The position numbers were made by a program, and so were the translations under genes. Shown in pieces: positions 1-64,000 of a DNA stretch of 64,000 bases. The DNA is from Alphaproteobacteria bacterium (GTDB lineage: Bacteria; Pseudomonadota; Alphaproteobacteria; Rhodobacterales; Rhodobacteraceae). Numbering within the stretch: position 1 is the first letter of the stretch; each line of letters begins with the position of its first letter. Under the pieces are notes generated by a model that was not told where the DNA came from, did no database searches, and saw only the letters and a list, made by a program, of their open reading frames with translations. The stretch lies in NCBI GenBank assembly GCA_030433335.1, contig JAUILL010000002.1:62001-126000 (forward strand), in the 5' to 3' direction.

Positions 1-323
1 CCCCGGAAGAGGCGCTGCAGACCATGGAACGTGACGAAATTGCGCTGCTGGATTGTGCGACAATGTGGCTAACAAATCATCTTTTGACGGACTCAGATCT
101 CGCTCAAGCGCAGCGGGCGCTCTTCGCCGGTCTGGCCGAAGCGCCTGGCCGTGTGGTCATCGTCAGCAACGAGGTCGGAGCAGGCATCGTGCCCGACAAT
201 GCGCTCGCCCGCCGGTTCAGAGAGGCGCAGGGTCGCCTGAACCGCGACATTGCGGAACGCGCAGACCTGGTTGTCGCCGTCATGGCCGGTCTTCCGCTTG
301 CACTCAAAGGCGAGCTGCCGTGA
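1..323 (+). CDS. cobU: Adenosylcobinamide kinase/adenosylcobinamide-phosphate guanylyltransferase, C-terminal part (truncated by window start)
   Basis: Protein ...LLDCATMWLTNHLL...VVIVSNEVGAGIVPDNALARRFREAQGRLNRDIAERADLVVAVMAGLPLALK matches the CobU/CobP C-terminus. Confidence 0.9.
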   Translation, partial: PEEALQTMERDEIALLDCATMWLTNHLLTDSDLAQAQRALFAGLAEAPGRVVIVSNEVGAGIVPDNALARRFREAQGRLNRDIAERADLVVAVMAGLPLALKGELP

Positions 324-892
324 GCCAGCTTTATCTTGTGCGGCACGGTCCGACACACGTGAAAACTCTAATTGGATGGACGGATGTGGCTGCGGACCTC
401 TCGGATACGGCCGCACTCGCCCGTCTTGGCAAGGCTCTGCCGGAAGATGCGGTTGTGGTGTCGTCCGATCTCGCCCGCGCCGCCTCCACTGCAGATGCCA
501 TTCAAGGCAGCCGCGTCCGCCTTCCCCATGACCCTCGGCTCCGCGAAATACACATGGGCGATTGGGAGGGCCGCTCTTGGCAAGACGTCGATGCAGAATA
601 TGGCGATTGGCTGCGGCGGTACTACGAACAGCCCGGTGACATCGCTCCGCCTGCGGGCGAAAGCTGGAACACCCTGAGCGCACGTGTCTGGGAGGCGCTG
701 GAAGCTCTGCTGTCTCAGCACCAGTGTGTGGTTGCCGTCGCCCACATGGGGCCGATCCTTTGCATGGTCCAGCGCGCCCAAGGCATCTCCGCCTACGACG
801 CTTTGGGGCATGCGATTGCGCCGCTCTCCATAACTCAGATCAATTTCAGCCCAACCGGGGCTTATGTCCCTGTCATCAGCCACCTTCCCTAA
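320..892 (+). CDS. Histidine phosphatase family protein
   Basis: GTG start overlapping the upstream stop; LYLVRHGPT motif and ...AVAHMGPI typical of phosphoglycerate mutase-like phosphatases. Confidence 0.85.
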   Translation: MSQLYLVRHGPTHVKTLIGWTDVAADLSDTAALARLGKALPEDAVVVSSDLARAASTADAIQGSRVRLPHDPRLREIHMGDWEGRSWQDVDAEYGDWLRRYYEQPGDIAPPAGESWNTLSARVWEALEALLSQHQCVVAVAHMGPILCMVQRAQGISAYDALGHAIAPLSITQINFSPTGAYVPVISHLP

Positions 893-952
893 CGCCTTAA
901 CCCTTTAGCAACCCTGTTCGCGCTACCCAAATCGCAGCAGGAGACAGTCAAA

Positions 953-2476
953 GTGGTCGCAAAGACATACACAGTCGCATTCGATGGCGTCACCGCCCGG
1001 CAAGTAGAAGTTCAGTGCACACTTACGGCCGGCCTACCGTCCTTTTCGGTCGTCGGCCTGCCTGACAAAGCCGTCTCGGAGGCCAAAGAGCGTGTCCGCG
1101 CCACACTCGAGTCTCTGACGATCGCCCTGCCCTCCAAGAAAATCACGATCAATCTGTCGCCGGCTGACCTCCCCAAAGAAGGGTCGCACTTCGACCTGCC
1201 TATCGCCATCGCTTTGCTTGCGGCAATCGAGGCTATTCCCCCAGATCAAGCCGAAGGTCTGGTCTCGCTTGGGGAACTGTCACTTGATGGCCGCCTGATC
1301 GAAGTCGCCGGAGCGCTGCCCGCAGCAATGTGCGCGGCCTCCGAGGATCGGGCATTGCTGTGCCCTGCAGCATCGGGCCCAGAGGCCGCATGGGTCGGGG
1401 ATTGTTCTGTTTATGCAGCGCAGGACATGGCTGCGGTTCTACGGCATTTCGCAGGCCAAACTCCGATGGAAGTGGCGGAACCCGGCACAGTAACCCGAAG
1501 CGCGCACCAAGGCTGCATGCGCGAAATTCGCGGCCAAGAGCGCGCCAAACGCGCCCTCGAAATCGCCGCGGCGGGCGGGCACCACCTTTTCCTCATGGGA
1601 ACGCCGGGGTCAGGGAAATCCATGCTGGCGGCGCGACTACCCGGAATTCTGCCCCCCCTTGATGCCAGTGAAGCCCTCGAGACCAGCATGGTCCACTCCA
1701 TTGCAGGGCTACTAAAAAATGGCGGCATCACTCGAGATCGTCCTTTCAGAACGCCCCATCACACCGCCTCCGTCGCGGCTGTGGCCGGCGGCGGCAAAGG
1801 CGCGAAACCTGGCGAAATCAGCCTTGCCCATAACGGGGTACTCTTTCTCGACGAACTTCCGGAATATCCACGAAATGTTCTTGAGACCCTGAGACAACCG
1901 ATAGAAACGGGACGTATCATGGTCGCGCGGGCGAACGCGCATGTCGAATACCCATGCAGGTTTATGCTGATCGCAGCCGCAAACCCTTGCCGCTGCGGGT
2001 ATTTAACCGACCCCGCACAAGCCTGTGCTCGGGTTCCTAAATGCGGTCAGGACTACCTCTCCAAAGTCAGCGGTCCGTTGATGGATCGCTTTGACATGCG
2101 CCTTGAAGTACCACCTGTCAGCTTTCAGGATCTTGATCTGCCGCCGAGTGGGCCCACGAGCGCCGAAATCGCACACAGAGTAGCCGAAACGCGCGCGATC
2201 CAATCGGTGCGCTACGCCCAAAACCCAAAGGTTCGCACAAATGCCGACTGCAACGGTTCAGAAATCCTGAAGGTGGCAACTCCGGATCCCGAAGGGCGCG
2301 CACTTCTAGAGCGCGTGGCGGACCGCATGGGCTTGACCGCACGCGGTTACCACAGAGTGCTCAGGGTCGCACGAACCATCGCCGATTTGGAGCAGAGCGA
2401 TAAAGTTGCGCGTCACCACATTGCAGAGGCGATCAGCTACCGGCTGACCATGTCTTCCGGTAGCCAACTGGGCTGA
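953..2476 (+). CDS. YifB family Mg chelatase-like AAA ATPase (ComM-like)
   Basis: 507 aa; GLPSFSVVGLPDKAVSEAKERVRATL, Walker A GTPGSGKSM, AANPCRCGY; GTG start. Confidence 0.95.
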   Translation: MVAKTYTVAFDGVTARQVEVQCTLTAGLPSFSVVGLPDKAVSEAKERVRATLESLTIALPSKKITINLSPADLPKEGSHFDLPIAIALLAAIEAIPPDQAEGLVSLGELSLDGRLIEVAGALPAAMCAASEDRALLCPAASGPEAAWVGDCSVYAAQDMAAVLRHFAGQTPMEVAEPGTVTRSAHQGCMREIRGQERAKRALEIAAAGGHHLFLMGTPGSGKSMLAARLPGILPPLDASEALETSMVHSIAGLLKNGGITRDRPFRTPHHTASVAAVAGGGKGAKPGEISLAHNGVLFLDELPEYPRNVLETLRQPIETGRIMVARANAHVEYPCRFMLIAAANPCRCGYLTDPAQACARVPKCGQDYLSKVSGPLMDRFDMRLEVPPVSFQDLDLPPSGPTSAEIAHRVAETRAIQSVRYAQNPKVRTNADCNGSEILKVATPDPEGRALLERVADRMGLTARGYHRVLRVARTIADLEQSDKVARHHIAEAISYRLTMSSGSQLG

Positions 2477-2482
2477 GATTCT

Positions 2483-3424
2483 TCAGCCGCGCTTTTCTTC
2501 GATCACCTGCCAGATTTTCTCTGCCACGTTGATCCCGTCGAAACGCTCCAACTCTTGAATTCCGGTTGGAGAAGTCACGTTGATCTCGGTCAGATAGTCG
2601 CCGATCACGTCAATCCCGACAAAGACCAGACCCTTCTCCTTGAGCGCTGGACCGATCGTTGCGCAGATTTCCAGATCCCGCTCAGTCAGAGCAACCTTCT
2701 CCGGCTTACCGCCGACATGCATGTTGCTCCGCGTCTCGCCCGCCGCAGGAACACGGTTGATGGCGCCCACAGGCTCACCATCGACTAGGATAACGCGCTT
2801 ATCGCCCTTGGACACGGCAGGCAGGAATTTCTGTGCAATCAGGGGCTCGCGCGAAAAACCGGTGAAGGTTTCAAACAGCGAATCAAGGTTCCTGTCGTCT
2901 TTAGTTAGCTTGAAAACGCCAGCGCCACCGTTTCCATACAGAGGCTTAACAATCACATCCCCGTGGTCTTCTTTGAACGCCTTCAGCGCCTCCAGATTTC
3001 GGGCGATTGCAGTCGGTGGCGTCAACTCAGGGAAATCTAGCACCATAAGTTTTTCAGGACAGTTTCTGACCCAAAAAGGATCATTCACAACCAGCGTGTC
3101 TTCGCGGATCCGGTCCAGCAAGTGAGTCGTCGTGATGTAGTGCATGTCGAAAGGCGGATCCTGTCGCAGCCAGACGACATCCATGTCTGTCAGCGGCATG
3201 ACAACCGGAGAACCGAGTTCGAAGTGATCACCTTCAACCCGTCGAACTTTCAACGTGGCCATCTCTGCGTACACCACGCCCTCACGATAGAACATCTGAT
3301 CGGGCAGGTAGTAGTAGAGCTCATGTCCACGCGCCTGCGCTTCTTCGGCCAACCGGAAGGTGCTGTCTGCGTTGATATTTACAGGACCAATCGGGTCCAT
3401 CTGGAATGCAACTTTCAGCACCAT
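2483..3424 (-). CDS. gshB: Glutathione synthase
   Basis: 313 aa; [60 protein letters not shown]. Confidence 0.96.
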
Positions 3425-3485
3425 CGCGCCTCTCCTTCTTGAATGCGCTTCATAGATGGCGCGGGAGAACCGTTACTGCAATGGG

Positions 3486-3842
3486 TCAAGCCGCCATTAG
3501 GGCATTTTCCAGAATCTCGATGCGACCGCTTTGGTCCATCAGCGCTACGTCCAAACGCATATCGACATTTGTGCGACCGTGGCGCTGCGCTGCAAATTCT
3601 TCGGCAGCCCGCATCAACCGGTTTTGCTGGCGCACACCGAGCGATGCGGCGGCACGAGTGTGCGTCTTTGACGCCTTCACTTCGACAAAGACAAGACCGG
3701 CCGATCCTTCTGCAACGATATCTATTTCACCAGACTTCCCGCGCCACCGTCTGGCGAGAATACGATGACCAGTGGACTGGTATTCCAAGGCAACGCTCTC
3801 TTCTGCAGAAAAACCAGCGAGGTATGATCGTTGTCCGCTCAC
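3486..3842 (-). CDS. YraN family (UPF0102) protein
   Basis: 118 aa; GKSGEIDIVAEGSAGLVFVEVKA nuclease-like motif; next to rsmI. Confidence 0.92.
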   Translation of the reverse strand: MSGQRSYLAGFSAEESVALEYQSTGHRILARRWRGKSGEIDIVAEGSAGLVFVEVKASKTHTRAAASLGVRQQNRLMRAAEEFAAQRHGRTNVDMRLDVALMDQSGRIEILENALMAA

Positions 3843-4714
3843 GCGTCTTCCTTTCCGATTTTTAGTGCCAACTGATACACCTGTCGACGCGGCAGAGCAT
3901 TTGCCTGGGCAATCGCATCGCTCGCGTCTTTTACCGACATACGGGAAAGTGCATCACGAAGCTGCTCTTCAATGCTTTCTTGGTTAACGCTCGCTGTCTC
4001 TTGCCTTCCAATCAAGACGACGATTTCGCCTTTCAGCTGGCGCGATGCCAAAATATTGCGAACTTCGCCAAGCGTACCTCGAAGCACTTCTTCGAACTTT
4101 TTTGTGAGTTCTCGACAGACAGCCACTTCGCGCTCCGCGCCCAAAACCTCGGCCGCATCCGCGATCATCGCGCTGATCCGTTTGGGCGATTCGTAAAAGA
4201 CCAGCGTTGCGGGGATCTGTCCCAATTCGATGAGCGCCGCTTTGCGTTGGGATTTGGTGTTGGCTAGAAATCCAGCAAAAAGAAACCTGTCTGTTGGCAG
4301 CCCCGCGATGGTCAGAGCCGTTAGCACCGCAGACGCTCCGGGAGCCGCATGGACAGGATACCCCTCACTGATGGCATCTTTCGACAATTGGAATCCGGGG
4401 TCAGCCACCAAAGGCGTTCCAGCTTCGGACGCATAGGCAACCGACTTTCCCTCGGCCAGCGCTTTCATCAGACGCGGCCGCGCTTGAGGTCCGTTATGAT
4501 CGTGATACGCGACCAACTGGCGGTCTCCAAGAGCAACTCCGTGGATCTCCATCAGGTGCCGCAATGTGCGCGTATCCTCGGCAGCCAGCACATCCGCAGA
4601 AGCCAGAATATCAAGAGCCCTCAGAGTGATATCCCGCGCTGTCCCGATCGGTGTTGCCACAAAATACAACCCAGCGGCGAGTTTTTCGATTTTTTGAATA
4701 CCCACTGGACCCAT
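3839..4714 (-). CDS. rsmI: 16S rRNA (cytidine(1402)-2'-O)-methyltransferase
   Basis: LYFVATPIGTARDITLRAL, AAEDTRTLRHLM, SEAGTPLVADPG, GASAVLTALTIAGLPTDRFLFAGFL. Confidence 0.96.
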   Translation of the reverse strand: MGPVGIQKIEKLAAGLYFVATPIGTARDITLRALDILASADVLAAEDTRTLRHLMEIHGVALGDRQLVAYHDHNGPQARPRLMKALAEGKSVAYASEAGTPLVADPGFQLSKDAISEGYPVHAAPGASAVLTALTIAGLPTDRFLFAGFLANTKSQRKAALIELGQIPATLVFYESPKRISAMIADAAEVLGAEREVAVCRELTKKFEEVLRGTLGEVRNILASRQLKGEIVVLIGRQETASVNQESIEEQLRDALSRMSVKDASDAIAQANALPRRQVYQLALKIGKEDA

Positions 4715-4783
4715 CCCCTTTGTCCTCTATGATCCGCCCCAGCAACCTGCTCTGTGGTCATTGTGTGTCAGGGGGAATCCGAA

Positions 4784-5968
4784 GTGGCAATCATCAAGTT
4801 TTTAGCGCAGGCCCGCAAGGCCGTGAAATGGGCAGCTTTTCCTGCCTCCATCCTTGCTCTGGCTGCGTGTGAGCCTGTGGGCCCCGGATCGTCGGGCGCA
4901 TCTGGGCCCCGCACCAGCGCGTCAGAGACCGTCAACGTCGCCTTGCTGGTTCCCAAAGGAACGGGCCAAGCAGGCGACGAGGTGATCTCGACAGCTCTCG
5001 AGAACGCGGCGCGCTTGGCGATTGCTGATTTGAATGGGGCACGCATTGATCTAACTGTGTACAGCACAGGCGGCAGTGCGGCAGGGGCGACCACCGCGAC
5101 CACGGCAGCGCTCAACAGCGGCGCAGACATCATTCTGGGGCCGGTATATGCCGACGCAGCCAACGCAGCGGGTGTTGTCGCCGCCCAGCGGAACGTGAAT
5201 GTCTTGGCTTTTTCGAACAACCGCACCATCGCGGGAAATAACGTCTTCGTCCTCGGCCCGCTCTTTGAAACCTCTGCGGCGCGCCTGATGAACTACGCGA
5301 AATCGCAGGGCAAGCAGTCGGTTGCAGGCATCTATGCGGATAACTTGGCCGGTCAGCTCGCGCGCCACGCTGTCGAAGGCGCGGCCAGCCGTGCCGGCGT
5401 GACAATCACCGGAAGTGTCGTGCATCCGTTCTCGCAACAGGGCATTGTCGATGCGATGCCCCAGATCAAGAACGCCGCACTCGCCGCAGACAGCGTCTTC
5501 CTGACCTCGACCACCGATGGGGCGCTGCCTCTCTTGACGCAGTTGATGCCCGAAAACAGCATTAGCTCGGCCGAGCACCAGTATATCAGCCTGACCCGTC
5601 TTGATATTCCGCCGCAAACTCTGGAACTGCCCGGCGTCCAAAACGCGTGGTTCGCAATTCCCGATCCGACGCGCACCATCCAGTTCAATGGCCGTTACCA
5701 AGCGGCCTATGGCTCGCCTGCGCACTCGATCGCTGGTCTGGCCTACGACGGAATCGCTGCCATTGGCGCACTGGTCGCTTCGAACCGCGGCAACGCGCTG
5801 AGTGCTCAAAGCCTCACACAGGCACAAGGTTTTGAAGGGGTGACCGGCATTTTCCGCCTGAATCCTGACGGAACCAATGATCGCGGTCTTGCTGTTGCAA
5901 CAATCCGCGATAAGCAGGTGGTCGTAATCGACGGCGCACCGCGCAGTTTCAGCGGTGCCGGGTTCTGA
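4784..5968 (+). CDS. Penicillin-binding protein activator (LpoA-like periplasmic binding fold lipoprotein)
   Basis: Lipobox ...ILALAACEP; Peripla_BP_6-like sequence; start choice between 4754 and GTG 4784. Confidence 0.85.
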   Translation: MAIIKFLAQARKAVKWAAFPASILALAACEPVGPGSSGASGPRTSASETVNVALLVPKGTGQAGDEVISTALENAARLAIADLNGARIDLTVYSTGGSAAGATTATTAALNSGADIILGPVYADAANAAGVVAAQRNVNVLAFSNNRTIAGNNVFVLGPLFETSAARLMNYAKSQGKQSVAGIYADNLAGQLARHAVEGAASRAGVTITGSVVHPFSQQGIVDAMPQIKNAALAADSVFLTSTTDGALPLLTQLMPENSISSAEHQYISLTRLDIPPQTLELPGVQNAWFAIPDPTRTIQFNGRYQAAYGSPAHSIAGLAYDGIAAIGALVASNRGNALSAQSLTQAQGFEGVTGIFRLNPDGTNDRGLAVATIRDKQVVVIDGAPRSFSGAGF

Positions 5969-5992
5969 TCCGGCACCGGTTAAGGGAAAGAA

Positions 5993-8743
5993 ATGACGAA
6001 AGACCTGATTTGTCCGGCCGAAGTTATCTTCGACCGGGCAGCCATTGACCAAGCCATCGCAGCGGCATTCGAGGCTGCAGACGGCAACACTTCCGACTTC
6101 CGCACATCGTCGTTCAAGCTCCTGATGGAGGCCCAGAAACAGGGCCGCGCCGCAATCGCCGAGGGTTTGTCCAAGACCCCCTTTGCAGCGCGCGAAACGA
6201 CCCATGCCTACACCTATCTGACCGACAGCATCGTCATGGCTGTCCTGAAGATCGCGGCGCATTACATCCACCCCCTCTCCACCCCGACCGAAGGCGAAAA
6301 GCTGTCGGTTCTGGCCGTTGGCGGGTACGGGCGCGGGGATATGGCGCCTTTTTCCGACGTCGACCTGCTTTTCTTGACGCCCTACAAAATCACGCCGTGG
6401 GCTGAGAGCGTGATCGAAACCATGCTCTATCTGCTCTGGGATCTGCGGATGAAGGTCGGCCACGCCAGCCGCACCATCGCGGACTGCATCCGACTGGCAA
6501 AAGAGGATTTCACAATCCGCACGGCGCTGTTGGAACAGCGCTATCTGGCGGGTGACGCGCCTTTGGCCGACAAGCTCCACGACCGTCTGCGAGATGACCT
6601 GTTCAAATCGACTGGCCGCGAATTCATCGCCGCCAAACTCGAAGAGCGGGACGCCCGCCACGAAAAGCAAGGCGGCCAGCGCTATGTGGTTGAGCCGAAT
6701 GTCAAAGAAGGCAAAGGCGGCCTGCGCGACCTGCAATCCATGTTCTGGATCGCGAAGTACGTCCACGGTGTCGATGATGCGGCCGATCTGGTGCCACTGG
6801 GTGTTTTCACCCGCGAAGAATACCACATGCTGGTCCGTGCCGAGGATTTCCTTTGGGCCACGCGCTGTCATCTTCACTTGGTCACCAACCGTCCGACCGA
6901 ACAGCTGACCTTTGACCTGCAAGTCGAGGTGGCCGGACGCATGGGCTATGTGGACACCGGCGGCCGCCGCGGGGTCGAGCATTTTATGCAGGATTACTTC
7001 CGCCACGCGACCTCGGTTGGGGACCTCACTCGCATCTTCCTGACCTCGCTCGAGGCGAGCCACAACAAACCCGGCCCGTCGCTCGCGACGCTCTTCCGCC
7101 GCCGCAAGAAACTGCGTGACGGCTACAAAGAGATCCACAATCGCCTCGCCATTCAGGACGACAAGGCATTCTTGTCTGATCCCCTGAACTTCCTGCGTCT
7201 CTTTGACGAAGCGCTGCGCACCGGCCTGTTGATCCACCCCGACGCGATGCGTCTGGTCGTGGCGAACCTGAACCTGATCGACGACACCATGCGTTCCAGC
7301 AAAGAGGCGAATAAGATTTTCCTCGACCTGCTGCTAAAACGCGGTAACCCCGAGCGGGCCCTGCGCCGTATGAACGAGCTTGGTGTACTCGGGGCCTTCA
7401 TGCCCGAATTCGCGCCTATCGTCGCGATGATGCAGTTCAACATGTATCACAGCTACACCGTGGATGAGCACACCATCCAGTGCATCAGCCAAATGGCGCA
7501 GATCGAGCGGCAAGAACTGACGGAACCCCTGCCCCTCGCTTCTTCGATCTTCGAAGGCGGTGTGAACCGTAAAATCCTCTATGTGGCGATGCTGCTGCAC
7601 GACATCGGCAAGGGCCGCCCCGAAGATCACTCGATCCTTGGTGCTCAGATCGCCCGCCGTGTCGCCCCGCGCCTTGGCCTGAAGAAAGACGAATGCGAAA
7701 CCGTCGAGTGGCTGGTCCGCTACCACCTGCTCATGTCCGACGTCGCGCAAAAGCGGGACATTTCCGATCCGCGCACGGTCCGCGACTTTGCCAAGGTGGT
7801 GAAGAACCGCAAGCGTCTGGACCTGCTGACCATCCTGACCGTCTGCGATATCCGCGGCGTCGGCCCCGACACATGGAACAACTGGAAAGCCATGTTGCTG
7901 CGCCAACTCCACGCGGAAACCGCAAAGGCGCTTGAGCACGGCCTCGAAGAGATCAACCGCGAGACCCGTGGCAACGAGGCCCGCAAAGCCCTGCGTGAGG
8001 CGCTGCCCGATTGGAGCGAAGCAGCCTTCAAACGCGAGGCGAAACGGCACTATCCCCCTTATTGGACTGGTCTGCCCTCTCAGGCCCATGTGATCTTTGC
8101 GGAACTGTTGCAGGACATCCCCGACGATGAAATCCGCATCGACCTGAAGCCTGACACCGACCGCGACGCGACCCGTGCGTGCTTTGCCATGGCCGACCAT
8201 CCGGGCATCTTTGCCCGCCTCGCTGGCGCTCTGGCGCTGGTTGGTGCGAACGTGGTGGATGCGCGGACCTACACGTCCAAAGACGGCTACGCGACTGCCG
8301 TCTTCTGGGTGCAGGACGCCGAAGGCCATCCCTACGAGGAATCGCGCCTGTCCCGTCTGCGGTCTATGATCGACAAGACGCTCAAAGGCGAAGTTCTGGC
8401 TGGCCAAGCGCTCAAGGACAAAGACAAGTTCAAGAAGCGCGAGAAAGCGTTCCGCGTACCGACCCACATCACATTCGACAACGAAGGGTCCGAGATCTAC
8501 ACGATCATCGAGGTCGACACCCGTGACCGCCCCGGTTTGCTCTATGACCTGTCGCGGACGCTCTCGAATGCGAACGTCTATATCAGCAGCGCGGTTATCG
8601 CTACTTATGGCGAACAGGTGGTCGACTCCTTCTACGTCAAAGACATGTTCGGCCTGAAATTCCATTCGGCCAGCAAACGCGAAGGGCTGGAAAAGAAACT
8701 GCGTGAAGCCATCGACAAGGGCGTTGAAAGGGCAATTGCGTGA
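5993..8743 (+). CDS. glnD: [Protein-PII] uridylyltransferase/uridylyl-removing enzyme
   Basis: 916 aa; VGGYGRGDMAPFSDVDLLFL, HD motif LHDIGKGRPEDHS, C-terminal ACT domains. Confidence 0.97.
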   Translation: MTKDLICPAEVIFDRAAIDQAIAAAFEAADGNTSDFRTSSFKLLMEAQKQGRAAIAEGLSKTPFAARETTHAYTYLTDSIVMAVLKIAAHYIHPLSTPTEGEKLSVLAVGGYGRGDMAPFSDVDLLFLTPYKITPWAESVIETMLYLLWDLRMKVGHASRTIADCIRLAKEDFTIRTALLEQRYLAGDAPLADKLHDRLRDDLFKSTGREFIAAKLEERDARHEKQGGQRYVVEPNVKEGKGGLRDLQSMFWIAKYVHGVDDAADLVPLGVFTREEYHMLVRAEDFLWATRCHLHLVTNRPTEQLTFDLQVEVAGRMGYVDTGGRRGVEHFMQDYFRHATSVGDLTRIFLTSLEASHNKPGPSLATLFRRRKKLRDGYKEIHNRLAIQDDKAFLSDPLNFLRLFDEALRTGLLIHPDAMRLVVANLNLIDDTMRSSKEANKIFLDLLLKRGNPERALRRMNELGVLGAFMPEFAPIVAMMQFNMYHSYTVDEHTIQCISQMAQIERQELTEPLPLASSIFEGGVNRKILYVAMLLHDIGKGRPEDHSILGAQIARRVAPRLGLKKDECETVEWLVRYHLLMSDVAQKRDISDPRTVRDFAKVVKNRKRLDLLTILTVCDIRGVGPDTWNNWKAMLLRQLHAETAKALEHGLEEINRETRGNEARKALREALPDWSEAAFKREAKRHYPPYWTGLPSQAHVIFAELLQDIPDDEIRIDLKPDTDRDATRACFAMADHPGIFARLAGALALVGANVVDARTYTSKDGYATAVFWVQDAEGHPYEESRLSRLRSMIDKTLKGEVLAGQALKDKDKFKKREKAFRVPTHITFDNEGSEIYTIIEVDTRDRPGLLYDLSRTLSNANVYISSAVIATYGEQVVDSFYVKDMFGLKFHSASKREGLEKKLREAIDKGVERAIA

Positions 8744-10287
8744 AACCGATCCGGTTGATGTCAGGGTTCCTGACGGTGGGCGGCTGGACCTTTGCCAGCC
8801 GCATCCTTGGCTTTTTGCGCGACATGGCGATTGCATCCATGCTCGGCGCTGGCCCCGTGGCCGAGGCGTTTCTGGTTGCGTTTTCCCTGCCCAACATGTT
8901 CCGCCGCTTCTTTGCCGAAGGGGCGTTCAACATGGCCTTCGTGCCCATGTTCTCGAAGAAGCTGGAGGGCGACGAGAGCAAAGCGCAGGCCCGCGTCTTT
9001 GCGCAGGATGCCTTTGCGGCCCTCGGCACCGTTCTGATCATTTTCACGGTGATCGCACAAATTTTCATGCCAGCGCTGGTGCTCGCGATGGCGAGTGGCT
9101 TTGCAGGGGATGAGCGGTTTGATCTGGCCGTCCTCTACGGTCGGATCGCGTTTCCCTATATTTTGCTGATCTCTCTTGCGGCGCTGCTGTCCGGCCTCTT
9201 GAACGCAACGGGCAAATTCTTTGCCGCCGCTGCGGCGCCGGTCGCGCTGAACATCATCTTCCTTGGTGCTTTGGGCATCGGGAACTTGGTCGGCTGGGAT
9301 CCAGGTCTGACCTTGTCTTGGGCGGTGCCCATCGCCGGCGTGATCCAAATGGGCATTGTCTGGCGCGCTGCGGCGGCCGAAGGCTTCCGCCTGTACCCTC
9401 GCCTGCCTCGCATGACGCCCGAGGTGAAGCGTCTGGCCATCATCGCGGGCCCTGCTGCCTTGGCAGGGGGCGTCGTGCAGGTGAACTTGCTGATCGGCCG
9501 CCAAGTCGCCAGCTATTTCGAGGGCGCAGTGGCGTGGCTGAACTACGCGGACCGGCTTTACCAACTGCCGCTCGGCGTGGTTGGCGTCGCGATTGGCGTG
9601 GTCCTGTTGCCCGACCTGTCCCGCCGCCTGCGTGCGGGGGACACGAGCGGTGGCCGCGACGCCCTGAACCGCGCCGCCGAAGTCTCTCTGGCCCTGACCA
9701 TCCCCGCGGCAGTTGCACTGGTGGCGATCCCTGACGCATTGGTGACGGTGCTGTTCCAACGCGGCGCGTTCGAGGCCAGTGACACCAACGCAACTGCGCT
9801 CGCCGTTGCGGTCTACGGCCTTGGCCTGCCTGCATTTGTGCTGCAAAAAGTCCTACAGCCCCTGTTTTTTGCCCGCGAAGACACCAAGCGCCCCTTCTAC
9901 ATCGCGCTCGCGTCGCTGGTGATCAACTTCGGGATGGCAGTTGGACTATCCCCGATCATCGGCTTCATCGCTGCGGCGTGGGGGACGACTTTGGCCGGAT
10001 GGGGCACCGTTCTGCTGCTGTGGGTCATGTCTCGCAAGATGGGCGAAGCCGCCCAGATGGACGCTCGGTTCCAGAGCCGGATCGTGCGGATCATTCTGGC
10101 CTCGCTCGCGATGGGCGCAATACTCTATGCGCTGAACACCGTCCTTCTGCCGCTCTTGGTCAATCCGGCGTGGAAGCTGCCGGTCCTGATCGCGCTCGTC
10201 GCCGCGGGGATGGTCAGTTATTTCGGCATTGGTCAGGTGATCGGCGCCTTCCGCCTGTCGGAATTCAAGCGCAACTTAAAAAGGTAA
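8740..10287 (+). CDS. murJ: Murein biosynthesis integral membrane protein MurJ (lipid II flippase)
   Basis: RILGFLRDMAIASMLGAGPVAEAFLVAFSLPNMFRRFFAEGAFNMAFVP; 4 bp overlap with glnD. Confidence 0.96.
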   Translation: MKPIRLMSGFLTVGGWTFASRILGFLRDMAIASMLGAGPVAEAFLVAFSLPNMFRRFFAEGAFNMAFVPMFSKKLEGDESKAQARVFAQDAFAALGTVLIIFTVIAQIFMPALVLAMASGFAGDERFDLAVLYGRIAFPYILLISLAALLSGLLNATGKFFAAAAAPVALNIIFLGALGIGNLVGWDPGLTLSWAVPIAGVIQMGIVWRAAAAEGFRLYPRLPRMTPEVKRLAIIAGPAALAGGVVQVNLLIGRQVASYFEGAVAWLNYADRLYQLPLGVVGVAIGVVLLPDLSRRLRAGDTSGGRDALNRAAEVSLALTIPAAVALVAIPDALVTVLFQRGAFEASDTNATALAVAVYGLGLPAFVLQKVLQPLFFAREDTKRPFYIALASLVINFGMAVGLSPIIGFIAAAWGTTLAGWGTVLLLWVMSRKMGEAAQMDARFQSRIVRIILASLAMGAILYALNTVLLPLLVNPAWKLPVLIALVAAGMVSYFGIGQVIGAFRLSEFKRNLKR

Positions 10288-10361
10288 TGGAACTCTACAC
10301 CTCGGTTTAAGAGTTCCGGGGTTACGCTCCCACCATGCAGCCGAGTGGTGGGAGATGAGGC

Positions 10362-10883
10362 ATGCCGAATAAAAACGCCCTGCGCATTGTGGGGATACTT
10401 TTCTGTTCTTCAGGTGTGGTCGCACTGGCCGCGCCGATGATGGTCTCTATCGCGATCGAGCTGATTGCGGGCTGGCTTTTCATCTTTATTGGGACGATCC
10501 AGATCATCGCCGCTGCGCAATCGGTGCATCGGCCAGTGGTGCGGGGCACCTTGGGCCTCGGGGTTGTGTCCCTATTGCTCGGGGTGGTGCTGATCGCAGC
10601 TCCTGCAGCAGGCTTGCAGACATTGACTCTGCTCGTCGCGCTGATCTTCATGCTATCAGGCGCGTTGAAACTGGCCTTGGGCCGCTACCTGAGCGGACCA
10701 AAAGGAAGCCGCATTCTATTTCTGTCTGGCTTGGTGTCCGCCTCTTTGGGCGCGTTGATTGCCCTGACCCTCCCGCAAAGCGCGACGGTCACACTGGGGC
10801 TGATGCTGGGGGCAGAACTGCTCTCACACGGGATCGCGGCACTGGTGATCGCCAGCACCGCGCCGGATCAGTCAGAGCGCTGA
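10362..10883 (+). CDS. HdeD-like membrane protein (DUF308)
   Basis: 173 aa, six hydrophobic segments with HdeD-type repeat pattern. Confidence 0.75.
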   Translation: MPNKNALRIVGILFCSSGVVALAAPMMVSIAIELIAGWLFIFIGTIQIIAAAQSVHRPVVRGTLGLGVVSLLLGVVLIAAPAAGLQTLTLLVALIFMLSGALKLALGRYLSGPKGSRILFLSGLVSASLGALIALTLPQSATVTLGLMLGAELLSHGIAALVIASTAPDQSER

Positions 10884-11560
10884 CGCAGCTTGTCGAGAAG
10901 TTTGGCCCAGCCGCCCGGGCTGACCACAAAAGACAGCAAGAACCCCGCAACGAAGCCGCCAATGTCGGCCACCCAATCTTTGGGACCGCTAAACAGCACA
11001 GCAAACAGCAGTTGTATTCCCAGCAGCATCCCGATCAGCGAAAATGCCCGAACCTGCGCCTCGCCCATCTGCCCGAGCCGCAGCCACAGGACATAAGTAA
11101 AGGCGCCAATGAACCCGTACGCCCCGGGGTATGCTCCGAACAGCAGACGATCACCGCCGACAAAGACGGCATAGACCACTGCCCCGACCACGGTCGCAAA
11201 GAGGAAGACGGCCAAAGTCGCGATAGCTCCGAACGCCTCGCCGACCATCTTGCCCAGTGCCAGCACAAACACGCCCGCAAACAGCGCGTGGACAAAACTG
11301 CCGTGCACAAACGCGTAGGAGACAAAGCGCTTCAGATGCTCTGGCGGGAAAACGCCGTTCTCAAACATCCACCAAAAGACGCGAGGCGAGAACCCGTATT
11401 CCTCGAGCGCAGACATGCGCCAACCAACCCCCATCGCCCCGCCGATGATCCCGCGATCCGCCAGCGACAGTACAGCTTCGATCCCGACCAGAACCAAAAA
11501 GAGCGCCACAATGTAGGGCGGCATCGGGTTGATAGGACCATTATGCGGGGGGGTGTTCAT
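10868..11560 (-). CDS. Rhomboid family membrane protein
   Basis: MPPYIVALFLVLVGIEAVLSL...FVSYAFVHGSFVHALFAGVFVLALG...GAYPGAYGFIGAFTY; start taken at MNTPPHNG. Confidence 0.8.
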   Translation of the reverse strand: MNTPPHNGPINPMPPYIVALFLVLVGIEAVLSLADRGIIGGAMGVGWRMSALEEYGFSPRVFWWMFENGVFPPEHLKRFVSYAFVHGSFVHALFAGVFVLALGKMVGEAFGAIATLAVFLFATVVGAVVYAVFVGGDRLLFGAYPGAYGFIGAFTYVLWLRLGQMGEAQVRAFSLIGMLLGIQLLFAVLFSGPKDWVADIGGFVAGFLLSFVVSPGGWAKLLDKLRQRSD

Positions 11561-11633
11561 GGTGCGATCCTTGACGTTGCCTTTGGGCAGGGGGTAAGCG
11601 ATGCAGGCCTTAAAATCCAGACGGAGAATTCCG

Positions 11634-12662
11634 ATGACTGCAGCCACCCATACCCCCCGTGTGTTTTCGGGGATCAAACCTTCGGGCGGTTTGACACTGG
11701 GGAACTACCTCGGTGCGATCAAACGCTTTGTGGACATGCAGGGACAGGACTACGAGACAATCTACTGTGTCGTGGACCTGCATGCGATCACCGTCTGGCA
11801 AGATCCCGCAGAACTCAAGAACGCAACGCGCGAAGTCGCCGCCGGTTTCATTGCTTCGGGCATCGACCCGACAAAATCGATCCTGTTCAACCAGGCATCG
11901 GTCCCGCAGCATGCGGAGCTTGGCTGGATCTTTAACTGTGTTGCGCGCGTAGGCTGGATGAACCGCATGACCCAGTTCAAGGACAAGGCCGGCAAGAACG
12001 CCGAGAAAGTGTCCTTGGGTCTCTATGCCTATCCTTCGCTGATGGCGGCGGACATTCTGCTGTACCACGCAACTCATGTTCCCGTGGGCGAAGATCAGAA
12101 GCAGCACGTTGAACTGACCCGCGACATCGCGACTAAGTTCAACAACGACTTCAAATGCGACGACTTCTTCCCCATGTGCGAGCCGATCATCGAGGGCCCC
12201 GCCACCCGCGTGATGAACCTGCGTGACGGGTCGAAAAAGATGTCCAAGTCCGGCGAGTCGGACATGGAGCGCATCAATATGACCGATGACGCAGACACCA
12301 TCGCCAAGAAGTTCAAGAAGGCTAAAACCGACCCCGAGCCTCTGCCCGAGTCGCTGGACGGCCTGAGCGAACGCCCCGAGGCCCGCAACTTGGTGAACAT
12401 CTACGCCGCGCTGTCCGACACCACCAACGAGGCTGTGATCGCCGAGTTCGGCGGCGAAGGCTGGGGCAAATTCAAGCCCGCGCTAGCCGATCTGGCCGTG
12501 GACAAACTTGCCCCGATCTCGACCGAGATGAAGCGTTTGATGGACGATCCTGCGGAAATCGATCGCATTCTATTGGCAGGCGCCGACCGCGCCCAAGAGA
12601 TCGCGGAACCGATCCTGCAGCAGACCTACGACATCGTCGGTCTGCTGCGTCCCAAGCGCTAA
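11634..12662 (+). CDS. trpS: Tryptophanyl-tRNA synthetase
   Basis: [34 protein letters not shown] motif. Confidence 0.97.
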
Positions 12663-12762
12663 TTGGCGAAACGTTAACACAATCGTCATGATCCGCACCT
12701 AAAGATCATGGTGGTTTTGATAACCTATCCCTTCTGCGTCCAAGGCGTTTCCTATGAAGACG

Positions 12763-12790
12763 GCCTCCGCGATTTGCGGGGGCTTTTTCA
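12763..12790 (+). terminator. Rho-independent terminator downstream of trpS
   Basis: GCCTCCGC-gattt-GCGGGGGC followed by TTTTT. Confidence 0.7.
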
Positions 12791-12919
12791 TGCGCGCTTG
12801 TTGTGGCCCCGCGCCTGTGGCGGGGCAAGGTAACGGGGTATTTAAACCAAGAAAGAGGCTGTGTGCTTGCCAGACTTGAGCGGGCAGTGCAGAGTTGGCC
12901 CTCAGTCGGGAGGGCTTCG

Positions 12920-13375
12920 ATGCGCAAATTCCTTGTTGTTCTGGATGATACACGCGAATGCTTGAACGCGATGCGTTTTGCCGCGATGCGGGCGGCGCAC
13001 ACAGGCGGCGGCGTCACCATTTTGTCGATCATTCCGCCCGATGAATTTAATCACTGGATCGGCGTTGGCGACATTATGCGCGAAGAAACCCGCGAGCGTA
13101 TTCAGGCGCATTACGAGGTTTTCGCCAAATGGATGCGGGACAAGCAGAATGTTGATCCTGAATTGGTGATCCGCGAAGGTGAGCCTGTGCCCGAGATTTT
13201 GGCACATGTTCGCGAGGATGAAGAGATTGGGGTGCTGGTGTTAGGCGCGGGATCCGGCAAGGGCGGGCCTGGTCCTCTGGTCACTCAATTGACCCGATCT
13301 GCAGGGGAGTTGCCGATTCCGTTCACCATTGTCCCTGGCGATATGAGCAAAGAGCGGCTCGAGGCGATCACCTGA
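12920..13375 (+). CDS. Universal stress protein family
   Basis: MRKFLVVLDDTRECLNAMRFAAMRAAHTGGGVTILSI ... LVLGAGSGKGGPGPL. Confidence 0.9.
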   Translation: MRKFLVVLDDTRECLNAMRFAAMRAAHTGGGVTILSIIPPDEFNHWIGVGDIMREETRERIQAHYEVFAKWMRDKQNVDPELVIREGEPVPEILAHVREDEEIGVLVLGAGSGKGGPGPLVTQLTRSAGELPIPFTIVPGDMSKERLEAIT

Positions 13376-13384
13376 ACCGCAGAC

Positions 13385-13401
13385 TTTAGAATGCTTCTAA
13401 A
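13385..13401. promoter_or_regulatory. Perfect palindrome TTTAGAA-TGC-TTCTAAA, ICE (Irr box)-like operator
   Basis: 17-bp perfect dyad 3 bp upstream of a TTGACA -35-like hexamer (13404-13409). Confidence 0.7.
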
Positions 13402-13460
13402 CCTTGACAGTCGGGCGGCGCGCCCGCATATCCATTGGTGAGTTAACCGGAGGCCCCCTC

Positions 13461-14024
13461 ATGTTCATCCAGACTGAATCGACCCCGAACCCGGCGACGT
13501 TGAAATTCCTGCCCGGGCAGGCGGTTTTGGAAGTTGGCACTGCAGATTTCCCGAGCACTGATACCGCGGCGAAATCGCCTCTGGCCACCCGTTTGTTCGC
13601 CGTTTCGGGCGTGTCGGGCGTGTTCTTGGGCAACGACTTTGTCACCGTGACCAAGGCAGACGATGTCGAGTGGGACCACATCAAGCCGAACCTGCTTGGC
13701 GCGATCATGGAGCATTTCCAGTCCGGTGCCCCCGTGATGGACGAAGGCGAGACCGCATCGTCGGGCCACGCAGAACACACCGGTGAGGACGGCGAAATCG
13801 TCACCCAGATCAAAGAGCTTCTGGACACCCGCGTGCGTCCTGCGGTGGCTCAGGATGGCGGCGACATTACCTTCCACGGCTTTGATCGCGGCGTCGTATA
13901 TTTGCACATGCAAGGCGCTTGCGCAGGTTGCCCCAGCAGCACCCTGACTCTGAAGATGGGCATTGAGAACCTGCTGCGCCACTATATCCCCGAAGTGACC
14001 GAAGTGCGCCCCGTCGCCGTATAA
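13461..14024 (+). CDS. NifU family Fe-S scaffold/carrier protein (Nfu type)
   Basis: MFIQTESTPNPATLKFLPG; GACAGCPSSTLTLKMGIE CxxC motif. Confidence 0.95.
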   Translation: MFIQTESTPNPATLKFLPGQAVLEVGTADFPSTDTAAKSPLATRLFAVSGVSGVFLGNDFVTVTKADDVEWDHIKPNLLGAIMEHFQSGAPVMDEGETASSGHAEHTGEDGEIVTQIKELLDTRVRPAVAQDGGDITFHGFDRGVVYLHMQGACAGCPSSTLTLKMGIENLLRHYIPEVTEVRPVAV

Positions 14025-14026
14025 CG

Positions 14027-14611
14027 ATGGTTTGGACTCTGGCGTTTGATACATCGGCCGCGCATTGCGCGGCCGCTTTGCTGAACGGGGATAAGTTGGT
14101 CGCTGCCCGTGCCATCGAGATGTCGCGCGGCCAGGCCGAGCATCTGGTGCCATTGATCGAAGAGGTCTTGACCGAGGGTGGATGCACGTGGGCTGACCTT
14201 GGCGTGATCGGCGTGGGCATCGGGCCCGGCAATTTCACTGGCATCCGCATCTCGGTTTCCGCTGCGCGCGGAATGGCGATGGCTCTGGGCATTCCTGCGG
14301 TGGGCGTTTCCACTCTGGATGCGGTCGCGCTGGATGCCCGGCGTCCTGTGCGTGTCCACGTGCCCGCCCCCCGCGATCAGGTCTATGAGCAGGGCTTCGG
14401 TTGCGCGCCGGAGTTGCCCGAGATGCGCCCTGCAGGTGATGACGGCGAAACGCCTGTAATCTTGCCCCCTGCTCCGGCTGAACTGGCCGAGCGGATCGCG
14501 CGCATCGCTCTGACCCGTGCGCCGTTCGAAACCGAAGCCCCCGCGCCGCTTTATTTACGAGCGGCAGACGCAGCGCCTGCAAAAGATGCGCCGCCGGTGA
14601 TTTTGCCGTGA
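14027..14611 (+). CDS. tsaB: tRNA threonylcarbamoyladenosine biosynthesis protein TsaB
   Basis: LAFDTSAAHCAAALL..., GVGIGPGNFTGIRISVSAARGMAMAL. Confidence 0.93.
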   Translation: MVWTLAFDTSAAHCAAALLNGDKLVAARAIEMSRGQAEHLVPLIEEVLTEGGCTWADLGVIGVGIGPGNFTGIRISVSAARGMAMALGIPAVGVSTLDAVALDARRPVRVHVPAPRDQVYEQGFGCAPELPEMRPAGDDGETPVILPPAPAELAERIARIALTRAPFETEAPAPLYLRAADAAPAKDAPPVILP

Positions 14612-15024
14612 CACCCGAAACGCTTGCCGCAACGCACGCACGCGCCATGACCGAGACCAAGGCATGGGGCGCGAAGGATTTCGCGGATCTGTTGGGTCAG
14701 ACCGGCGTGTTCGTGGTCGGCGATGCAAGCAGCTACGCCTTGGGCCGCGTGATCTTTGACGAGGTGGAACTGCTGACCATCGTCACGGACCCTGCCTTGC
14801 AAAAGCAAGGGCTTGGCAGAAAAACGCTCGCTCAATTCCATGCCACTGCGCAGAAAATGGGGGCCGCAACGGCGTTCCTAGAGGTATCTGTGGAAAACTC
14901 TGCCGCCATAGCGCTTTACCTGAAAACGGGCTGGCAAGAGGTGGGCAAGCGCAAGGCCTACTACCATCTGCAGGACGGCCGCGTGGTGGATGCTTTGGTG
15001 ATGTCGCGGTCACTCGCCGAGTGA
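14608..15024 (+). CDS. rimI: Ribosomal protein S18-alanine N-acetyltransferase-like GNAT
   Basis: GNAT motif LQKQGLGRKTLAQF, FLEVSVENSAAIALYLKTGWQEVGKRKAYY; tsaB-linked. Confidence 0.88.
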   Translation: MTPETLAATHARAMTETKAWGAKDFADLLGQTGVFVVGDASSYALGRVIFDEVELLTIVTDPALQKQGLGRKTLAQFHATAQKMGAATAFLEVSVENSAAIALYLKTGWQEVGKRKAYYHLQDGRVVDALVMSRSLAE

Positions 15025-15030
15025 ACGCAG

Positions 15031-15079
15031 GGTCAACTGACCAAACAATCAAAAATTCTATTGACCCTTCTGGATGGGT
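15031..15079. promoter_or_regulatory. Two dyads upstream of BMP transporter operon: GGTCA-AC-TGACC (15031-15042) and GACCC-ttctggat-GGGTC (15061-15079)
   Basis: Perfect inverted repeats in the intergenic region upstream of 15173. Confidence 0.4.
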
Positions 15080-15172
15080 CGGCACTAAATTGGGCAGAGC
15101 CGGACCAGACGAGTCCGCAGCCGAAAGGTGCGCCAAGCTGTAGGGCAGCACCTCGTCCAACAGGAGACTATC

Positions 15173-16162
15173 ATGACCAAGATGCAGAAATTCTTTGGCG
15201 CTGCCGCCGCGCTGGCCCTGACCGCAGGTGCCGCCGCAGCCGAGCCCGCGCTGATCTATGACCTTGGCGGCAAGTTCGACAAAAGCTTCAACGAAGCGGC
15301 GCACATGGGCGCACAGAAGTGGGCCGAAGAAACCGGCGAGACCTATCGCGAGATCGAGCTTCAGTCCGAAGCCCAGCGCGAGCAGGCCCTGCGCCGCTTT
15401 GCCGAGGCAGGCGCCAACCCGATCGTCATGGCCGGCTTTGCCTTTGGTAGCGCTCTGGACGAAGTTGCCGGCGACTACCCTGACACCAAATTCGCGATCA
15501 TCGACATGGTGACCGACAAGCCGAACGTGCGCTCGGTCGTATTTAACGAGCACGAAGGCTCGTATTTGGTCGGCATGCTGGCGGCGATGAAGTCCGAGTC
15601 CGGCACCGTTGGTTTCGTGGGCGGCATGGACATCCCGCTGATCCGCAAATTCGCATGTGGCTACGTGCAGGGCGCCAAAGCGGCAAACCCCGACGCGACC
15701 GTCATCCAGAACATGACCGGCACCACCCCAGCCGCATGGGGTGACCCCGTCAAAGGCGCAGAGCTGACCAAAGCGCAAATCTCGCAGGGCGCTGACGTTG
15801 TGTATCACGCAGCCGGCGGCACCGGTGTGGGTGTTCTGCAAGCCGCTGCCGACGAGGGCATTCTGGGCATCGGCGTCGACAGCAACCAGAACTACATGCA
15901 CCCCGGCAAAGTTCTGACCTCGATGCTCAAACGCGTGGATAACGCGGTCTACGAGGCATTCTCGGCAGGCACCGATCTGGAAACCGGCATTCAGGTCATG
16001 GGCATAGCGAACGGCGGCATCGGCTACGCGATGGACGAAAACAACGCTGACCTCGTGACCGCAGAGATGAAAGCAGCTGTCGATGAGGCCGCCGCGAAAA
16101 TCGCGAGCGGTGAGCTGGTCGTTCACGACTACATGTCCGACAACACCTGCCCCGTCGAGTAA
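15173..16162 (+). CDS. BMP family ABC transporter substrate-binding protein
   Basis: Signal peptide; GGKFDKSFNEAAHMGAQKW..., AAGGTGVGVLQAAADEGILGIGVDSNQN. Confidence 0.93.
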   Translation: MTKMQKFFGAAAALALTAGAAAAEPALIYDLGGKFDKSFNEAAHMGAQKWAEETGETYREIELQSEAQREQALRRFAEAGANPIVMAGFAFGSALDEVAGDYPDTKFAIIDMVTDKPNVRSVVFNEHEGSYLVGMLAAMKSESGTVGFVGGMDIPLIRKFACGYVQGAKAANPDATVIQNMTGTTPAAWGDPVKGAELTKAQISQGADVVYHAAGGTGVGVLQAAADEGILGIGVDSNQNYMHPGKVLTSMLKRVDNAVYEAFSAGTDLETGIQVMGIANGGIGYAMDENNADLVTAEMKAAVDEAAAKIASGELVVHDYMSDNTCPVE

Positions 16163-16169
16163 GGCGCAC

Positions 16170-17780
16170 ATGGTTTCGAACCAACATACGGGGCGGCCAG
16201 ACATGGCCGCCCCTGATGCTGCCAAAGCTCCGGCGATCGAGCTGCGCGGTATCTCGAAATCCTTTGGGCCCGTGCAGGCGAACAAGGACATCTCGATCCG
16301 CGTGATGCCCGGAACGATCCACGGGATTATCGGTGAGAATGGCGCAGGGAAATCGACGCTGATGTCGATCCTTTACGGCTTTTACAAGGCGGACGCGGGC
16401 GAGGTTTTTATCAACGGAACCAAGACCAACATCACCGACAGTCAGGCCGCTATCGCGGCGGGCATCGGCATGGTGTTCCAGCACTTCAAGTTGGTACCAA
16501 ATTTTACCGTCCTCGAGAATGTGATCCTCGGGGCCGAAGATGGCGCGTTGCTGCGTCCGTCGCTGGCCAAGGCGCGCAAGGAATTGACCGCGCTGGCCAA
16601 GGAATACGAGCTGAACGTAAACCCCGACTCGGTCGTCGAAGACCTGAGCGTCGGTCACCAGCAGCGGGTCGAAATCCTGAAGGCTCTGTACCGCCGCGCC
16701 GAGATCCTGATCCTCGATGAACCGACAGGCGTGCTGACCCCCGCCGAGGCAGACCACCTGTTCCGCATTCTGGAAAACCTGCGCCGCGAGGGCAAAACCA
16801 TCATCCTGATCACGCACAAGCTGCGCGAGATTATGGAAACCACCGACACCGTCAGCGTCATGCGCCGCGGTCAGATGACGGCCACTGTCAAAACCGCCGA
16901 GACCAGCCCCGAGCAATTGGCCGAGCTGATGGTCGGCCGCAAAGTGCTGCTGCGCGTGGACAAAACCGCGTCCCGACCGGGCGCGAAAATCCTCGAGATC
17001 GAGAACTTGCAAGTGATCGACAGCGCAGGAGTCGAGCGGCTCAAGGGCATTGATCTGAACATCCATGCCGGTGAAATCCTCGGGATTGCGGGCGTTGCAG
17101 GGAATGGGCAGTCCGAATTGCTCGAGGTCCTTGGCGGGATGAGAGAGGCTAAAGGCACCATTCGCCTGAACGGCCAGCCCCTGCCCTTGTCCGGTGCCGG
17201 ATCGGACGCCAGCGCACGTCGTGATCTGGGCATCGCCCACGTGCCAGAGGATCGCCACCGCGAAGGTCTGATCCTAGATTTTCACGCTTGGGAAAACGTC
17301 GCTTTTGGGTATCACCGCGATGCAAAATACCAGCGCGGGATGTTCATGGACAACTCCGCCTTGCGCGCCGATACCGAAGCCAAGATGGCCAAGTTCGACG
17401 TCCGCCCGCCGGACCCATGGCTCGCGGCCAAAAGCTTTTCCGGCGGCAACCAGCAAAAGATCGTCGTCGCGCGCGAAATCGAGCGCAATCCCGACCTGTT
17501 GCTGATCGGCCAGCCCACCCGCGGCGTCGACATCGGCGCGATCGAGTTCATCCACGAACAGATCATCGCTCTGCGCGACCAAGGCAAAGCGATCCTGCTC
17601 GTCTCGGTGGAACTAGACGAAATCTTTGCCCTTTCCGACAGGATCGCGGTGATGTTCGACGGCCAGATTATGGGCGTTCGCAACCCCGCCACCACCAACG
17701 AAAAAGAGTTGGGCCTGATGATGGCCGGTATTACCGACACCAGCGCCCTCGCAACACAAGAGGCGTCCCAAAATGGATAA
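16170..17780 (+). CDS. ABC transporter ATP-binding protein (tandem ATPase, BMP/nucleoside type)
   Basis: Walker A GENGAGKSTLMSILYG; two ABC domains; operon context. Confidence 0.94.
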   Translation: MVSNQHTGRPDMAAPDAAKAPAIELRGISKSFGPVQANKDISIRVMPGTIHGIIGENGAGKSTLMSILYGFYKADAGEVFINGTKTNITDSQAAIAAGIGMVFQHFKLVPNFTVLENVILGAEDGALLRPSLAKARKELTALAKEYELNVNPDSVVEDLSVGHQQRVEILKALYRRAEILILDEPTGVLTPAEADHLFRILENLRREGKTIILITHKLREIMETTDTVSVMRRGQMTATVKTAETSPEQLAELMVGRKVLLRVDKTASRPGAKILEIENLQVIDSAGVERLKGIDLNIHAGEILGIAGVAGNGQSELLEVLGGMREAKGTIRLNGQPLPLSGAGSDASARRDLGIAHVPEDRHREGLILDFHAWENVAFGYHRDAKYQRGMFMDNSALRADTEAKMAKFDVRPPDPWLAAKSFSGGNQQKIVVAREIERNPDLLLIGQPTRGVDIGAIEFIHEQIIALRDQGKAILLVSVELDEIFALSDRIAVMFDGQIMGVRNPATTNEKELGLMMAGITDTSALATQEASQNG

Positions 17781-18864
17781 GATGCCCCGTTGGGCGGAGG
17801 TCTTTCTGGTCCCGCTCATCTCCCTGCTGCTGGCGGCGGTTCTGTCCGCGCTGGTGATCCTAGCCATCGGTGAAAACCCGTGGGCTGCGGTCAAAATGAT
17901 GGTCTCCGGCGCTTTGGGCTCGACCTATGGCTGGGGGTACACGCTGTACTACACCACCAACTTCATCTTCACCGGTCTGGCGGTCGCGGTGGCCTATCAC
18001 GCGCGGCTGTTCAATATCGGGGGCGAAGGTCAGGCGATGCTCGGCGGCCTTGGCGTGGCTTTGGCCTGTCTGTACTTGCCCCTACCCCACTGGCTGATCG
18101 CCCTGCCCATAGCGGCCGTTGGTGCGGCGCTGTTCGGGGCGGCTTGGGCGCTGATCCCCGCCTATCTACAAGCCAAACGCGGCAGCCATATCGTGATCAC
18201 CACGATCATGTTCAACTTTATCGCCGCGGGTCTTCTGAACTACCTCTTGGTAAACCTGATGCGCCCCGTTGGCTCGATGGACCCCGCTACCGACAAATTC
18301 CCCGAAGGCACCCACCTGCCCACCCTGCATGACCTGCTTGCCCCCATCGGGATCGAGTTCTCCAAGGCCGCGCCTGCCAACGTGACCTTTGTCGTCGGCC
18401 TGCTGGCCTGTCTGGTGGTCTGGCTTCTGCTTTGGCGCACGCGTCTGGGCTATGAAATCCGCGCGTTCGGGCATTCGGAGCCTGCAGCGGTCTACGCAGG
18501 CATTAACCCTGTCAAGATCACCATGATCGCCATGCTGATCTCTGGCGGCTTGGCTGGCATGATGGCCGTGAACAACGTCATGGGCGAAGCAGAACGTCTG
18601 GTCATGAACGCTGTCGAAGGCGCTGGCTTCATCGGGATCGCAGTCGCCCTGATGGGTCGCAACCACCCGTTTGGCGTCCTGATCGCGGCACTCCTGTTCG
18701 GCTTTCTGTACCAAGGCGGCGCGGAACTTGCCCTCTGGACCAGCATCCCGCGCGAGCTGATCGTCGTGATCCAAGCGCTCGTGATCCTGTTCACCGGCGC
18801 TCTCGACCACATGGTCCGAATGCCGCTAGAGCGCCTGTTCCTCGCCTTTAGAAAAGGAGCCTGA
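17773..18864 (+). CDS. ABC transporter permease
   Basis: Multi-TM; ARLFNIGGEGQAMLGGLGVALA; overlaps ATPase gene. Confidence 0.93.
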   Translation: MDKMPRWAEVFLVPLISLLLAAVLSALVILAIGENPWAAVKMMVSGALGSTYGWGYTLYYTTNFIFTGLAVAVAYHARLFNIGGEGQAMLGGLGVALACLYLPLPHWLIALPIAAVGAALFGAAWALIPAYLQAKRGSHIVITTIMFNFIAAGLLNYLLVNLMRPVGSMDPATDKFPEGTHLPTLHDLLAPIGIEFSKAAPANVTFVVGLLACLVVWLLLWRTRLGYEIRAFGHSEPAAVYAGINPVKITMIAMLISGGLAGMMAVNNVMGEAERLVMNAVEGAGFIGIAVALMGRNHPFGVLIAALLFGFLYQGGAELALWTSIPRELIVVIQALVILFTGALDHMVRMPLERLFLAFRKGA

Positions 18865-18866
18865 GC

Positions 18867-19832
18867 ATGGATTTTCTGACAATCATCCAGATCCTCGACT
18901 CCACCATCCGTCTGGCGACCCCGCTGCTTCTGGCCTGCCTCGCGGGCCTCTATAGCGAACGCGCGGGCGTTTTCGACATCGGGCTAGAGGGCAAGATGCT
19001 GGCCGCAGCCTTCCTCTCTGCCGCCGTCGCCTATGTGTCCGGTTCGGTCTGGTTGGGTCTGCTGGCGGGCATCGGCGCGTCGGTGCTGCTGGCGATGGTG
19101 CACGGCCTGGCCTCGATCACGTTCCGAGGCAACCAGTTGATCTCGGGCGTCGCGATTAACTTTCTGGCCGCCGGTCTAACCGTTCTGGTCGCCCAAAGCT
19201 GGTTCCAACAAGGCGGCCGCACCCCTAGCCTGATGGGCGGCGCACGGTTCGAACCAATCACCCTGCCATTTGCCGACGCCCTGTCTGGCGTCCCGTTCCT
19301 CGGACCAATCTATGGCGACCTGATCAGCGGCCATTCGGTGCTGGTCTACATGGCCTTTGCGATGGTGCCGATCACGTGGTGGGTGCTGTTCCGCACCCGC
19401 TTCGGCCTGCGCCTGCGGGCAGTGGGCGAGAACCCCGCCGCCGTCGACACCGCTGGCGTCTCGGTCACTCGTCTGCGCTATGCTGCCGTGTTGATCTGCG
19501 GCGTGCTCTGCGGTGTTGCCGGAGCCTATCTAGCAACCGGCCTGCAAGCGGGCTTTGTCAAAGACATGACTGCCGGCCGCGGCTTCATCGCACTGGCCGC
19601 GCTGATCTTTGCCAAGTGGCGCCCATGGAATGCGCTTTGGGCCTGCCTGCTGTTCGGCCTGCTCCAAGCCATTGCCCTGCGCTACCAGAACCTCGACCTT
19701 GGCGGGATCGTCATTCCGGTTCAGGTCATGGACGTGCTGCCCTATATCCTGACGGTGATCTTCCTCGCGGGCTTTGTGGGCAAAGCCATTCCTCCCCGAG
19801 CGGGCGGCGAGCCCTACGTCAAAGAGCGTTAA
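18867..19832 (+). CDS. ABC transporter permease
   Basis: Multi-TM; YSERAGVFDIGLEGKMLAAAFLSAA. Confidence 0.93.
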   Translation: MDFLTIIQILDSTIRLATPLLLACLAGLYSERAGVFDIGLEGKMLAAAFLSAAVAYVSGSVWLGLLAGIGASVLLAMVHGLASITFRGNQLISGVAINFLAAGLTVLVAQSWFQQGGRTPSLMGGARFEPITLPFADALSGVPFLGPIYGDLISGHSVLVYMAFAMVPITWWVLFRTRFGLRLRAVGENPAAVDTAGVSVTRLRYAAVLICGVLCGVAGAYLATGLQAGFVKDMTAGRGFIALAALIFAKWRPWNALWACLLFGLLQAIALRYQNLDLGGIVIPVQVMDVLPYILTVIFLAGFVGKAIPPRAGGEPYVKER

Positions 19833-19835
19833 CCA

Positions 19836-19866
19836 AAAAGCGGGGCCCAAGCGGCCCCGTTTCTGC
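19836..19866 (+). terminator. Terminator of BMP transporter operon
   Basis: CGGGGC-ccaagcg-GCCCCG followed by TTTCT. Confidence 0.6.
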
Positions 19867-19946
19867 AACGCAACAGGTGCGTCCCGAAGTGACTGGCCCG
19901 TTGCGATTTTCTTGTGCCCCGCACAAGTCACGCGCTACGGTGAACC

Positions 19947-20858
19947 ATGCAGATCTACCTCCCGATTGCCGAAGTCTCAGTTAACGCGTTCCTCCTGCTT
20001 GGGCTCGGAGGGATCGTAGGCCTATTGTCCGGCATGTTCGGCGTCGGCGGGGGCTTTTTGATCACCCCGCTCCTGTTTTTCATCGGCGTGCCGCCTGCGG
20101 TCGCTGTGGCAACAGGCGCGAACCAGATCGTTGCGTCCTCGTTCTCGGCCCTTATGGCGCATCTGAAACGCAAAACGGTCGACTTCAAGATGGGCTCGGT
20201 GCTGCTTGCTGGCGGTCTGGTTGGATCGGCGCTCGGGGTCTACGTTTTCACGCTGCTGAAACAGCTCGGCCAGGTCGACCTGTTGGTGAACCTGTTCTAC
20301 GTGGTGTTCCTTGGCATCGTCGGCGGCCTGATGATGATCGAGAGCCTGAACGCCCTGCGCAAATCCAAACGCCAAGGCCCCACCAAAGCCAAAAAGCGCG
20401 GCCGAGGCATCGTGCAAACTATGCCGCTGAAGATGCGCTTCCGCGCGTCGGGCCTCTATATCTCCGCGATCCCTCCGTTTTTGGTCGGCCTCTCGGTCGG
20501 CGTTCTCTCGGCTATTATGGGCGTGGGAGGCGGCTTTATCATGGTGCCCGCGATGATCTACATCCTCGGCATGCCCACCAAGGTCGTGATCGGCACATCC
20601 CTGTTCCAAATCATCTTCGTGACCGCCTTTACGACACTGCTGCATGCCACGACGAACTATACCGTCGACATCGTGCTCGCACTGTTGCTGCTGGTCGGCG
20701 GCGTGATCGGGGCACAATTCGGCACACAGATCGGCGCGAAGCTCAAAGCGGAACAGTTGCGGATCGCACTCGCAGGACTGGTCCTGATCGTGTGTGGCAA
20801 ACTAGCGCTCGACCTGCTGCTCACCCCATCCGACCTCTATTCGATCGGAACGTCGTGA
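19947..20858 (+). CDS. Sulfite exporter TauE/SafE family protein
   Basis: LGGIVGLLSGMFGVGGGFLITPLLFFIGVPPAVAVATGANQ; duplicated GVGGGF motif. Confidence 0.9.
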   Translation: MQIYLPIAEVSVNAFLLLGLGGIVGLLSGMFGVGGGFLITPLLFFIGVPPAVAVATGANQIVASSFSALMAHLKRKTVDFKMGSVLLAGGLVGSALGVYVFTLLKQLGQVDLLVNLFYVVFLGIVGGLMMIESLNALRKSKRQGPTKAKKRGRGIVQTMPLKMRFRASGLYISAIPPFLVGLSVGVLSAIMGVGGGFIMVPAMIYILGMPTKVVIGTSLFQIIFVTAFTTLLHATTNYTVDIVLALLLLVGGVIGAQFGTQIGAKLKAEQLRIALAGLVLIVCGKLALDLLLTPSDLYSIGTS

Positions 20859-21625
20859 TGCGGTTTCTTGCCTCTCTCGTCACGCTCGTCTTCCTGTCGC
20901 TTCCGTTGGCCGCCGAAGAACTCGTCCTCGGCCTCAGCCAAGAGGAAGTGCGGATCACCACCCGCTTCGACGGCTCTGACATCCTGATCTACGGTGCGAT
21001 CAAGCGCGATCTCAGTGAAGTCGATCCCGAAGATGAACCCCTAAACGTCATCATCACCGTCGCAGGTCCCTCGGGCCCAACCACCGTCTGGCGCAAAGAG
21101 CGCGTGGGCGGCATCTGGATGAACACCGATTCAGTCGAGATCGATCGCGCCCCCAGTTTCTATGCAGTCGCAACCACCGCCCCCCTGCCCGACATTCTGT
21201 CCGAGACCGAGGACCTACGGCACAAAATCTCGATCCCACGCGCGATCCGGTCGGTGGGGGCCCCGCGCAACATCGAAGACGCAGAAAGCTTTACCGACGC
21301 CCTGATCCGGATCAGGGAGCGCAACGGCTCTTATCTCGTTTACGAAAAATCGGCACAGCTGCGCGAAGATACCCTGTTCGACACACGGATCACCCTGCCT
21401 GCAAACCTGACCGAAGGCGAATACACAACGCGCATTTTCGTCACCCGCGATGGCGCAGTCCTGACCCACGAACAAGCCCCGATCCTCGTGCGCAAAGTCG
21501 GCCTTGAACGCTGGCTCTTTACCCTATCCCGCCAACAGCCACTGCTTTACGGCCTCCTCAGCCTCGCGCTAGCGGTCGCAGCAGGTTGGGGCGCATCGAC
21601 CTTCTTCCAGTTGATCCGCCGTTGA
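20858..21625 (+). CDS. TIGR02186 family (putative transmembrane) protein
   Basis: Signal peptide, LVLGLSQEEVRITTRFDGSDILIYGAIKRD, C-terminal TM; follows TauE gene. Confidence 0.8.
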   Translation: MRFLASLVTLVFLSLPLAAEELVLGLSQEEVRITTRFDGSDILIYGAIKRDLSEVDPEDEPLNVIITVAGPSGPTTVWRKERVGGIWMNTDSVEIDRAPSFYAVATTAPLPDILSETEDLRHKISIPRAIRSVGAPRNIEDAESFTDALIRIRERNGSYLVYEKSAQLREDTLFDTRITLPANLTEGEYTTRIFVTRDGAVLTHEQAPILVRKVGLERWLFTLSRQQPLLYGLLSLALAVAAGWGASTFFQLIRR

Positions 21626-21650
21626 TTTCTTTTTGCCAAAAATACTCATT
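21626..21650 (+). repeat. Degenerate intergenic repeat (TTTTTGCCAAAAATACTC)
   Basis: Resembles copies at 47496-47546 and 58747-58766. Confidence 0.4.
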
Positions 21651-21689
21651 GAACGACGCGAGCCACACGCGCACCGTTGAGCAATCGCT

Positions 21690-23213
21690 CTATTCCGTGA
21701 AATCCATCTGCAACGGCGCCGGCGTGCCACCCAGATCCGCCACGCTCAGTGGCCCACTTGGTTTCGACAGCCTTGGCCGCACCACCCAATACAGCCGTTC
21801 CGACGCACGAGTTACCGCCACGTAAGCCAAACGCTTCCACAAAGGTTGCCCAGCCTCGGTCCGCCCCATCCGCGCCGCCGCATAGATATCGGGCGCAAAG
21901 ACCTGCACATCACTCCACTGAGAACCCTGCGCTTTGTGGATTGTGACCGCGGCTCCATGCAGGAACGCCGCCCCCATACGCGCCGCAAAAGGAATAAAGG
22001 GCTCTTCCTCTTCGGGTTTCTCGATTTTCACAATAGACGCCGCGCTAACCTGCGGCTCTTCAGCCCCCAGCACATGCAGCCGCGAGAAACCCGGCTTACG
22101 CCCAGGCCCCAAATAGACGACCTGCGCCCCTTTGATCAGCCCGCGGGCCTCCAGATCGATACGCTTCTTCCGGTGCTTCAGTGGCAACTCGATCCCGTCG
22201 CAGATCAGTGGCTCGCCTTCCAACAGCTCCGTCTCGGGCGCGCCGTAGACGCTACGGAACGCCTTGATCAGCCGGATGCGCGTCGCATTCCGCCACACCA
22301 GAACGGGGCTGCGGGCCATCAGGTCAACCTCAACCCGCTGGCCCCAGATCACGCGATCGTCTTCGCGGGCTTTTTGCTCGATCAGACGCTCGAAATCCTC
22401 GAACCCCAAATCAGGGTCCGCCAAAGCATGGGCGACGTCCAGAATGGGGCTATCGCCTGACTGACGGTGAATGCGGTTCAGGTGCATCACTGCGGGCTCG
22501 GGCAGCTTGTCAAACACCATCTTGCCTGACTGGTTCACAGGCGCAAGCTGCGCCGGATCGCCAAACAGCATCAAGGTCGGGAAAATATCGCGCAGGTCAT
22601 CATACTGCCGGTCGTCCAGCATCGACGCCTCGTCCACCAGACCGATGTCCAAAGGATGCTCGCGGCGCTTCCATCCCGTGATGAAGTCCGACCCGCGCAG
22701 TCCCGCCGCTGCCAGAGCGCCGGGCACCGATTTGTGCAGCTCGTAACTGGCTTTGGCCCGTTCAAGCGCCTCGTCTGTCAGGGCTTCGATCTCTGGCCGT
22801 TCTGCATTGCCGGCCAGCCACTCGGCCACACGCTCGAATTCCGGATCGTAAACGGGGCTATACAGGATCCGGTGAATCGTGGTCGCGGGCACACCGCGCA
22901 TCCGAAGAACACTGGCTGCTTTGTTCGTCGGCGCCAGAATGGCCAACGTCCGCCGTTCTTTCTTTTTGCGGCCCTCGTAGTCGCCGGAAACGATCTCGAC
23001 CCCAGCATCCTCCAAGGCCTTTACCACCGAGGCCAAGAGCATTGTCTTACCCGATCCCGCCTTACCCGTGACAGCCAGAATGGACTGCTTTTCCTCGATC
23101 AAGGGGGTCAGGATGCCCTCGTCCAAATCCACGCCAACACCCCGCAGCATCTGCGTGATACGGTCGTGGGCCTCGGCCTGATCTTCGGAGAAGGTAATGC
23201 TAGGAACGCTCAT
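21690..23213 (-). CDS. RecD-like superfamily 1 ATP-dependent DNA helicase
   Basis: GKAGSGKTMLL Walker A, LVDEASMLDD, C-terminal VTIHKAQGSQW and VAVTRASERLYWV. Confidence 0.88.
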   Translation of the reverse strand: MSVPSITFSEDQAEAHDRITQMLRGVGVDLDEGILTPLIEEKQSILAVTGKAGSGKTMLLASVVKALEDAGVEIVSGDYEGRKKKERRTLAILAPTNKAASVLRMRGVPATTIHRILYSPVYDPEFERVAEWLAGNAERPEIEALTDEALERAKASYELHKSVPGALAAAGLRGSDFITGWKRREHPLDIGLVDEASMLDDRQYDDLRDIFPTLMLFGDPAQLAPVNQSGKMVFDKLPEPAVMHLNRIHRQSGDSPILDVAHALADPDLGFEDFERLIEQKAREDDRVIWGQRVEVDLMARSPVLVWRNATRIRLIKAFRSVYGAPETELLEGEPLICDGIELPLKHRKKRIDLEARGLIKGAQVVYLGPGRKPGFSRLHVLGAEEPQVSAASIVKIEKPEEEEPFIPFAARMGAAFLHGAAVTIHKAQGSQWSDVQVFAPDIYAAARMGRTEAGQPLWKRLAYVAVTRASERLYWVVRPRLSKPSGPLSVADLGGTPAPLQMDFTE

Positions 23214-23273
23214 GGCGCGGACACTACACAGCGGCACGGGTCAACGGAACTGGCAAAACGCCCTGCGCCGCCC

Positions 23274-23990
23274 CTAGACCAGAATGAAGCCGTGAGAAAT
23301 CGCTTTGGCCACCGCGTGCGTGGTATTCGTGGCATCCAGTTTCCGGCGCGCGGATTCGATATAGGCGCGCAAAGTATGCTCCGAGATATCCAGTTTTACC
23401 GCGATCTGCGCACGGCTCATCCCCCTGGCAAGAAAAGACATTGCGTCGATCTCGCGAGGCGACAGAGCCCGTCTCGGTTCAGAGCATAGGGATGGATCAA
23501 TCTCGAGGATACGGGCATTCAGGAACTGGCAGATGGTCATCAGATTGCTCATCTCCCCTGCCCATTTCTCGCGCCAGTCCGCCGCACTGCCCCCACCACA
23601 GAGGCTAAGCGCCGCATATTGTCCTCGGGGGCCGCGGATCGGAACCGTGTATCCATTGGGGCCGAGCCCGTGTTCCAGCGCAAATTGATAGATTATTTGG
23701 GCTTGGCGACCGGACCAATCCAAATCCTGCCAATCCACAGGAAGGTAGCTGTTGTAACAAGCCAGCACGACCGGATCGTGGCGGTCGAGACCGTTCGTGA
23801 AATACTCGTCGATCCATTTCTGCGGAAACGTTCCGTAGACGCGCACTTGGCCATCTGGCTGCATCACGAAGAAGGCTGACTGCGTCACGTCAAATATGTC
23901 GCAAAGGCTTGCCACGAAAGCATTCAGCGCGGCTTCGTCTGAAATCACGCGAATTCGGTCAAGCAAAGGTGCGAGAGAATTATCCAGCAC
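23274..23990 (-). CDS. LuxR family transcriptional regulator with autoinducer-binding domain
   Basis: N-terminal W..Y....LDRHDPVV and C-terminal LSPREIDAMSFLARGMSRAQIAVKLDISEHTLRAYIESARRKLDA HTH. Confidence 0.9.
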   Translation of the reverse strand: MLDNSLAPLLDRIRVISDEAALNAFVASLCDIFDVTQSAFFVMQPDGQVRVYGTFPQKWIDEYFTNGLDRHDPVVLACYNSYLPVDWQDLDWSGRQAQIIYQFALEHGLGPNGYTVPIRGPRGQYAALSLCGGGSAADWREKWAGEMSNLMTICQFLNARILEIDPSLCSEPRRALSPREIDAMSFLARGMSRAQIAVKLDISEHTLRAYIESARRKLDATNTTHAVAKAISHGFILV

Positions 23991-24136
23991 AATTAGGCTC
24001 CTGATAAAAAGGAGGCGGTCGGCAATTCACTCCGGACCGCAAAACAGACTTAAACAAACGCCGTCAGATTGCGGCGAAGGGCCCGCAACTTCAAGGATTT
24101 AATTTCAGCTAACATTTATTTCTGTAATGCCCTCAA

Positions 24137-24170
24137 AGAAAAAGCCGCGTATCCCGGCAGGACACGCGGC
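24137..24170 (-). terminator. Rho-independent terminator of ccrA
   Basis: Minus strand GCCGCGT-gtcctgccgggat-ACGCGGC followed by TTTTTC. Confidence 0.8.
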
Positions 24171-24200
24171 TAAATTTAAGCGGCTTCTAGGTCTTCGCGC

Positions 24201-25484
24201 TTAGCGCGCTTCGAGCGCCTCTTCAAAGGTGCGCAGGCCAGTTTTCGGAGCCTGAACCAGCACGGCCATGTTGCCGGGCTTGTGCTCGTTGCGCAGCATT
24301 TTGGTGTGTGCCTGCGGGATCTGTTCCCACTCGAACACTTCGGACATGCAGGGGTCCAGACGACGCTCGCACATCAGGCGGTTCGCCGAGGCAGCCTGCT
24401 TGAGGTTCGCAAAGTGCGAGCCTTGCAGACGCTTCTGGTGCATCCACATGTAGCGCACGTCGAAGGTACAGTTGAAGCCCGAGGTGCCCGCGCAGATCAC
24501 AACGATACCGCCCTTTTTCACGATCAGGGTCGAGACCGGGAAGGTCGATTCACCAGGGTGTTCGAAGACCATGTCAACGTTCACGCCCTTGCCGGTGATG
24601 TCCCAGATCGCCTTGCCGAACTTGCGCGCTTCTTTGAGCCACGCATTGTATTCGGGCGAGTTCACGGTGGGCAGTTGGCCCCAGCAGTCGAACTCTTTGC
24701 GGTTGATGACGCCTTTCGCGCCCTGATCCAGAACGAACTGACGCTTGCTCTCGTCCGAGATGACGCCGATCGCGTTCGCACCTGCAGTATTCGCCAGCTG
24801 GATCGCATAGGATCCCAGACCGCCCGAAGCACCCCAAACCAGAACGTTCTGGCCGGGCTTCAGCTCGTGGGGGTGGTGGCCGAACAGCATGCGGTATGCG
24901 GTTGCCAGAGTCAGAGTGTAGCAGGCGCTCTCTTCCCAAGTCAGATGCTTGGGGCGGGGCATCAGCTGCTGGGCCTGAACGCGGGTGAACTGAGAGAACG
25001 AACCGTCACCGGTCTCGTAGCCCCAGATGCGCTGAGTCGGAGAGAACATCGGATCGCCGCCGTTACACTCTTCGTCGTCGCCATCATCCTGGTTACAATG
25101 GATGACAACTTCATCACCCACCTTCCAGTTTTTCACTTTATCGCCAACGGCCCACACAATCCCCGAGGCATCCGAGCCTGCGATGTGGTAGTCTTGCTTG
25201 TGAACATCAAAGGGCGAGATCGGCTGACCCAGACCAGCCCACACGCCATTATAGTTAACACCGGCAGCCATCACGAGGACCAGCACTTCGTGGCTGTCGA
25301 TTTGCCAAGTGTCTACGACCTCTTTCTGGAACGAAGTTTCCGGTTCGCCGTGACGCTCGCGGCGGATCGCCCACGCATACATTTTCGGGGGAACATACCC
25401 GAGGGGCGGCATTTCGCCCACTTCGTACAGTTCCTTTTCCGGCGCATCGTAGGGGGCAATCCCAGTGTTTGTATCAAGTGCCAT
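24201..25484 (-). CDS. ccrA: Crotonyl-CoA carboxylase/reductase
   Basis: MALDTNTG...YEVGEMPPLGYVPPKMYAWAIRRERHGEPETSFQKEVVDTW; zinc-type MDR with VLVWGASGGLGSYAIQLA. Confidence 0.96.
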   Translation of the reverse strand: MALDTNTGIAPYDAPEKELYEVGEMPPLGYVPPKMYAWAIRRERHGEPETSFQKEVVDTWQIDSHEVLVLVMAAGVNYNGVWAGLGQPISPFDVHKQDYHIAGSDASGIVWAVGDKVKNWKVGDEVVIHCNQDDGDDEECNGGDPMFSPTQRIWGYETGDGSFSQFTRVQAQQLMPRPKHLTWEESACYTLTLATAYRMLFGHHPHELKPGQNVLVWGASGGLGSYAIQLANTAGANAIGVISDESKRQFVLDQGAKGVINRKEFDCWGQLPTVNSPEYNAWLKEARKFGKAIWDITGKGVNVDMVFEHPGESTFPVSTLIVKKGGIVVICAGTSGFNCTFDVRYMWMHQKRLQGSHFANLKQAASANRLMCERRLDPCMSEVFEWEQIPQAHTKMLRNEHKPGNMAVLVQAPKTGLRTFEEALEAR

Positions 25485-25637
25485 CGTCGTGCCTCCATGC
25501 TCCCGAATGTTTCGGGGGTAAACTCTCTTCTGCGGCGCAGAATCGCGCTGCCTCTGCAGCATGGATATAATCGGCCACGCAACATCGCAACAGTTTTCAC
25601 GCGCATTTTTGAAATTTTATGTCGCGACCAAAGTCGA

Positions 25638-25686
25638 ATGCTGCGCGAGCATCTTGAAAAATTGGGGTTTGCGCCGCGTTGCGGCG
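25638..25686. promoter_or_regulatory. Two perfect dyads in the ccrA/ecm divergent promoter region
   Basis: ATGCT-gcgcg-AGCAT (25638-25652) and CGCCGC-gtt-GCGGCG (25672-25686). Confidence 0.5.
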
Positions 25687-25766
25687 AATTGACAGCGCCA
25701 TATAATTCCAAGTACTAAGACACGAACGCAAGAAAATTGCTGAACCGTATGCATTGCGAGGCACCG

Positions 25767-27734
25767 ATGACCGAGACTCAGAAAGACCGCCCCTGGCTGA
25801 TCCGCACCTATGCGGGACACTCGACCGCAGCGAAGTCGAACGCTCTATATCGTGGGAACCTGGCCAAGGGTCAGACCGGTCTGTCGGTCGCTTTCGACCT
25901 GCCCACACAGACTGGCTATGACAGCGACCACGTGCTGGCCCGCGGCGAAGTGGGCAAGGTTGGCGTGCCCGTCTGCCACCTTGGTGACATGCGCACTCTG
26001 TTCGACCAGATCCCTCTGGAACAGATGAACACCTCGATGACCATTAACGCGACGGCGCCTTGGCTGCTGTCTCTTTATATTGCGGTCGCCGAGGAACAGG
26101 GCGCGGACATTTCCAAGCTGCAAGGCACCGTTCAGAACGACCTGATCAAAGAATACCTGTCGCGCGGCACTTATATCTGCCCGCCCAAGCCCTCGCTCAA
26201 GCTAATCGCGGACGTGGCCGAATATTGCTACCAGAACGTGCCCAAGTGGAACCCGATGAACGTGTGTTCCTACCACCTGCAAGAAGCCGGCGCGACGCCC
26301 GAGCAGGAGCTGGCCTTTGCTCTGGCCACCGCGACCGCCGTTCTGGACGAGTTGCGCCCCCGCGTTTCGGCCGAGGACTTCCCTGCCCTCGTCAGCCGCA
26401 TCAGCTTCTTTGTGAACGCGGGCATCCGCTTTGTCACCGAGATGTGCAAGATGCGCGCGTTCGTGGACCTGTGGGACGAGATCTGTCTGAACCGCTACGG
26501 CGTTGAGGAATCGAAGTACCGTCGCTTCCGTTACGGCGTTCAGGTGAACAGCCTTGGGCTGACCGAGCAGCAGCCTGAAAACAACGTCTACCGCATCCTG
26601 ATCGAGATGTTGGCCGTGACCCTGTCGAAAAAGGCCCGTGCCCGCGCCGTGCAGCTGCCCGCGTGGAACGAAGCCCTTGGCCTGCCCCGCCCGTGGGACC
26701 AGCAGTGGTCGATGCGGATGCAGCAGATTCTGGCCTATGAAACCGACCTTCTGGAATACGAAGACCTGTTCGACGGCAACCCCGCCGTGGACGCCAAGGT
26801 CGAAGCCCTGAAAGAAGGCGCGCGTCAGGAACTGGCGCAGCTGGACGGCATGGGCGGCGCGGTCAGTTCGATCGAATACATGAAAGGCCGTCTGGTCGAA
26901 TCGAACGCGGATCGCCTGAACCGCATCGAAAAGAACGAGACCATCGTGGTCGGCGTGAACAAGTTCCAGCAGGGCGAACCCAGCCCGCTGGTCGGTTCGG
27001 ACGGCGGTATCATGGTCGTCGATCCCGCGGTCGAAGTCGAGCAGATCGAACGCCTGAACGCTTGGCGCGCCGAGCGTGACGAAGCCGCCGTTCAGGCCGC
27101 TCTGGCCGAGCTGCGCGAAGTTACCAAAGCTGGCGGCAACGTTATGCCTGCGTCGATCAAGGCGGCCAAGGCTGGAGCGACCACCGGCGAATGGGCGGCA
27201 GAGATGCGCGCAGCCTTCGGTGAATACCGTGGCCCGACCGGCGTTGCCCGCGGTGTGTCGAACAAAACCGAAGGTCTGGACGATATCCGCGAAGCCGTGG
27301 ACGCTGTCAGCGACAAGCTGGGCCGCCGCCTGAAGTTCCTGGTGGGCAAGCCCGGCCTCGACGGTCACTCGAACGGCGCCGAGCAGATCGCCTTCCGCGC
27401 GCGCGACTGCGGCATGGACATCGAATACGAAGGTATCCGTCTGACACCCGAGGAAATCGTCGCAGCCGCCCAAGAGGATAGTGTCCATGTGGTCGGGTTG
27501 TCGATTCTGTCCGGCAGCCATATCCCCTTGGTCGAAGACGTGATGAACCGGATGCGGTCAGCGGGGTTGGGGGACATCCCTGTTGTGGTCGGCGGGATCA
27601 TTCCAGACGAGGACGCTCAGCGTCTGCTCGGGTTCGGTGTGGCCAAGGTTTACACGCCGAAAGACTTTGAGCTGAACCGGATCATGATGGATATCGTTAC
27701 TCTGGTCGATCCAACTCCGGTTGCCGCTGAATAA
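25767..27734 (+). CDS. ecm: Ethylmalonyl-CoA mutase (MeaA-type B12-dependent mutase)
   Basis: RPWLIRTYAGHSTAAKSNALYRGNLAKGQTGLSVAFDLPTQTGYDSDH; C-terminal B12 domain GKPGLDGHSNGAEQIAFRARDCGMDIEYEGIRLTPEEIV. Confidence 0.95.
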   Translation: MTETQKDRPWLIRTYAGHSTAAKSNALYRGNLAKGQTGLSVAFDLPTQTGYDSDHVLARGEVGKVGVPVCHLGDMRTLFDQIPLEQMNTSMTINATAPWLLSLYIAVAEEQGADISKLQGTVQNDLIKEYLSRGTYICPPKPSLKLIADVAEYCYQNVPKWNPMNVCSYHLQEAGATPEQELAFALATATAVLDELRPRVSAEDFPALVSRISFFVNAGIRFVTEMCKMRAFVDLWDEICLNRYGVEESKYRRFRYGVQVNSLGLTEQQPENNVYRILIEMLAVTLSKKARARAVQLPAWNEALGLPRPWDQQWSMRMQQILAYETDLLEYEDLFDGNPAVDAKVEALKEGARQELAQLDGMGGAVSSIEYMKGRLVESNADRLNRIEKNETIVVGVNKFQQGEPSPLVGSDGGIMVVDPAVEVEQIERLNAWRAERDEAAVQAALAELREVTKAGGNVMPASIKAAKAGATTGEWAAEMRAAFGEYRGPTGVARGVSNKTEGLDDIREAVDAVSDKLGRRLKFLVGKPGLDGHSNGAEQIAFRARDCGMDIEYEGIRLTPEEIVAAAQEDSVHVVGLSILSGSHIPLVEDVMNRMRSAGLGDIPVVVGGIIPDEDAQRLLGFGVAKVYTPKDFELNRIMMDIVTLVDPTPVAAE

Positions 27735-27790
27735 CCGACGTTCGGGGCGGCTGGACCGCGGTGACGTTGAGTATTTATCGCAAAAAGAAG

Positions 27791-27828
27791 CATGGGGCTT
27801 GCCAATCGGCGGGCCCCGTTCTTTTTTG
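27791..27828 (+). terminator. Terminator of ecm
   Basis: GGGGC...GCCCCGTTCTTTTTT. Confidence 0.75.
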
Positions 27829-27857
27829 ACCATCAGGTAAATGCGGGAGACTTCGAG

Positions 27858-28562
27858 ATGACGGTACATATTGGCGCAAAGCCGGGGCAAATCGCCGAGA
27901 CGGTGCTGATGCCGGGTGATCCCTATCGGGCCAAGTGGGCGGCTGAGACGTTTCTGGAAGGCGCCGAGCTGGTTAACGAAGTGCGCGGGATGCTGGGGTA
28001 CACCGGCACGTGGCGCGGGCATCGGGTGACCATTCAAGGCAGCGGGATGGGGATGCCGTCGCTGTCCATCTATGCCAACGAGTTGATTAAGGACTATGGT
28101 GCGCAGACGTTGATCCGGATCGGGTCGGCTGGCGGGATGCAGCCTCAGGTCAAAATCCGCGATCTGGTGATTGCGATGACCAGTTCGACCTTGTCGACGC
28201 CGTCATCGGGGATTTTCCGCGAAGTGAACTATGCACCCTGTGCGGATTTCGGGCTGCTGCGAGCGGCGGTTGCGGCGGCCGAGGCGCGTGGCTCGGTGCC
28301 CCATGTGGGCGGGATTTACAGCTCTGACGTGTTTTATGACGAGCGCCCCGATCTGAACGAGCAGATGACCCGTCACGGTATTCTGGCGGTCGAGATGGAG
28401 GCAGCGGAATTGTACACTCTGGCTGCGCGCTATGGGCGGCGGGCTTTGGCGATCCTGACGATTTCCGACCACCTTCAGACGGGCGAAGCGCTGCCCTCCG
28501 AGGACCGCGAGCGCAGCTTTGGCGAGATGGTCGAGATCGCTTTGGAAGCGGCCTTCGCCTGA
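27858..28562 (+). CDS. deoD: Purine-nucleoside phosphorylase
   Basis: [34 protein letters not shown]...RIGSAGGMQ...[29 protein letters not shown]. Confidence 0.95.
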
Positions 28563-28565
28563 GGG

Positions 28566-29411
28566 TTAACGCCCGTGGCTGCGGTCGTATCCGTTGGCTG
28601 CGGGCGGTTGCCAAGTGTCCAGTGCCCCCTCTGCGGGACGCAGGATGTCGATTTGCAGCGGATAGCAGGCGGCAGTGTCGCTGGAGTGTTCGCTGCTACA
28701 GTCGCCTCCTGGACAGGCGCTGAGCGCCCCTAGCAGGTCGATTTCCGCGAAAAATTCGATGTAGTCGCCGGGGCGCACGGGGCTGGCCTTCATAAAGTAT
28801 TGGCCGGTGTCGCGGGTGAAGCCAGTGCACATAAACACGTTCAGGACATCGTGGACGTGGGGCTCGGCATCGGCCAAGGACAGGCCCGAGTGGTCCGACA
28901 GCGCGCGCGCCAGGTTCGAATGGCAGCAGTGGTGATATTGCCCGCCGGACAGCAGGTTATGGGTGTAGGGATCACAGCGGGTGCCGATCACGTCGTGAAC
29001 CGAGCCACCGAATTGGTCGATCCCGTACCAGCCCAAGGTGTCGTGGGTCACCGTCGCCATGGGGCGCAGGTGCGGCAGGTTCGACCATAGGCGGTCACCT
29101 GTGGTGACATGCGTGCCATGAAGTGCGCGTGTTTTGCCGCTGAAGAACCGCTCGGACAAATCGCTGGCGTTCCAAAGGTTCAGATCGCCCACCTGAGGGC
29201 CTTCGACAGACGTAATCCGGAAGAAGTGCCCCGCGGGGACCGTGAAACTGGCCGCATCCCGCGCTGGGGCGAGCACCGTTTCGATGACTTCTGCCCCGAT
29301 CCGCGCCGCTTCATAGATCGCCATATTCGGCTGGGGCAGCGTGTCGGTCGGGTAGCAGATCACCGGCTTGATCGCGCGGCGAGCCTCGGCATCGGCGGGG
29401 GTGTTGCACAT
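28566..29411 (-). CDS. DUF1989 / urea carboxylase-associated family protein
   Basis: VPAGHFFRITSVEGPQVGDLNLWNA, GTRCDPYTHNLLSG, HHCCHSNLARAL, DVLNVFMCTGFTRDTGQYFMKASP. Confidence 0.85.
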   Translation of the reverse strand: MCNTPADAEARRAIKPVICYPTDTLPQPNMAIYEAARIGAEVIETVLAPARDAASFTVPAGHFFRITSVEGPQVGDLNLWNASDLSERFFSGKTRALHGTHVTTGDRLWSNLPHLRPMATVTHDTLGWYGIDQFGGSVHDVIGTRCDPYTHNLLSGGQYHHCCHSNLARALSDHSGLSLADAEPHVHDVLNVFMCTGFTRDTGQYFMKASPVRPGDYIEFFAEIDLLGALSACPGGDCSSEHSSDTAACYPLQIDILRPAEGALDTWQPPAANGYDRSHGR

Positions 29412-29502
29412 GGGGTCTTCTCCTGTCTTGCGGCCGCAAGAAGGCCACAGGATCGGCGCAGGAGGAAGCCCCAATCCGTGGGCCCCGGGCAATATGGCAG
29501 GG

Positions 29503-29709
29503 TTAGTTATCGACCTCGGGTTTTAAGCAAACTTGAGGGGGTTTCAGGGGATCGCCCCAAGTCTCGGCCCCGCAACTGACGCAATGGTAGTAGCGCTGGC
29601 CGTCCTGATCGTTGCGACGGTTTTCGCGCCAACGGCAGTTGCGCGTTTGGCGGTTCGAGAAGATCAGCACCAGAACAAAGGCAATGACCAATCCAACAGC
29701 AACAATCAT
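29503..29709 (-). CDS. Small membrane-anchored Cys-rich protein, function unknown
   Basis: 68 aa; N-terminal TM then RYYHCVSCGAETWGDP zinc-ribbon-like Cys pairs. Confidence 0.6.
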   Translation of the reverse strand: MIVAVGLVIAFVLVLIFSNRQTRNCRWRENRRNDQDGQRYYHCVSCGAETWGDPLKPPQVCLKPEVDN

Positions 29710-29768
29710 ACGGAGGCTCCTCTGGGGATCATGCGCCCAGACCTAAAAGCCTGCGCCGGAAAAGCAAA

Positions 29769-29799
29769 CCCCGTGCAAGGAGGAGGGTCCTGCACGGGG
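29769..29799 (-). terminator. Terminator of the 50-aa ORF
   Basis: CCCCGTGCA...TGCACGGGG 9-bp stem followed on minus strand by TTTGCTTTT. Confidence 0.75.
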
Positions 29800-29814
29800 C
29801 TGCGAGGTCGCAAA

Positions 29815-29967
29815 TTACGCGGCCTCGAAATATTCCGCGTAGTCGGTGTTCGCGGCTTCTTCCTCGAACGCAGTCGGGGCCGGAGCAGCCAACTCGGCTT
29901 CGGGAGTGTAGTAACCGAACATTTGCTCGAGAGCTTCGTCGGCAGGGGAAAGTTTAACTTCCAACAT
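29815..29967 (-). CDS. 50-aa acidic small protein, function unknown
   Basis: MLEVKLSPADEALEQMFGYYTPEAELAAPAPTAFEEEAANTDYAEYFEAA; AGGTG upstream of ATG and terminator 16 bp downstream. Confidence 0.6.
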   Translation of the reverse strand: MLEVKLSPADEALEQMFGYYTPEAELAAPAPTAFEEEAANTDYAEYFEAA

Positions 29968-30088
29968 GTGAGCACCTTTTGAACTAGGTAGCTCCTCCCT
30001 GCCCGTTGATATGATCCTCTTTTTTCCGAAGAACACCCCTACACCTTTGCAGGTGCAGCATATCCTTTAGAACTGTGTCGCAAACGCA

Positions 30089-30122
30089 ACGCGCCGCTAC
30101 CCAGTATTGGGTAACGGCGCGC
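30089..30122 (-). terminator. Strong hairpin downstream of sdhB (possible operon end)
   Basis: CGCGCCG-c-TACCCA-gtat-TGGGTA-a-CGGCGCG; weak T-tract on minus strand. Confidence 0.45.
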
Positions 30123-30145
30123 TAACATTGCTAAACCTGGTATGA

Positions 30146-30925
30146 TCAGTAGGCCCGATCGACCATCATTTTCTTGATCGACGCGATTGCCTTGGCAGGG
30201 TTCAGACCCTTGGGGCAGGTTTTCGCGCAGTTCATGATGGTGTGGCAGCGGTACAGCTTGAAGGGGTCTTCAAGGTTGTCCAGACGCTCGCCAGTCGCCT
30301 CGTCGCGGCTGTCGATCAGCCAGCGGTAGGCGTGCAGCAGCGCTGCTGGCCCAAGGTAACGGTCGCCGTTCCACCAGTAGCTGGGGCAGCTGGTCGAGCA
30401 GCAGGCGCACATCACACACTCATACAGGCCGTCCAGCTTCTCTCGGTCTTCGATCGACTGCTTCCACTCTTTGGCGGGGGTGTTTGTCTTGGTTTCGAGC
30501 CAAGGCATGATGCTGGCGTGCTGCGCGTAGAAGTGCGTCAGGTCGGGGATCAGGTCGCGAACCACGGGCATGTGGGGCAGCGGGTAGATCTTGATGTCGC
30601 CTTTGACTTCGTCAGTGCCATAGATACAGGCCAGCGTGTTAATGCCGTCGATGTTCATGGCGCAAGAACCACAGATGCCTTCGCGGCACGAGCGGCGGAA
30701 GGCCAGCGTGGGGTCCATCTCGTTCTTGATCTTGATCAGAACGTCCAGAATCATCGGACCACAGGTGTCCATATCGACAAAGTAGGTATCGACGCTGGGG
30801 TTTTTGCCGTCATCAGGGTTCCAGCGATATATCTGCACGGTACGCAGGTTCGTCGCGCCCTCGGGCTTGGGCCAGGTTTTGCCTGTGGTGATACGGCTAT
30901 TCTTGGGCAGAGCCAATTCAACCAT
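30146..30925 (-). CDS. sdhB: Succinate dehydrogenase iron-sulfur subunit
   Basis: [54 protein letters not shown]. Confidence 0.98.
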
Positions 30926-30937
30926 GGGTCTCTCCTC

Positions 30938-31267
30938 TCAGAGAAGCTGTTTCGCGATACAATCATTGGCGCCAGGCGCCTTGATCAGGTCCAGAATGCG
31001 GAGCGTCTGCTGTTCGCCGATCGCCCCACCCGTCTGGGTAAAGTTCGAAATATCCGCGGCGGGGGCTGTCTGGATCACACAAGAGGTGACCACATCAACC
31101 TGCGCCGCAGGAATATAGTTTGCAACCACCGGACGGACAGCCTGATAGGCATCCATCCGGTCAGCCGGTGCAGGGGCCTGCGAGACGGGCGCTTGCGATC
31201 CGCAAGCCGCCAGCCCCAGCAGCAATCCGGCGGGAAGCCCCGCGCGGTATGCCCCTGCAAGACCCAT
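30938..31267 (-). CDS. Putative lipoprotein, located between sdhA and sdhB
   Basis: 109 aa; lipobox LLLGLAAC; TGATG start/stop overlap with sdhA. Confidence 0.75.
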   Translation of the reverse strand: MGLAGAYRAGLPAGLLLGLAACGSQAPVSQAPAPADRMDAYQAVRPVVANYIPAAQVDVVTSCVIQTAPAADISNFTQTGGAIGEQQTLRILDLIKAPGANDCIAKQLL

Positions 31268-33072
31268 CAGAAGGTACGTGCCTTGGGCGCGATCTTCTTG
31301 ATCGAAATGCCGCCCTGCTCTTCGGTAGTGAGCGGGTCGGTGATGATCGGACGGTAGGACAGATCAACCTTGTTGCCATCGACGCGGCTGACGGTGTGCA
31401 CACGCCAGTTTTCGTCGTCGCGCTCCGCATAATCCTCGTGCGCGTGGGCGCCGCGGGATTCGTGACGAGCTTCGGCACCGTAGATGGTGGCCAGCGCGTT
31501 CGGCATCAGGTTGGTCAGTTCCAGCGATTCCATCAGGTCGGTGTTCCAGACCAGGCTGCGGTCGGTGACTTTCAGGTCGCCCATCTTGCCAGCGATCGCG
31601 GTCATGTCCTCGACACCCTGCTTCAGGGTTTCCGCGGTACGGAAGACGGCAGCGTCGCGCTGCATGGTCTTCTGCATTTCCAGACGCAGTTCTGCGGTGG
31701 GGGTGCCACCCTGCGCGTTGCGGATGCTGTCGAACCGATCGAAGCACTTCTCGACCTGAGCCACGTTGGTCGCGGGGATCGCTGCCTCTTTGTCGACGAC
31801 AGCACCGGCGCGGATCGCGGCGGCACGGCCAAAGACCACGAGGTCGATCAGCGAGTTCGAGCCCAGACGGTTCGCACCGTGCACCGAAGCACAGCCCGCT
31901 TCGCCCACAGCCATCAGGCCGGGAACAACCGCAGTCGGGTCTTCGGAGGTCGGGTTCAGCACTTCGCCCCAGTAGTTGGTGGGAATGCCGCCCATGTTGT
32001 AGTGCACGGTCGGAATGACGGGGATCGGCTCTTTGGTGACGTCGACGCCAGCAAAGATACGTGCCGATTCCGAAATACCGGGCAGACGCAGGTGAAGCGC
32101 TTCTGCGGGCAGGTGCGACAGGTTCAGGTGGATGTGGTCGCCTTCGGCGCCAACACCGCGACCTTCGCGGATTTCCATGGTCATACAGCGCGAAACGTAG
32201 TCACGCGGCGCGAGGTCTTTGTAGTTCGGAGCATAACGCTCCATGAACCGCTCGCCTTCGCTGTTGGTCAGGTAACCGCCTTCGCCGCGCGCACCCTCGG
32301 TGATCAGACAGCCTGCGCCGTAGATGCCGGTGGGGTGGAACTGAACGAATTCCATGTCCTGCAGGGCCAGACCCGCGCGAGCCACCATGCCGCCACCGTC
32401 GCCGGTGCAGGTGTGTGCCGAAGTCGCCGAGAAGTAGGCACGGCCGTAACCGCCAGTCGCCAGAACAACCATCTTCGCGTTGAAGACGTGCATGGTGCCG
32501 TCGTCCAGCTTCCAGCAGACAACGCCGGTGCAGACGCCATCGTCGGACATGATCAGATCCAGCGCGAAGTATTCAATGTAGAATTCCGCGTTGTTCTTGA
32601 CCGACTGGCCATACAGGGTGTGCAGGATCGCGTGACCGGTCCGGTCAGCCGCCGCACAGGTACGCTGTACGGGCGGGCCTTCGCCGAACTCGGTGGTGTG
32701 ACCACCAAAGGGACGCTGGTAGATTTTGCCTTCTTCGGTACGGCTGAAGGGCACGCCATAGTGCTCCAGTTCGTACACAGCGGCGGGTGCTTCGCGTGCG
32801 AGGTATTCCATCGCATCGGTGTCACCCAGCCAGTCCGAGCCTTTTACAGTGTCGTACATGTGCCACTGCCAGCTGTCGGGACCCATGTTCCCCAGCGAAG
32901 CAGCGATACCGCCCTGCGCCGCAACAGTGTGCGAGCGGGTCGGGAAAACCTTGGTCACACAAGCGGTGCGCAGGCCCTGTTCGGCCATGCCAAGGGTTGC
33001 ACGAAGGCCAGCGCCACCAGCGCCAACCACCACCACGTCATAATCGTGGGTTTCGTATTCGTATGCAGCCAT
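31267..33072 (-). CDS. sdhA: Succinate dehydrogenase flavoprotein subunit
   Basis: [51 protein letters not shown]. Confidence 0.98.
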
Positions 33073-33087
33073 CTGCGCCTCTCTGAC

Positions 33088-33459
33088 TTAAAGTGCGATG
33101 CGGATGATCGAGAAGATGCCGGTTGCCGCAGCGGCGTAGCACAGGCAGTTCATAGCAATGATCGAGTACTGGCCGGCAGCACCGTGAACATAGTCTTCGA
33201 TCAGGACCTGAAAACCGTTCTTAAAGTGCATGAAACCAACACCAAGGGTCAGGATCGCCACGATCGCGGGGAACGGATGCTGGTAGTACGCAACCATTTC
33301 TTCGTAGCTGCTGCCCAGTGCCGGACCAAAGGTGAAAACAAACAAGGGCACAAGGATCAACAGGCCGATCGAGCTGACCTTCATGTTCCAGAAATGTGCG
33401 ACGCCCGACTTTGCCGAGCCCATGCCAGTGGCGCGCTTGCGGGGGGTAAGATATGCCAT
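33088..33459 (-). CDS. sdhD: Succinate dehydrogenase membrane anchor subunit
   Basis: TM protein with LGVGFMHFKNGFQVLIEDYVHG; directly upstream of sdhA. Confidence 0.93.
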   Translation of the reverse strand: MAYLTPRKRATGMGSAKSGVAHFWNMKVSSIGLLILVPLFVFTFGPALGSSYEEMVAYYQHPFPAIVAILTLGVGFMHFKNGFQVLIEDYVHGAAGQYSIIAMNCLCYAAAATGIFSIIRIAL

Positions 33460-33473
33460 CAGACGCTCTCCTC

Positions 33474-33866
33474 TTATGCGACCAGCATGATGATCCAGGT
33501 CAGGACGGTCAGGGCGGCAGACCCGATGACCACGACCCAGCTCAGGCTTTCAGCGGTTTTGATGTCCAGAGCGATGACCTGATCCCAGATCAGGTGACGC
33601 ACGCCGGCAAGCGTGTGGTACCACAGGCCCAGAACGGACAGCGCCATAACCAGATCGCCAAACCAGCTGGTGATCACACCGTTGGCGAATTCATAATATT
33701 CGGGGCCCGACGCGGCCGCCAGAAACCACCAAACGGTCATCAGTGCTGCAACCAGCAGGGCGTTTCCGGTGATACGGGTCAGGATCGACGTAATCGCAGT
33801 AATCGGCAAGCGATAGATCGTCAGGTGCGGTGAGAGCGGGCGGTTGCCCCGATTCACATCAGCCAT
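33474..33866 (-). CDS. sdhC: Succinate dehydrogenase cytochrome b556 subunit
   Basis: NRPLSPHLTIYRLPITAITSILTRITG, YHTLAGVRHLIWD. Confidence 0.96.
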   Translation of the reverse strand: MADVNRGNRPLSPHLTIYRLPITAITSILTRITGNALLVAALMTVWWFLAAASGPEYYEFANGVITSWFGDLVMALSVLGLWYHTLAGVRHLIWDQVIALDIKTAESLSWVVVIGSAALTVLTWIIMLVA

Positions 33867-34006
33867 AAGTCTTCCTTTCGGTTGCGCAGCCGACTCCCAA
33901 GGTGGCCGCGGTGCCTCGGGCAGATTGATAGCCGATTTTCGCGATCTGTCACGGCTCCAACGTGCCGCAGAGCAGCATTTTATCGTGTTTCCGTCATATT
34001 TTTTTG

Positions 34007-34043
34007 AAACGTGATCACACCGACAATAAGTGTGATCACGTTT
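34007..34043. promoter_or_regulatory. Paired GTGATCAC palindromes forming a 14-bp-arm inverted repeat, upstream of sdhC
   Basis: AAACGTGATCACAC-cgacaataa-GTGTGATCACGTTT; GTGATCAC at 34011-34018 and 34032-34039 (21 bp apart). Confidence 0.75.
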
Positions 34044-34048
34044 TAGCG

Positions 34049-35080
34049 TTAACGGGGAATCAGAACCCAGTAGTCCAGATCCAAGAGTACTTCGCTCAGG
34101 TATTTGCCGTTTTCGCCCTTGAGGCTAAACGGTTCGCCGCCCTTGGTCGCGACCAAACGCAGACGCAGAGCGCCAACACCGGGCGCACTGGTTTCGGCCT
34201 TATCCAGCACTTCGGTCCAGCAATTCACGGTATCGCCGGCAAAGCACGGGTTGGCGTGTGCGCCGCCGTTGATACCCGCAATCATCTGCGCGTTGGCGAG
34301 ACCGTTGAACGACAAAGCCCGCGCCATCGAGATTACGTGGCCGCCGTAAATCAGGCGCTTGCCATCCTCGCGGAAGGTCGCGTCGAAGTGCACCTTGGCG
34401 GTGTTCTGCCAGAGGCGGGTGGCCAGCATATGCTCGGCTTCTTCGATGGTGACGCCATCCACGTGGTCGATCTTCTCGCCCACTTCGTAGTCGGCCCAGC
34501 GATGCTCTTCGCCAGCCAAGGTGAAGTCATAGTTGGTGAAATCCAGACCTTCGGGGATCACCAGATCATCGACCGACAGCACCTTTTTCAGATCAGGCAC
34601 AACAGCTTCGGGCGCAGGCGCGGTCACGTCGCGTTTGCGGACCATCACCCAGCGGACATATTCCATGACCACTTCGTCGTTCTGGTTCAGACCTTGGGTC
34701 CGCACGTAAACCACACCGGTCTTGCCGTTCGAGTTTTCTTTGACGCCGATCACTTCGCTGCGCGAGCGCAGGGTGTCGCCCTCATAGACCGGTTTCAGGA
34801 AGCGGCCCTCAGCATAGCCAAGGTTTGCCACCGCATTCAGCGACACGTCAGGGACGGTTTTGCCGAATACGGTGTGGAACGCGATCAGATCATCCATCGG
34901 CGACTTGGGCAGACCGCTGGCCTGCGCAAAGGCGTCCGAGGAATACAGTGCATGACGGGCAGGATAGAGCGCGTGGTACAGCGCCCGCTCCCCGCCCGAG
35001 ACCGTCCGCGGAACCGCGTGGTCAATCACTTGGCCCACTGCATAATCTTCAAAGAAACGTCCCGCGTTGGTCTTGCTCAT
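34049..35080 (-). CDS. mch: MaoC-family mesaconyl-CoA hydratase (2-methylfumaryl-CoA hydratase type)
   Basis: 343 aa; GRFFEDYAVGQVIDHAVPRTVSGGERALYHALYPARHALYSSDAFA; EMC pathway and mcl2 context. Confidence 0.88.
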   Translation of the reverse strand: MSKTNAGRFFEDYAVGQVIDHAVPRTVSGGERALYHALYPARHALYSSDAFAQASGLPKSPMDDLIAFHTVFGKTVPDVSLNAVANLGYAEGRFLKPVYEGDTLRSRSEVIGVKENSNGKTGVVYVRTQGLNQNDEVVMEYVRWVMVRKRDVTAPAPEAVVPDLKKVLSVDDLVIPEGLDFTNYDFTLAGEEHRWADYEVGEKIDHVDGVTIEEAEHMLATRLWQNTAKVHFDATFREDGKRLIYGGHVISMARALSFNGLANAQMIAGINGGAHANPCFAGDTVNCWTEVLDKAETSAPGVGALRLRLVATKGGEPFSLKGENGKYLSEVLLDLDYWVLIPR

Positions 35081-35081
35081 G

Positions 35082-35288
35082 TCATTGCTCTCCGAGTTTC
35101 ATGTCGGGGGTGTACTCACCCTCGATCTCTTTGGTAACCGCCTGACCGCAGCGCATTTTCCCTGCCGCATGATCAAACGCATAAGTCGGGTTGCCATGCA
35201 GTTCCCAGCCCTTGGACAGGGCCAGAGTCACCTTGTGGCAAAAGTCCGAGGTGTCGTCCTCGGTCAAAAAACGATAGATTTTGCTCAT
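35082..35288 (-). CDS. DUF1737 domain protein
   Basis: 68 aa; IYRFLTEDDTSDFCHKVTLALSKGWELHGNPTYAFD. Confidence 0.85.
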   Translation of the reverse strand: MSKIYRFLTEDDTSDFCHKVTLALSKGWELHGNPTYAFDHAAGKMRCGQAVTKEIEGEYTPDMKLGEQ

Positions 35289-35293
35289 CAGTC

Positions 35294-35845
35294 TTATCCT
35301 TGTGGGAAGGGCGAGACGCCCAAGGCCATATGAATGCCAGTGATCACGCCGAACGCAACCAAGGTGATGACCACCAGAAGGATGTCCTTTTTGGCAGAGC
35401 CCTTCTCGGGGCGCTCCCAATCGGGCTCAGCACGGTTGATCAGCATGACCTGCAAACCGGCCCACAGCAGCATGCCGCCAAACAGGATGATCGAGGCCAG
35501 ATCCCCGTTCACAAGCAAATGCGCCACCGCCCAGATTTTCACCGAGATCAGCATCGGGTGACGGGTCCAGCCACGCAGGCGGCCCTTGGTGTGGGCCGTG
35601 CCGAAGACGAACACCGCAACCAGCATTAAGAGGTTGTTCAGGTGCACCGTCCATGCGGGAGGATACCAGACGTTGATAAACGCGGCATTCCGGTAGCCGA
35701 CGATCATCAAGGCAAGGCCCAGAACGATCAGCAGGGTCGACAGGCCTTTAGCTTTCTGCCCCATCTGTTCATGGATGGCGGGTAGAATTCGCTTGTAATA
35801 GTGGCCCCCTGCCCAGAGCAGGAGACCGAGGATCAGGATAAGCAT
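35294..35845 (-). CDS. NnrU family membrane protein
   Basis: TM protein; LRGWTRHPMLISVKIWAVAHLLVNGDLASIILFGGMLLWAG. Confidence 0.87.
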   Translation of the reverse strand: MLILILGLLLWAGGHYYKRILPAIHEQMGQKAKGLSTLLIVLGLALMIVGYRNAAFINVWYPPAWTVHLNNLLMLVAVFVFGTAHTKGRLRGWTRHPMLISVKIWAVAHLLVNGDLASIILFGGMLLWAGLQVMLINRAEPDWERPEKGSAKKDILLVVITLVAFGVITGIHMALGVSPFPQG

Positions 35846-35851
35846 TCTGGC

Positions 35852-36709
35852 TTACTCCGCGGCTAGAGCTTCGATTGCCTCCGCTTGTGCCAGAATTTTC
35901 TTCGCAGTGACAATGTGAAGGTTCTCGACGATCTTGCCATCGACCACCGCAACCCCCTGCCCTTCGGCTTCTGCCTGTTCGAACGCCGCAATCTGGCGTT
36001 TGGCCAGATCAATCTCGGCTTCGGAGGGGGCAAAGGCTTCGTTGCAGATCGCAACCTGCGCAGGGTGAATCAGGGTCTTGCCGTCAAAGCCCATGTCACG
36101 GCCCTGCTCGCATTCGGCCTTCAGACCTTCGTCGTCTTTGAACGCGTTATAGACACCGTCCACAACGATCACGCCATTGGCTTTGGCGGCCAGCAGACAC
36201 AGTTGCAAGCTGGTGATCAGGGGCAAACGATCCGCGCGGAAGCGCATATTCAGCTCTTTGGCCAGATCGTTGGTGCCCATGATAAAACCCTTCAGAGCCG
36301 GATGTTCGGCGATCTCTTCGGCGTGGAGCATGCCTTTGCAGGTCTCCATCATCGCCCAGATGTCCATGCCGGGGACCAGCGCTGCCAGTGCATCCAACTG
36401 CGCGGGACCATCAACCTTGGGCAGCAGCACCGCGTCACAGTTCATGGTCGCAACCGCGCGAGCGTCATCCTCGCCCCATTCGGTGTCCAGACCGTTGATG
36501 CGCACAATCTTCAGACGGTTGCCGTAATCCCCTTCGGCCAGAGCGGTCTTCAGGGTGTCACGGGCGCCGACTTTTTCATCAATCGCCACAGCATCTTCGA
36601 GGTCAAAGATGATCGCGTCGACAGGCAGGGTCTTTGCCTTCTCGAGAGCACGCTCTTTGGAGCCGGGGATGTATAGTACCGAGCGGGTGGGCCGTGTGGT
36701 CGCGTCCAT
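35852..36709 (-). CDS. mcl2: HpcH/HpaI (citrate lyase beta-like) CoA-ester lyase; likely (3S)-malyl-CoA thioesterase
   Basis: 285 aa; RSVLYIPGSKERALEKAKTLPVDAIIFDLEDAVAIDEK, GFDGKTLIHPAQVAICNEAFAPS; short Mcl2-like length and mch linkage. Confidence 0.8.
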   Translation of the reverse strand: MDATTRPTRSVLYIPGSKERALEKAKTLPVDAIIFDLEDAVAIDEKVGARDTLKTALAEGDYGNRLKIVRINGLDTEWGEDDARAVATMNCDAVLLPKVDGPAQLDALAALVPGMDIWAMMETCKGMLHAEEIAEHPALKGFIMGTNDLAKELNMRFRADRLPLITSLQLCLLAAKANGVIVVDGVYNAFKDDEGLKAECEQGRDMGFDGKTLIHPAQVAICNEAFAPSEAEIDLAKRQIAAFEQAEAEGQGVAVVDGKIVENLHIVTAKKILAQAEAIEALAAE

Positions 36710-36796
36710 CGCAAATCTCCTCGCAATAAAGTTGCGTGGATGGATACATTTCCGACCGACTATTTCAAGCTCAATTTTGCCGCAACGCAGAATACT

Positions 36797-37567
36797 TTAG
36801 GACAATGCGTCGATGATCAATTTTGCGCCGGTCAGGGTGAGGGCAACATACGTGAAAATGAAGAAGGGCTTCTCGGGCACAAGGTGATGTGCCTTCACCC
36901 CCAAGTAGACGCCTAGAATGGCAAACGGCGCAAGGAACAAATCCGCGAGAAAGGTCTGCTGAGAAAAGATTCCCAAGGCGAAGTAGGGAATGAACTTCAT
37001 CAGATTGATGGCCCAGAACACGATAATCGTGGTTGCTTGGAAGGTGGTCTTGTCCATGCCCTGACGCAACAAATACACGGCCACCGGCGGTCCGCCCGCG
37101 TGACTGACAAAGCTGGTGAACCCTGCCATGAGTCCCGAAAATGCGCCCCATCCGGCGCCCAAAGGTTCGCCCGAAACTGTTAGCCATCCCTTGGCCCGCG
37201 CAACCGCCCATACAACGAATGCGATAGAGATTCCGCCGATCAGCAAACGGAAAACATCAGGGTCAGCAAGGTCATACAGGAACGCCCCCAGCGCCACACC
37301 GGGCGCCGCGCCGATGATGATCCGCAAGGCATCACGGCCATTCCAGCGCTTCCAATAAGGGCGCAGGGAAAACACATCCATCAGCATCAAAAGCGGCAAC
37401 ATGATCCCCAGCGCGATGCCGGGCTCGAGCAGCAAAGCCAGAATCGAAGCAGAGGCAAACGACGCCCCCGATCCGAACCCCGCCTTTGTAATTCCAGCAA
37501 AAATCACGGCTGGGATCGTGATCGCAAAGAAGACGAGGCTAAAATCGATCACGAAAATTCCTTTCAA
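36797..37567 (-). CDS. Sulfite exporter TauE/SafE family protein
   Basis: ~250 aa multi-TM; TKAGFGSGASFASASILALLLEPGIALGIMLPLL; start uncertain (no ATG at the 5' end). Confidence 0.85.
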   Translation of the reverse strand: MKGIFVIDFSLVFFAITIPAVIFAGITKAGFGSGASFASASILALLLEPGIALGIMLPLLMLMDVFSLRPYWKRWNGRDALRIIIGAAPGVALGAFLYDLADPDVFRLLIGGISIAFVVWAVARAKGWLTVSGEPLGAGWGAFSGLMAGFTSFVSHAGGPPVAVYLLRQGMDKTTFQATTIIVFWAINLMKFIPYFALGIFSQQTFLADLFLAPFAILGVYLGVKAHHLVPEKPFFIFTYVALTLTGAKLIIDALS

Positions 37568-37593
37568 AAAAGCGCATACAAATAGGGCTTTAG

Positions 37594-38676
<1,083 letters not shown>

Positions 38677-38700
38677 TCGCCGCACCGGTTCCGAATTTCG

Positions 38701-38728
38701 AAACGCGCGCCCTCACCGGCGCGCGTTT
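38701..38728. terminator. Bidirectional terminator between mdh and the convergent glycosyltransferase gene
   Basis: AAACGCGCGC-cctcaccg-GCGCGCGTTT perfect 10-bp stem. Confidence 0.8.
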
Positions 38729-38729
38729 G

Positions 38730-39737
38730 TCATTTCAGGCGGTCCAGCAGGCCCCCTGCCCGCTCGCGCAACATGGCGTCGAAACCTTCGACCGAGAGAT
38801 CTGGCATGTAGCCCAGTTGCGCCGCGATCTGATCTGCGGGTTCAAAGGGCGCATCGACGAACATGTCCCGCGCATCAAGCCGTGCCCGCAGGCCACCGTC
38901 CGTGACTTTGAGTCGATTGTGGAACTTCAACAGACCTCCGGGCACCTTTGCCCTGTGCCTCGCCATCAAAACCTGCTCACGCCGGTGACCGCCGAGCATC
39001 CCCTCAATCATGTCACGTGGAAGATGGGCATAGCGCAGCACCTTGAGCATCCAATGCAGCGGCGTCATCCCATCGAAATGCAGAAGCGCCATCTCTGGCA
39101 CGTAATCCCCTTGAAGCCGCCGGTCTTCTTCCCTGGGTGAGTGAATGCCAATCCGCCAGCCCTGCCGTGTCGGCATCAGGGCTTTGCCCGCTGAATGACC
39201 GGTCAGGCCTTTGGTCAGGAAGCGTGTCGAACGCCAGAATGTCTCTTCGTCATTCTGGAGTTTGCCAAGATAGGGCACGCGAAAGCCGCCTTCGAAGATG
39301 GACATCGGAGTCCCTTCGTTCAGATAGGTCCGCTCCCACGGCTGAATGCGCAGAAACCGGTCCTTGCGTGCATATTCCGAAATCAGCTGACTGACGGGCC
39401 TTTCGGGCATCAGGAACTCGTCTGCATCCAAATGGATGATCCAGTCGGCCGCAGTGCGCCGGTACGCATCCGTCGCGTTCACCCCTTGGCGGCGGGTCTG
39501 TCTCCCATCGGCTTTGCGCACGTTCATGCGGGCCCAGTGATCTTCATCACACCGAATGACGTTGACCCCTTCAACCACCATGAGTTGATCGGCCACCGGA
39601 TCTTCGGGATCATCCAGATAGACATGCACCTCTGTCGCCCCAAGGGACAGGTGCCACCCCACATTGGCCATAACCAACGGTGCGGGCTCTTTGACCGTCA
39701 TGACAACGGACCAACTTATGTTAGCGCCGGACGTCAT
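38730..39737 (-). CDS. Glycosyltransferase family 2 protein
   Basis: SVVMTVKEPAPLVMANVGWHLSLGATEVHVYLDDPEDP; ADWIIHLDADEFL; start uncertain. Confidence 0.82.
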   Translation of the reverse strand: MTSGANISWSVVMTVKEPAPLVMANVGWHLSLGATEVHVYLDDPEDPVADQLMVVEGVNVIRCDEDHWARMNVRKADGRQTRRQGVNATDAYRRTAADWIIHLDADEFLMPERPVSQLISEYARKDRFLRIQPWERTYLNEGTPMSIFEGGFRVPYLGKLQNDEETFWRSTRFLTKGLTGHSAGKALMPTRQGWRIGIHSPREEDRRLQGDYVPEMALLHFDGMTPLHWMLKVLRYAHLPRDMIEGMLGGHRREQVLMARHRAKVPGGLLKFHNRLKVTDGGLRARLDARDMFVDAPFEPADQIAAQLGYMPDLSVEGFDAMLRERAGGLLDRLK

Positions 39738-39765
39738 GCGAATCTTTGTGCAACACCACAAACAC

Positions 39766-39798
39766 TTGTGATCACACGCTCAAAAGCTGTGATCACAA
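39766..39798. promoter_or_regulatory. Paired GTGATCAC palindromes upstream of sucC
   Basis: TTGTGATCACA (39766-39776) and TGTGATCACAA (39788-39798); GTGATCAC cores 39768-39775 and 39789-39796 are 21 bp apart, as at sdhC. Confidence 0.8.
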
Positions 39799-39904
39799 AA
39801 GGCAGAAATATGCCGATTTTCAAGCCTATCACGCAAAAACTCCTTAATACGCTCATCGCTTGGGCGTATATGTACACCGAATTTCAGCAAGATGGGACAG
39901 GTCC

Positions 39905-41098
39905 ATGAACATTCACGAATATCAGGCCAAAGCACTGCTGCGCGAATACGGCGCACCGGTCAGCGACGGCCGCGTCGTGCTCAAGGCCGAAGACGCTAAA
40001 ACCGCTGCTGGTGAGCTTGACGGCCCCCTTTGGGTTGTAAAAGCACAGATCCACGCTGGTGGTCGCGGCAAAGGCACTTTCAAAGAAGCTGACGCTGGTG
40101 AAAAGGGCGGTGTTCGCCTGGCCAAGTCGGTTGAAGAAGCAGCCGAAGAAGCCAAGAAGATGCTCGGCCGCACTCTGGTCACCCACCAGACCGGCCCCGC
40201 CGGCAAGCAGGTGAACCGCATCTACATCGAAGATGGCTCGGACATCAGCCGCGAACTGTACCTCGCGCTGCTGGTAGACCGCGTCTCCAGCCGCATCTCG
40301 TTCGTTTGCTCGACCGAAGGCGGCATGGACATCGAGGAAGTCGCCGCGTCGACCCCCGAAAAGATCCTGTCCTTCTCGGTTGATCCTGCAACCGGCTACC
40401 AGCCCTACCACGGCCGCCGCATCGCGTTCGCTCTGGGTCTGGAAGGCGCACAGGTTAAGCAGTGCGTTAAGCTGATGGGCCAGCTCTACACCGCCTTCGT
40501 CGAGAAGGACATGGAGATGCTGGAAATCAACCCGCTGATCGTCATGGAAGATGGCAACCTCAAGGTGTTGGATGCCAAGCTGGGCTTTGACGGCAACGCT
40601 GTCTACCGCCACGCGGACGTTGCAGCCCTGCGCGACGAAACCGAAGAAGACCCCAAAGAGCTGGCAGCGTCGAAGTACGACCTGAACTACATCGCTCTGG
40701 ACGGTGAAATCGGCTGCATGGTGAACGGCGCGGGTCTGGCGATGGCCACCATGGACATCATCAAACTCTACGGCGCAGAGCCTGCGAACTTCCTCGACGT
40801 TGGCGGCGGCGCCACCAAAGAGAAAGTGACCGAAGCCTTCAAGATCATCACCTCGGATCCCAACGTAAAAGGTATCCTCGTGAACATCTTTGGCGGAATT
40901 ATGCGCTGCGACGTCATCGCAGAAGGCGTAATTGCGGCTGTAAAAGAGGTTGGCCTGCAAGTTCCGCTGGTCGTTCGCCTCGAAGGCACTAACGTCGAAA
41001 AGGGTAAAGAGATTATCAACACCTCTGGTCTCGACGTGATTGCCGCAGACAACCTCAGCGACGGCGCGGAGAAGATCGTTAAAGCAGTGAAAGGTTAA
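39905..41098 (+). CDS. sucC: Succinyl-CoA synthetase (ADP-forming) beta subunit
   Basis: [42 protein letters not shown]. Confidence 0.98.
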
Positions 41099-41100
41099 GT

Positions 41101-41358
41101 ATGCGTTTTTTGGTTCTGGTTGGCTGTGTTTTTGTTTCGGCCTGTGTGAATTTCAATGCCCCCGAGCATCCGGCGGGTCAAACTCAACAGGAAGATTTCA
41201 TCGGGTATGATGTGGGCGAACGCCCCGCGCCTCTGGCAGGCATCCCGCTGAGCGCAGCACCAGGACCAATCGCATCGGGCACGTATCTGCCTGTGACCTG
41301 TCCGGTCGGCACCATGCTGATCCAGACATCACAAGGACAGGCTTGCGCGCCAAGATAA
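41101..41358 (+). CDS. Small putative lipoprotein between sucC and sucD
   Basis: 85 aa; lipobox FVSAC; ATG 2 bp after sucC stop. Confidence 0.7.
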   Translation: MRFLVLVGCVFVSACVNFNAPEHPAGQTQQEDFIGYDVGERPAPLAGIPLSAAPGPIASGTYLPVTCPVGTMLIQTSQGQACAPR

Positions 41359-41527
41359 CCGCGCACTGTTTTGTTAAGGGTAATGAGTGTTTTCAGGTTC
41401 TGATCGGCCCATCGGCCAGATATGCGAGACTCGCGGTCAGAGCACGAGGACACTCATCCCAATGACAGAACAATTCAGGTCCGGAACTGGCCGGACCGGT
41501 TCGTAGAAAAATTTAGGAGCCAAGAAC

Positions 41528-42409
41528 ATGGCAGTCCTCATCGACGAAAACACCAAGGTAATCTGTCAGGGCCTCACCGGGTCGCAGGGTACCTTCCACA
41601 CTGAACAGGCCATCGCCTACGGCACCAAGATGGTCGGCGGTGTGACCCCCGGCAAAGGCGGCCAAGAGCACCTGGGCCTGCCCGTTTTCAACTCGGTTCA
41701 CGAAGCCAAGCACGTCACCGAAGCAAACGCGACCGTGATCTACGTGCCCCCGCCGTTCGCTGCGGACTCGATCCTCGAGGCCATCGACGCGGAAATGGAA
41801 CTGATCGTCTGCATCACCGAGGGCATCCCTGTCCTTGACATGATGAAGGTGAAGCGCGCGCTGATCGACAGCAAGTCGCGTCTGATCGGCCCCAACTGCC
41901 CCGGCGTCATCACCCCCGACGCATGCAAGATCGGCATTATGCCCGGCCACATCCACAAGCGTGGCTCGGTCGGCGTTGTGTCGCGTTCGGGCACACTGAC
42001 CTACGAAGCGGTAAAACAGACTGCAGACATCGGTCTGGGCCAGTCGACCGCAGTCGGCATCGGCGGCGACCCCATCAAAGGCACCGAGCACATCGACGTG
42101 CTGGACATGTTCCTGGACGATCCCGAAACCCAGTCGATCATCATGATCGGTGAAATCGGTGGTTCGGCAGAAGAAGAAGCTGCTGAATTCCTGAAAGAGC
42201 AGAAGAAAAAAGGCCGTTGGAAGCCCGTAGCTGGCTTCATCGCAGGCCGCACTGCTCCTCCGGGCCGCCGCATGGGTCACGCCGGCGCGATCGTCGCGGG
42301 TGGCAAAGGTGGCGCAGAAGACAAGATCGAAGCCATGAAGTCGGCAGGCATCGTCGTTGCGGACAGCCCCGCAACTCTCGGCGAAGCTGTGCTCAAGGCA
42401 ATCGGCTAA
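41528..42409 (+). CDS. sucD: Succinyl-CoA synthetase alpha subunit
   Basis: [45 protein letters not shown]. Confidence 0.98.
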
Positions 42410-42419
42410 CCCATTTGCT

Positions 42420-42487
42420 GACCCTGCCCCGATGGGGCTAGGGTCGGACCGAACACATCAGCCCGCCCGAGGGACGCCTCGGGCGGG
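42420..42487 (+). other. Two back-to-back RNA hairpins in the sucD-sucA intergenic region
   Basis: GACCCTGCCCC-gat-GGGGCTAGGGTC (42420-42445) and CCCGCCCGAGG-gacg-CCTCGGGCGGG (42462-42487, perfect 11-bp stem). Confidence 0.7.
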
Positions 42488-42510
42488 TCCAACCTAAATC
42501 AGGTGCAGCG

Positions 42511-45477
42511 ATGACCGATCAATCCCCGAACGACCAGTTCCATGCCTCAAGTTTCTTGCAGGGACACAACGCCGAATACATCGAACAACTATATGCGCGT
42601 TACGCCACAGACCCGAACTCGGTAGACGAAGCGTGGCAGGCATTCTTTGCCGCCCTCGGCGATGGGGAAGTTGAAGTCAAACAAGAAGCCGCAGGTCCGT
42701 CTTGGGGCCGCAGCGACTGGCCGATGATGCCCGCGGGCGATGACGTCTGGGCTCTGACCGGCGAATGGCCCGAAGCGGCCAAAGAAGTCAAAGGCGCTGG
42801 CGACAAGATCAAAGCCAAAGCCGCCGAAAAGGGCGTCGAAGTCTCGGAAGAGCAGATCAAGCGTGCTGTTCTCGACTCCGTCCGCGCGCTGATGCTGATC
42901 CGCGCCTACCGTATTCGTGGCCACCTGGCCGCCGATCTGGACCCGCTGGGTCTGCACGGCCGTGAGCCCCACCCCGAACTGGACCCCAAAGCGTACGGCT
43001 TCACCGAAGCCGACATGGACCGTCCGATCTTTATCGACAACGTTCTGGGCCTTCAGGTCGCGTCGATGCGCCAGATCGTGGACATCGTTAAACGCACCTA
43101 TTCCGGCACCTTTGCCCTACAGTACATGCACATCTCGGACCCCGAGCAGTCCGCATGGCTGAAAGAGCGTATCGAGGGCTACGGCAAGGAAATCACCTTT
43201 ACCCGTGAAGGCCGCCGCGCAATCCTGAACAAACTGGTCGAGGCCGAAGGCTTCGAAAAGTTCCTGCACGTGAAATACATGGGCACCAAGCGTTTCGGCC
43301 TCGACGGTGGCGAAGCGCTGATCCCCGCGATGGAGCAGATCATCAAGCGCGGTGGCGCGCTGGGTGTCAAAGAAATCGTCATCGGCATGCCTCACCGCGG
43401 CCGTCTGTCGGTTCTGGCCAACGTGATGAACAAGCCCTACCGCGCGATCTTCAACGAATTCCAGGGCGGCAGCTTCAAGCCCGAGGACGTTGATGGTTCG
43501 GGCGACGTGAAGTACCACCTCGGCGCTTCCAGCGACCGCGAGTTCGACGGCAACAGCGTGCACCTGTCGCTGACCGCGAACCCCTCGCACCTCGAGGCGG
43601 TGAACCCCGTTGTTCTGGGCAAGGTCCGTGCGAAGCAAGCCCAACTGAATGACTCAGACCGCACGCAGGTTCTGCCGATCCTGCTGCACGGCGACGCGGC
43701 CTTTGCAGGTCAGGGCGTCGTTGCGGAATGCTTCGGTCTGTCGGGTCTGACCGGTCACCGCACCGGCGGCACCATGCATATCGTGGTGAACAACCAGATC
43801 GGCTTCACCACCGCGCCGCACTTCTCGCGGTCTTCGCCCTATCCCACCGATATCGCTCTGATGGTCGAGGCGCCGATCTTCCACGTGAACGGCGACGATC
43901 CCGAAGCCGTTGTGCACGCGGCCAAGGTTGCGACCGAGTTCCGTCAGAAATTCCACAAAGACGTTGTTCTGGACATCTTCTGCTACCGCCGCTTCGGTCA
44001 CAACGAAGGCGACGAGCCGATGTTCACCAACCCGCAGATGTACAAGCAGATCAAGTCGCACAAGACCACTCTGTCCCTGTACACCGAGCGTCTGGTCAAG
44101 GACGGCCTGATCCCCGAAGGCGAAATCGAGGATATGAAGGCGCAGTTCCAGGCGCATCTGAACGACGAGTTCGAGACTGGCAAAACCTTTAAGCCGAACA
44201 AGGCTGACTGGCTGGACGGCCGCTGGTCGCACCTGAACAAGCAGGGCGAAAAATACCAGCGCGGCAAAACTGCCATCAAGCCCGAGACCATGGAAGAGAT
44301 CGGCAAGTCGCTGACCCACGCACCGGACTCGGTCGACATCCACAAGACCGTTAACCGTCAGCTCGAAGCCAAGGCGAAGATGTTTGAAAATGGCGAAGGT
44401 TTTGACTGGGCCACCGGCGAGGCACTGGCATTCGGCTCGCTCTTGACCGAAGGCTACCCCGTCCGTCTGGCCGGTCAGGACTCGACCCGTGGTACCTTCT
44501 CGCAGCGCCACTCGGCCTTCATCGACCAGTCGACCGAAGAGCGTTACTACCCGCTGAACAACATTCGCGAAGGTCAGGCCCGCTACGAAGTCATCGACTC
44601 GATGCTGTCGGAATACGCGGTTCTGGGCTTTGAATACGGTTACTCGCTGGCAGAGCCGAACGCTCTGGTCCTGTGGGAAGCCCAGTTCGGCGACTTCGCC
44701 AACGGCGCGCAGATCATGTTCGACCAGTTCATCAGCTCTGGCGAAAGCAAGTGGTTGCGTATGTCCGGTCTGGTCTGTCTGCTACCCCACGGCTTCGAAG
44801 GTCAGGGCCCCGAGCACAGCTCGGCCCGTCTGGAACGCTTCCTGCAGATGTGTGGTCAGGACAACTGGATCGTGGCGAACTGCTCGACTCCGGCGAACTA
44901 CTTCCACATCCTGCGCCGCCAGATGCACCGCAGCTACCGCAAGCCGCTGGTTCTGATGACCCCGAAATCCCTGCTGCGCCACAAACTGGCCGTCAGCAAG
45001 GCCGAGGACTTCACCACCGGCTCCAGCTTCCACCGTGTCCTGTGGGATGACGCGGAACGCGGCGGCAACTCGGAAACCACTCTGGTCTCGGACGACAAGA
45101 TCAAGCGCGTCGTCATGTGCTCGGGCAAGGTCTACTACGACCTGCTCGAAGAGCGTGACGCCCGCGGCATCGACGATGTCTACCTGATGCGGATCGAGCA
45201 GTTCTATCCCTTCCCCGCGATCTCGCTGGTCAAAGAACTGGAACGCTTCCCGCACGCAGAGATGGTCTGGTGTCAGGAAGAGCCCAAGAACCAAGGTGCA
45301 TGGACCTTTATCGAACCCAACATCGAGTGGGTTCTGGGCCGCATCAAAGCCACACACAGCCGCCCCCGTTACGTAGGCCGCGCTCCCAGCGCATCGCCCG
45401 CCACCGGTTTGGCATCGCAGCACAAAGCACAACAACAGGCGCTCGTCGACGAGGCGCTGACCATCGAAGGAAACTGA
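42511..45477 (+). CDS. sucA: 2-oxoglutarate dehydrogenase E1 component
   Basis: 988 aa; [68 protein letters not shown]. Confidence 0.98.
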
Positions 45478-45481
45478 GCAA

Positions 45482-46993
45482 ATGACTGAAGTCCGCGTTC
45501 CCACCCTGGGCGAATCCGTGACCGAAGCAACCGTCGCCACCTGGTTCAAAAAGCCCGGCGACCGCGTTGAAGCAGACGAAATGCTGTGTGAGCTGGAAAC
45601 CGACAAGGTCACCGTCGAGGTCCCCAGCCCCGCAGCAGGCGTTCTGGCTGAAATCGTTGCGAACGAAGGCGACACCGTGGGCGTCGACGCCCTGCTCGCC
45701 AACATCTCGGAATCTGGCGAAGCCGCAGCACCTGCTGCCCCCGCCGCGAAATCCGAAGCTCCCGCAGCAGCCCCAGCGTCTTCGGGCGGTTCCTCGGTTG
45801 ACGTGATGGTCCCCACCCTGGGCGAGTCGGTCACCGAAGCCACCGTTTCGACCTGGTTCAAAAAGGTCGGCGACACCGTCGCTCAGGACGAGATGCTGTG
45901 CGAACTGGAAACCGACAAGGTTTCGGTCGAGGTCCCCTCGCCCGCAGCTGGCGTTCTGTCGGAAATCCTGTTTGACGAAGGCTCGACCGTCGAAGCCGGC
46001 GGCAAGCTGGGTGTCATCGCATCGGGCGAAGGCGCAGCCGCGGCTGCCCCCGCAGCGGCACCTGCTGCAGCCCCCGCAGCAGCCTCGACCGGCAAAGACG
46101 TTGAGCACGCCCCCTCGGCCAAGAAAGCCATGGCCGAAGCAGGCCTGTCCGCAGGTCAGGTTCAGGGTTCGGGCCGTGACAGCCGGATCATGAAAGAAGA
46201 CGTGGCCAAAGCCGCTGCCGCCGCAGCTGCTGCAACCTCGGCCGCTCCGGCACCTGCCGCTGCACCCCGTGGCCCCGTCAATGCAGACGACGCATCGCGT
46301 GAAGAGCGCGTCAAGATGACCCGCCTGCGCCAGACCATCGCGCGCCGCCTGAAGGACGCTCAGAACACCGCAGCCATGCTCACCACCTACAACGAGGTGG
46401 ACATGACCGAGGTCATGGCGATCCGGAACCAGTACAAAGACGCCTTCGAGAAGAAGCACGGCGTCCGTATGGGCTTCATGTCGTTCTTCACCAAAGCCTG
46501 TGTGCACGCTCTGAAAGAAGTGCCAGAGGTGAACGCCGAGATCGACGGCAACGAAGTGGTTTACAAGAACTACGTCCACATGGGCATCGCGGCTGGCACC
46601 CCTCAGGGTCTGGTTGTTCCCGTCTTGCGTGACGTCGACCAGAAGTCCTTTGCCGAGATCGAAAAAGAGATCGGTGAAAAGGGTCGCCGCGCCCGTGACG
46701 GCAAGCTGTCCATGGCAGAGATGCAGGGCGGTTCGTTCACCATCTCGAACGGCGGCGTCTACGGCTCGCTGATGTCCTCGCCGATCCTGAACCCCCCGCA
46801 GTCGGGTATCCTCGGCATGCACAAGATCCAGGATCGTCCCATGGCCATCAACGGCAAGGTCGAAATCCGTCCCATGATGTACCTCGCGCTGTCCTACGAC
46901 CACCGTATCGTCGACGGCAAAGGCGCTGTGACCTTCCTCGTGCGCGTCAAAGAAGCGCTCGAAGATCCCCGTCGCCTGCTGATGGACATCTAA
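45482..46993 (+). CDS. sucB: 2-oxoglutarate dehydrogenase E2 (dihydrolipoyl succinyltransferase) with two lipoyl domains
   Basis: 503 aa; two ELETDKV lipoyl motifs, C-terminal catalytic [32 protein letters not shown]. Confidence 0.97.
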
Positions 46994-47002
46994 TCCAAAC
47001 CC

Positions 47003-47036
47003 GCCCCCACCACCCGCTGGTGGGGGCACCCTCTTT
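47003..47036 (+). terminator. Hairpin downstream of sucB
   Basis: GCCCCCACCA-cccgc-TGGTGGGGGC followed by T-rich ctctttcctt. Confidence 0.55.
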
Positions 47037-47059
47037 CCTTGCCGCATAGGCGCTCGAAA

Positions 47060-47470
47060 ATGACGACCGAACTCACAGTCCTCACCCTCGCCGCCTTGCT
47101 CCAGGTCGTTCAATTCTTCCTGATGTCCGTCCCTGCGAACTTGGAGTTGGGACAAGGCAAGACTCTCAGCCCCCGCGACCCTGACCGCCTCGGCAAACCG
47201 CTGATCGAACAAGTCTCTGTCCGCACGGGCCGCCTTTTTCGCGCATTGAACAACCATTTCGAGGGGCTGATCCTGTTCTCGATCGCCTGCCTCGTGATCA
47301 CTGTCTCCGGCCAGTCCACAGGGCTGACCGGCGCTTGCGCATGGATCTACCTGATCGCCCGCGTCCTCTACGTGCCCGCCTACGCCTTCGGCTGGGTCCC
47401 GTGGCGCTCTCTCATCTGGGCCGTGGGCTTTCTTGCCACAACCATCATGCTGGTCGCCGCCCTGCTCTGA
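47060..47470 (+). CDS. MAPEG family membrane protein
   Basis: 137-codon, 4-TM; VRTGRLFRALNNHFEGLILFSIACLVI. Confidence 0.88.
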   Translation: MTTELTVLTLAALLQVVQFFLMSVPANLELGQGKTLSPRDPDRLGKPLIEQVSVRTGRLFRALNNHFEGLILFSIACLVITVSGQSTGLTGACAWIYLIARVLYVPAYAFGWVPWRSLIWAVGFLATTIMLVAALL

Positions 47471-47495
47471 CCAGCCTTCGCTCATAACGCCAAGC

Positions 47496-47546
47496 CCTTC
47501 ATCTTGGCACAAATACCCCGGGGGTCCGGGGGCAGCGCCCCCGCCC
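47496..47546 (+). repeat. Intergenic repeat element with GC hairpin upstream of lpdA
   Basis: CTTCATCTTGGCACAAATACCCCGGGGGTCCGGGGGCAGCGCCCCCGCC; shares CATCTTGGCANAAATACCC with 58748-58766. Confidence 0.5.
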
Positions 47547-47572
47547 TAGACCACCAGAAAGGAACTTCGAAA

Positions 47573-48961
47573 ATGGCATCCTACGACGTGATCGTGATCG
47601 GCTCTGGCCCCGGCGGCTATGTCTCCGCCATTCGTGCCGCACAGCTCGGCCTGAAAACCGCCTGTGTCGAGGGTCGCGAAACCCTCGGCGGCACCTGCCT
47701 GAACGTGGGCTGTATCCCGTCCAAGGCGCTGCTGCACGCCACCCACCAGCTGCACGAAGCAGAGCACAACTTCGCCAAGATGGGCCTCAAGGGCAAATCC
47801 CCCAGCGTCGACTGGAAACAGATGCAGGCCTACAAGGACGACGTGATCGGCCAGAACACCAAAGGCATCGAGTTCCTATTCAAAAAGAACAAGGTCGACT
47901 GGATCAAGGGTTGGGCGACCATCCCCGAGGCCGGCAAAGTCAAAGTCGGTGACGAAGTTTACGAGACCAAGAACATCATCATCGCGTCCGGCTCCGAAGT
48001 CGCGACCCTGCCTGGCGTCGAGATCGACGAAGAGATCGTCGTGTCCTCGACCGGCGCCCTGTCCCTGCCCAAGACCCCCAAGAAAATGGTCGTCATCGGC
48101 GCAGGCGTCATCGGTCTGGAACTCGGCTCGGTCTACAAGCGCCTCGGCGCCGAAGTGACCGTGGTGGAATACATGGACGCGATCACTCCCGGTCAGGACG
48201 CCGAGGTTGCCCGCACCTTCCAGAAACTGCTGCAAAAGCAGGGCCTCGAATTCGTACTGGGTGCCGCCGTTCAGGGCGTCGAAACCAGCAAAACCAAAGC
48301 CAAGGTCACCTACAAGCTCAAGAAGGATGACAGCGAGCACACGCTCGACGCGGACGTCGTTCTGGTGGCCACCGGCCGCAAACCCTTCACCGACGGTCTG
48401 GGCCTTGCTGACCTAGGGGTTGAGATGACCGAGCGCGGCCAGATCAAGACCAACGCCCATTGGCAGACCAACGTCCCCGGCATCTATGCCATCGGCGACG
48501 TGATCACCGGCCCGATGCTGGCCCACAAAGCCGAAGACGAAGGCATGGCAGCCGCCGAAGTGATCGCGGGCAAGCATGGCCACGTGAACTACAATGTCAT
48601 CCCCGGCGTGATCTACACCCACCCCGAGGTTGGCAGCGTCGGCGCCACCGAAGAGCAGCTGAAGGCCGAAGGCCGCGCCTACAAAGTCGGCAAATTCAGC
48701 TTCATGGGCAACGGCCGCGCCAAGGCGAACTTCGCCGCTGACGGCTTTGTCAAACTTCTGGCGGACAAAGAAACCGACCGCATTCTGGGCTGCCATATCA
48801 TCGGCCCGATGGCGGGTGACCTGATCCACGAGATCTGTGTTGCCATGGAATTCGGTGCATCCGCCGAAGACATCGCCCTGACCTGCCACGCGCACCCGAC
48901 CTATTCGGAAGCGGTCCGCGAAGCCGCTCTGGCCTGCGGCGACGGCGCGATCCACGCCTAA
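47573..48961 (+). CDS. lpdA: Dihydrolipoyl dehydrogenase (E3)
   Basis: [51 protein letters not shown]. Confidence 0.98.
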
Positions 48962-48985
48962 GACGCATCCATCAAAGAAACCTGC

Positions 48986-49014
48986 AAAACCCCCGCCCTG
49001 CGCGGGGGTTTTTC
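48986..49014. terminator. Terminator of lpdA (and possibly the convergent gene)
   Basis: AAAACCCCCGC-cctg-CGCGGGGGTTTTT. Confidence 0.85.
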
Positions 49015-49021
49015 CTTTGGA

Positions 49022-49429
49022 TCAGAACACCCGCTGGGACCGGCGCGACAAGAAAAACCCGTGCCCGTCCTCGTTCCAGCACTCTAGGCCAGTCTTTTCG
49101 GACAGACAGACAAAGCCGCCAAACTCCCCTCGAACGCCATATTCTGCGCGATCATAACCCTCGCGGTTGCGGTTCAAGGGCGTGCATTCCATGCTCACTG
49201 GCCCGCGGTTCCCCATAAAGAACACATGCCCCCAATCCGATGAACACCCGGCAGGGCGCGGCAGTGCAGTCGGCCCTTGGCGCTCAATAATCGTACAGGT
49301 CAGGTCAGATCCCCCGACATCCATGCCGACAACGCATTGGATATTCTCGGATGGCGTCTCAAAGGTCCAAACATCCGCCGAGGCCAGAACCGGCATCAGC
49401 GCAAGACTCAAAGCTAGATAACGTACCAA
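49022..49429 (-). CDS. Secreted DUF6636-like protein
   Basis: Signal peptide; FETPSENIQCVVGMDVGGSDLTCTIIERQGP...SSDWGHVFFMGNRGPVSMEC. Confidence 0.7.
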   Translation of the reverse strand: MVRYLALSLALMPVLASADVWTFETPSENIQCVVGMDVGGSDLTCTIIERQGPTALPRPAGCSSDWGHVFFMGNRGPVSMECTPLNRNREGYDRAEYGVRGEFGGFVCLSEKTGLECWNEDGHGFFLSRRSQRVF

Positions 49430-49553
49430 AATAAAAACCTTTTCTCAAAATCGCGCCCAAGACAGCGGACGATCCAAGTCCAGAATAGCAGAGACACCCA
49501 TCTTTGGCCTCTGTGACACCCTATCCCAAAGATCGCTTGCGTGCAGAATTTAT

Positions 49554-49567
49554 CTGACTTAGGTCAG
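49554..49567. promoter_or_regulatory. CTGAC-ttag-GTCAG dyad immediately upstream of MarR-GNAT gene
   Basis: Perfect inverted repeat ending 4 bp before ATG 49572. Confidence 0.45.
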
Positions 49568-49571
49568 GCAA

Positions 49572-50447
49572 ATGACACACGATCCCATTCTCCGTTTCCG
49601 CCGCTTTGCGCGATCCGTCACGACAGAGGTCGGCGCGCTGGACGAGTCTTTCCTCGGGCGCGGCCGTTCACTCGGGGCCGCACGCGTTCTCAATGCGATC
49701 GGCCACGGCCGCACAGATCTGGCCGAACTTCGGGCCTACCTGACGCTCGACTCCGGTCTTCTGAGCCGCTTGCTGAGACAGCTAGAGGCCGAAGGCCTCG
49801 TGCGGCTCAGCCAATCCCCGCTCGACGCCCGTGCTCGGATCGCGGAATTGACCGAGACAGGCGCCGGAGAATTCGCTGCCTACGAAGACATCTCGAACGA
49901 CCGCGCCAGTTCCCTTTTGGCCCGACACCCAAAACCCGAAGCCCTGCTGGCAGCAATGGACCTGATCGCGAGCGCGCTTGGGCAGGATCGCATTGTCACC
50001 GAGGAGCGCGATCCCAGAGATGATCCATCGGTCTTCTGCCTGAACGAATACTATGCCGAGCTCGGACGCCGCTTCAGCACGGGCTTTGACGTGAACCTGA
50101 GCTGCGATCCGCAGGCCACGGATCTGATCGCGCCGCGTGGGGCGTTCCTCGTGGCGTTCTCTGACGGAATGCCCATCGGGTGTGTCGGGGTCAAAGGCAA
50201 CGGCGGTCCGATCGCCGAGATCAAGCGCCTCTGGATTGCTCCGTCTGCCAGAGGCCTCGGCCTTGCCAAACGCCTGATGACCCAAGCCGAAGAGCGCGCG
50301 CAAACCCTTGGCATTCAAACCCTGCGGCTCGACACCAACAGCGTCCTGCCCGAAGCGATCCGGCTCTATCGATCCACAGGATGGACAGAAATCGACCGCT
50401 TCAATGACGATCCATACCCTGATCATTTCTTTGAAAAGACCCTCTGA
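49572..50447 (+). CDS. MarR-type HTH / GNAT acetyltransferase fusion protein
   Basis: N-term DLAELRAYLTLDSGLLSRLLRQLEAEGLVRLSQSPLDARARIAELTETG; C-term IKRLWIAPSARGLGLAKRLMTQAE. Confidence 0.9.
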   Translation: MTHDPILRFRRFARSVTTEVGALDESFLGRGRSLGAARVLNAIGHGRTDLAELRAYLTLDSGLLSRLLRQLEAEGLVRLSQSPLDARARIAELTETGAGEFAAYEDISNDRASSLLARHPKPEALLAAMDLIASALGQDRIVTEERDPRDDPSVFCLNEYYAELGRRFSTGFDVNLSCDPQATDLIAPRGAFLVAFSDGMPIGCVGVKGNGGPIAEIKRLWIAPSARGLGLAKRLMTQAEERAQTLGIQTLRLDTNSVLPEAIRLYRSTGWTEIDRFNDDPYPDHFFEKTL

Positions 50448-50454
50448 CGCTGCA

Positions 50455-50560
50455 GAAAAAAGGCCGGATGAGCGAGGATCAGGCTCATCCGGCACAGTTT
50501 CACAAGCGAACTTGTGAGCGGTGCGAATGCCGCAAAGGGTCAAAGTGCGGCAGACATCAG
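50455..50560 (-). ncRNA. Candidate structured 3'UTR or small RNA ending in an intrinsic terminator
   Basis: Minus strand: TGCCGCA..TGCGGCA (50528-50552), TCACAAG-TTCG-CTTGTGA (50500-50517), GCCGGATGAGC..GCTCATCCGGC (50463-50493) then TTTTTT. Confidence 0.4.
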
Positions 50561-50610
50561 GTTAAACGGAACCCGTCAGCGCTTCCGTCGCTGCACCTGC
50601 AAAAAATGTT

Positions 50611-51348
50611 CTATTTTTTGCTTACGTTAAAACCGGCCTCGCGCATCAGCGCATCAGACCGCGTTTCCACGACATCCTTGAGCACGTCCATCATGCTCTC
50701 AATCCGTGCCCCTGCGGGAATTGGCTCCAGAAATTCGACCACAGCGAGCCCCGGCTTGCGGTAGATTCCCGTGCGCGGCCAAAAGACCCCGACATTTGTC
50801 GCTGCGGGCACGCAGTCCTGCCCCGTCTCACGATAGAGGACGCCAGCCCCGATCTTGTAGGGCGCATCGACGCCGGGTGCGACGCGGGTGCCTTGGGGGT
50901 AGATGATCAGCTGACCACCCGGCGCATCGCCGTGTTTTACCTGCTGAACCATCTTGCGCATCGCCTCCGCCCGCTTGCCCCGTTCGACCGCAACGCAGCC
51001 GATACGGCTCGCGTACCACCCCAGCACAGGAGCAAAGCGCAGGCTCGCCTTCATGATATACTTCGGGCGCGGCACGACGCTGGCAATCATGATGATGTCC
51101 AGAAAGCTCTGGTGCTTCGAGGCAACGATCACCTCTCCTGTCGGGACAGGTCCACGAATTTCGGTCCGCAGACCTACCATCCAAGAGGCCGTCCAGCGCA
51201 CCCAGTTGCAATAGGCATGGATGGCCGCATAGGCCCCGCGACGGTCAATCAGCGCCCACGGCAGATAGAGCAACCCGAGCACGGGCATCATCAGATACAT
51301 CTGGATCAGGAACACAACGGATCTGACCCAACGCCACGCCTTTGCCAT
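50611..51348 (-). CDS. plsC: 1-acyl-sn-glycerol-3-phosphate acyltransferase (PlsC-like)
   Basis: VIVASKHQSFLDIIMI (HxxxxD-type), YPQGTRVAPG. Confidence 0.9.
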   Translation of the reverse strand: MAKAWRWVRSVVFLIQMYLMMPVLGLLYLPWALIDRRGAYAAIHAYCNWVRWTASWMVGLRTEIRGPVPTGEVIVASKHQSFLDIIMIASVVPRPKYIMKASLRFAPVLGWYASRIGCVAVERGKRAEAMRKMVQQVKHGDAPGGQLIIYPQGTRVAPGVDAPYKIGAGVLYRETGQDCVPAATNVGVFWPRTGIYRKPGLAVVEFLEPIPAGARIESMMDVLKDVVETRSDALMREAGFNVSKK

Positions 51349-52251
51349 TTATCGCAGTCCTCTCAACGTCCGCATCGCGGCCGCGCGGGTCGCGAAATAG
51401 GCCACCACGGCCCCCAAGGGCGGAATAGCCAGTGGCCAAACCCATTGCCAGCCCTGAAACCCAAGCCCAGTCAGAAAGCCGCCCTCGGTCTGCGCACTTG
51501 GCAGCAGGAAGACCGCGACCATTCCGATCACGGTCCCGATGACGCCCCCCAAAAGTGCCCGCAGGGTAAACCTCCGCACAAACGCGCTAGCGATATAAAC
51601 GTCGGTCGCCCCTACCAGACGCAGCACACGGATCACCTGCGCATTCGCCGCAAGCGCAGCGGTCGCCGCCAAGGTAATCATCGCCGCCATTGTCCCCCCA
51701 ATCAACAAGAGCGAGAGCGTGCCCAGCCGCCGCAGGCTAATCGCCGCGCGGATCAAGGGTTTGCGCCACTGCGAGTGGTCGTCCAGCGTCGCTCCGGGGA
51801 CTTCGGCTTGCAAACGCAAGCGCAGGCCATTCGCGTCGTAGCCATCACCTTCTTCGACAACCTCGATCAGCTGCGGGACAGGCAGCGCATCCAAGGCCAC
51901 ACCGTTCCCGAACCAAGGGGCCAGAAGCGCCTGCTGCTCTTCGTCGGTCAGGGCACGGGCGCTTTTGATGCCTGGCGTGGTCGACAGCACGCGCAAAGCG
52001 GCTTCGGTCTGGGCCGTCATTTGCGCTTCGGGTGCAGAGATGCGGATCGTCGAAGAGCGTGCCAATTCGTCGCCCCAACGCACGGCCAAACGCCCCGTCG
52101 CCATAGACAGGGCCATCGCAAACACCGCAAGAAAAGCCATCGCCGCAGCACTAAACAACGTCAGTCGGACCGTATGACCTGTGGGCGGAACCACGCGATC
52201 AGCCTGCGTGTCCGCCTCGAGAATCGACATAATCCAGCGTAGAGGGTTCAT
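51349..52251 (-). CDS. ftsX: Cell division protein FtsX
   Basis: TM protein overlapping ftsE; FtsX-like C-terminal permease region RVLRLVGATDVYIASAFVRRFTLRALLGGVIG. Confidence 0.92.
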   Translation of the reverse strand: MNPLRWIMSILEADTQADRVVPPTGHTVRLTLFSAAAMAFLAVFAMALSMATGRLAVRWGDELARSSTIRISAPEAQMTAQTEAALRVLSTTPGIKSARALTDEEQQALLAPWFGNGVALDALPVPQLIEVVEEGDGYDANGLRLRLQAEVPGATLDDHSQWRKPLIRAAISLRRLGTLSLLLIGGTMAAMITLAATAALAANAQVIRVLRLVGATDVYIASAFVRRFTLRALLGGVIGTVIGMVAVFLLPSAQTEGGFLTGLGFQGWQWVWPLAIPPLGAVVAYFATRAAAMRTLRGLR

Positions 52252-52922
52252 AGATCAGCCCCCGCAAATTGCAGTTTCCGGTTCGCGATCCGGAGAACAC
52301 GCGCCTGAACCTGCGATTTCGCCGCGCGGATCAGTGCCAGATCATGGGTCGCGATCAGCACGGTTTTGCCCAGCCGGTTCAGTTCGATCAACAATGTCAG
52401 CAGGCGCTGGGACATTTCCCAATCCACGTTGCCCGTCGGCTCGTCTGCAAGAATAACGTCAGGTGACATAATGATCGCTCGCGCCAAGGCCGCCCTTTGG
52501 CGTTCACCACCCGAAAGCTCCGGCGGCAGCGCCCGCGCACGGTGCGACAACCCAACCCACTGAATCAATTCGCGTAAATTCGCATCTTCATTCCCGCCTT
52601 GGCCGGAAACTGTCAGCGGAAGTGCAATATTTTCATGCAAAGGCAAGTGATCCAGAAACTGGCAATCCTGATGCACCACGCCGATCCGGCGACGCATGAT
52701 GGCCAGATCATCGCGGGTCAGATCACGGACATCCTGACCGAACAGGCGAACGCTGCCCGCCGTCGCGGTCAAATCGCCGTAACACAGGCGCAAAAACGTT
52801 GTTTTACCTGCCCCGGACGGGCCTGTCAGAAAGTGGAATGCCCCCGGCTGCAACTGCAACGAGACCCCGCTCAGCAGCTCCCCACCGCCATAGCTGTAAG
52901 CCATGTTGTCCAGCTCGATCAC
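52248..52922 (-). CDS. ftsE: Cell division ATP-binding protein FtsE
   Basis: GPSGAGKTTFLRLCYGDLTATAGSVRLFGQDV, SGGERQRAALARAIIMSPDVILADEPTGNVD; GTG start at VIELDN. Confidence 0.94.
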   Translation of the reverse strand: MIELDNMAYSYGGGELLSGVSLQLQPGAFHFLTGPSGAGKTTFLRLCYGDLTATAGSVRLFGQDVRDLTRDDLAIMRRRIGVVHQDCQFLDHLPLHENIALPLTVSGQGGNEDANLRELIQWVGLSHRARALPPELSGGERQRAALARAIIMSPDVILADEPTGNVDWEMSQRLLTLLIELNRLGKTVLIATHDLALIRAAKSQVQARVLRIANRKLQFAGADL

Positions 52923-53081
52923 CGCTCGCCCCTCGCTTTTCCTGTCCAATACGCTTTTGCCGTACGCTAGAAACCGTTGCAATGCACGGTAAACATTGAC
53001 TTTGCCTTTGTTTCAACAAGGATTACAACGGAGGGAAATGATAACTCACCTATGACGCCTTGGTCGTCGAAGCGGGGCTTG

Positions 53082-54047
53082 ATGCGGCTTACCTGTCCGA
53101 ATTGCGGCGCAATCTACGAAGTTCCGGATAACGTTATTCCGGAAGACGGTCGGGACGTGCAGTGTTCGAACTGTGCCCACACTTGGTTTCAAGAGCCCGC
53201 CAGTCATTTCGCCGAGGATCAGGAAGAGGATCTGACACCGCCCGAGGAGGCCGTTGAAGACCTTCCGGAGGACACGCCAGACTCCGAAGACGAGATTTCA
53301 CCCGAAGAAATGCTCGACCGTCTTGCTGCCGAAGAAGAGGCGCAAACGGATCTGCCGACCGACGAACCGATCTTCGAGGATCCCGAAGACGAGGACGATG
53401 AAGAGGCGCCTGCGCCAGACTTGCCACGCCGCGAGCTTGATCCGATGGTGCGCCAGGTCCTTCAGCAAGAGGCTGAATTCGAGGCCGAACGCCGCGCTCA
53501 AGAAGAAGGCGGCTCCATCGAGAGCCAGCCGGAACTTGGCTTGATGCAGCCTATCAAAAAGCGGATCGTTCCCGCCGACATCCCGTCCTTGCGTGAAAAA
53601 CAAGCGCGCGAGGCCGAAGACGCCGAGAAGCACGCATCACCAGAGGATGAGCTACTCGCAGAGGAAATCGCAGCCGAACAGGATTCCGGCCATCGGTCGC
53701 GCCGTGATCTGCTGCCCGATGTCGAGGATATCAATTCCACGCTCCGCACCCGCGAAGCGCCCAAGGTCCGGTCTGTCCGCACTCCCGGCGAATTGATGGA
53801 AGACCCCGAAGAGGAACGTCAAAAAGGCTTCCGCTCGGGTTTCTTCCTGACAGTTGTTTTCGCCCTGCTGCTTGCGATGTTCTACGTCAAAGCAGGTGCG
53901 CTTTCTGCCTCTATGCCCGCCGCAGCGCCGGCCTTGCGCACCTATGTCACATCCGTGGACACTGCGCGCGGTTGGCTCGACACCAAGGCGCGCAATGTGG
54001 CCTCGTGGCTCGACAGCTTCAGTTCCGAAGCCCAACCCAAGGAATAA
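53082..54047 (+). CDS. Zinc-ribbon (MJ0042-type) membrane protein with acidic linker
   Basis: MRLTCPNCGAIYEVPDNVIPEDGRDVQCSNCAHTWF; single TM near C-terminus. Confidence 0.85.
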   Translation: MRLTCPNCGAIYEVPDNVIPEDGRDVQCSNCAHTWFQEPASHFAEDQEEDLTPPEEAVEDLPEDTPDSEDEISPEEMLDRLAAEEEAQTDLPTDEPIFEDPEDEDDEEAPAPDLPRRELDPMVRQVLQQEAEFEAERRAQEEGGSIESQPELGLMQPIKKRIVPADIPSLREKQAREAEDAEKHASPEDELLAEEIAAEQDSGHRSRRDLLPDVEDINSTLRTREAPKVRSVRTPGELMEDPEEERQKGFRSGFFLTVVFALLLAMFYVKAGALSASMPAAAPALRTYVTSVDTARGWLDTKARNVASWLDSFSSEAQPKE

Positions 54048-54050
54048 CCC

Positions 54051-56516
54051 TCAGAAGCGGTCGAGCAGTCGGTTCAGGTAATCGCGCTCTTCTTCCGGAC
54101 GCTCGGTTTCGGCCGAGCGGCGGCGAATCTCTTCGGTCAGTTCTTCGGCGCGGCGGTACACATCCTCGCCGTTCAGCATTTGGTCTTCGGTCCCCATCGG
54201 CGCACCGTTGCCCTCGCGGCGACCCAACGGATCCTGACGTCCCTCGCCCATCGGGCGGCCCTGACCTTGCTGGCCACCGGCCTGATCTTGCCCTTGCTCC
54301 TGCCCTTCCAGCGCCTGCTCTAGACTCCGCAGCCCTTCGCGCATGCTCTCGATGGCATCCGCCTGACGGTCAATCGCCTCGCCTAGATCATTCTCGCGCA
54401 AGGCGTCTTCGGCCTCGTCCATAGACCGTCCGGCATCGTCCAGACTGCGTCGTGCGGCATCGCCCTCTTCGGTCCCCGCACCGGGCATATTGCGTCGCTG
54501 ACGGTCCAACTCTTGGCGCAGCGCCCGCTGGCGTTCGGCAAGCTGTTCGGACAGGCTAGAGCCCTCGCCCTGCTGCCCTTCTTCACCGTTTTCACCCTGA
54601 TTTCCGCGGTTCAGCTCATCGAACGCCTCGTCCGACAACTCTTGCTGATCGCGCAAAGCATCCCCGAGATCGTCCATCGCCTGCTGCCCTTGGCCGCCCT
54701 CGCCGCGCTGAACGCTCATGTTCTCCATCATCTGCATCAACTGATCCAGCATCTGCTGCGCCTCGGCCATACGGCCTTCGTTCATCAGCTCTTGGATGCG
54801 GTCCATCATTTCCTGCAGATCGTTCTGGGATAGCTCCATCGTATTCTCAGAGTTGCTCTGCGCATCGTCGTCGGTGTCTTGCCCGTTGCGCTCGGCGAGT
54901 TCCTGCATGAAATCACGGGTCGCATCGCGCAATTCCTGCATCAACTGTTCAATCTCTTCAGGGCTGGCTCCGTTGCGCATAGCCTCGGTCAAGCGCTCCT
55001 GCGCCTGTCGCATCCGCTCTCGCGCATCCTCCAGATCACCGTCTTCCAACTCTAGCGCATAGGCCCATAGCTCTTCGGCCAGTGCATCGCGGGTCGCACC
55101 TTCCATGGAAGTCCCTGCATCATCCAAACGCGCCAGAATGGCTTTCAGACCTTCGTACCGCTCCATATTCCTTAAGACGTCTTCTGGCCGATAGGTCACC
55201 GCCCGCATCACCTGCCCGATCCGCCCGACATTCTCGCGGTTCCACAACAGATCACGGCGCGCTTCGATCACAGCGCGCGCCATCGGATCAAAGAACCTGC
55301 GGCCAGGCAGTTCAAAGGCCAGAACATCCGAGTGCCCCACTTGCCCGATCGCATCCTCGACCTGCAACACCACGTGGACAGGCAAATTCGCCCAAGGATG
55401 TTTCGAGAAATCCTCGCGCAAAATCTCGCCAAAGGCTTGCCGGTTCCCAGAATAGCTCAACGGCAGATCAGAGCGCAGAGCATCGCGCGGCTCGGGCTCG
55501 GGCGCGAGCCCATAGCGGCGATCCACAGAGGCCAGATCAAGCCGGATTTCCGCACTGCCCGCCACGATCCCGTAGTCATCCTCGGCCCAGAACGGCAGGC
55601 TCATCTCGCCCTCTGGCGTGACCTCCAACTCACCGTTCTGCGACACTGTCGGCACAGCATCGGGCCGCAAAGCAACGGTCCAAGTGCGCCCACCATCCCC
55701 GGTGATTTCCACAGTACCGTTCTGCGTGACAGAGAATTCCCGCGTGCGAACAGGCGCATCTACAGCGGTCATCAGCTGCTCTGGCGCCGCGCCGCTCACT
55801 GTCTCTGACAGAGTCAGCCCCTCGCCACCATAGAGCCGGACAATCACACGGCTCCCCTGCATCAAATCAAGCTGACCTGCAGGCAAATCATTCAAATACA
55901 GCGCCGGTTGCCGCGTGTGGGCGGGCGGTTCAACCCACCCTTCCCAAGACGGCCCCGCCGCCTGAGCAGCCCCGGTTCCAGCCCCATCGGACAAAGCGCC
56001 CATCTGCCCGAACGATCCGAACAAGAGGCCCATGGCCACAGCCACAATCGCCACATAGCGCAGCGCATAGGGGTCGCGCTTCGTCTGGCTCAGCGCAGGC
56101 CCGACAGCTTTCGCCGCCTGCACCCGCTCTGCCATGCGCGCCAAATGGGCCCGCCACATAGCCTCTGACGCCGGGTCCCCGTTGCCAACAGCGGGACGGT
56201 CCCGCAGCGCTGCGATTGGCCGGCCCGGCAAGGTCGCATCCAGCCGACGCAGCGCATCCTCGCGCGACGGCACATGAAACGCCCGCAGCCCCCGCACGAG
56301 ATAAACAGCCACCGCCAACCCAAACAGACCAACGGTCAGCGCCAGTCCCCAGAACGGCAGCGGCCCGAACAGGCCGAACATCATCAGTCCCGCAAACACG
56401 AAAAGCACCGACCAGACAGGCCAAAAGGCATGCGTCACACGCTCTGCCCACAGGCCCGCCCACGTCAGTGCCAGCGGTTTACGAATGGATTTCGGTAGCT
56501 GTTCTTGCGCTGCCAT
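54051..56516 (-). CDS. DUF4175 / TIGR02302 family membrane protein
   Basis: 821 aa; two N-terminal TMs, Gln/Met/Glu-rich coiled C-terminal half (MDRIQELMNEGRMAEAQQMLDQLMQMMENM). Confidence 0.88.
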   Translation of the reverse strand: MAAQEQLPKSIRKPLALTWAGLWAERVTHAFWPVWSVLFVFAGLMMFGLFGPLPFWGLALTVGLFGLAVAVYLVRGLRAFHVPSREDALRRLDATLPGRPIAALRDRPAVGNGDPASEAMWRAHLARMAERVQAAKAVGPALSQTKRDPYALRYVAIVAVAMGLLFGSFGQMGALSDGAGTGAAQAAGPSWEGWVEPPAHTRQPALYLNDLPAGQLDLMQGSRVIVRLYGGEGLTLSETVSGAAPEQLMTAVDAPVRTREFSVTQNGTVEITGDGGRTWTVALRPDAVPTVSQNGELEVTPEGEMSLPFWAEDDYGIVAGSAEIRLDLASVDRRYGLAPEPEPRDALRSDLPLSYSGNRQAFGEILREDFSKHPWANLPVHVVLQVEDAIGQVGHSDVLAFELPGRRFFDPMARAVIEARRDLLWNRENVGRIGQVMRAVTYRPEDVLRNMERYEGLKAILARLDDAGTSMEGATRDALAEELWAYALELEDGDLEDARERMRQAQERLTEAMRNGASPEEIEQLMQELRDATRDFMQELAERNGQDTDDDAQSNSENTMELSQNDLQEMMDRIQELMNEGRMAEAQQMLDQLMQMMENMSVQRGEGGQGQQAMDDLGDALRDQQELSDEAFDELNRGNQGENGEEGQQGEGSSLSEQLAERQRALRQELDRQRRNMPGAGTEEGDAARRSLDDAGRSMDEAEDALRENDLGEAIDRQADAIESMREGLRSLEQALEGQEQGQDQAGGQQGQGRPMGEGRQDPLGRREGNGAPMGTEDQMLNGEDVYRRAEELTEEIRRRSAETERPEEERDYLNRLLDRF

Positions 56517-56555
56517 GCACCTCGCCCGGAATAGCCTGCTCCGGGCGACATTGCC

Positions 56556-57821
56556 TCAGAGCCACTCGGGGATGGTATCGCGGTTTATGATTTCGTCAAA
56601 GCTTGGCCGCGGGCGAATGACAGCGAATTGATCATCCTTCACCAGAACCTCGGGGATCAGCGGCCGCGTGTTGTACTCACTCGACATCACCGCCCCATAA
56701 GCCCCCGCACTGCGGAAGGCGACCAGATCCCCCTCAGCCAGTTTCGGCATCATCCGCCCCTTGGCAAAGGTATCGCCCGATTCGCAGACCGGCCCCACGA
56801 TGTCATAGGGCTGCTGCTCTGCACCCGGCTCGGCTTCTTTCACCGGCACGATATCGTGGTGCGCGCTGTACATCGCTGGACGGATCAAGTCGTTCATCGC
56901 CGCATCAATGATCATGAATTCGCGGCCTTCGCCCTCTTTCAGATAGATGATCTGGCTGGCCAGAATGCCCGCATTGCCCGCGATCAGACGACCGGGCTCA
57001 ATCTCGATCTCACAGCCCAGATGCCCCAGTTCTTCCTTGATCATCGCGCCGTATTCCACCGGCAGCGGCGGCGCAGAGTTCCCACGCTCATAAGGAATAC
57101 CCAGACCGCCCCCCAGATCGAGGCGCGAAATCTCGTGCCCATCCGCGCGCAGGGTCTCGGTTAGTTCCGCCACCTTGCGATAGGCCAGACGGAAGGGTTC
57201 CAGATCGGTCAACTGGCTGCCGATATGCACGTCGATGCCGATGACCTTCAGGCCCTTCATCGACGCCGCTTCGGCATAAACCTCACGCGCCTTGGCGATC
57301 GGAATGCCAAACTTGTTTTCGGATTTGCCGGTGGCGATCTTTTCGTGGGTCTTGGCGTCCACATCAGGGTTCACCCGCACGGTGATCGGCGCCACGACGC
57401 CCAAGGACTGCGCCACACGGTCAATCGCCCGCATCTCGGGCTCTGATTCCACGTTGAACTGGCGGATGCCGCCGGTCAGCGCCGCGCGGATTTCCTCGTC
57501 AGTTTTGCCAACGCCGGAAAACACGATCCGGTCACCGGGCACGCCCGCCGCCTTGGCTCGCGCGTATTCACCGCCCGACACCACGTCCATGCCCGCGCCC
57601 AACGCCGCCAACGTCTTCAGGATCGCCTGATTGCTGGCCGCTTTCATCGCGTAGCACACCAGATGGTCCGTGCCCGCCAAGGCTTCGTCGAACAGCTTGA
57701 AATGCCGCTCCAGCGTCGCGGTCGAGTAGATGTAGACGGGCGAGCCAACCGCCGCGACGATTTCGGAAACCGGCACGTCCTCGGCAAAAAGTGCGCCATC
57801 GCGGTACAGGAAATGATCCAT
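56556..57821 (-). CDS. lysA: Diaminopimelate decarboxylase
   Basis: MDHFLYRDGALFAEDVPVSEIVAAVGSPVYIYSTATLERHF, VCYAMKAASNQAIL, GPVCESGDTFAKGR. Confidence 0.97.
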   Translation of the reverse strand: MDHFLYRDGALFAEDVPVSEIVAAVGSPVYIYSTATLERHFKLFDEALAGTDHLVCYAMKAASNQAILKTLAALGAGMDVVSGGEYARAKAAGVPGDRIVFSGVGKTDEEIRAALTGGIRQFNVESEPEMRAIDRVAQSLGVVAPITVRVNPDVDAKTHEKIATGKSENKFGIPIAKAREVYAEAASMKGLKVIGIDVHIGSQLTDLEPFRLAYRKVAELTETLRADGHEISRLDLGGGLGIPYERGNSAPPLPVEYGAMIKEELGHLGCEIEIEPGRLIAGNAGILASQIIYLKEGEGREFMIIDAAMNDLIRPAMYSAHHDIVPVKEAEPGAEQQPYDIVGPVCESGDTFAKGRMMPKLAEGDLVAFRSAGAYGAVMSSEYNTRPLIPEVLVKDDQFAVIRPRPSFDEIINRDTIPEWL

Positions 57822-57905
57822 GGGCCAGCCTCCTTTGCGGCGTTTCATTGCGCCGCCTTTTAGGCACAGCCGCCGGACGAAGCAATCACAGCCGCGCAAA
57901 AGCGC

Positions 57906-58592
57906 CTAGATATTCGCCTTGTTGCCGGTCTTTTCCTGATAAGCGCGCCAATCGGCCATCAGCTTTTCCCGCCGAATGGGGTAGCGCGCATCCAGCACAT
58001 CAATCGCCTCGATCTGCGAGACCGAGAAATGCCGGAACCCATCGCGCAGCTCGCACCACGCCACCAGCACCCGCACTTCCTCGGCATGGGCCATAACCAA
58101 AGGCCAGATCAACCGCGTGGTCACTTTGCCTTTGTTGTCCCGATAGCGCATCCGAACGATGTTGCGCCCGCGTAAAGCCTGCCGCAGCATCCCACTGTCA
58201 AAAACCGGCAGCTTCGCAGGGGCTGCACCGCTATCCATAATCACCGGCCGCAATTCAGGGGGCATCTGCTTGCTCAACTTCACCAGCAAGGACCGCGCCG
58301 CAGCCGCAACCGACGGATCGCCATTATCTGCCGCCCAAACCGCGCCCATTAGCGCCGCCTCAAGCTCGTCCTCTGTCAGATGCAACCCAAGTGCAACGCG
58401 CTCTCGGACCACTTGGAAGCCCTTTTCCTGATCCCCCTCGACAGGGAATTTTCGGCGCATTAGCACGCGAAGATCATCGGAAAGCACATGCGCAGGCACG
58501 CCCACAGCCTCGGCCAGCGCCTCTAGGCCGACAGGATGGCTTTGCGCCTGAAGCACTTTCATGGTCCGGACCAGACGGTCTTTCTGCAACAT
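57906..58592 (-). CDS. HTH/WYL domain transcriptional regulator
   Basis: MLQKDRLVRTMKVLQAQSHPVGLEALAEAVGVPAHVLSDDLRVL; WYL-like RMRYRDNKGKVTTRLIWPLVMAH. Confidence 0.82.
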   Translation of the reverse strand: MLQKDRLVRTMKVLQAQSHPVGLEALAEAVGVPAHVLSDDLRVLMRRKFPVEGDQEKGFQVVRERVALGLHLTEDELEAALMGAVWAADNGDPSVAAAARSLLVKLSKQMPPELRPVIMDSGAAPAKLPVFDSGMLRQALRGRNIVRMRYRDNKGKVTTRLIWPLVMAHAEEVRVLVAWCELRDGFRHFSVSQIEAIDVLDARYPIRREKLMADWRAYQEKTGNKANI

Positions 58593-58746
58593 GGTGAATT
58601 CCTCTGATCCCCAACAGTGCCACGACCAACTGCCCGAGAACATTCAGCCATTCGACGGCTTCCCCCTGCCCATCCGTCACCAAACCAGCCCCAGCAGATA
58701 CCCCCAAACGCGAAAAAGCGGGCCGCCATTCCGCGCGCCCGCTCTT

Positions 58747-58766
58747 TCATCTTGGCATAAATACCC
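58747..58766 (+). repeat. Intergenic repeat fragment TCATCTTGGCATAAATACCC
   Basis: Shares CATCTTGGCANAAATACCC with 47500-47518. Confidence 0.45.
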
Positions 58767-58780
58767 AAAAACCAGAGGGT

Positions 58781-59098
58781 TCAGTCGATGGGCCGGCTCC
58801 GGAAATAGAGATACAGCGGCAACCCGCAGCTGACCCCGATACAGAAGGTCGCCGGAATCGCGATCAGCGAAATCCAGTTCCGCCGCACCCAAACCTCGGC
58901 CAAAATCCACACGGTCAGCGCAATGGCCGAGATCGTCAAATCCCAAACCAGCCCGCTCGAGGCCGCATTCACATGCCACGCGTCGATCATCGGCCCCATC
59001 GCAAACCCGTTCTCCCAGAACCAGGTCAGGAAATAGGCCATGGGGTGCACCGCCCCCCACAGCGCCAAAGCCAGATAGATCACGCGCAGCGGTGTCAT
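58781..59098 (-). CDS. DUF2834 domain membrane protein
   Basis: 105 aa; VIYLALALWGAVHPMAYFLTWFWENGF. Confidence 0.8.
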   Translation of the reverse strand: MTPLRVIYLALALWGAVHPMAYFLTWFWENGFAMGPMIDAWHVNAASSGLVWDLTISAIALTVWILAEVWVRRNWISLIAIPATFCIGVSCGLPLYLYFRSRPID

Positions 59099-59235
59099 CC
59101 CGAAATCCCCATTTCTGCGGTTCCCGACAGGGTCACGCCGAACATGGGATCACCCTTTTTCGGACGCTCTGGTTCGCCATCCGCGCCGCACGCGGCCAGC
59201 AAAGCCACCAGCCCAAGGGCAAAAATCCGTGTCAT
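59095..59235 (-). CDS. Small putative lipoprotein downstream of argH
   Basis: 46 aa [46 protein letters not shown]; lipobox LLAAC; 4 bp overlaps with argH and DUF2834 gene. Confidence 0.7.
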
Positions 59236-60623
59236 CCCAGAACCTCTTTCCAACGCGCCACCTGCGCGCGGACCTGTTCCGGCGCGGTGCCCCCATAGGA
59301 CATGCGCGACGCGACCGAGTTGTCCACCCCGAGCACACCGAAAACTTCGTCGGTGATCGCGTCGTGAACGGATTTCATGTCCTCGAGCGTCAGGTCGGGC
59401 AGATCGCAATTCTTCGACTCGGCCAATGCGACCAGCGAACCGGTCACGTGGTGCGCATCGCGGAAGGGCATATCCAGCACCCGTACCAGCCAGTCCGCCA
59501 GATCGGTCGCGGTCGAGAACCCGCTGCCCGCCGCTGCCGCCAGTTGGGGACGGTTCGCGCTCATGTCCTTGACCATGCCTTCCATCGCGGCCAGCGCCAG
59601 CATCAGGTTGTCGGCCGCATCAAAGACCTGCTCTTTGTCCTCTTGCATGTCCTTGGAATAGGCCAGCGGCAGACCCTTCATCACCATCATCAGCGCGACG
59701 TTGGCACCGAAAATCCGGCCGATCTTGGCGCGGATCAATTCGGCCGCGTCAGGGTTCTTTTTCTGCGGCATGATCGACGAGCCGGTCGAGAAACGATCCG
59801 ACAGGGTCACAAACCGGAACTGGGCCGAGGACCAGATCACCAGCTCTTCGGCGAAACGGCTCAGATGCATCGCGCAGATGCTTGCTGCGCCCAGAAACTC
59901 CAGCGCAAAGTCACGCGCCGACACCGCATCGAGCGAGTTCCCCATCGGGCGGTCAAAGCCCAGCGCCTCTGCGGTCATATGACGGTTAATCGGGAAGGAT
60001 GTCCCCGCCAGCGCCGCGGCACCCAAAGGGCTTTCGTTCATACGAACCCGCGCGTCCTTAAAACGGCTCAGATCGCGGCTGAACATCTCGACATAAGCCA
60101 TCATGTGGTGGCCCCAAGTCACCGGCTGCGCGGTCTGCAAGTGCGTGAACCCGGGCATCACCCAGTCCGCGCCCGCCTCGGCCTGCACCAAAAGCGCACG
60201 GATCAGCGCCTCGACCCCGCCAATCGCGGCGTCGATCTGGTCACGCACCCACAGGCGGAAGTCGGTCGCCACCTGATCGTTGCGCGACCGCGCGGTGTGC
60301 AGGCGACCTGCAGGCTCACCTACGATTTCCTTCAGGCGGGACTCCACATTCATGTGAATATCCTCGAGCGCGGTCGAAAACTGGAAAGAACCGCTTTCGA
60401 TCTCTGACAACACCGTGAGCAGGCCTTCACGAATGGCCTCGGCATCGCTATCCCTCAGGATGCCCTGAGCAGCCAGCATGGCCGCATGGGCCCGAGAGCC
60501 TGCGATGTCTTGTGCGGCCAACCGCTTGTCGAACCCGATCGAGGCATTAATTGCCTCCATGATCGCGTCCGGTCCAGCGGCAAAGCGGCCGCCCCACATT
60601 GCGTTCGAGGAAGAGTCTGACAT
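59232..60623 (-). CDS. argH: Argininosuccinate lyase
   Basis: [46 protein letters not shown]. Confidence 0.98.
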
Positions 60624-60644
60624 GTCGTGCCCCCGGAGGTCTTG

Positions 60645-61211
60645 ATGCGCCTTGTAAAGTCCCTGTTGCTCTATACTGCCATGTGTCTGGTTGCAAATGG
60701 CCCTGCGTTTGCCGCCGATACCGCTGCGCTAGAGGCATTGCGGGACGGCGACATGAAAAAGCTGTCGTTCCACAGCGAACCCAAGCGCGTGTCCGATCTG
60801 GAATTCAGCGGCCCTGACGGCGCAATGCGCCTGACCAACTTTGACGACCAGATCGTTCTGGTGAACTTCTGGGCCACATGGTGCGCACCCTGCCGCAAGG
60901 AAATGCCCATGCTGTCGGACCTGCAAACCGAACTTGGCGGCGATGATTTCCAGGTCGTGACTCTGGCCACGGGCCGCAATTCACCCGAGGGCATCGCCAA
61001 ATTCTTTGGCGAAATCGGGGTCGAGAACCTGCCCCACTACATGGACCACCGCCAAGCCATTGCCCGCGACATGGGTGTTCTTGGCCTGCCGGTCACACTA
61101 ATCCTGAACCGCGAGGGCCAAGAGATCGCGCGTCTCATGGGCGATGCGGATTGGTCCAGCGACAGCGCCAAAGCAATCCTGCAAACCCTGATTGACGAAC
61201 CTGCCAGTTAA
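60645..61211 (+). CDS. TlpA-family thioredoxin-like disulfide reductase
   Basis: Signal peptide; [23 protein letters not shown]. Confidence 0.92.
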
Positions 61212-61762
61212 CCCTTGGCCCAGTCGCAGGCGGCTTCGTGGTCATCGACCATCCCAACGGCCTGCATGAACGCATAAACCGTCGTCGGCCCGACAAAGCG
61301 AAAGCCCTTTTTCTTCAGGGCTTTTGACAGCTTGACCGAGACCTCGGTCTGCGCCGGAACCTCGGCCAAAGTCGCGGGCTGCGGCGTCATCGGAACGCCC
61401 CCGACGAACGACCAGACAAAGTCCGAAAACCCTTCCTCCTGTTCCAGCGCGATCCACGCGTGGGCATTGCCAATCGTCGCTTCGATCTTGCCCCTGTGCC
61501 GGACAATCCCCGCATCCCCTAGCAGGCGCAGCACATCCTCTTCGCCCCACTCCGCGATCACATGGGGATCAAAGCCCGCAAAGGCCGCGCGAAACCCCTC
61601 TCGCTTTTTCAGAATCGTCAGCCAGTTCAGACCGGCCTGAAACCCCTCGAGGCACAGGCATTCGAACAGCGCCCGCCCGTCCCGTTCTGGCACGCCCCAT
61701 TCGGCGTCGTGATACTCTTGGTACAGCGCATCCTCCGTTACCCATCCACATCTTGTGACCAT
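61208..61762 (-). CDS. tag: DNA-3-methyladenine glycosylase I
   Basis: RCGWVTEDALYQEYHDAEWGVPERDGRALFECLCLEGFQAGLNWLTILKKREGFR. Confidence 0.96.
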   Translation of the reverse strand: MVTRCGWVTEDALYQEYHDAEWGVPERDGRALFECLCLEGFQAGLNWLTILKKREGFRAAFAGFDPHVIAEWGEEDVLRLLGDAGIVRHRGKIEATIGNAHAWIALEQEEGFSDFVWSFVGGVPMTPQPATLAEVPAQTEVSVKLSKALKKKGFRFVGPTTVYAFMQAVGMVDDHEAACDWAKG

Positions 61763-61905
61763 GATCGCGACTCCTGCTTAGCGGCACGAATGCAAACAAA
61801 CCATGAACACGCGCCGAAACCAATCTCCAATTTTCAGCGCATTCGCACGTTTACACGTCGTTAAAACAGAATCGCCCAGCCTGCCTGTGTGGTGGGAGTA
61901 TTGGA

Positions 61906-62739
61906 ATGTTTGAACGACATAGTGGCCGGAAACGGTCAAAGGGGATGAACCCCCTAGAAACAGCCGTGCGCTCGCGCGATTCGGATATATTGGCGATGGT
62001 CGAGCGGGCGCTGCAGCACAAAGAAGTGATGCTGGCCTTTCAGCCCGTGGTTGTCACCAACGACCCGAGCCGTGTCGCATTTTACGAGGGTCTGATCCGT
62101 GTGATGGATGAGACTGGACGGGTTATTCCGGCCCGAGAGTTCATGCCCGTGGCCGAAGCAACGGATATGGGCCGGATCATCGACAGGGTGGCCCTAGAAT
62201 TTGGTCTACTCGAACTGTGCAGACACCCCAATCTGCGCCTGTCGATCAACCTTTCTGCAAAGTCCTTGCACGACAAACGGTGGATGAAAACGCTCCAGCA
62301 CGGGCTGGCCCGCGATGAGACCGTGGGCGAGAGGTTGATCCTTGAAATCACCGAAGAGTCGGTGATGACCCAGCCCGATCAGGTGCTTGATATTATGGAT
62401 GAAATACAGCTAAAGGGCGTCGCCTTTGCGCTGGATGATTTCGGCGCGGGCCGCACCGCGATCCGGTACTTCAAGGACTTCGCCTTTGACATCCTCAAGA
62501 TCGACGGCAGCCTGATCCGCGGCATCGACACATCGCCCGATAATCAGGCAATCGTTCGTGCATTAATGTCGATCGGCCAACACTTCGAGATGTTCACCGT
62601 CGCCGAACACGTTGAAACAAAGGGACAAGCGGACTGTTTGCGCAGCCTAGGGGTCGATTGTCTGCAAGGTTATTTATTCGGCGCTCCCAGTTTGAGACCC
62701 GCATGGCACCAAAGTCGGACTAGGAAACGACTTGCCTAG
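61906..62739 (+). CDS. Stand-alone EAL-domain c-di-GMP phosphodiesterase
   Basis: YEGLIRV (ExLxR), SINLSAKSL, ILEITEES, FALDDFGAG, LKIDGSLI, VAEHVE, GVDCLQGYLFGAP. Confidence 0.9.
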   Translation: MFERHSGRKRSKGMNPLETAVRSRDSDILAMVERALQHKEVMLAFQPVVVTNDPSRVAFYEGLIRVMDETGRVIPAREFMPVAEATDMGRIIDRVALEFGLLELCRHPNLRLSINLSAKSLHDKRWMKTLQHGLARDETVGERLILEITEESVMTQPDQVLDIMDEIQLKGVAFALDDFGAGRTAIRYFKDFAFDILKIDGSLIRGIDTSPDNQAIVRALMSIGQHFEMFTVAEHVETKGQADCLRSLGVDCLQGYLFGAPSLRPAWHQSRTRKRLA

Positions 62740-62813
62740 CGCTAACAGCGACGAACGAACTGTTGTGGCACCGCAGAATCCTGCTACCAATACACCGTCG
62801 GTGGAGGGAGGAC

Positions 62814-62842
62814 GAGGCCGACATTAGCGGCCTCAGTCGGCC
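62814..62842 (+). promoter_or_regulatory. Mutually exclusive inverted repeats in the thiolase 5' region
   Basis: GAGGCC (62814-62819)/GGCCTC (62829-62834) versus GGCCGAC (62816-62822)/GTCGGCC (62836-62842). Confidence 0.4.
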
Positions 62843-62875
62843 CTCTGCCCCGAATTTTGGTAGAGGACACCGCAT

Positions 62876-64000
62876 ATGACGAACGTAGTTATCGTATCCG
62901 CCGCGCGTACAGCAGTTGGCAGCTTCCTTGGGTCATTCGCAAACACACCCGCCCACGATCTGGGCTCCACTATGCTGCAAGCCCTGGTAGAGCGTGCAGG
63001 CATCGATAAGAGCGAAGTCTCGGAGACGATTCTCGGTCAGGTGCTGACAGCCGGTCAGGGTCAGAACCCCGCCCGCCAGGCACATATCAACGCAGGTCTG
63101 CCCATCGAAGCAGCCGCTTGGGGCATCAACCAGGTCTGTGGTTCGGGCCTCCGCGCTGTCGCTCTGGGTGCCCAGCACATCATGCTCGGCGACGCGGCGA
63201 TCGTCTGCGCCGGCGGTCAGGAAAACATGTCGATGTCGCCCCACTGCGCGGCACTGCGTCAGGGCCAGAAAATGGGCGACCTGAAGTACATCGACACCAT
63301 GATCAAAGACGGCCTGTGGGACGCGTTCAACGGCTACCACATGGGTCAGACCGCTGAAAACGTTGCGAACCAGTGGCAGATCACCCGCGAAATGCAGGAC
63401 GAATTCGCCGTTGCGTCGCAGAACAAAGCCGAAGCCGCCCAGAAGGCCGGCAAGTTTGCGGACGAAATCGTGCCCTTCACCATCTCGACCCGCAAAGGCG
63501 ACATCATCGTCGACGCAGACGAATACATCCGTCACGGCGCGACCATCGAAGCCATGCAGAAACTGCGCCCCGCCTTCACCAAGGATGGCTCGGTCACTGC
63601 GGCAAACGCTTCGGGCCTGAACGACGGCGCAGCGGGCGTCATGCTGATGACCGCCGAAGAAGCTGAAAAGCGCGGCCTCGAGCCTCTGGCACGCATCGCA
63701 TCCTACGCGACTGCTGGCCTCGACCCCTCGATCATGGGCACCGGCCCGATCCCCGCGTCGAAGAAAGCGCTCGAGAAAGCTGGCTGGAAGGCCGAGGATC
63801 TGGATCTGGTCGAAGCAAACGAAGCTTTCGCCGCTCAGGCCTGCGCAGTGAACAAAGACATGGGCTGGAACCCCGACGTGGTGAACGTGAACGGCGGCGC
63901 AATCGCCATCGGTCACCCCATCGGCGCATCCGGTGCACGTATCCTGAACACCTTGCTGTTCGAAATGAAGCGTCGCGACGCCAAGAAGGGTCTCGCGACT
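62876..64000 (+). CDS. phaA: Acetyl-CoA C-acetyltransferase (beta-ketothiolase), truncated by window end
   Basis: [44 protein letters not shown] active-site Cys; [18 protein letters not shown]. Confidence 0.93.

Follow-up and report, generated by a model that had tools for sequence, protein, structure and literature searches.

Why should a perfect inverted repeat stand between mch and sdhC, and why should its core return, with the same spacing, before sucC? In the window, by which we mean the whole 64-kb stretch of DNA analysed here, the repeat has the form AAACGTGATCACAC-N9-GTGTGATCACGTTT and occupies positions 34007 to 34043, with 14-bp arms around the 9-bp centre CGACAATAA. It holds two self-complementary GTGATCAC boxes whose starts, at 34011 and 34032, are 21 bp apart. 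The first-pass annotation had described a perfect repeat with 14-bp arms about 160 bp upstream of sdhC, two cores starting 21 bp apart, and the same core and spacing upstream of sucC. All of this proved exact: the centre of the sdh pair lies 159 bp upstream of the sdhC start (33866), and the suc boxes start at 39768 and 39789. Our best explanation, to which we attach a high probability from sequence analysis, is that each pair would be a double operator for an AkgR-type regulator of the GntR/FCD kind, which would co-activate sdhCDAB and sucCDAB-lpd. The argument starts from what can be read directly in the DNA: the pairs are there, their spacing and position are fixed, they are almost confined to one family, and a regulator gene that co-occurs with them has a box before it.

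The sdh pair lies between two genes of the minus strand, mch (34049..35080; mesaconyl-CoA hydratase, Pfam MC_hydratase), which ends just upstream of the operator with its stop 6 bp from the end of the repeat, and sdhC (33474..33866; Pfam Sdh_cyt), the first gene of sdhCDAB. Box 1 (34032..34039) is distal and box 2 (34011..34018) proximal to sdhC. The rest of the operon (30146..33459, minus strand) holds sdhD (33088-33459), sdhA (31267-33072), a small open reading frame (30938-31267) and sdhB (30146-30925), the genes being named by sequence resemblance. At the other locus, box 1 (39768..39775), distal to sucC, and box 2 (39789..39796), proximal to it, are separated by 13 bp, as at sdh, and the centre of the pair (39768-39796) is 123 bp upstream of the ATG (39905) of sucC (39905..41098, plus strand), the first gene of sucCD-sucAB-lpd. 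A glycosyltransferase-like gene (38730-39761, minus strand) lies between mdh and sucC in the window and has its intergenic region in common with the suc pair; many relatives have no close copy of this gene between mdh and sucC.

Footprints downstream of the pairs suggest a core promoter for each operon. For sdh this would be GTGACA-N17-TATCAA (33953-33925, minus strand), in which the likely -35 element (33948..33953) belongs to a GTGAC[A/T] motif that most sdhC promoters conserve some 58 nt downstream of box 2, and the possible -10 element (33925..33930) is read from the sequence at a 17-bp spacer. For suc it would be TTAATA-N17-TATATG (39844..39872, plus strand), with conserved blocks at the same place in relatives. 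A consensus promoter scan of the two regions gave no call for either of these core promoters. Between 33920 and 33960, roughly 58 nt past the sdh pair, most relatives conserve the GTGAC[A/T] block together with a stretch rich in A; the block that we read as the sdh -35 region could alternatively be the site of a second regulator.

The signal in this DNA is the pair plus its spacing, the single 8-mer being a weak one. There are 10 copies of GTGATCAC in the window, several of them within genes, and the box alone is not rare partly because, in frame, it would read Val-Ile-Thr (GTG-ATC-ACN). Pairs with up to three mismatches number 3 in the window, against 0.24 expected. A scan of the 4.23-Mb assembly, as proposed at the outset, returned GTGATCAC-N13-GTGATCAC with no mismatch exactly twice, upstream of sdhC and of sucC, so the paired motif is not common genome-wide. 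The sole pair with one mismatch in the whole assembly, GTGATCAC-N13-GTGATCGC (contig C46, L003:1501-1529), has its centre 122 bp upstream of fumC, a class II fumarase by Pfam, and three promoters of the TCA cycle (sdhC, sucC and fumC) thus head the genome-wide ranking of pairs. Further TGTGATCACA sites on contigs C6, C25 and C47 were considered as targets and rejected: they lie within open reading frames and look like background. Comparison of the intergenic DNA with a plasmid collection gave no match. The fumC pair is patchy among relatives, being exact in G043, reduced to one box in G039, a genome of the same genus, and absent from most other genomes checked, and fumC looks like a recent gain to the regulon. 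G043 also carries, on contig C12 (L342:1513-1551), a GTGATCAC pair with a 23-bp spacer, its starts 31 bp or about three helical turns apart, upstream of an open reading frame resembling an outer-membrane protein.

How widely the arrangement is kept was examined in 61 Rhodobacteraceae genomes from 60 genera, in which two boxes were sought at any separation from 4 to 33 bp. The exact pair was present in 51 of the 61, where it almost always has 13 bp between its boxes and precedes sucC and sdhC, so that the conservation at sdh and suc promoters that the first-pass annotation had asked about is borne out; a control with the reversed pattern gave 0 matches in all 61 genomes. Among the 75 pairs listed for these genomes, the spacer was exactly 13 bp in 66. 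Promoter extraction, which took N12 and N13 spacers only, yielded 51 pairs at sucC (48 N13, 3 N12) and 44 at sdhC (42 N13, 2 N12), that is, N13 in 90/95 and N12 in the other 5, and when the fetched regions were scanned with the separation left open from 4 to 33 bp, no exact pair with any other spacing turned up at either gene. The boxes are nearly invariant, the spacer is free in sequence and fixed in length, and the outer flanks mirror each other (TTT-box, box-AAA). Two protein dimers sitting on the same face of the helix would require just this, a spacer rigid in length and free in sequence. The proposal of a shared cooperative operator for TCA operons is accordingly supported in its first part, given the conservation at sdhC and sucC across the family and the copy at fumC, while the cooperative part is deduced from the fixed spacing. 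The sdh pair is the less strictly kept of the two, being degraded or missing in the regulator-bearing genomes G007, G012, G041 and G046.

Outside the family, an N13 pair was found in 1 of the 187 alphaproteobacterial genomes sampled. That pair (G208, L333:992-1020) lies directly upstream of a GntR-like gene whose product is 27% identical to the AkgR candidate described below, and a third near-box, ATGATCAC, is found 20 bp farther upstream. Its place before a GntR-like gene points to a use of paired boxes that predates the role in the TCA cycle or arose independently of it.

Which protein might bind the pairs? AkgR, which we take to be RSP_0981, had been put forward at the start, and that candidacy is now supported by the presence of GTGATCAC among AkgR sites, by the predictions for RSP_0981 and by a co-occurring GntR/FCD regulator with a box of its own. 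The genome has 25 GntR-domain matches, and no GntR gene was found inside the 64-kb window. The candidate, a protein of 219 aa encoded on contig C10 (L032:1054-1713), has an N-terminal GntR winged helix and a C-terminal FCD domain, both above the Pfam cut-offs, which places it in the FCD type of the GntR superfamily. Its nearest solved relative is McbR (4p9f) and its closest named match, at 97% identity, comes from Donghicola eburneus, which makes Donghicola or a close relative the probable origin of the window; R. sphaeroides is not among its best 80 named homologues. In two Rhodovulum species its gene and a sucC pair are about 10 kb apart. Judged from sequence, this regulator is the likely binder of the pairs.

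The distribution of the candidate agrees with that of the pair. Its orthologue, clearly apart from paralogues, is encoded in 51 of the 61 Rhodobacteraceae genomes, and wherever it accompanies a readable sucC promoter the pair is there with at most one mismatch (50/50 genomes; G037, in which sucC appears to begin at a contig end, was left out of this count). Eight readable genomes (G004, G008, G014, G017, G029, G049, G055 and G060) have neither orthologue nor pair; G021, which has no orthologue, was left out of the pair count. The single exception is G019 (91% complete), where the pair is present and the orthologue was not found. On a FumC tree the absences of the orthologue need about five changes, only two of the contrasts being well supported and independent, and the co-occurrence is thus an agreement and not a significant test.

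The regulator's own promoter carries a different arrangement. In this genome an exact GTGATCAC lies 18 bp before the candidate's ATG, and in a set of 81 homologue promoters (the best 80 named ones and one from Paracoccus denitrificans) a single box stands just upstream of the start codon in 75. In 65 of the 81, TTGA[C/T] starts exactly 18 nt before the box, so that the box would lie in the spacer separating the -35 and -10 elements or would cover these elements. A protein bound there would block RNA polymerase, so that autorepression is the natural reading.

From these observations we infer binding, cooperativity and activation at the pairs, autorepression at the regulator gene, and a ligand. 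One regulator dimer would occupy each self-complementary GTGATCAC box and, the boxes being two helical turns apart, two dimers would lie on one face of the DNA, probably touching. From sites some 60-70 bp upstream of the likely -35 elements, they would jointly activate sdhCDAB and sucCDAB-lpd. With the core promoters suggested above, the centres of the pairs would fall near -107 (sdh) and -97 (suc), about one helical turn apart, positions that would suit an activator that approaches RNA polymerase on the same face in both cases. In this genome fumC would be drawn under the same control, and akgR, with its single box over the core promoter, would be repressed by its own product. Whether the number and position of boxes also set the sign of regulation is, in our judgement, evenly balanced: a far-upstream pair at two turns would mean activation of the TCA cycle and a single box placed 18 nt beyond the point where the -35 element of the regulator's own gene begins would mean autorepression, the whole forming a self-limiting switch of the TCA cycle conserved across Rhodobacteraceae.

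It is possible, if unlikely, that the boxes are bound independently, or that the regulator represses at the pairs, with the spacing a historical constraint and not the mark of cooperative activation. Such a reading could draw on the single boxes at the regulator's own gene and at fumC of G039, and on the sign of regulation at the pairs being itself deduced; yet it must accommodate a spacer whose length is almost invariant though its sequence is free, a pair that sits well upstream of the putative core promoters, and the designation of AkgR as an activator in a published report (PMC6365646). We regard as improbable the idea that another transcription factor with the same distribution as the AkgR orthologue, for example a GntR/FCD paralogue, binds the pair. 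The 25 GntR-domain matches provide a pool of such proteins, one of them a paralogue 39% identical to the candidate, but the box nearest that paralogue is the inexact GTGATCGC, whereas the candidate has an exact box in its own promoter, as do 75/81 homologues, and matches the pair in its presence, and the literature ties GTGATCAC to AkgR. The GntR gene near fumC (L026) was also considered as the binder and rejected, an exact box being absent nearby. Finally, that the inverted repeat is an RNA element, whether the mch terminator envisaged by the first-pass annotation or a hairpin stabilising a 3' end, is very hard to credit, since the strong fold of the strand (-26.3 kcal/mol, z -5.2) is of the kind that any two palindrome copies give, and against the closeness of the mch stop to the repeat stand the lack of a T run on the mch strand and hence of the GC-rich stem plus T run of an intrinsic terminator, a terminator scan without a call at the repeat, the same pair upstream of sucC, where the sucC strand has no gene end, and the conservation of the spacing and not of the loop sequence.

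If the pairs are indeed double operators of an AkgR-type regulator, a regulon known from one model phototroph would be shared by most of a bacterial family that is ecologically large. The grammar of the operator (pair versus single box, 21-bp phase) could then predict targets in any Rhodobacteraceae genome, and the cooperativity of an FCD-type GntR regulator becomes directly testable with two short promoters.

Several known systems invite comparison. CRP-type operators (TGTGA-N6-TCACA) have similar half-site letters, but TGTGATCACA has no gap between its half-sites and lacks the six-base spacer, so that a CRP-like site was rejected. No description of the rigid two-box architecture was found in the literature searched, a body that stops short of the primary AkgR study, reportedly that of Imam et al. 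in mBio in 2015. Among GntR regulators of the FadR/HutC type, palindrome pairs at near-constant distance have been described and taken as cooperative; the double sites surveyed there, however, lie between divergent genes, one of them the regulator gene, which here is located elsewhere (PMC4494728). In the FadR subfamily GT and AC are usually 2-3 nt apart (PMC4494728), whereas in GTGATCAC the distance is 4 nt. The LacI-family regulator CceR (RSP_1663) has sdh and mdh among its predicted targets in R. sphaeroides (PMC4344238), but in the comparison of motifs recommended at the outset its [A/G/T]GTT-N6-8-AAC[A/C/T] differs from GTGATCAC, which agrees with AkgR sites. The same GTGATCAC palindrome stands upstream of the gene for PS417_07240, a GntR/FCD regulator 32% identical to AkgR in the deoxyribonate cluster of Pseudomonas simiae, although there one box is reported, in another pathway and another bacterial class (PMC6365646). 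The closest parallel is the AkgR regulon of R. sphaeroides itself. According to two reports, GTGATCAC is among the AkgR sites and AkgR is a GntR-family activator (PMC6365646), and the GntR protein RSP_0981 is the predicted controller of sdh, sucCD and the 2-oxoglutarate dehydrogenase genes (PMC4344238). Here, too, the palindrome lies in promoters, at the sdh and suc operons, in a genome that encodes a GntR-family regulator of this type; motif, targets and regulator family are thus common to both, and the element is very probably of an already known kind, an AkgR-type operator. To that regulon the present analysis adds, for a Donghicola-like genome, the layout of two boxes held 13 bp apart, the lone box in the promoter of the regulator and fumC as a target. 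Possible novelties are that the spacing of the two boxes is invariant across the family, that the pair contrasts with the lone box at the regulator gene, and that fumC has joined the targets in this lineage.
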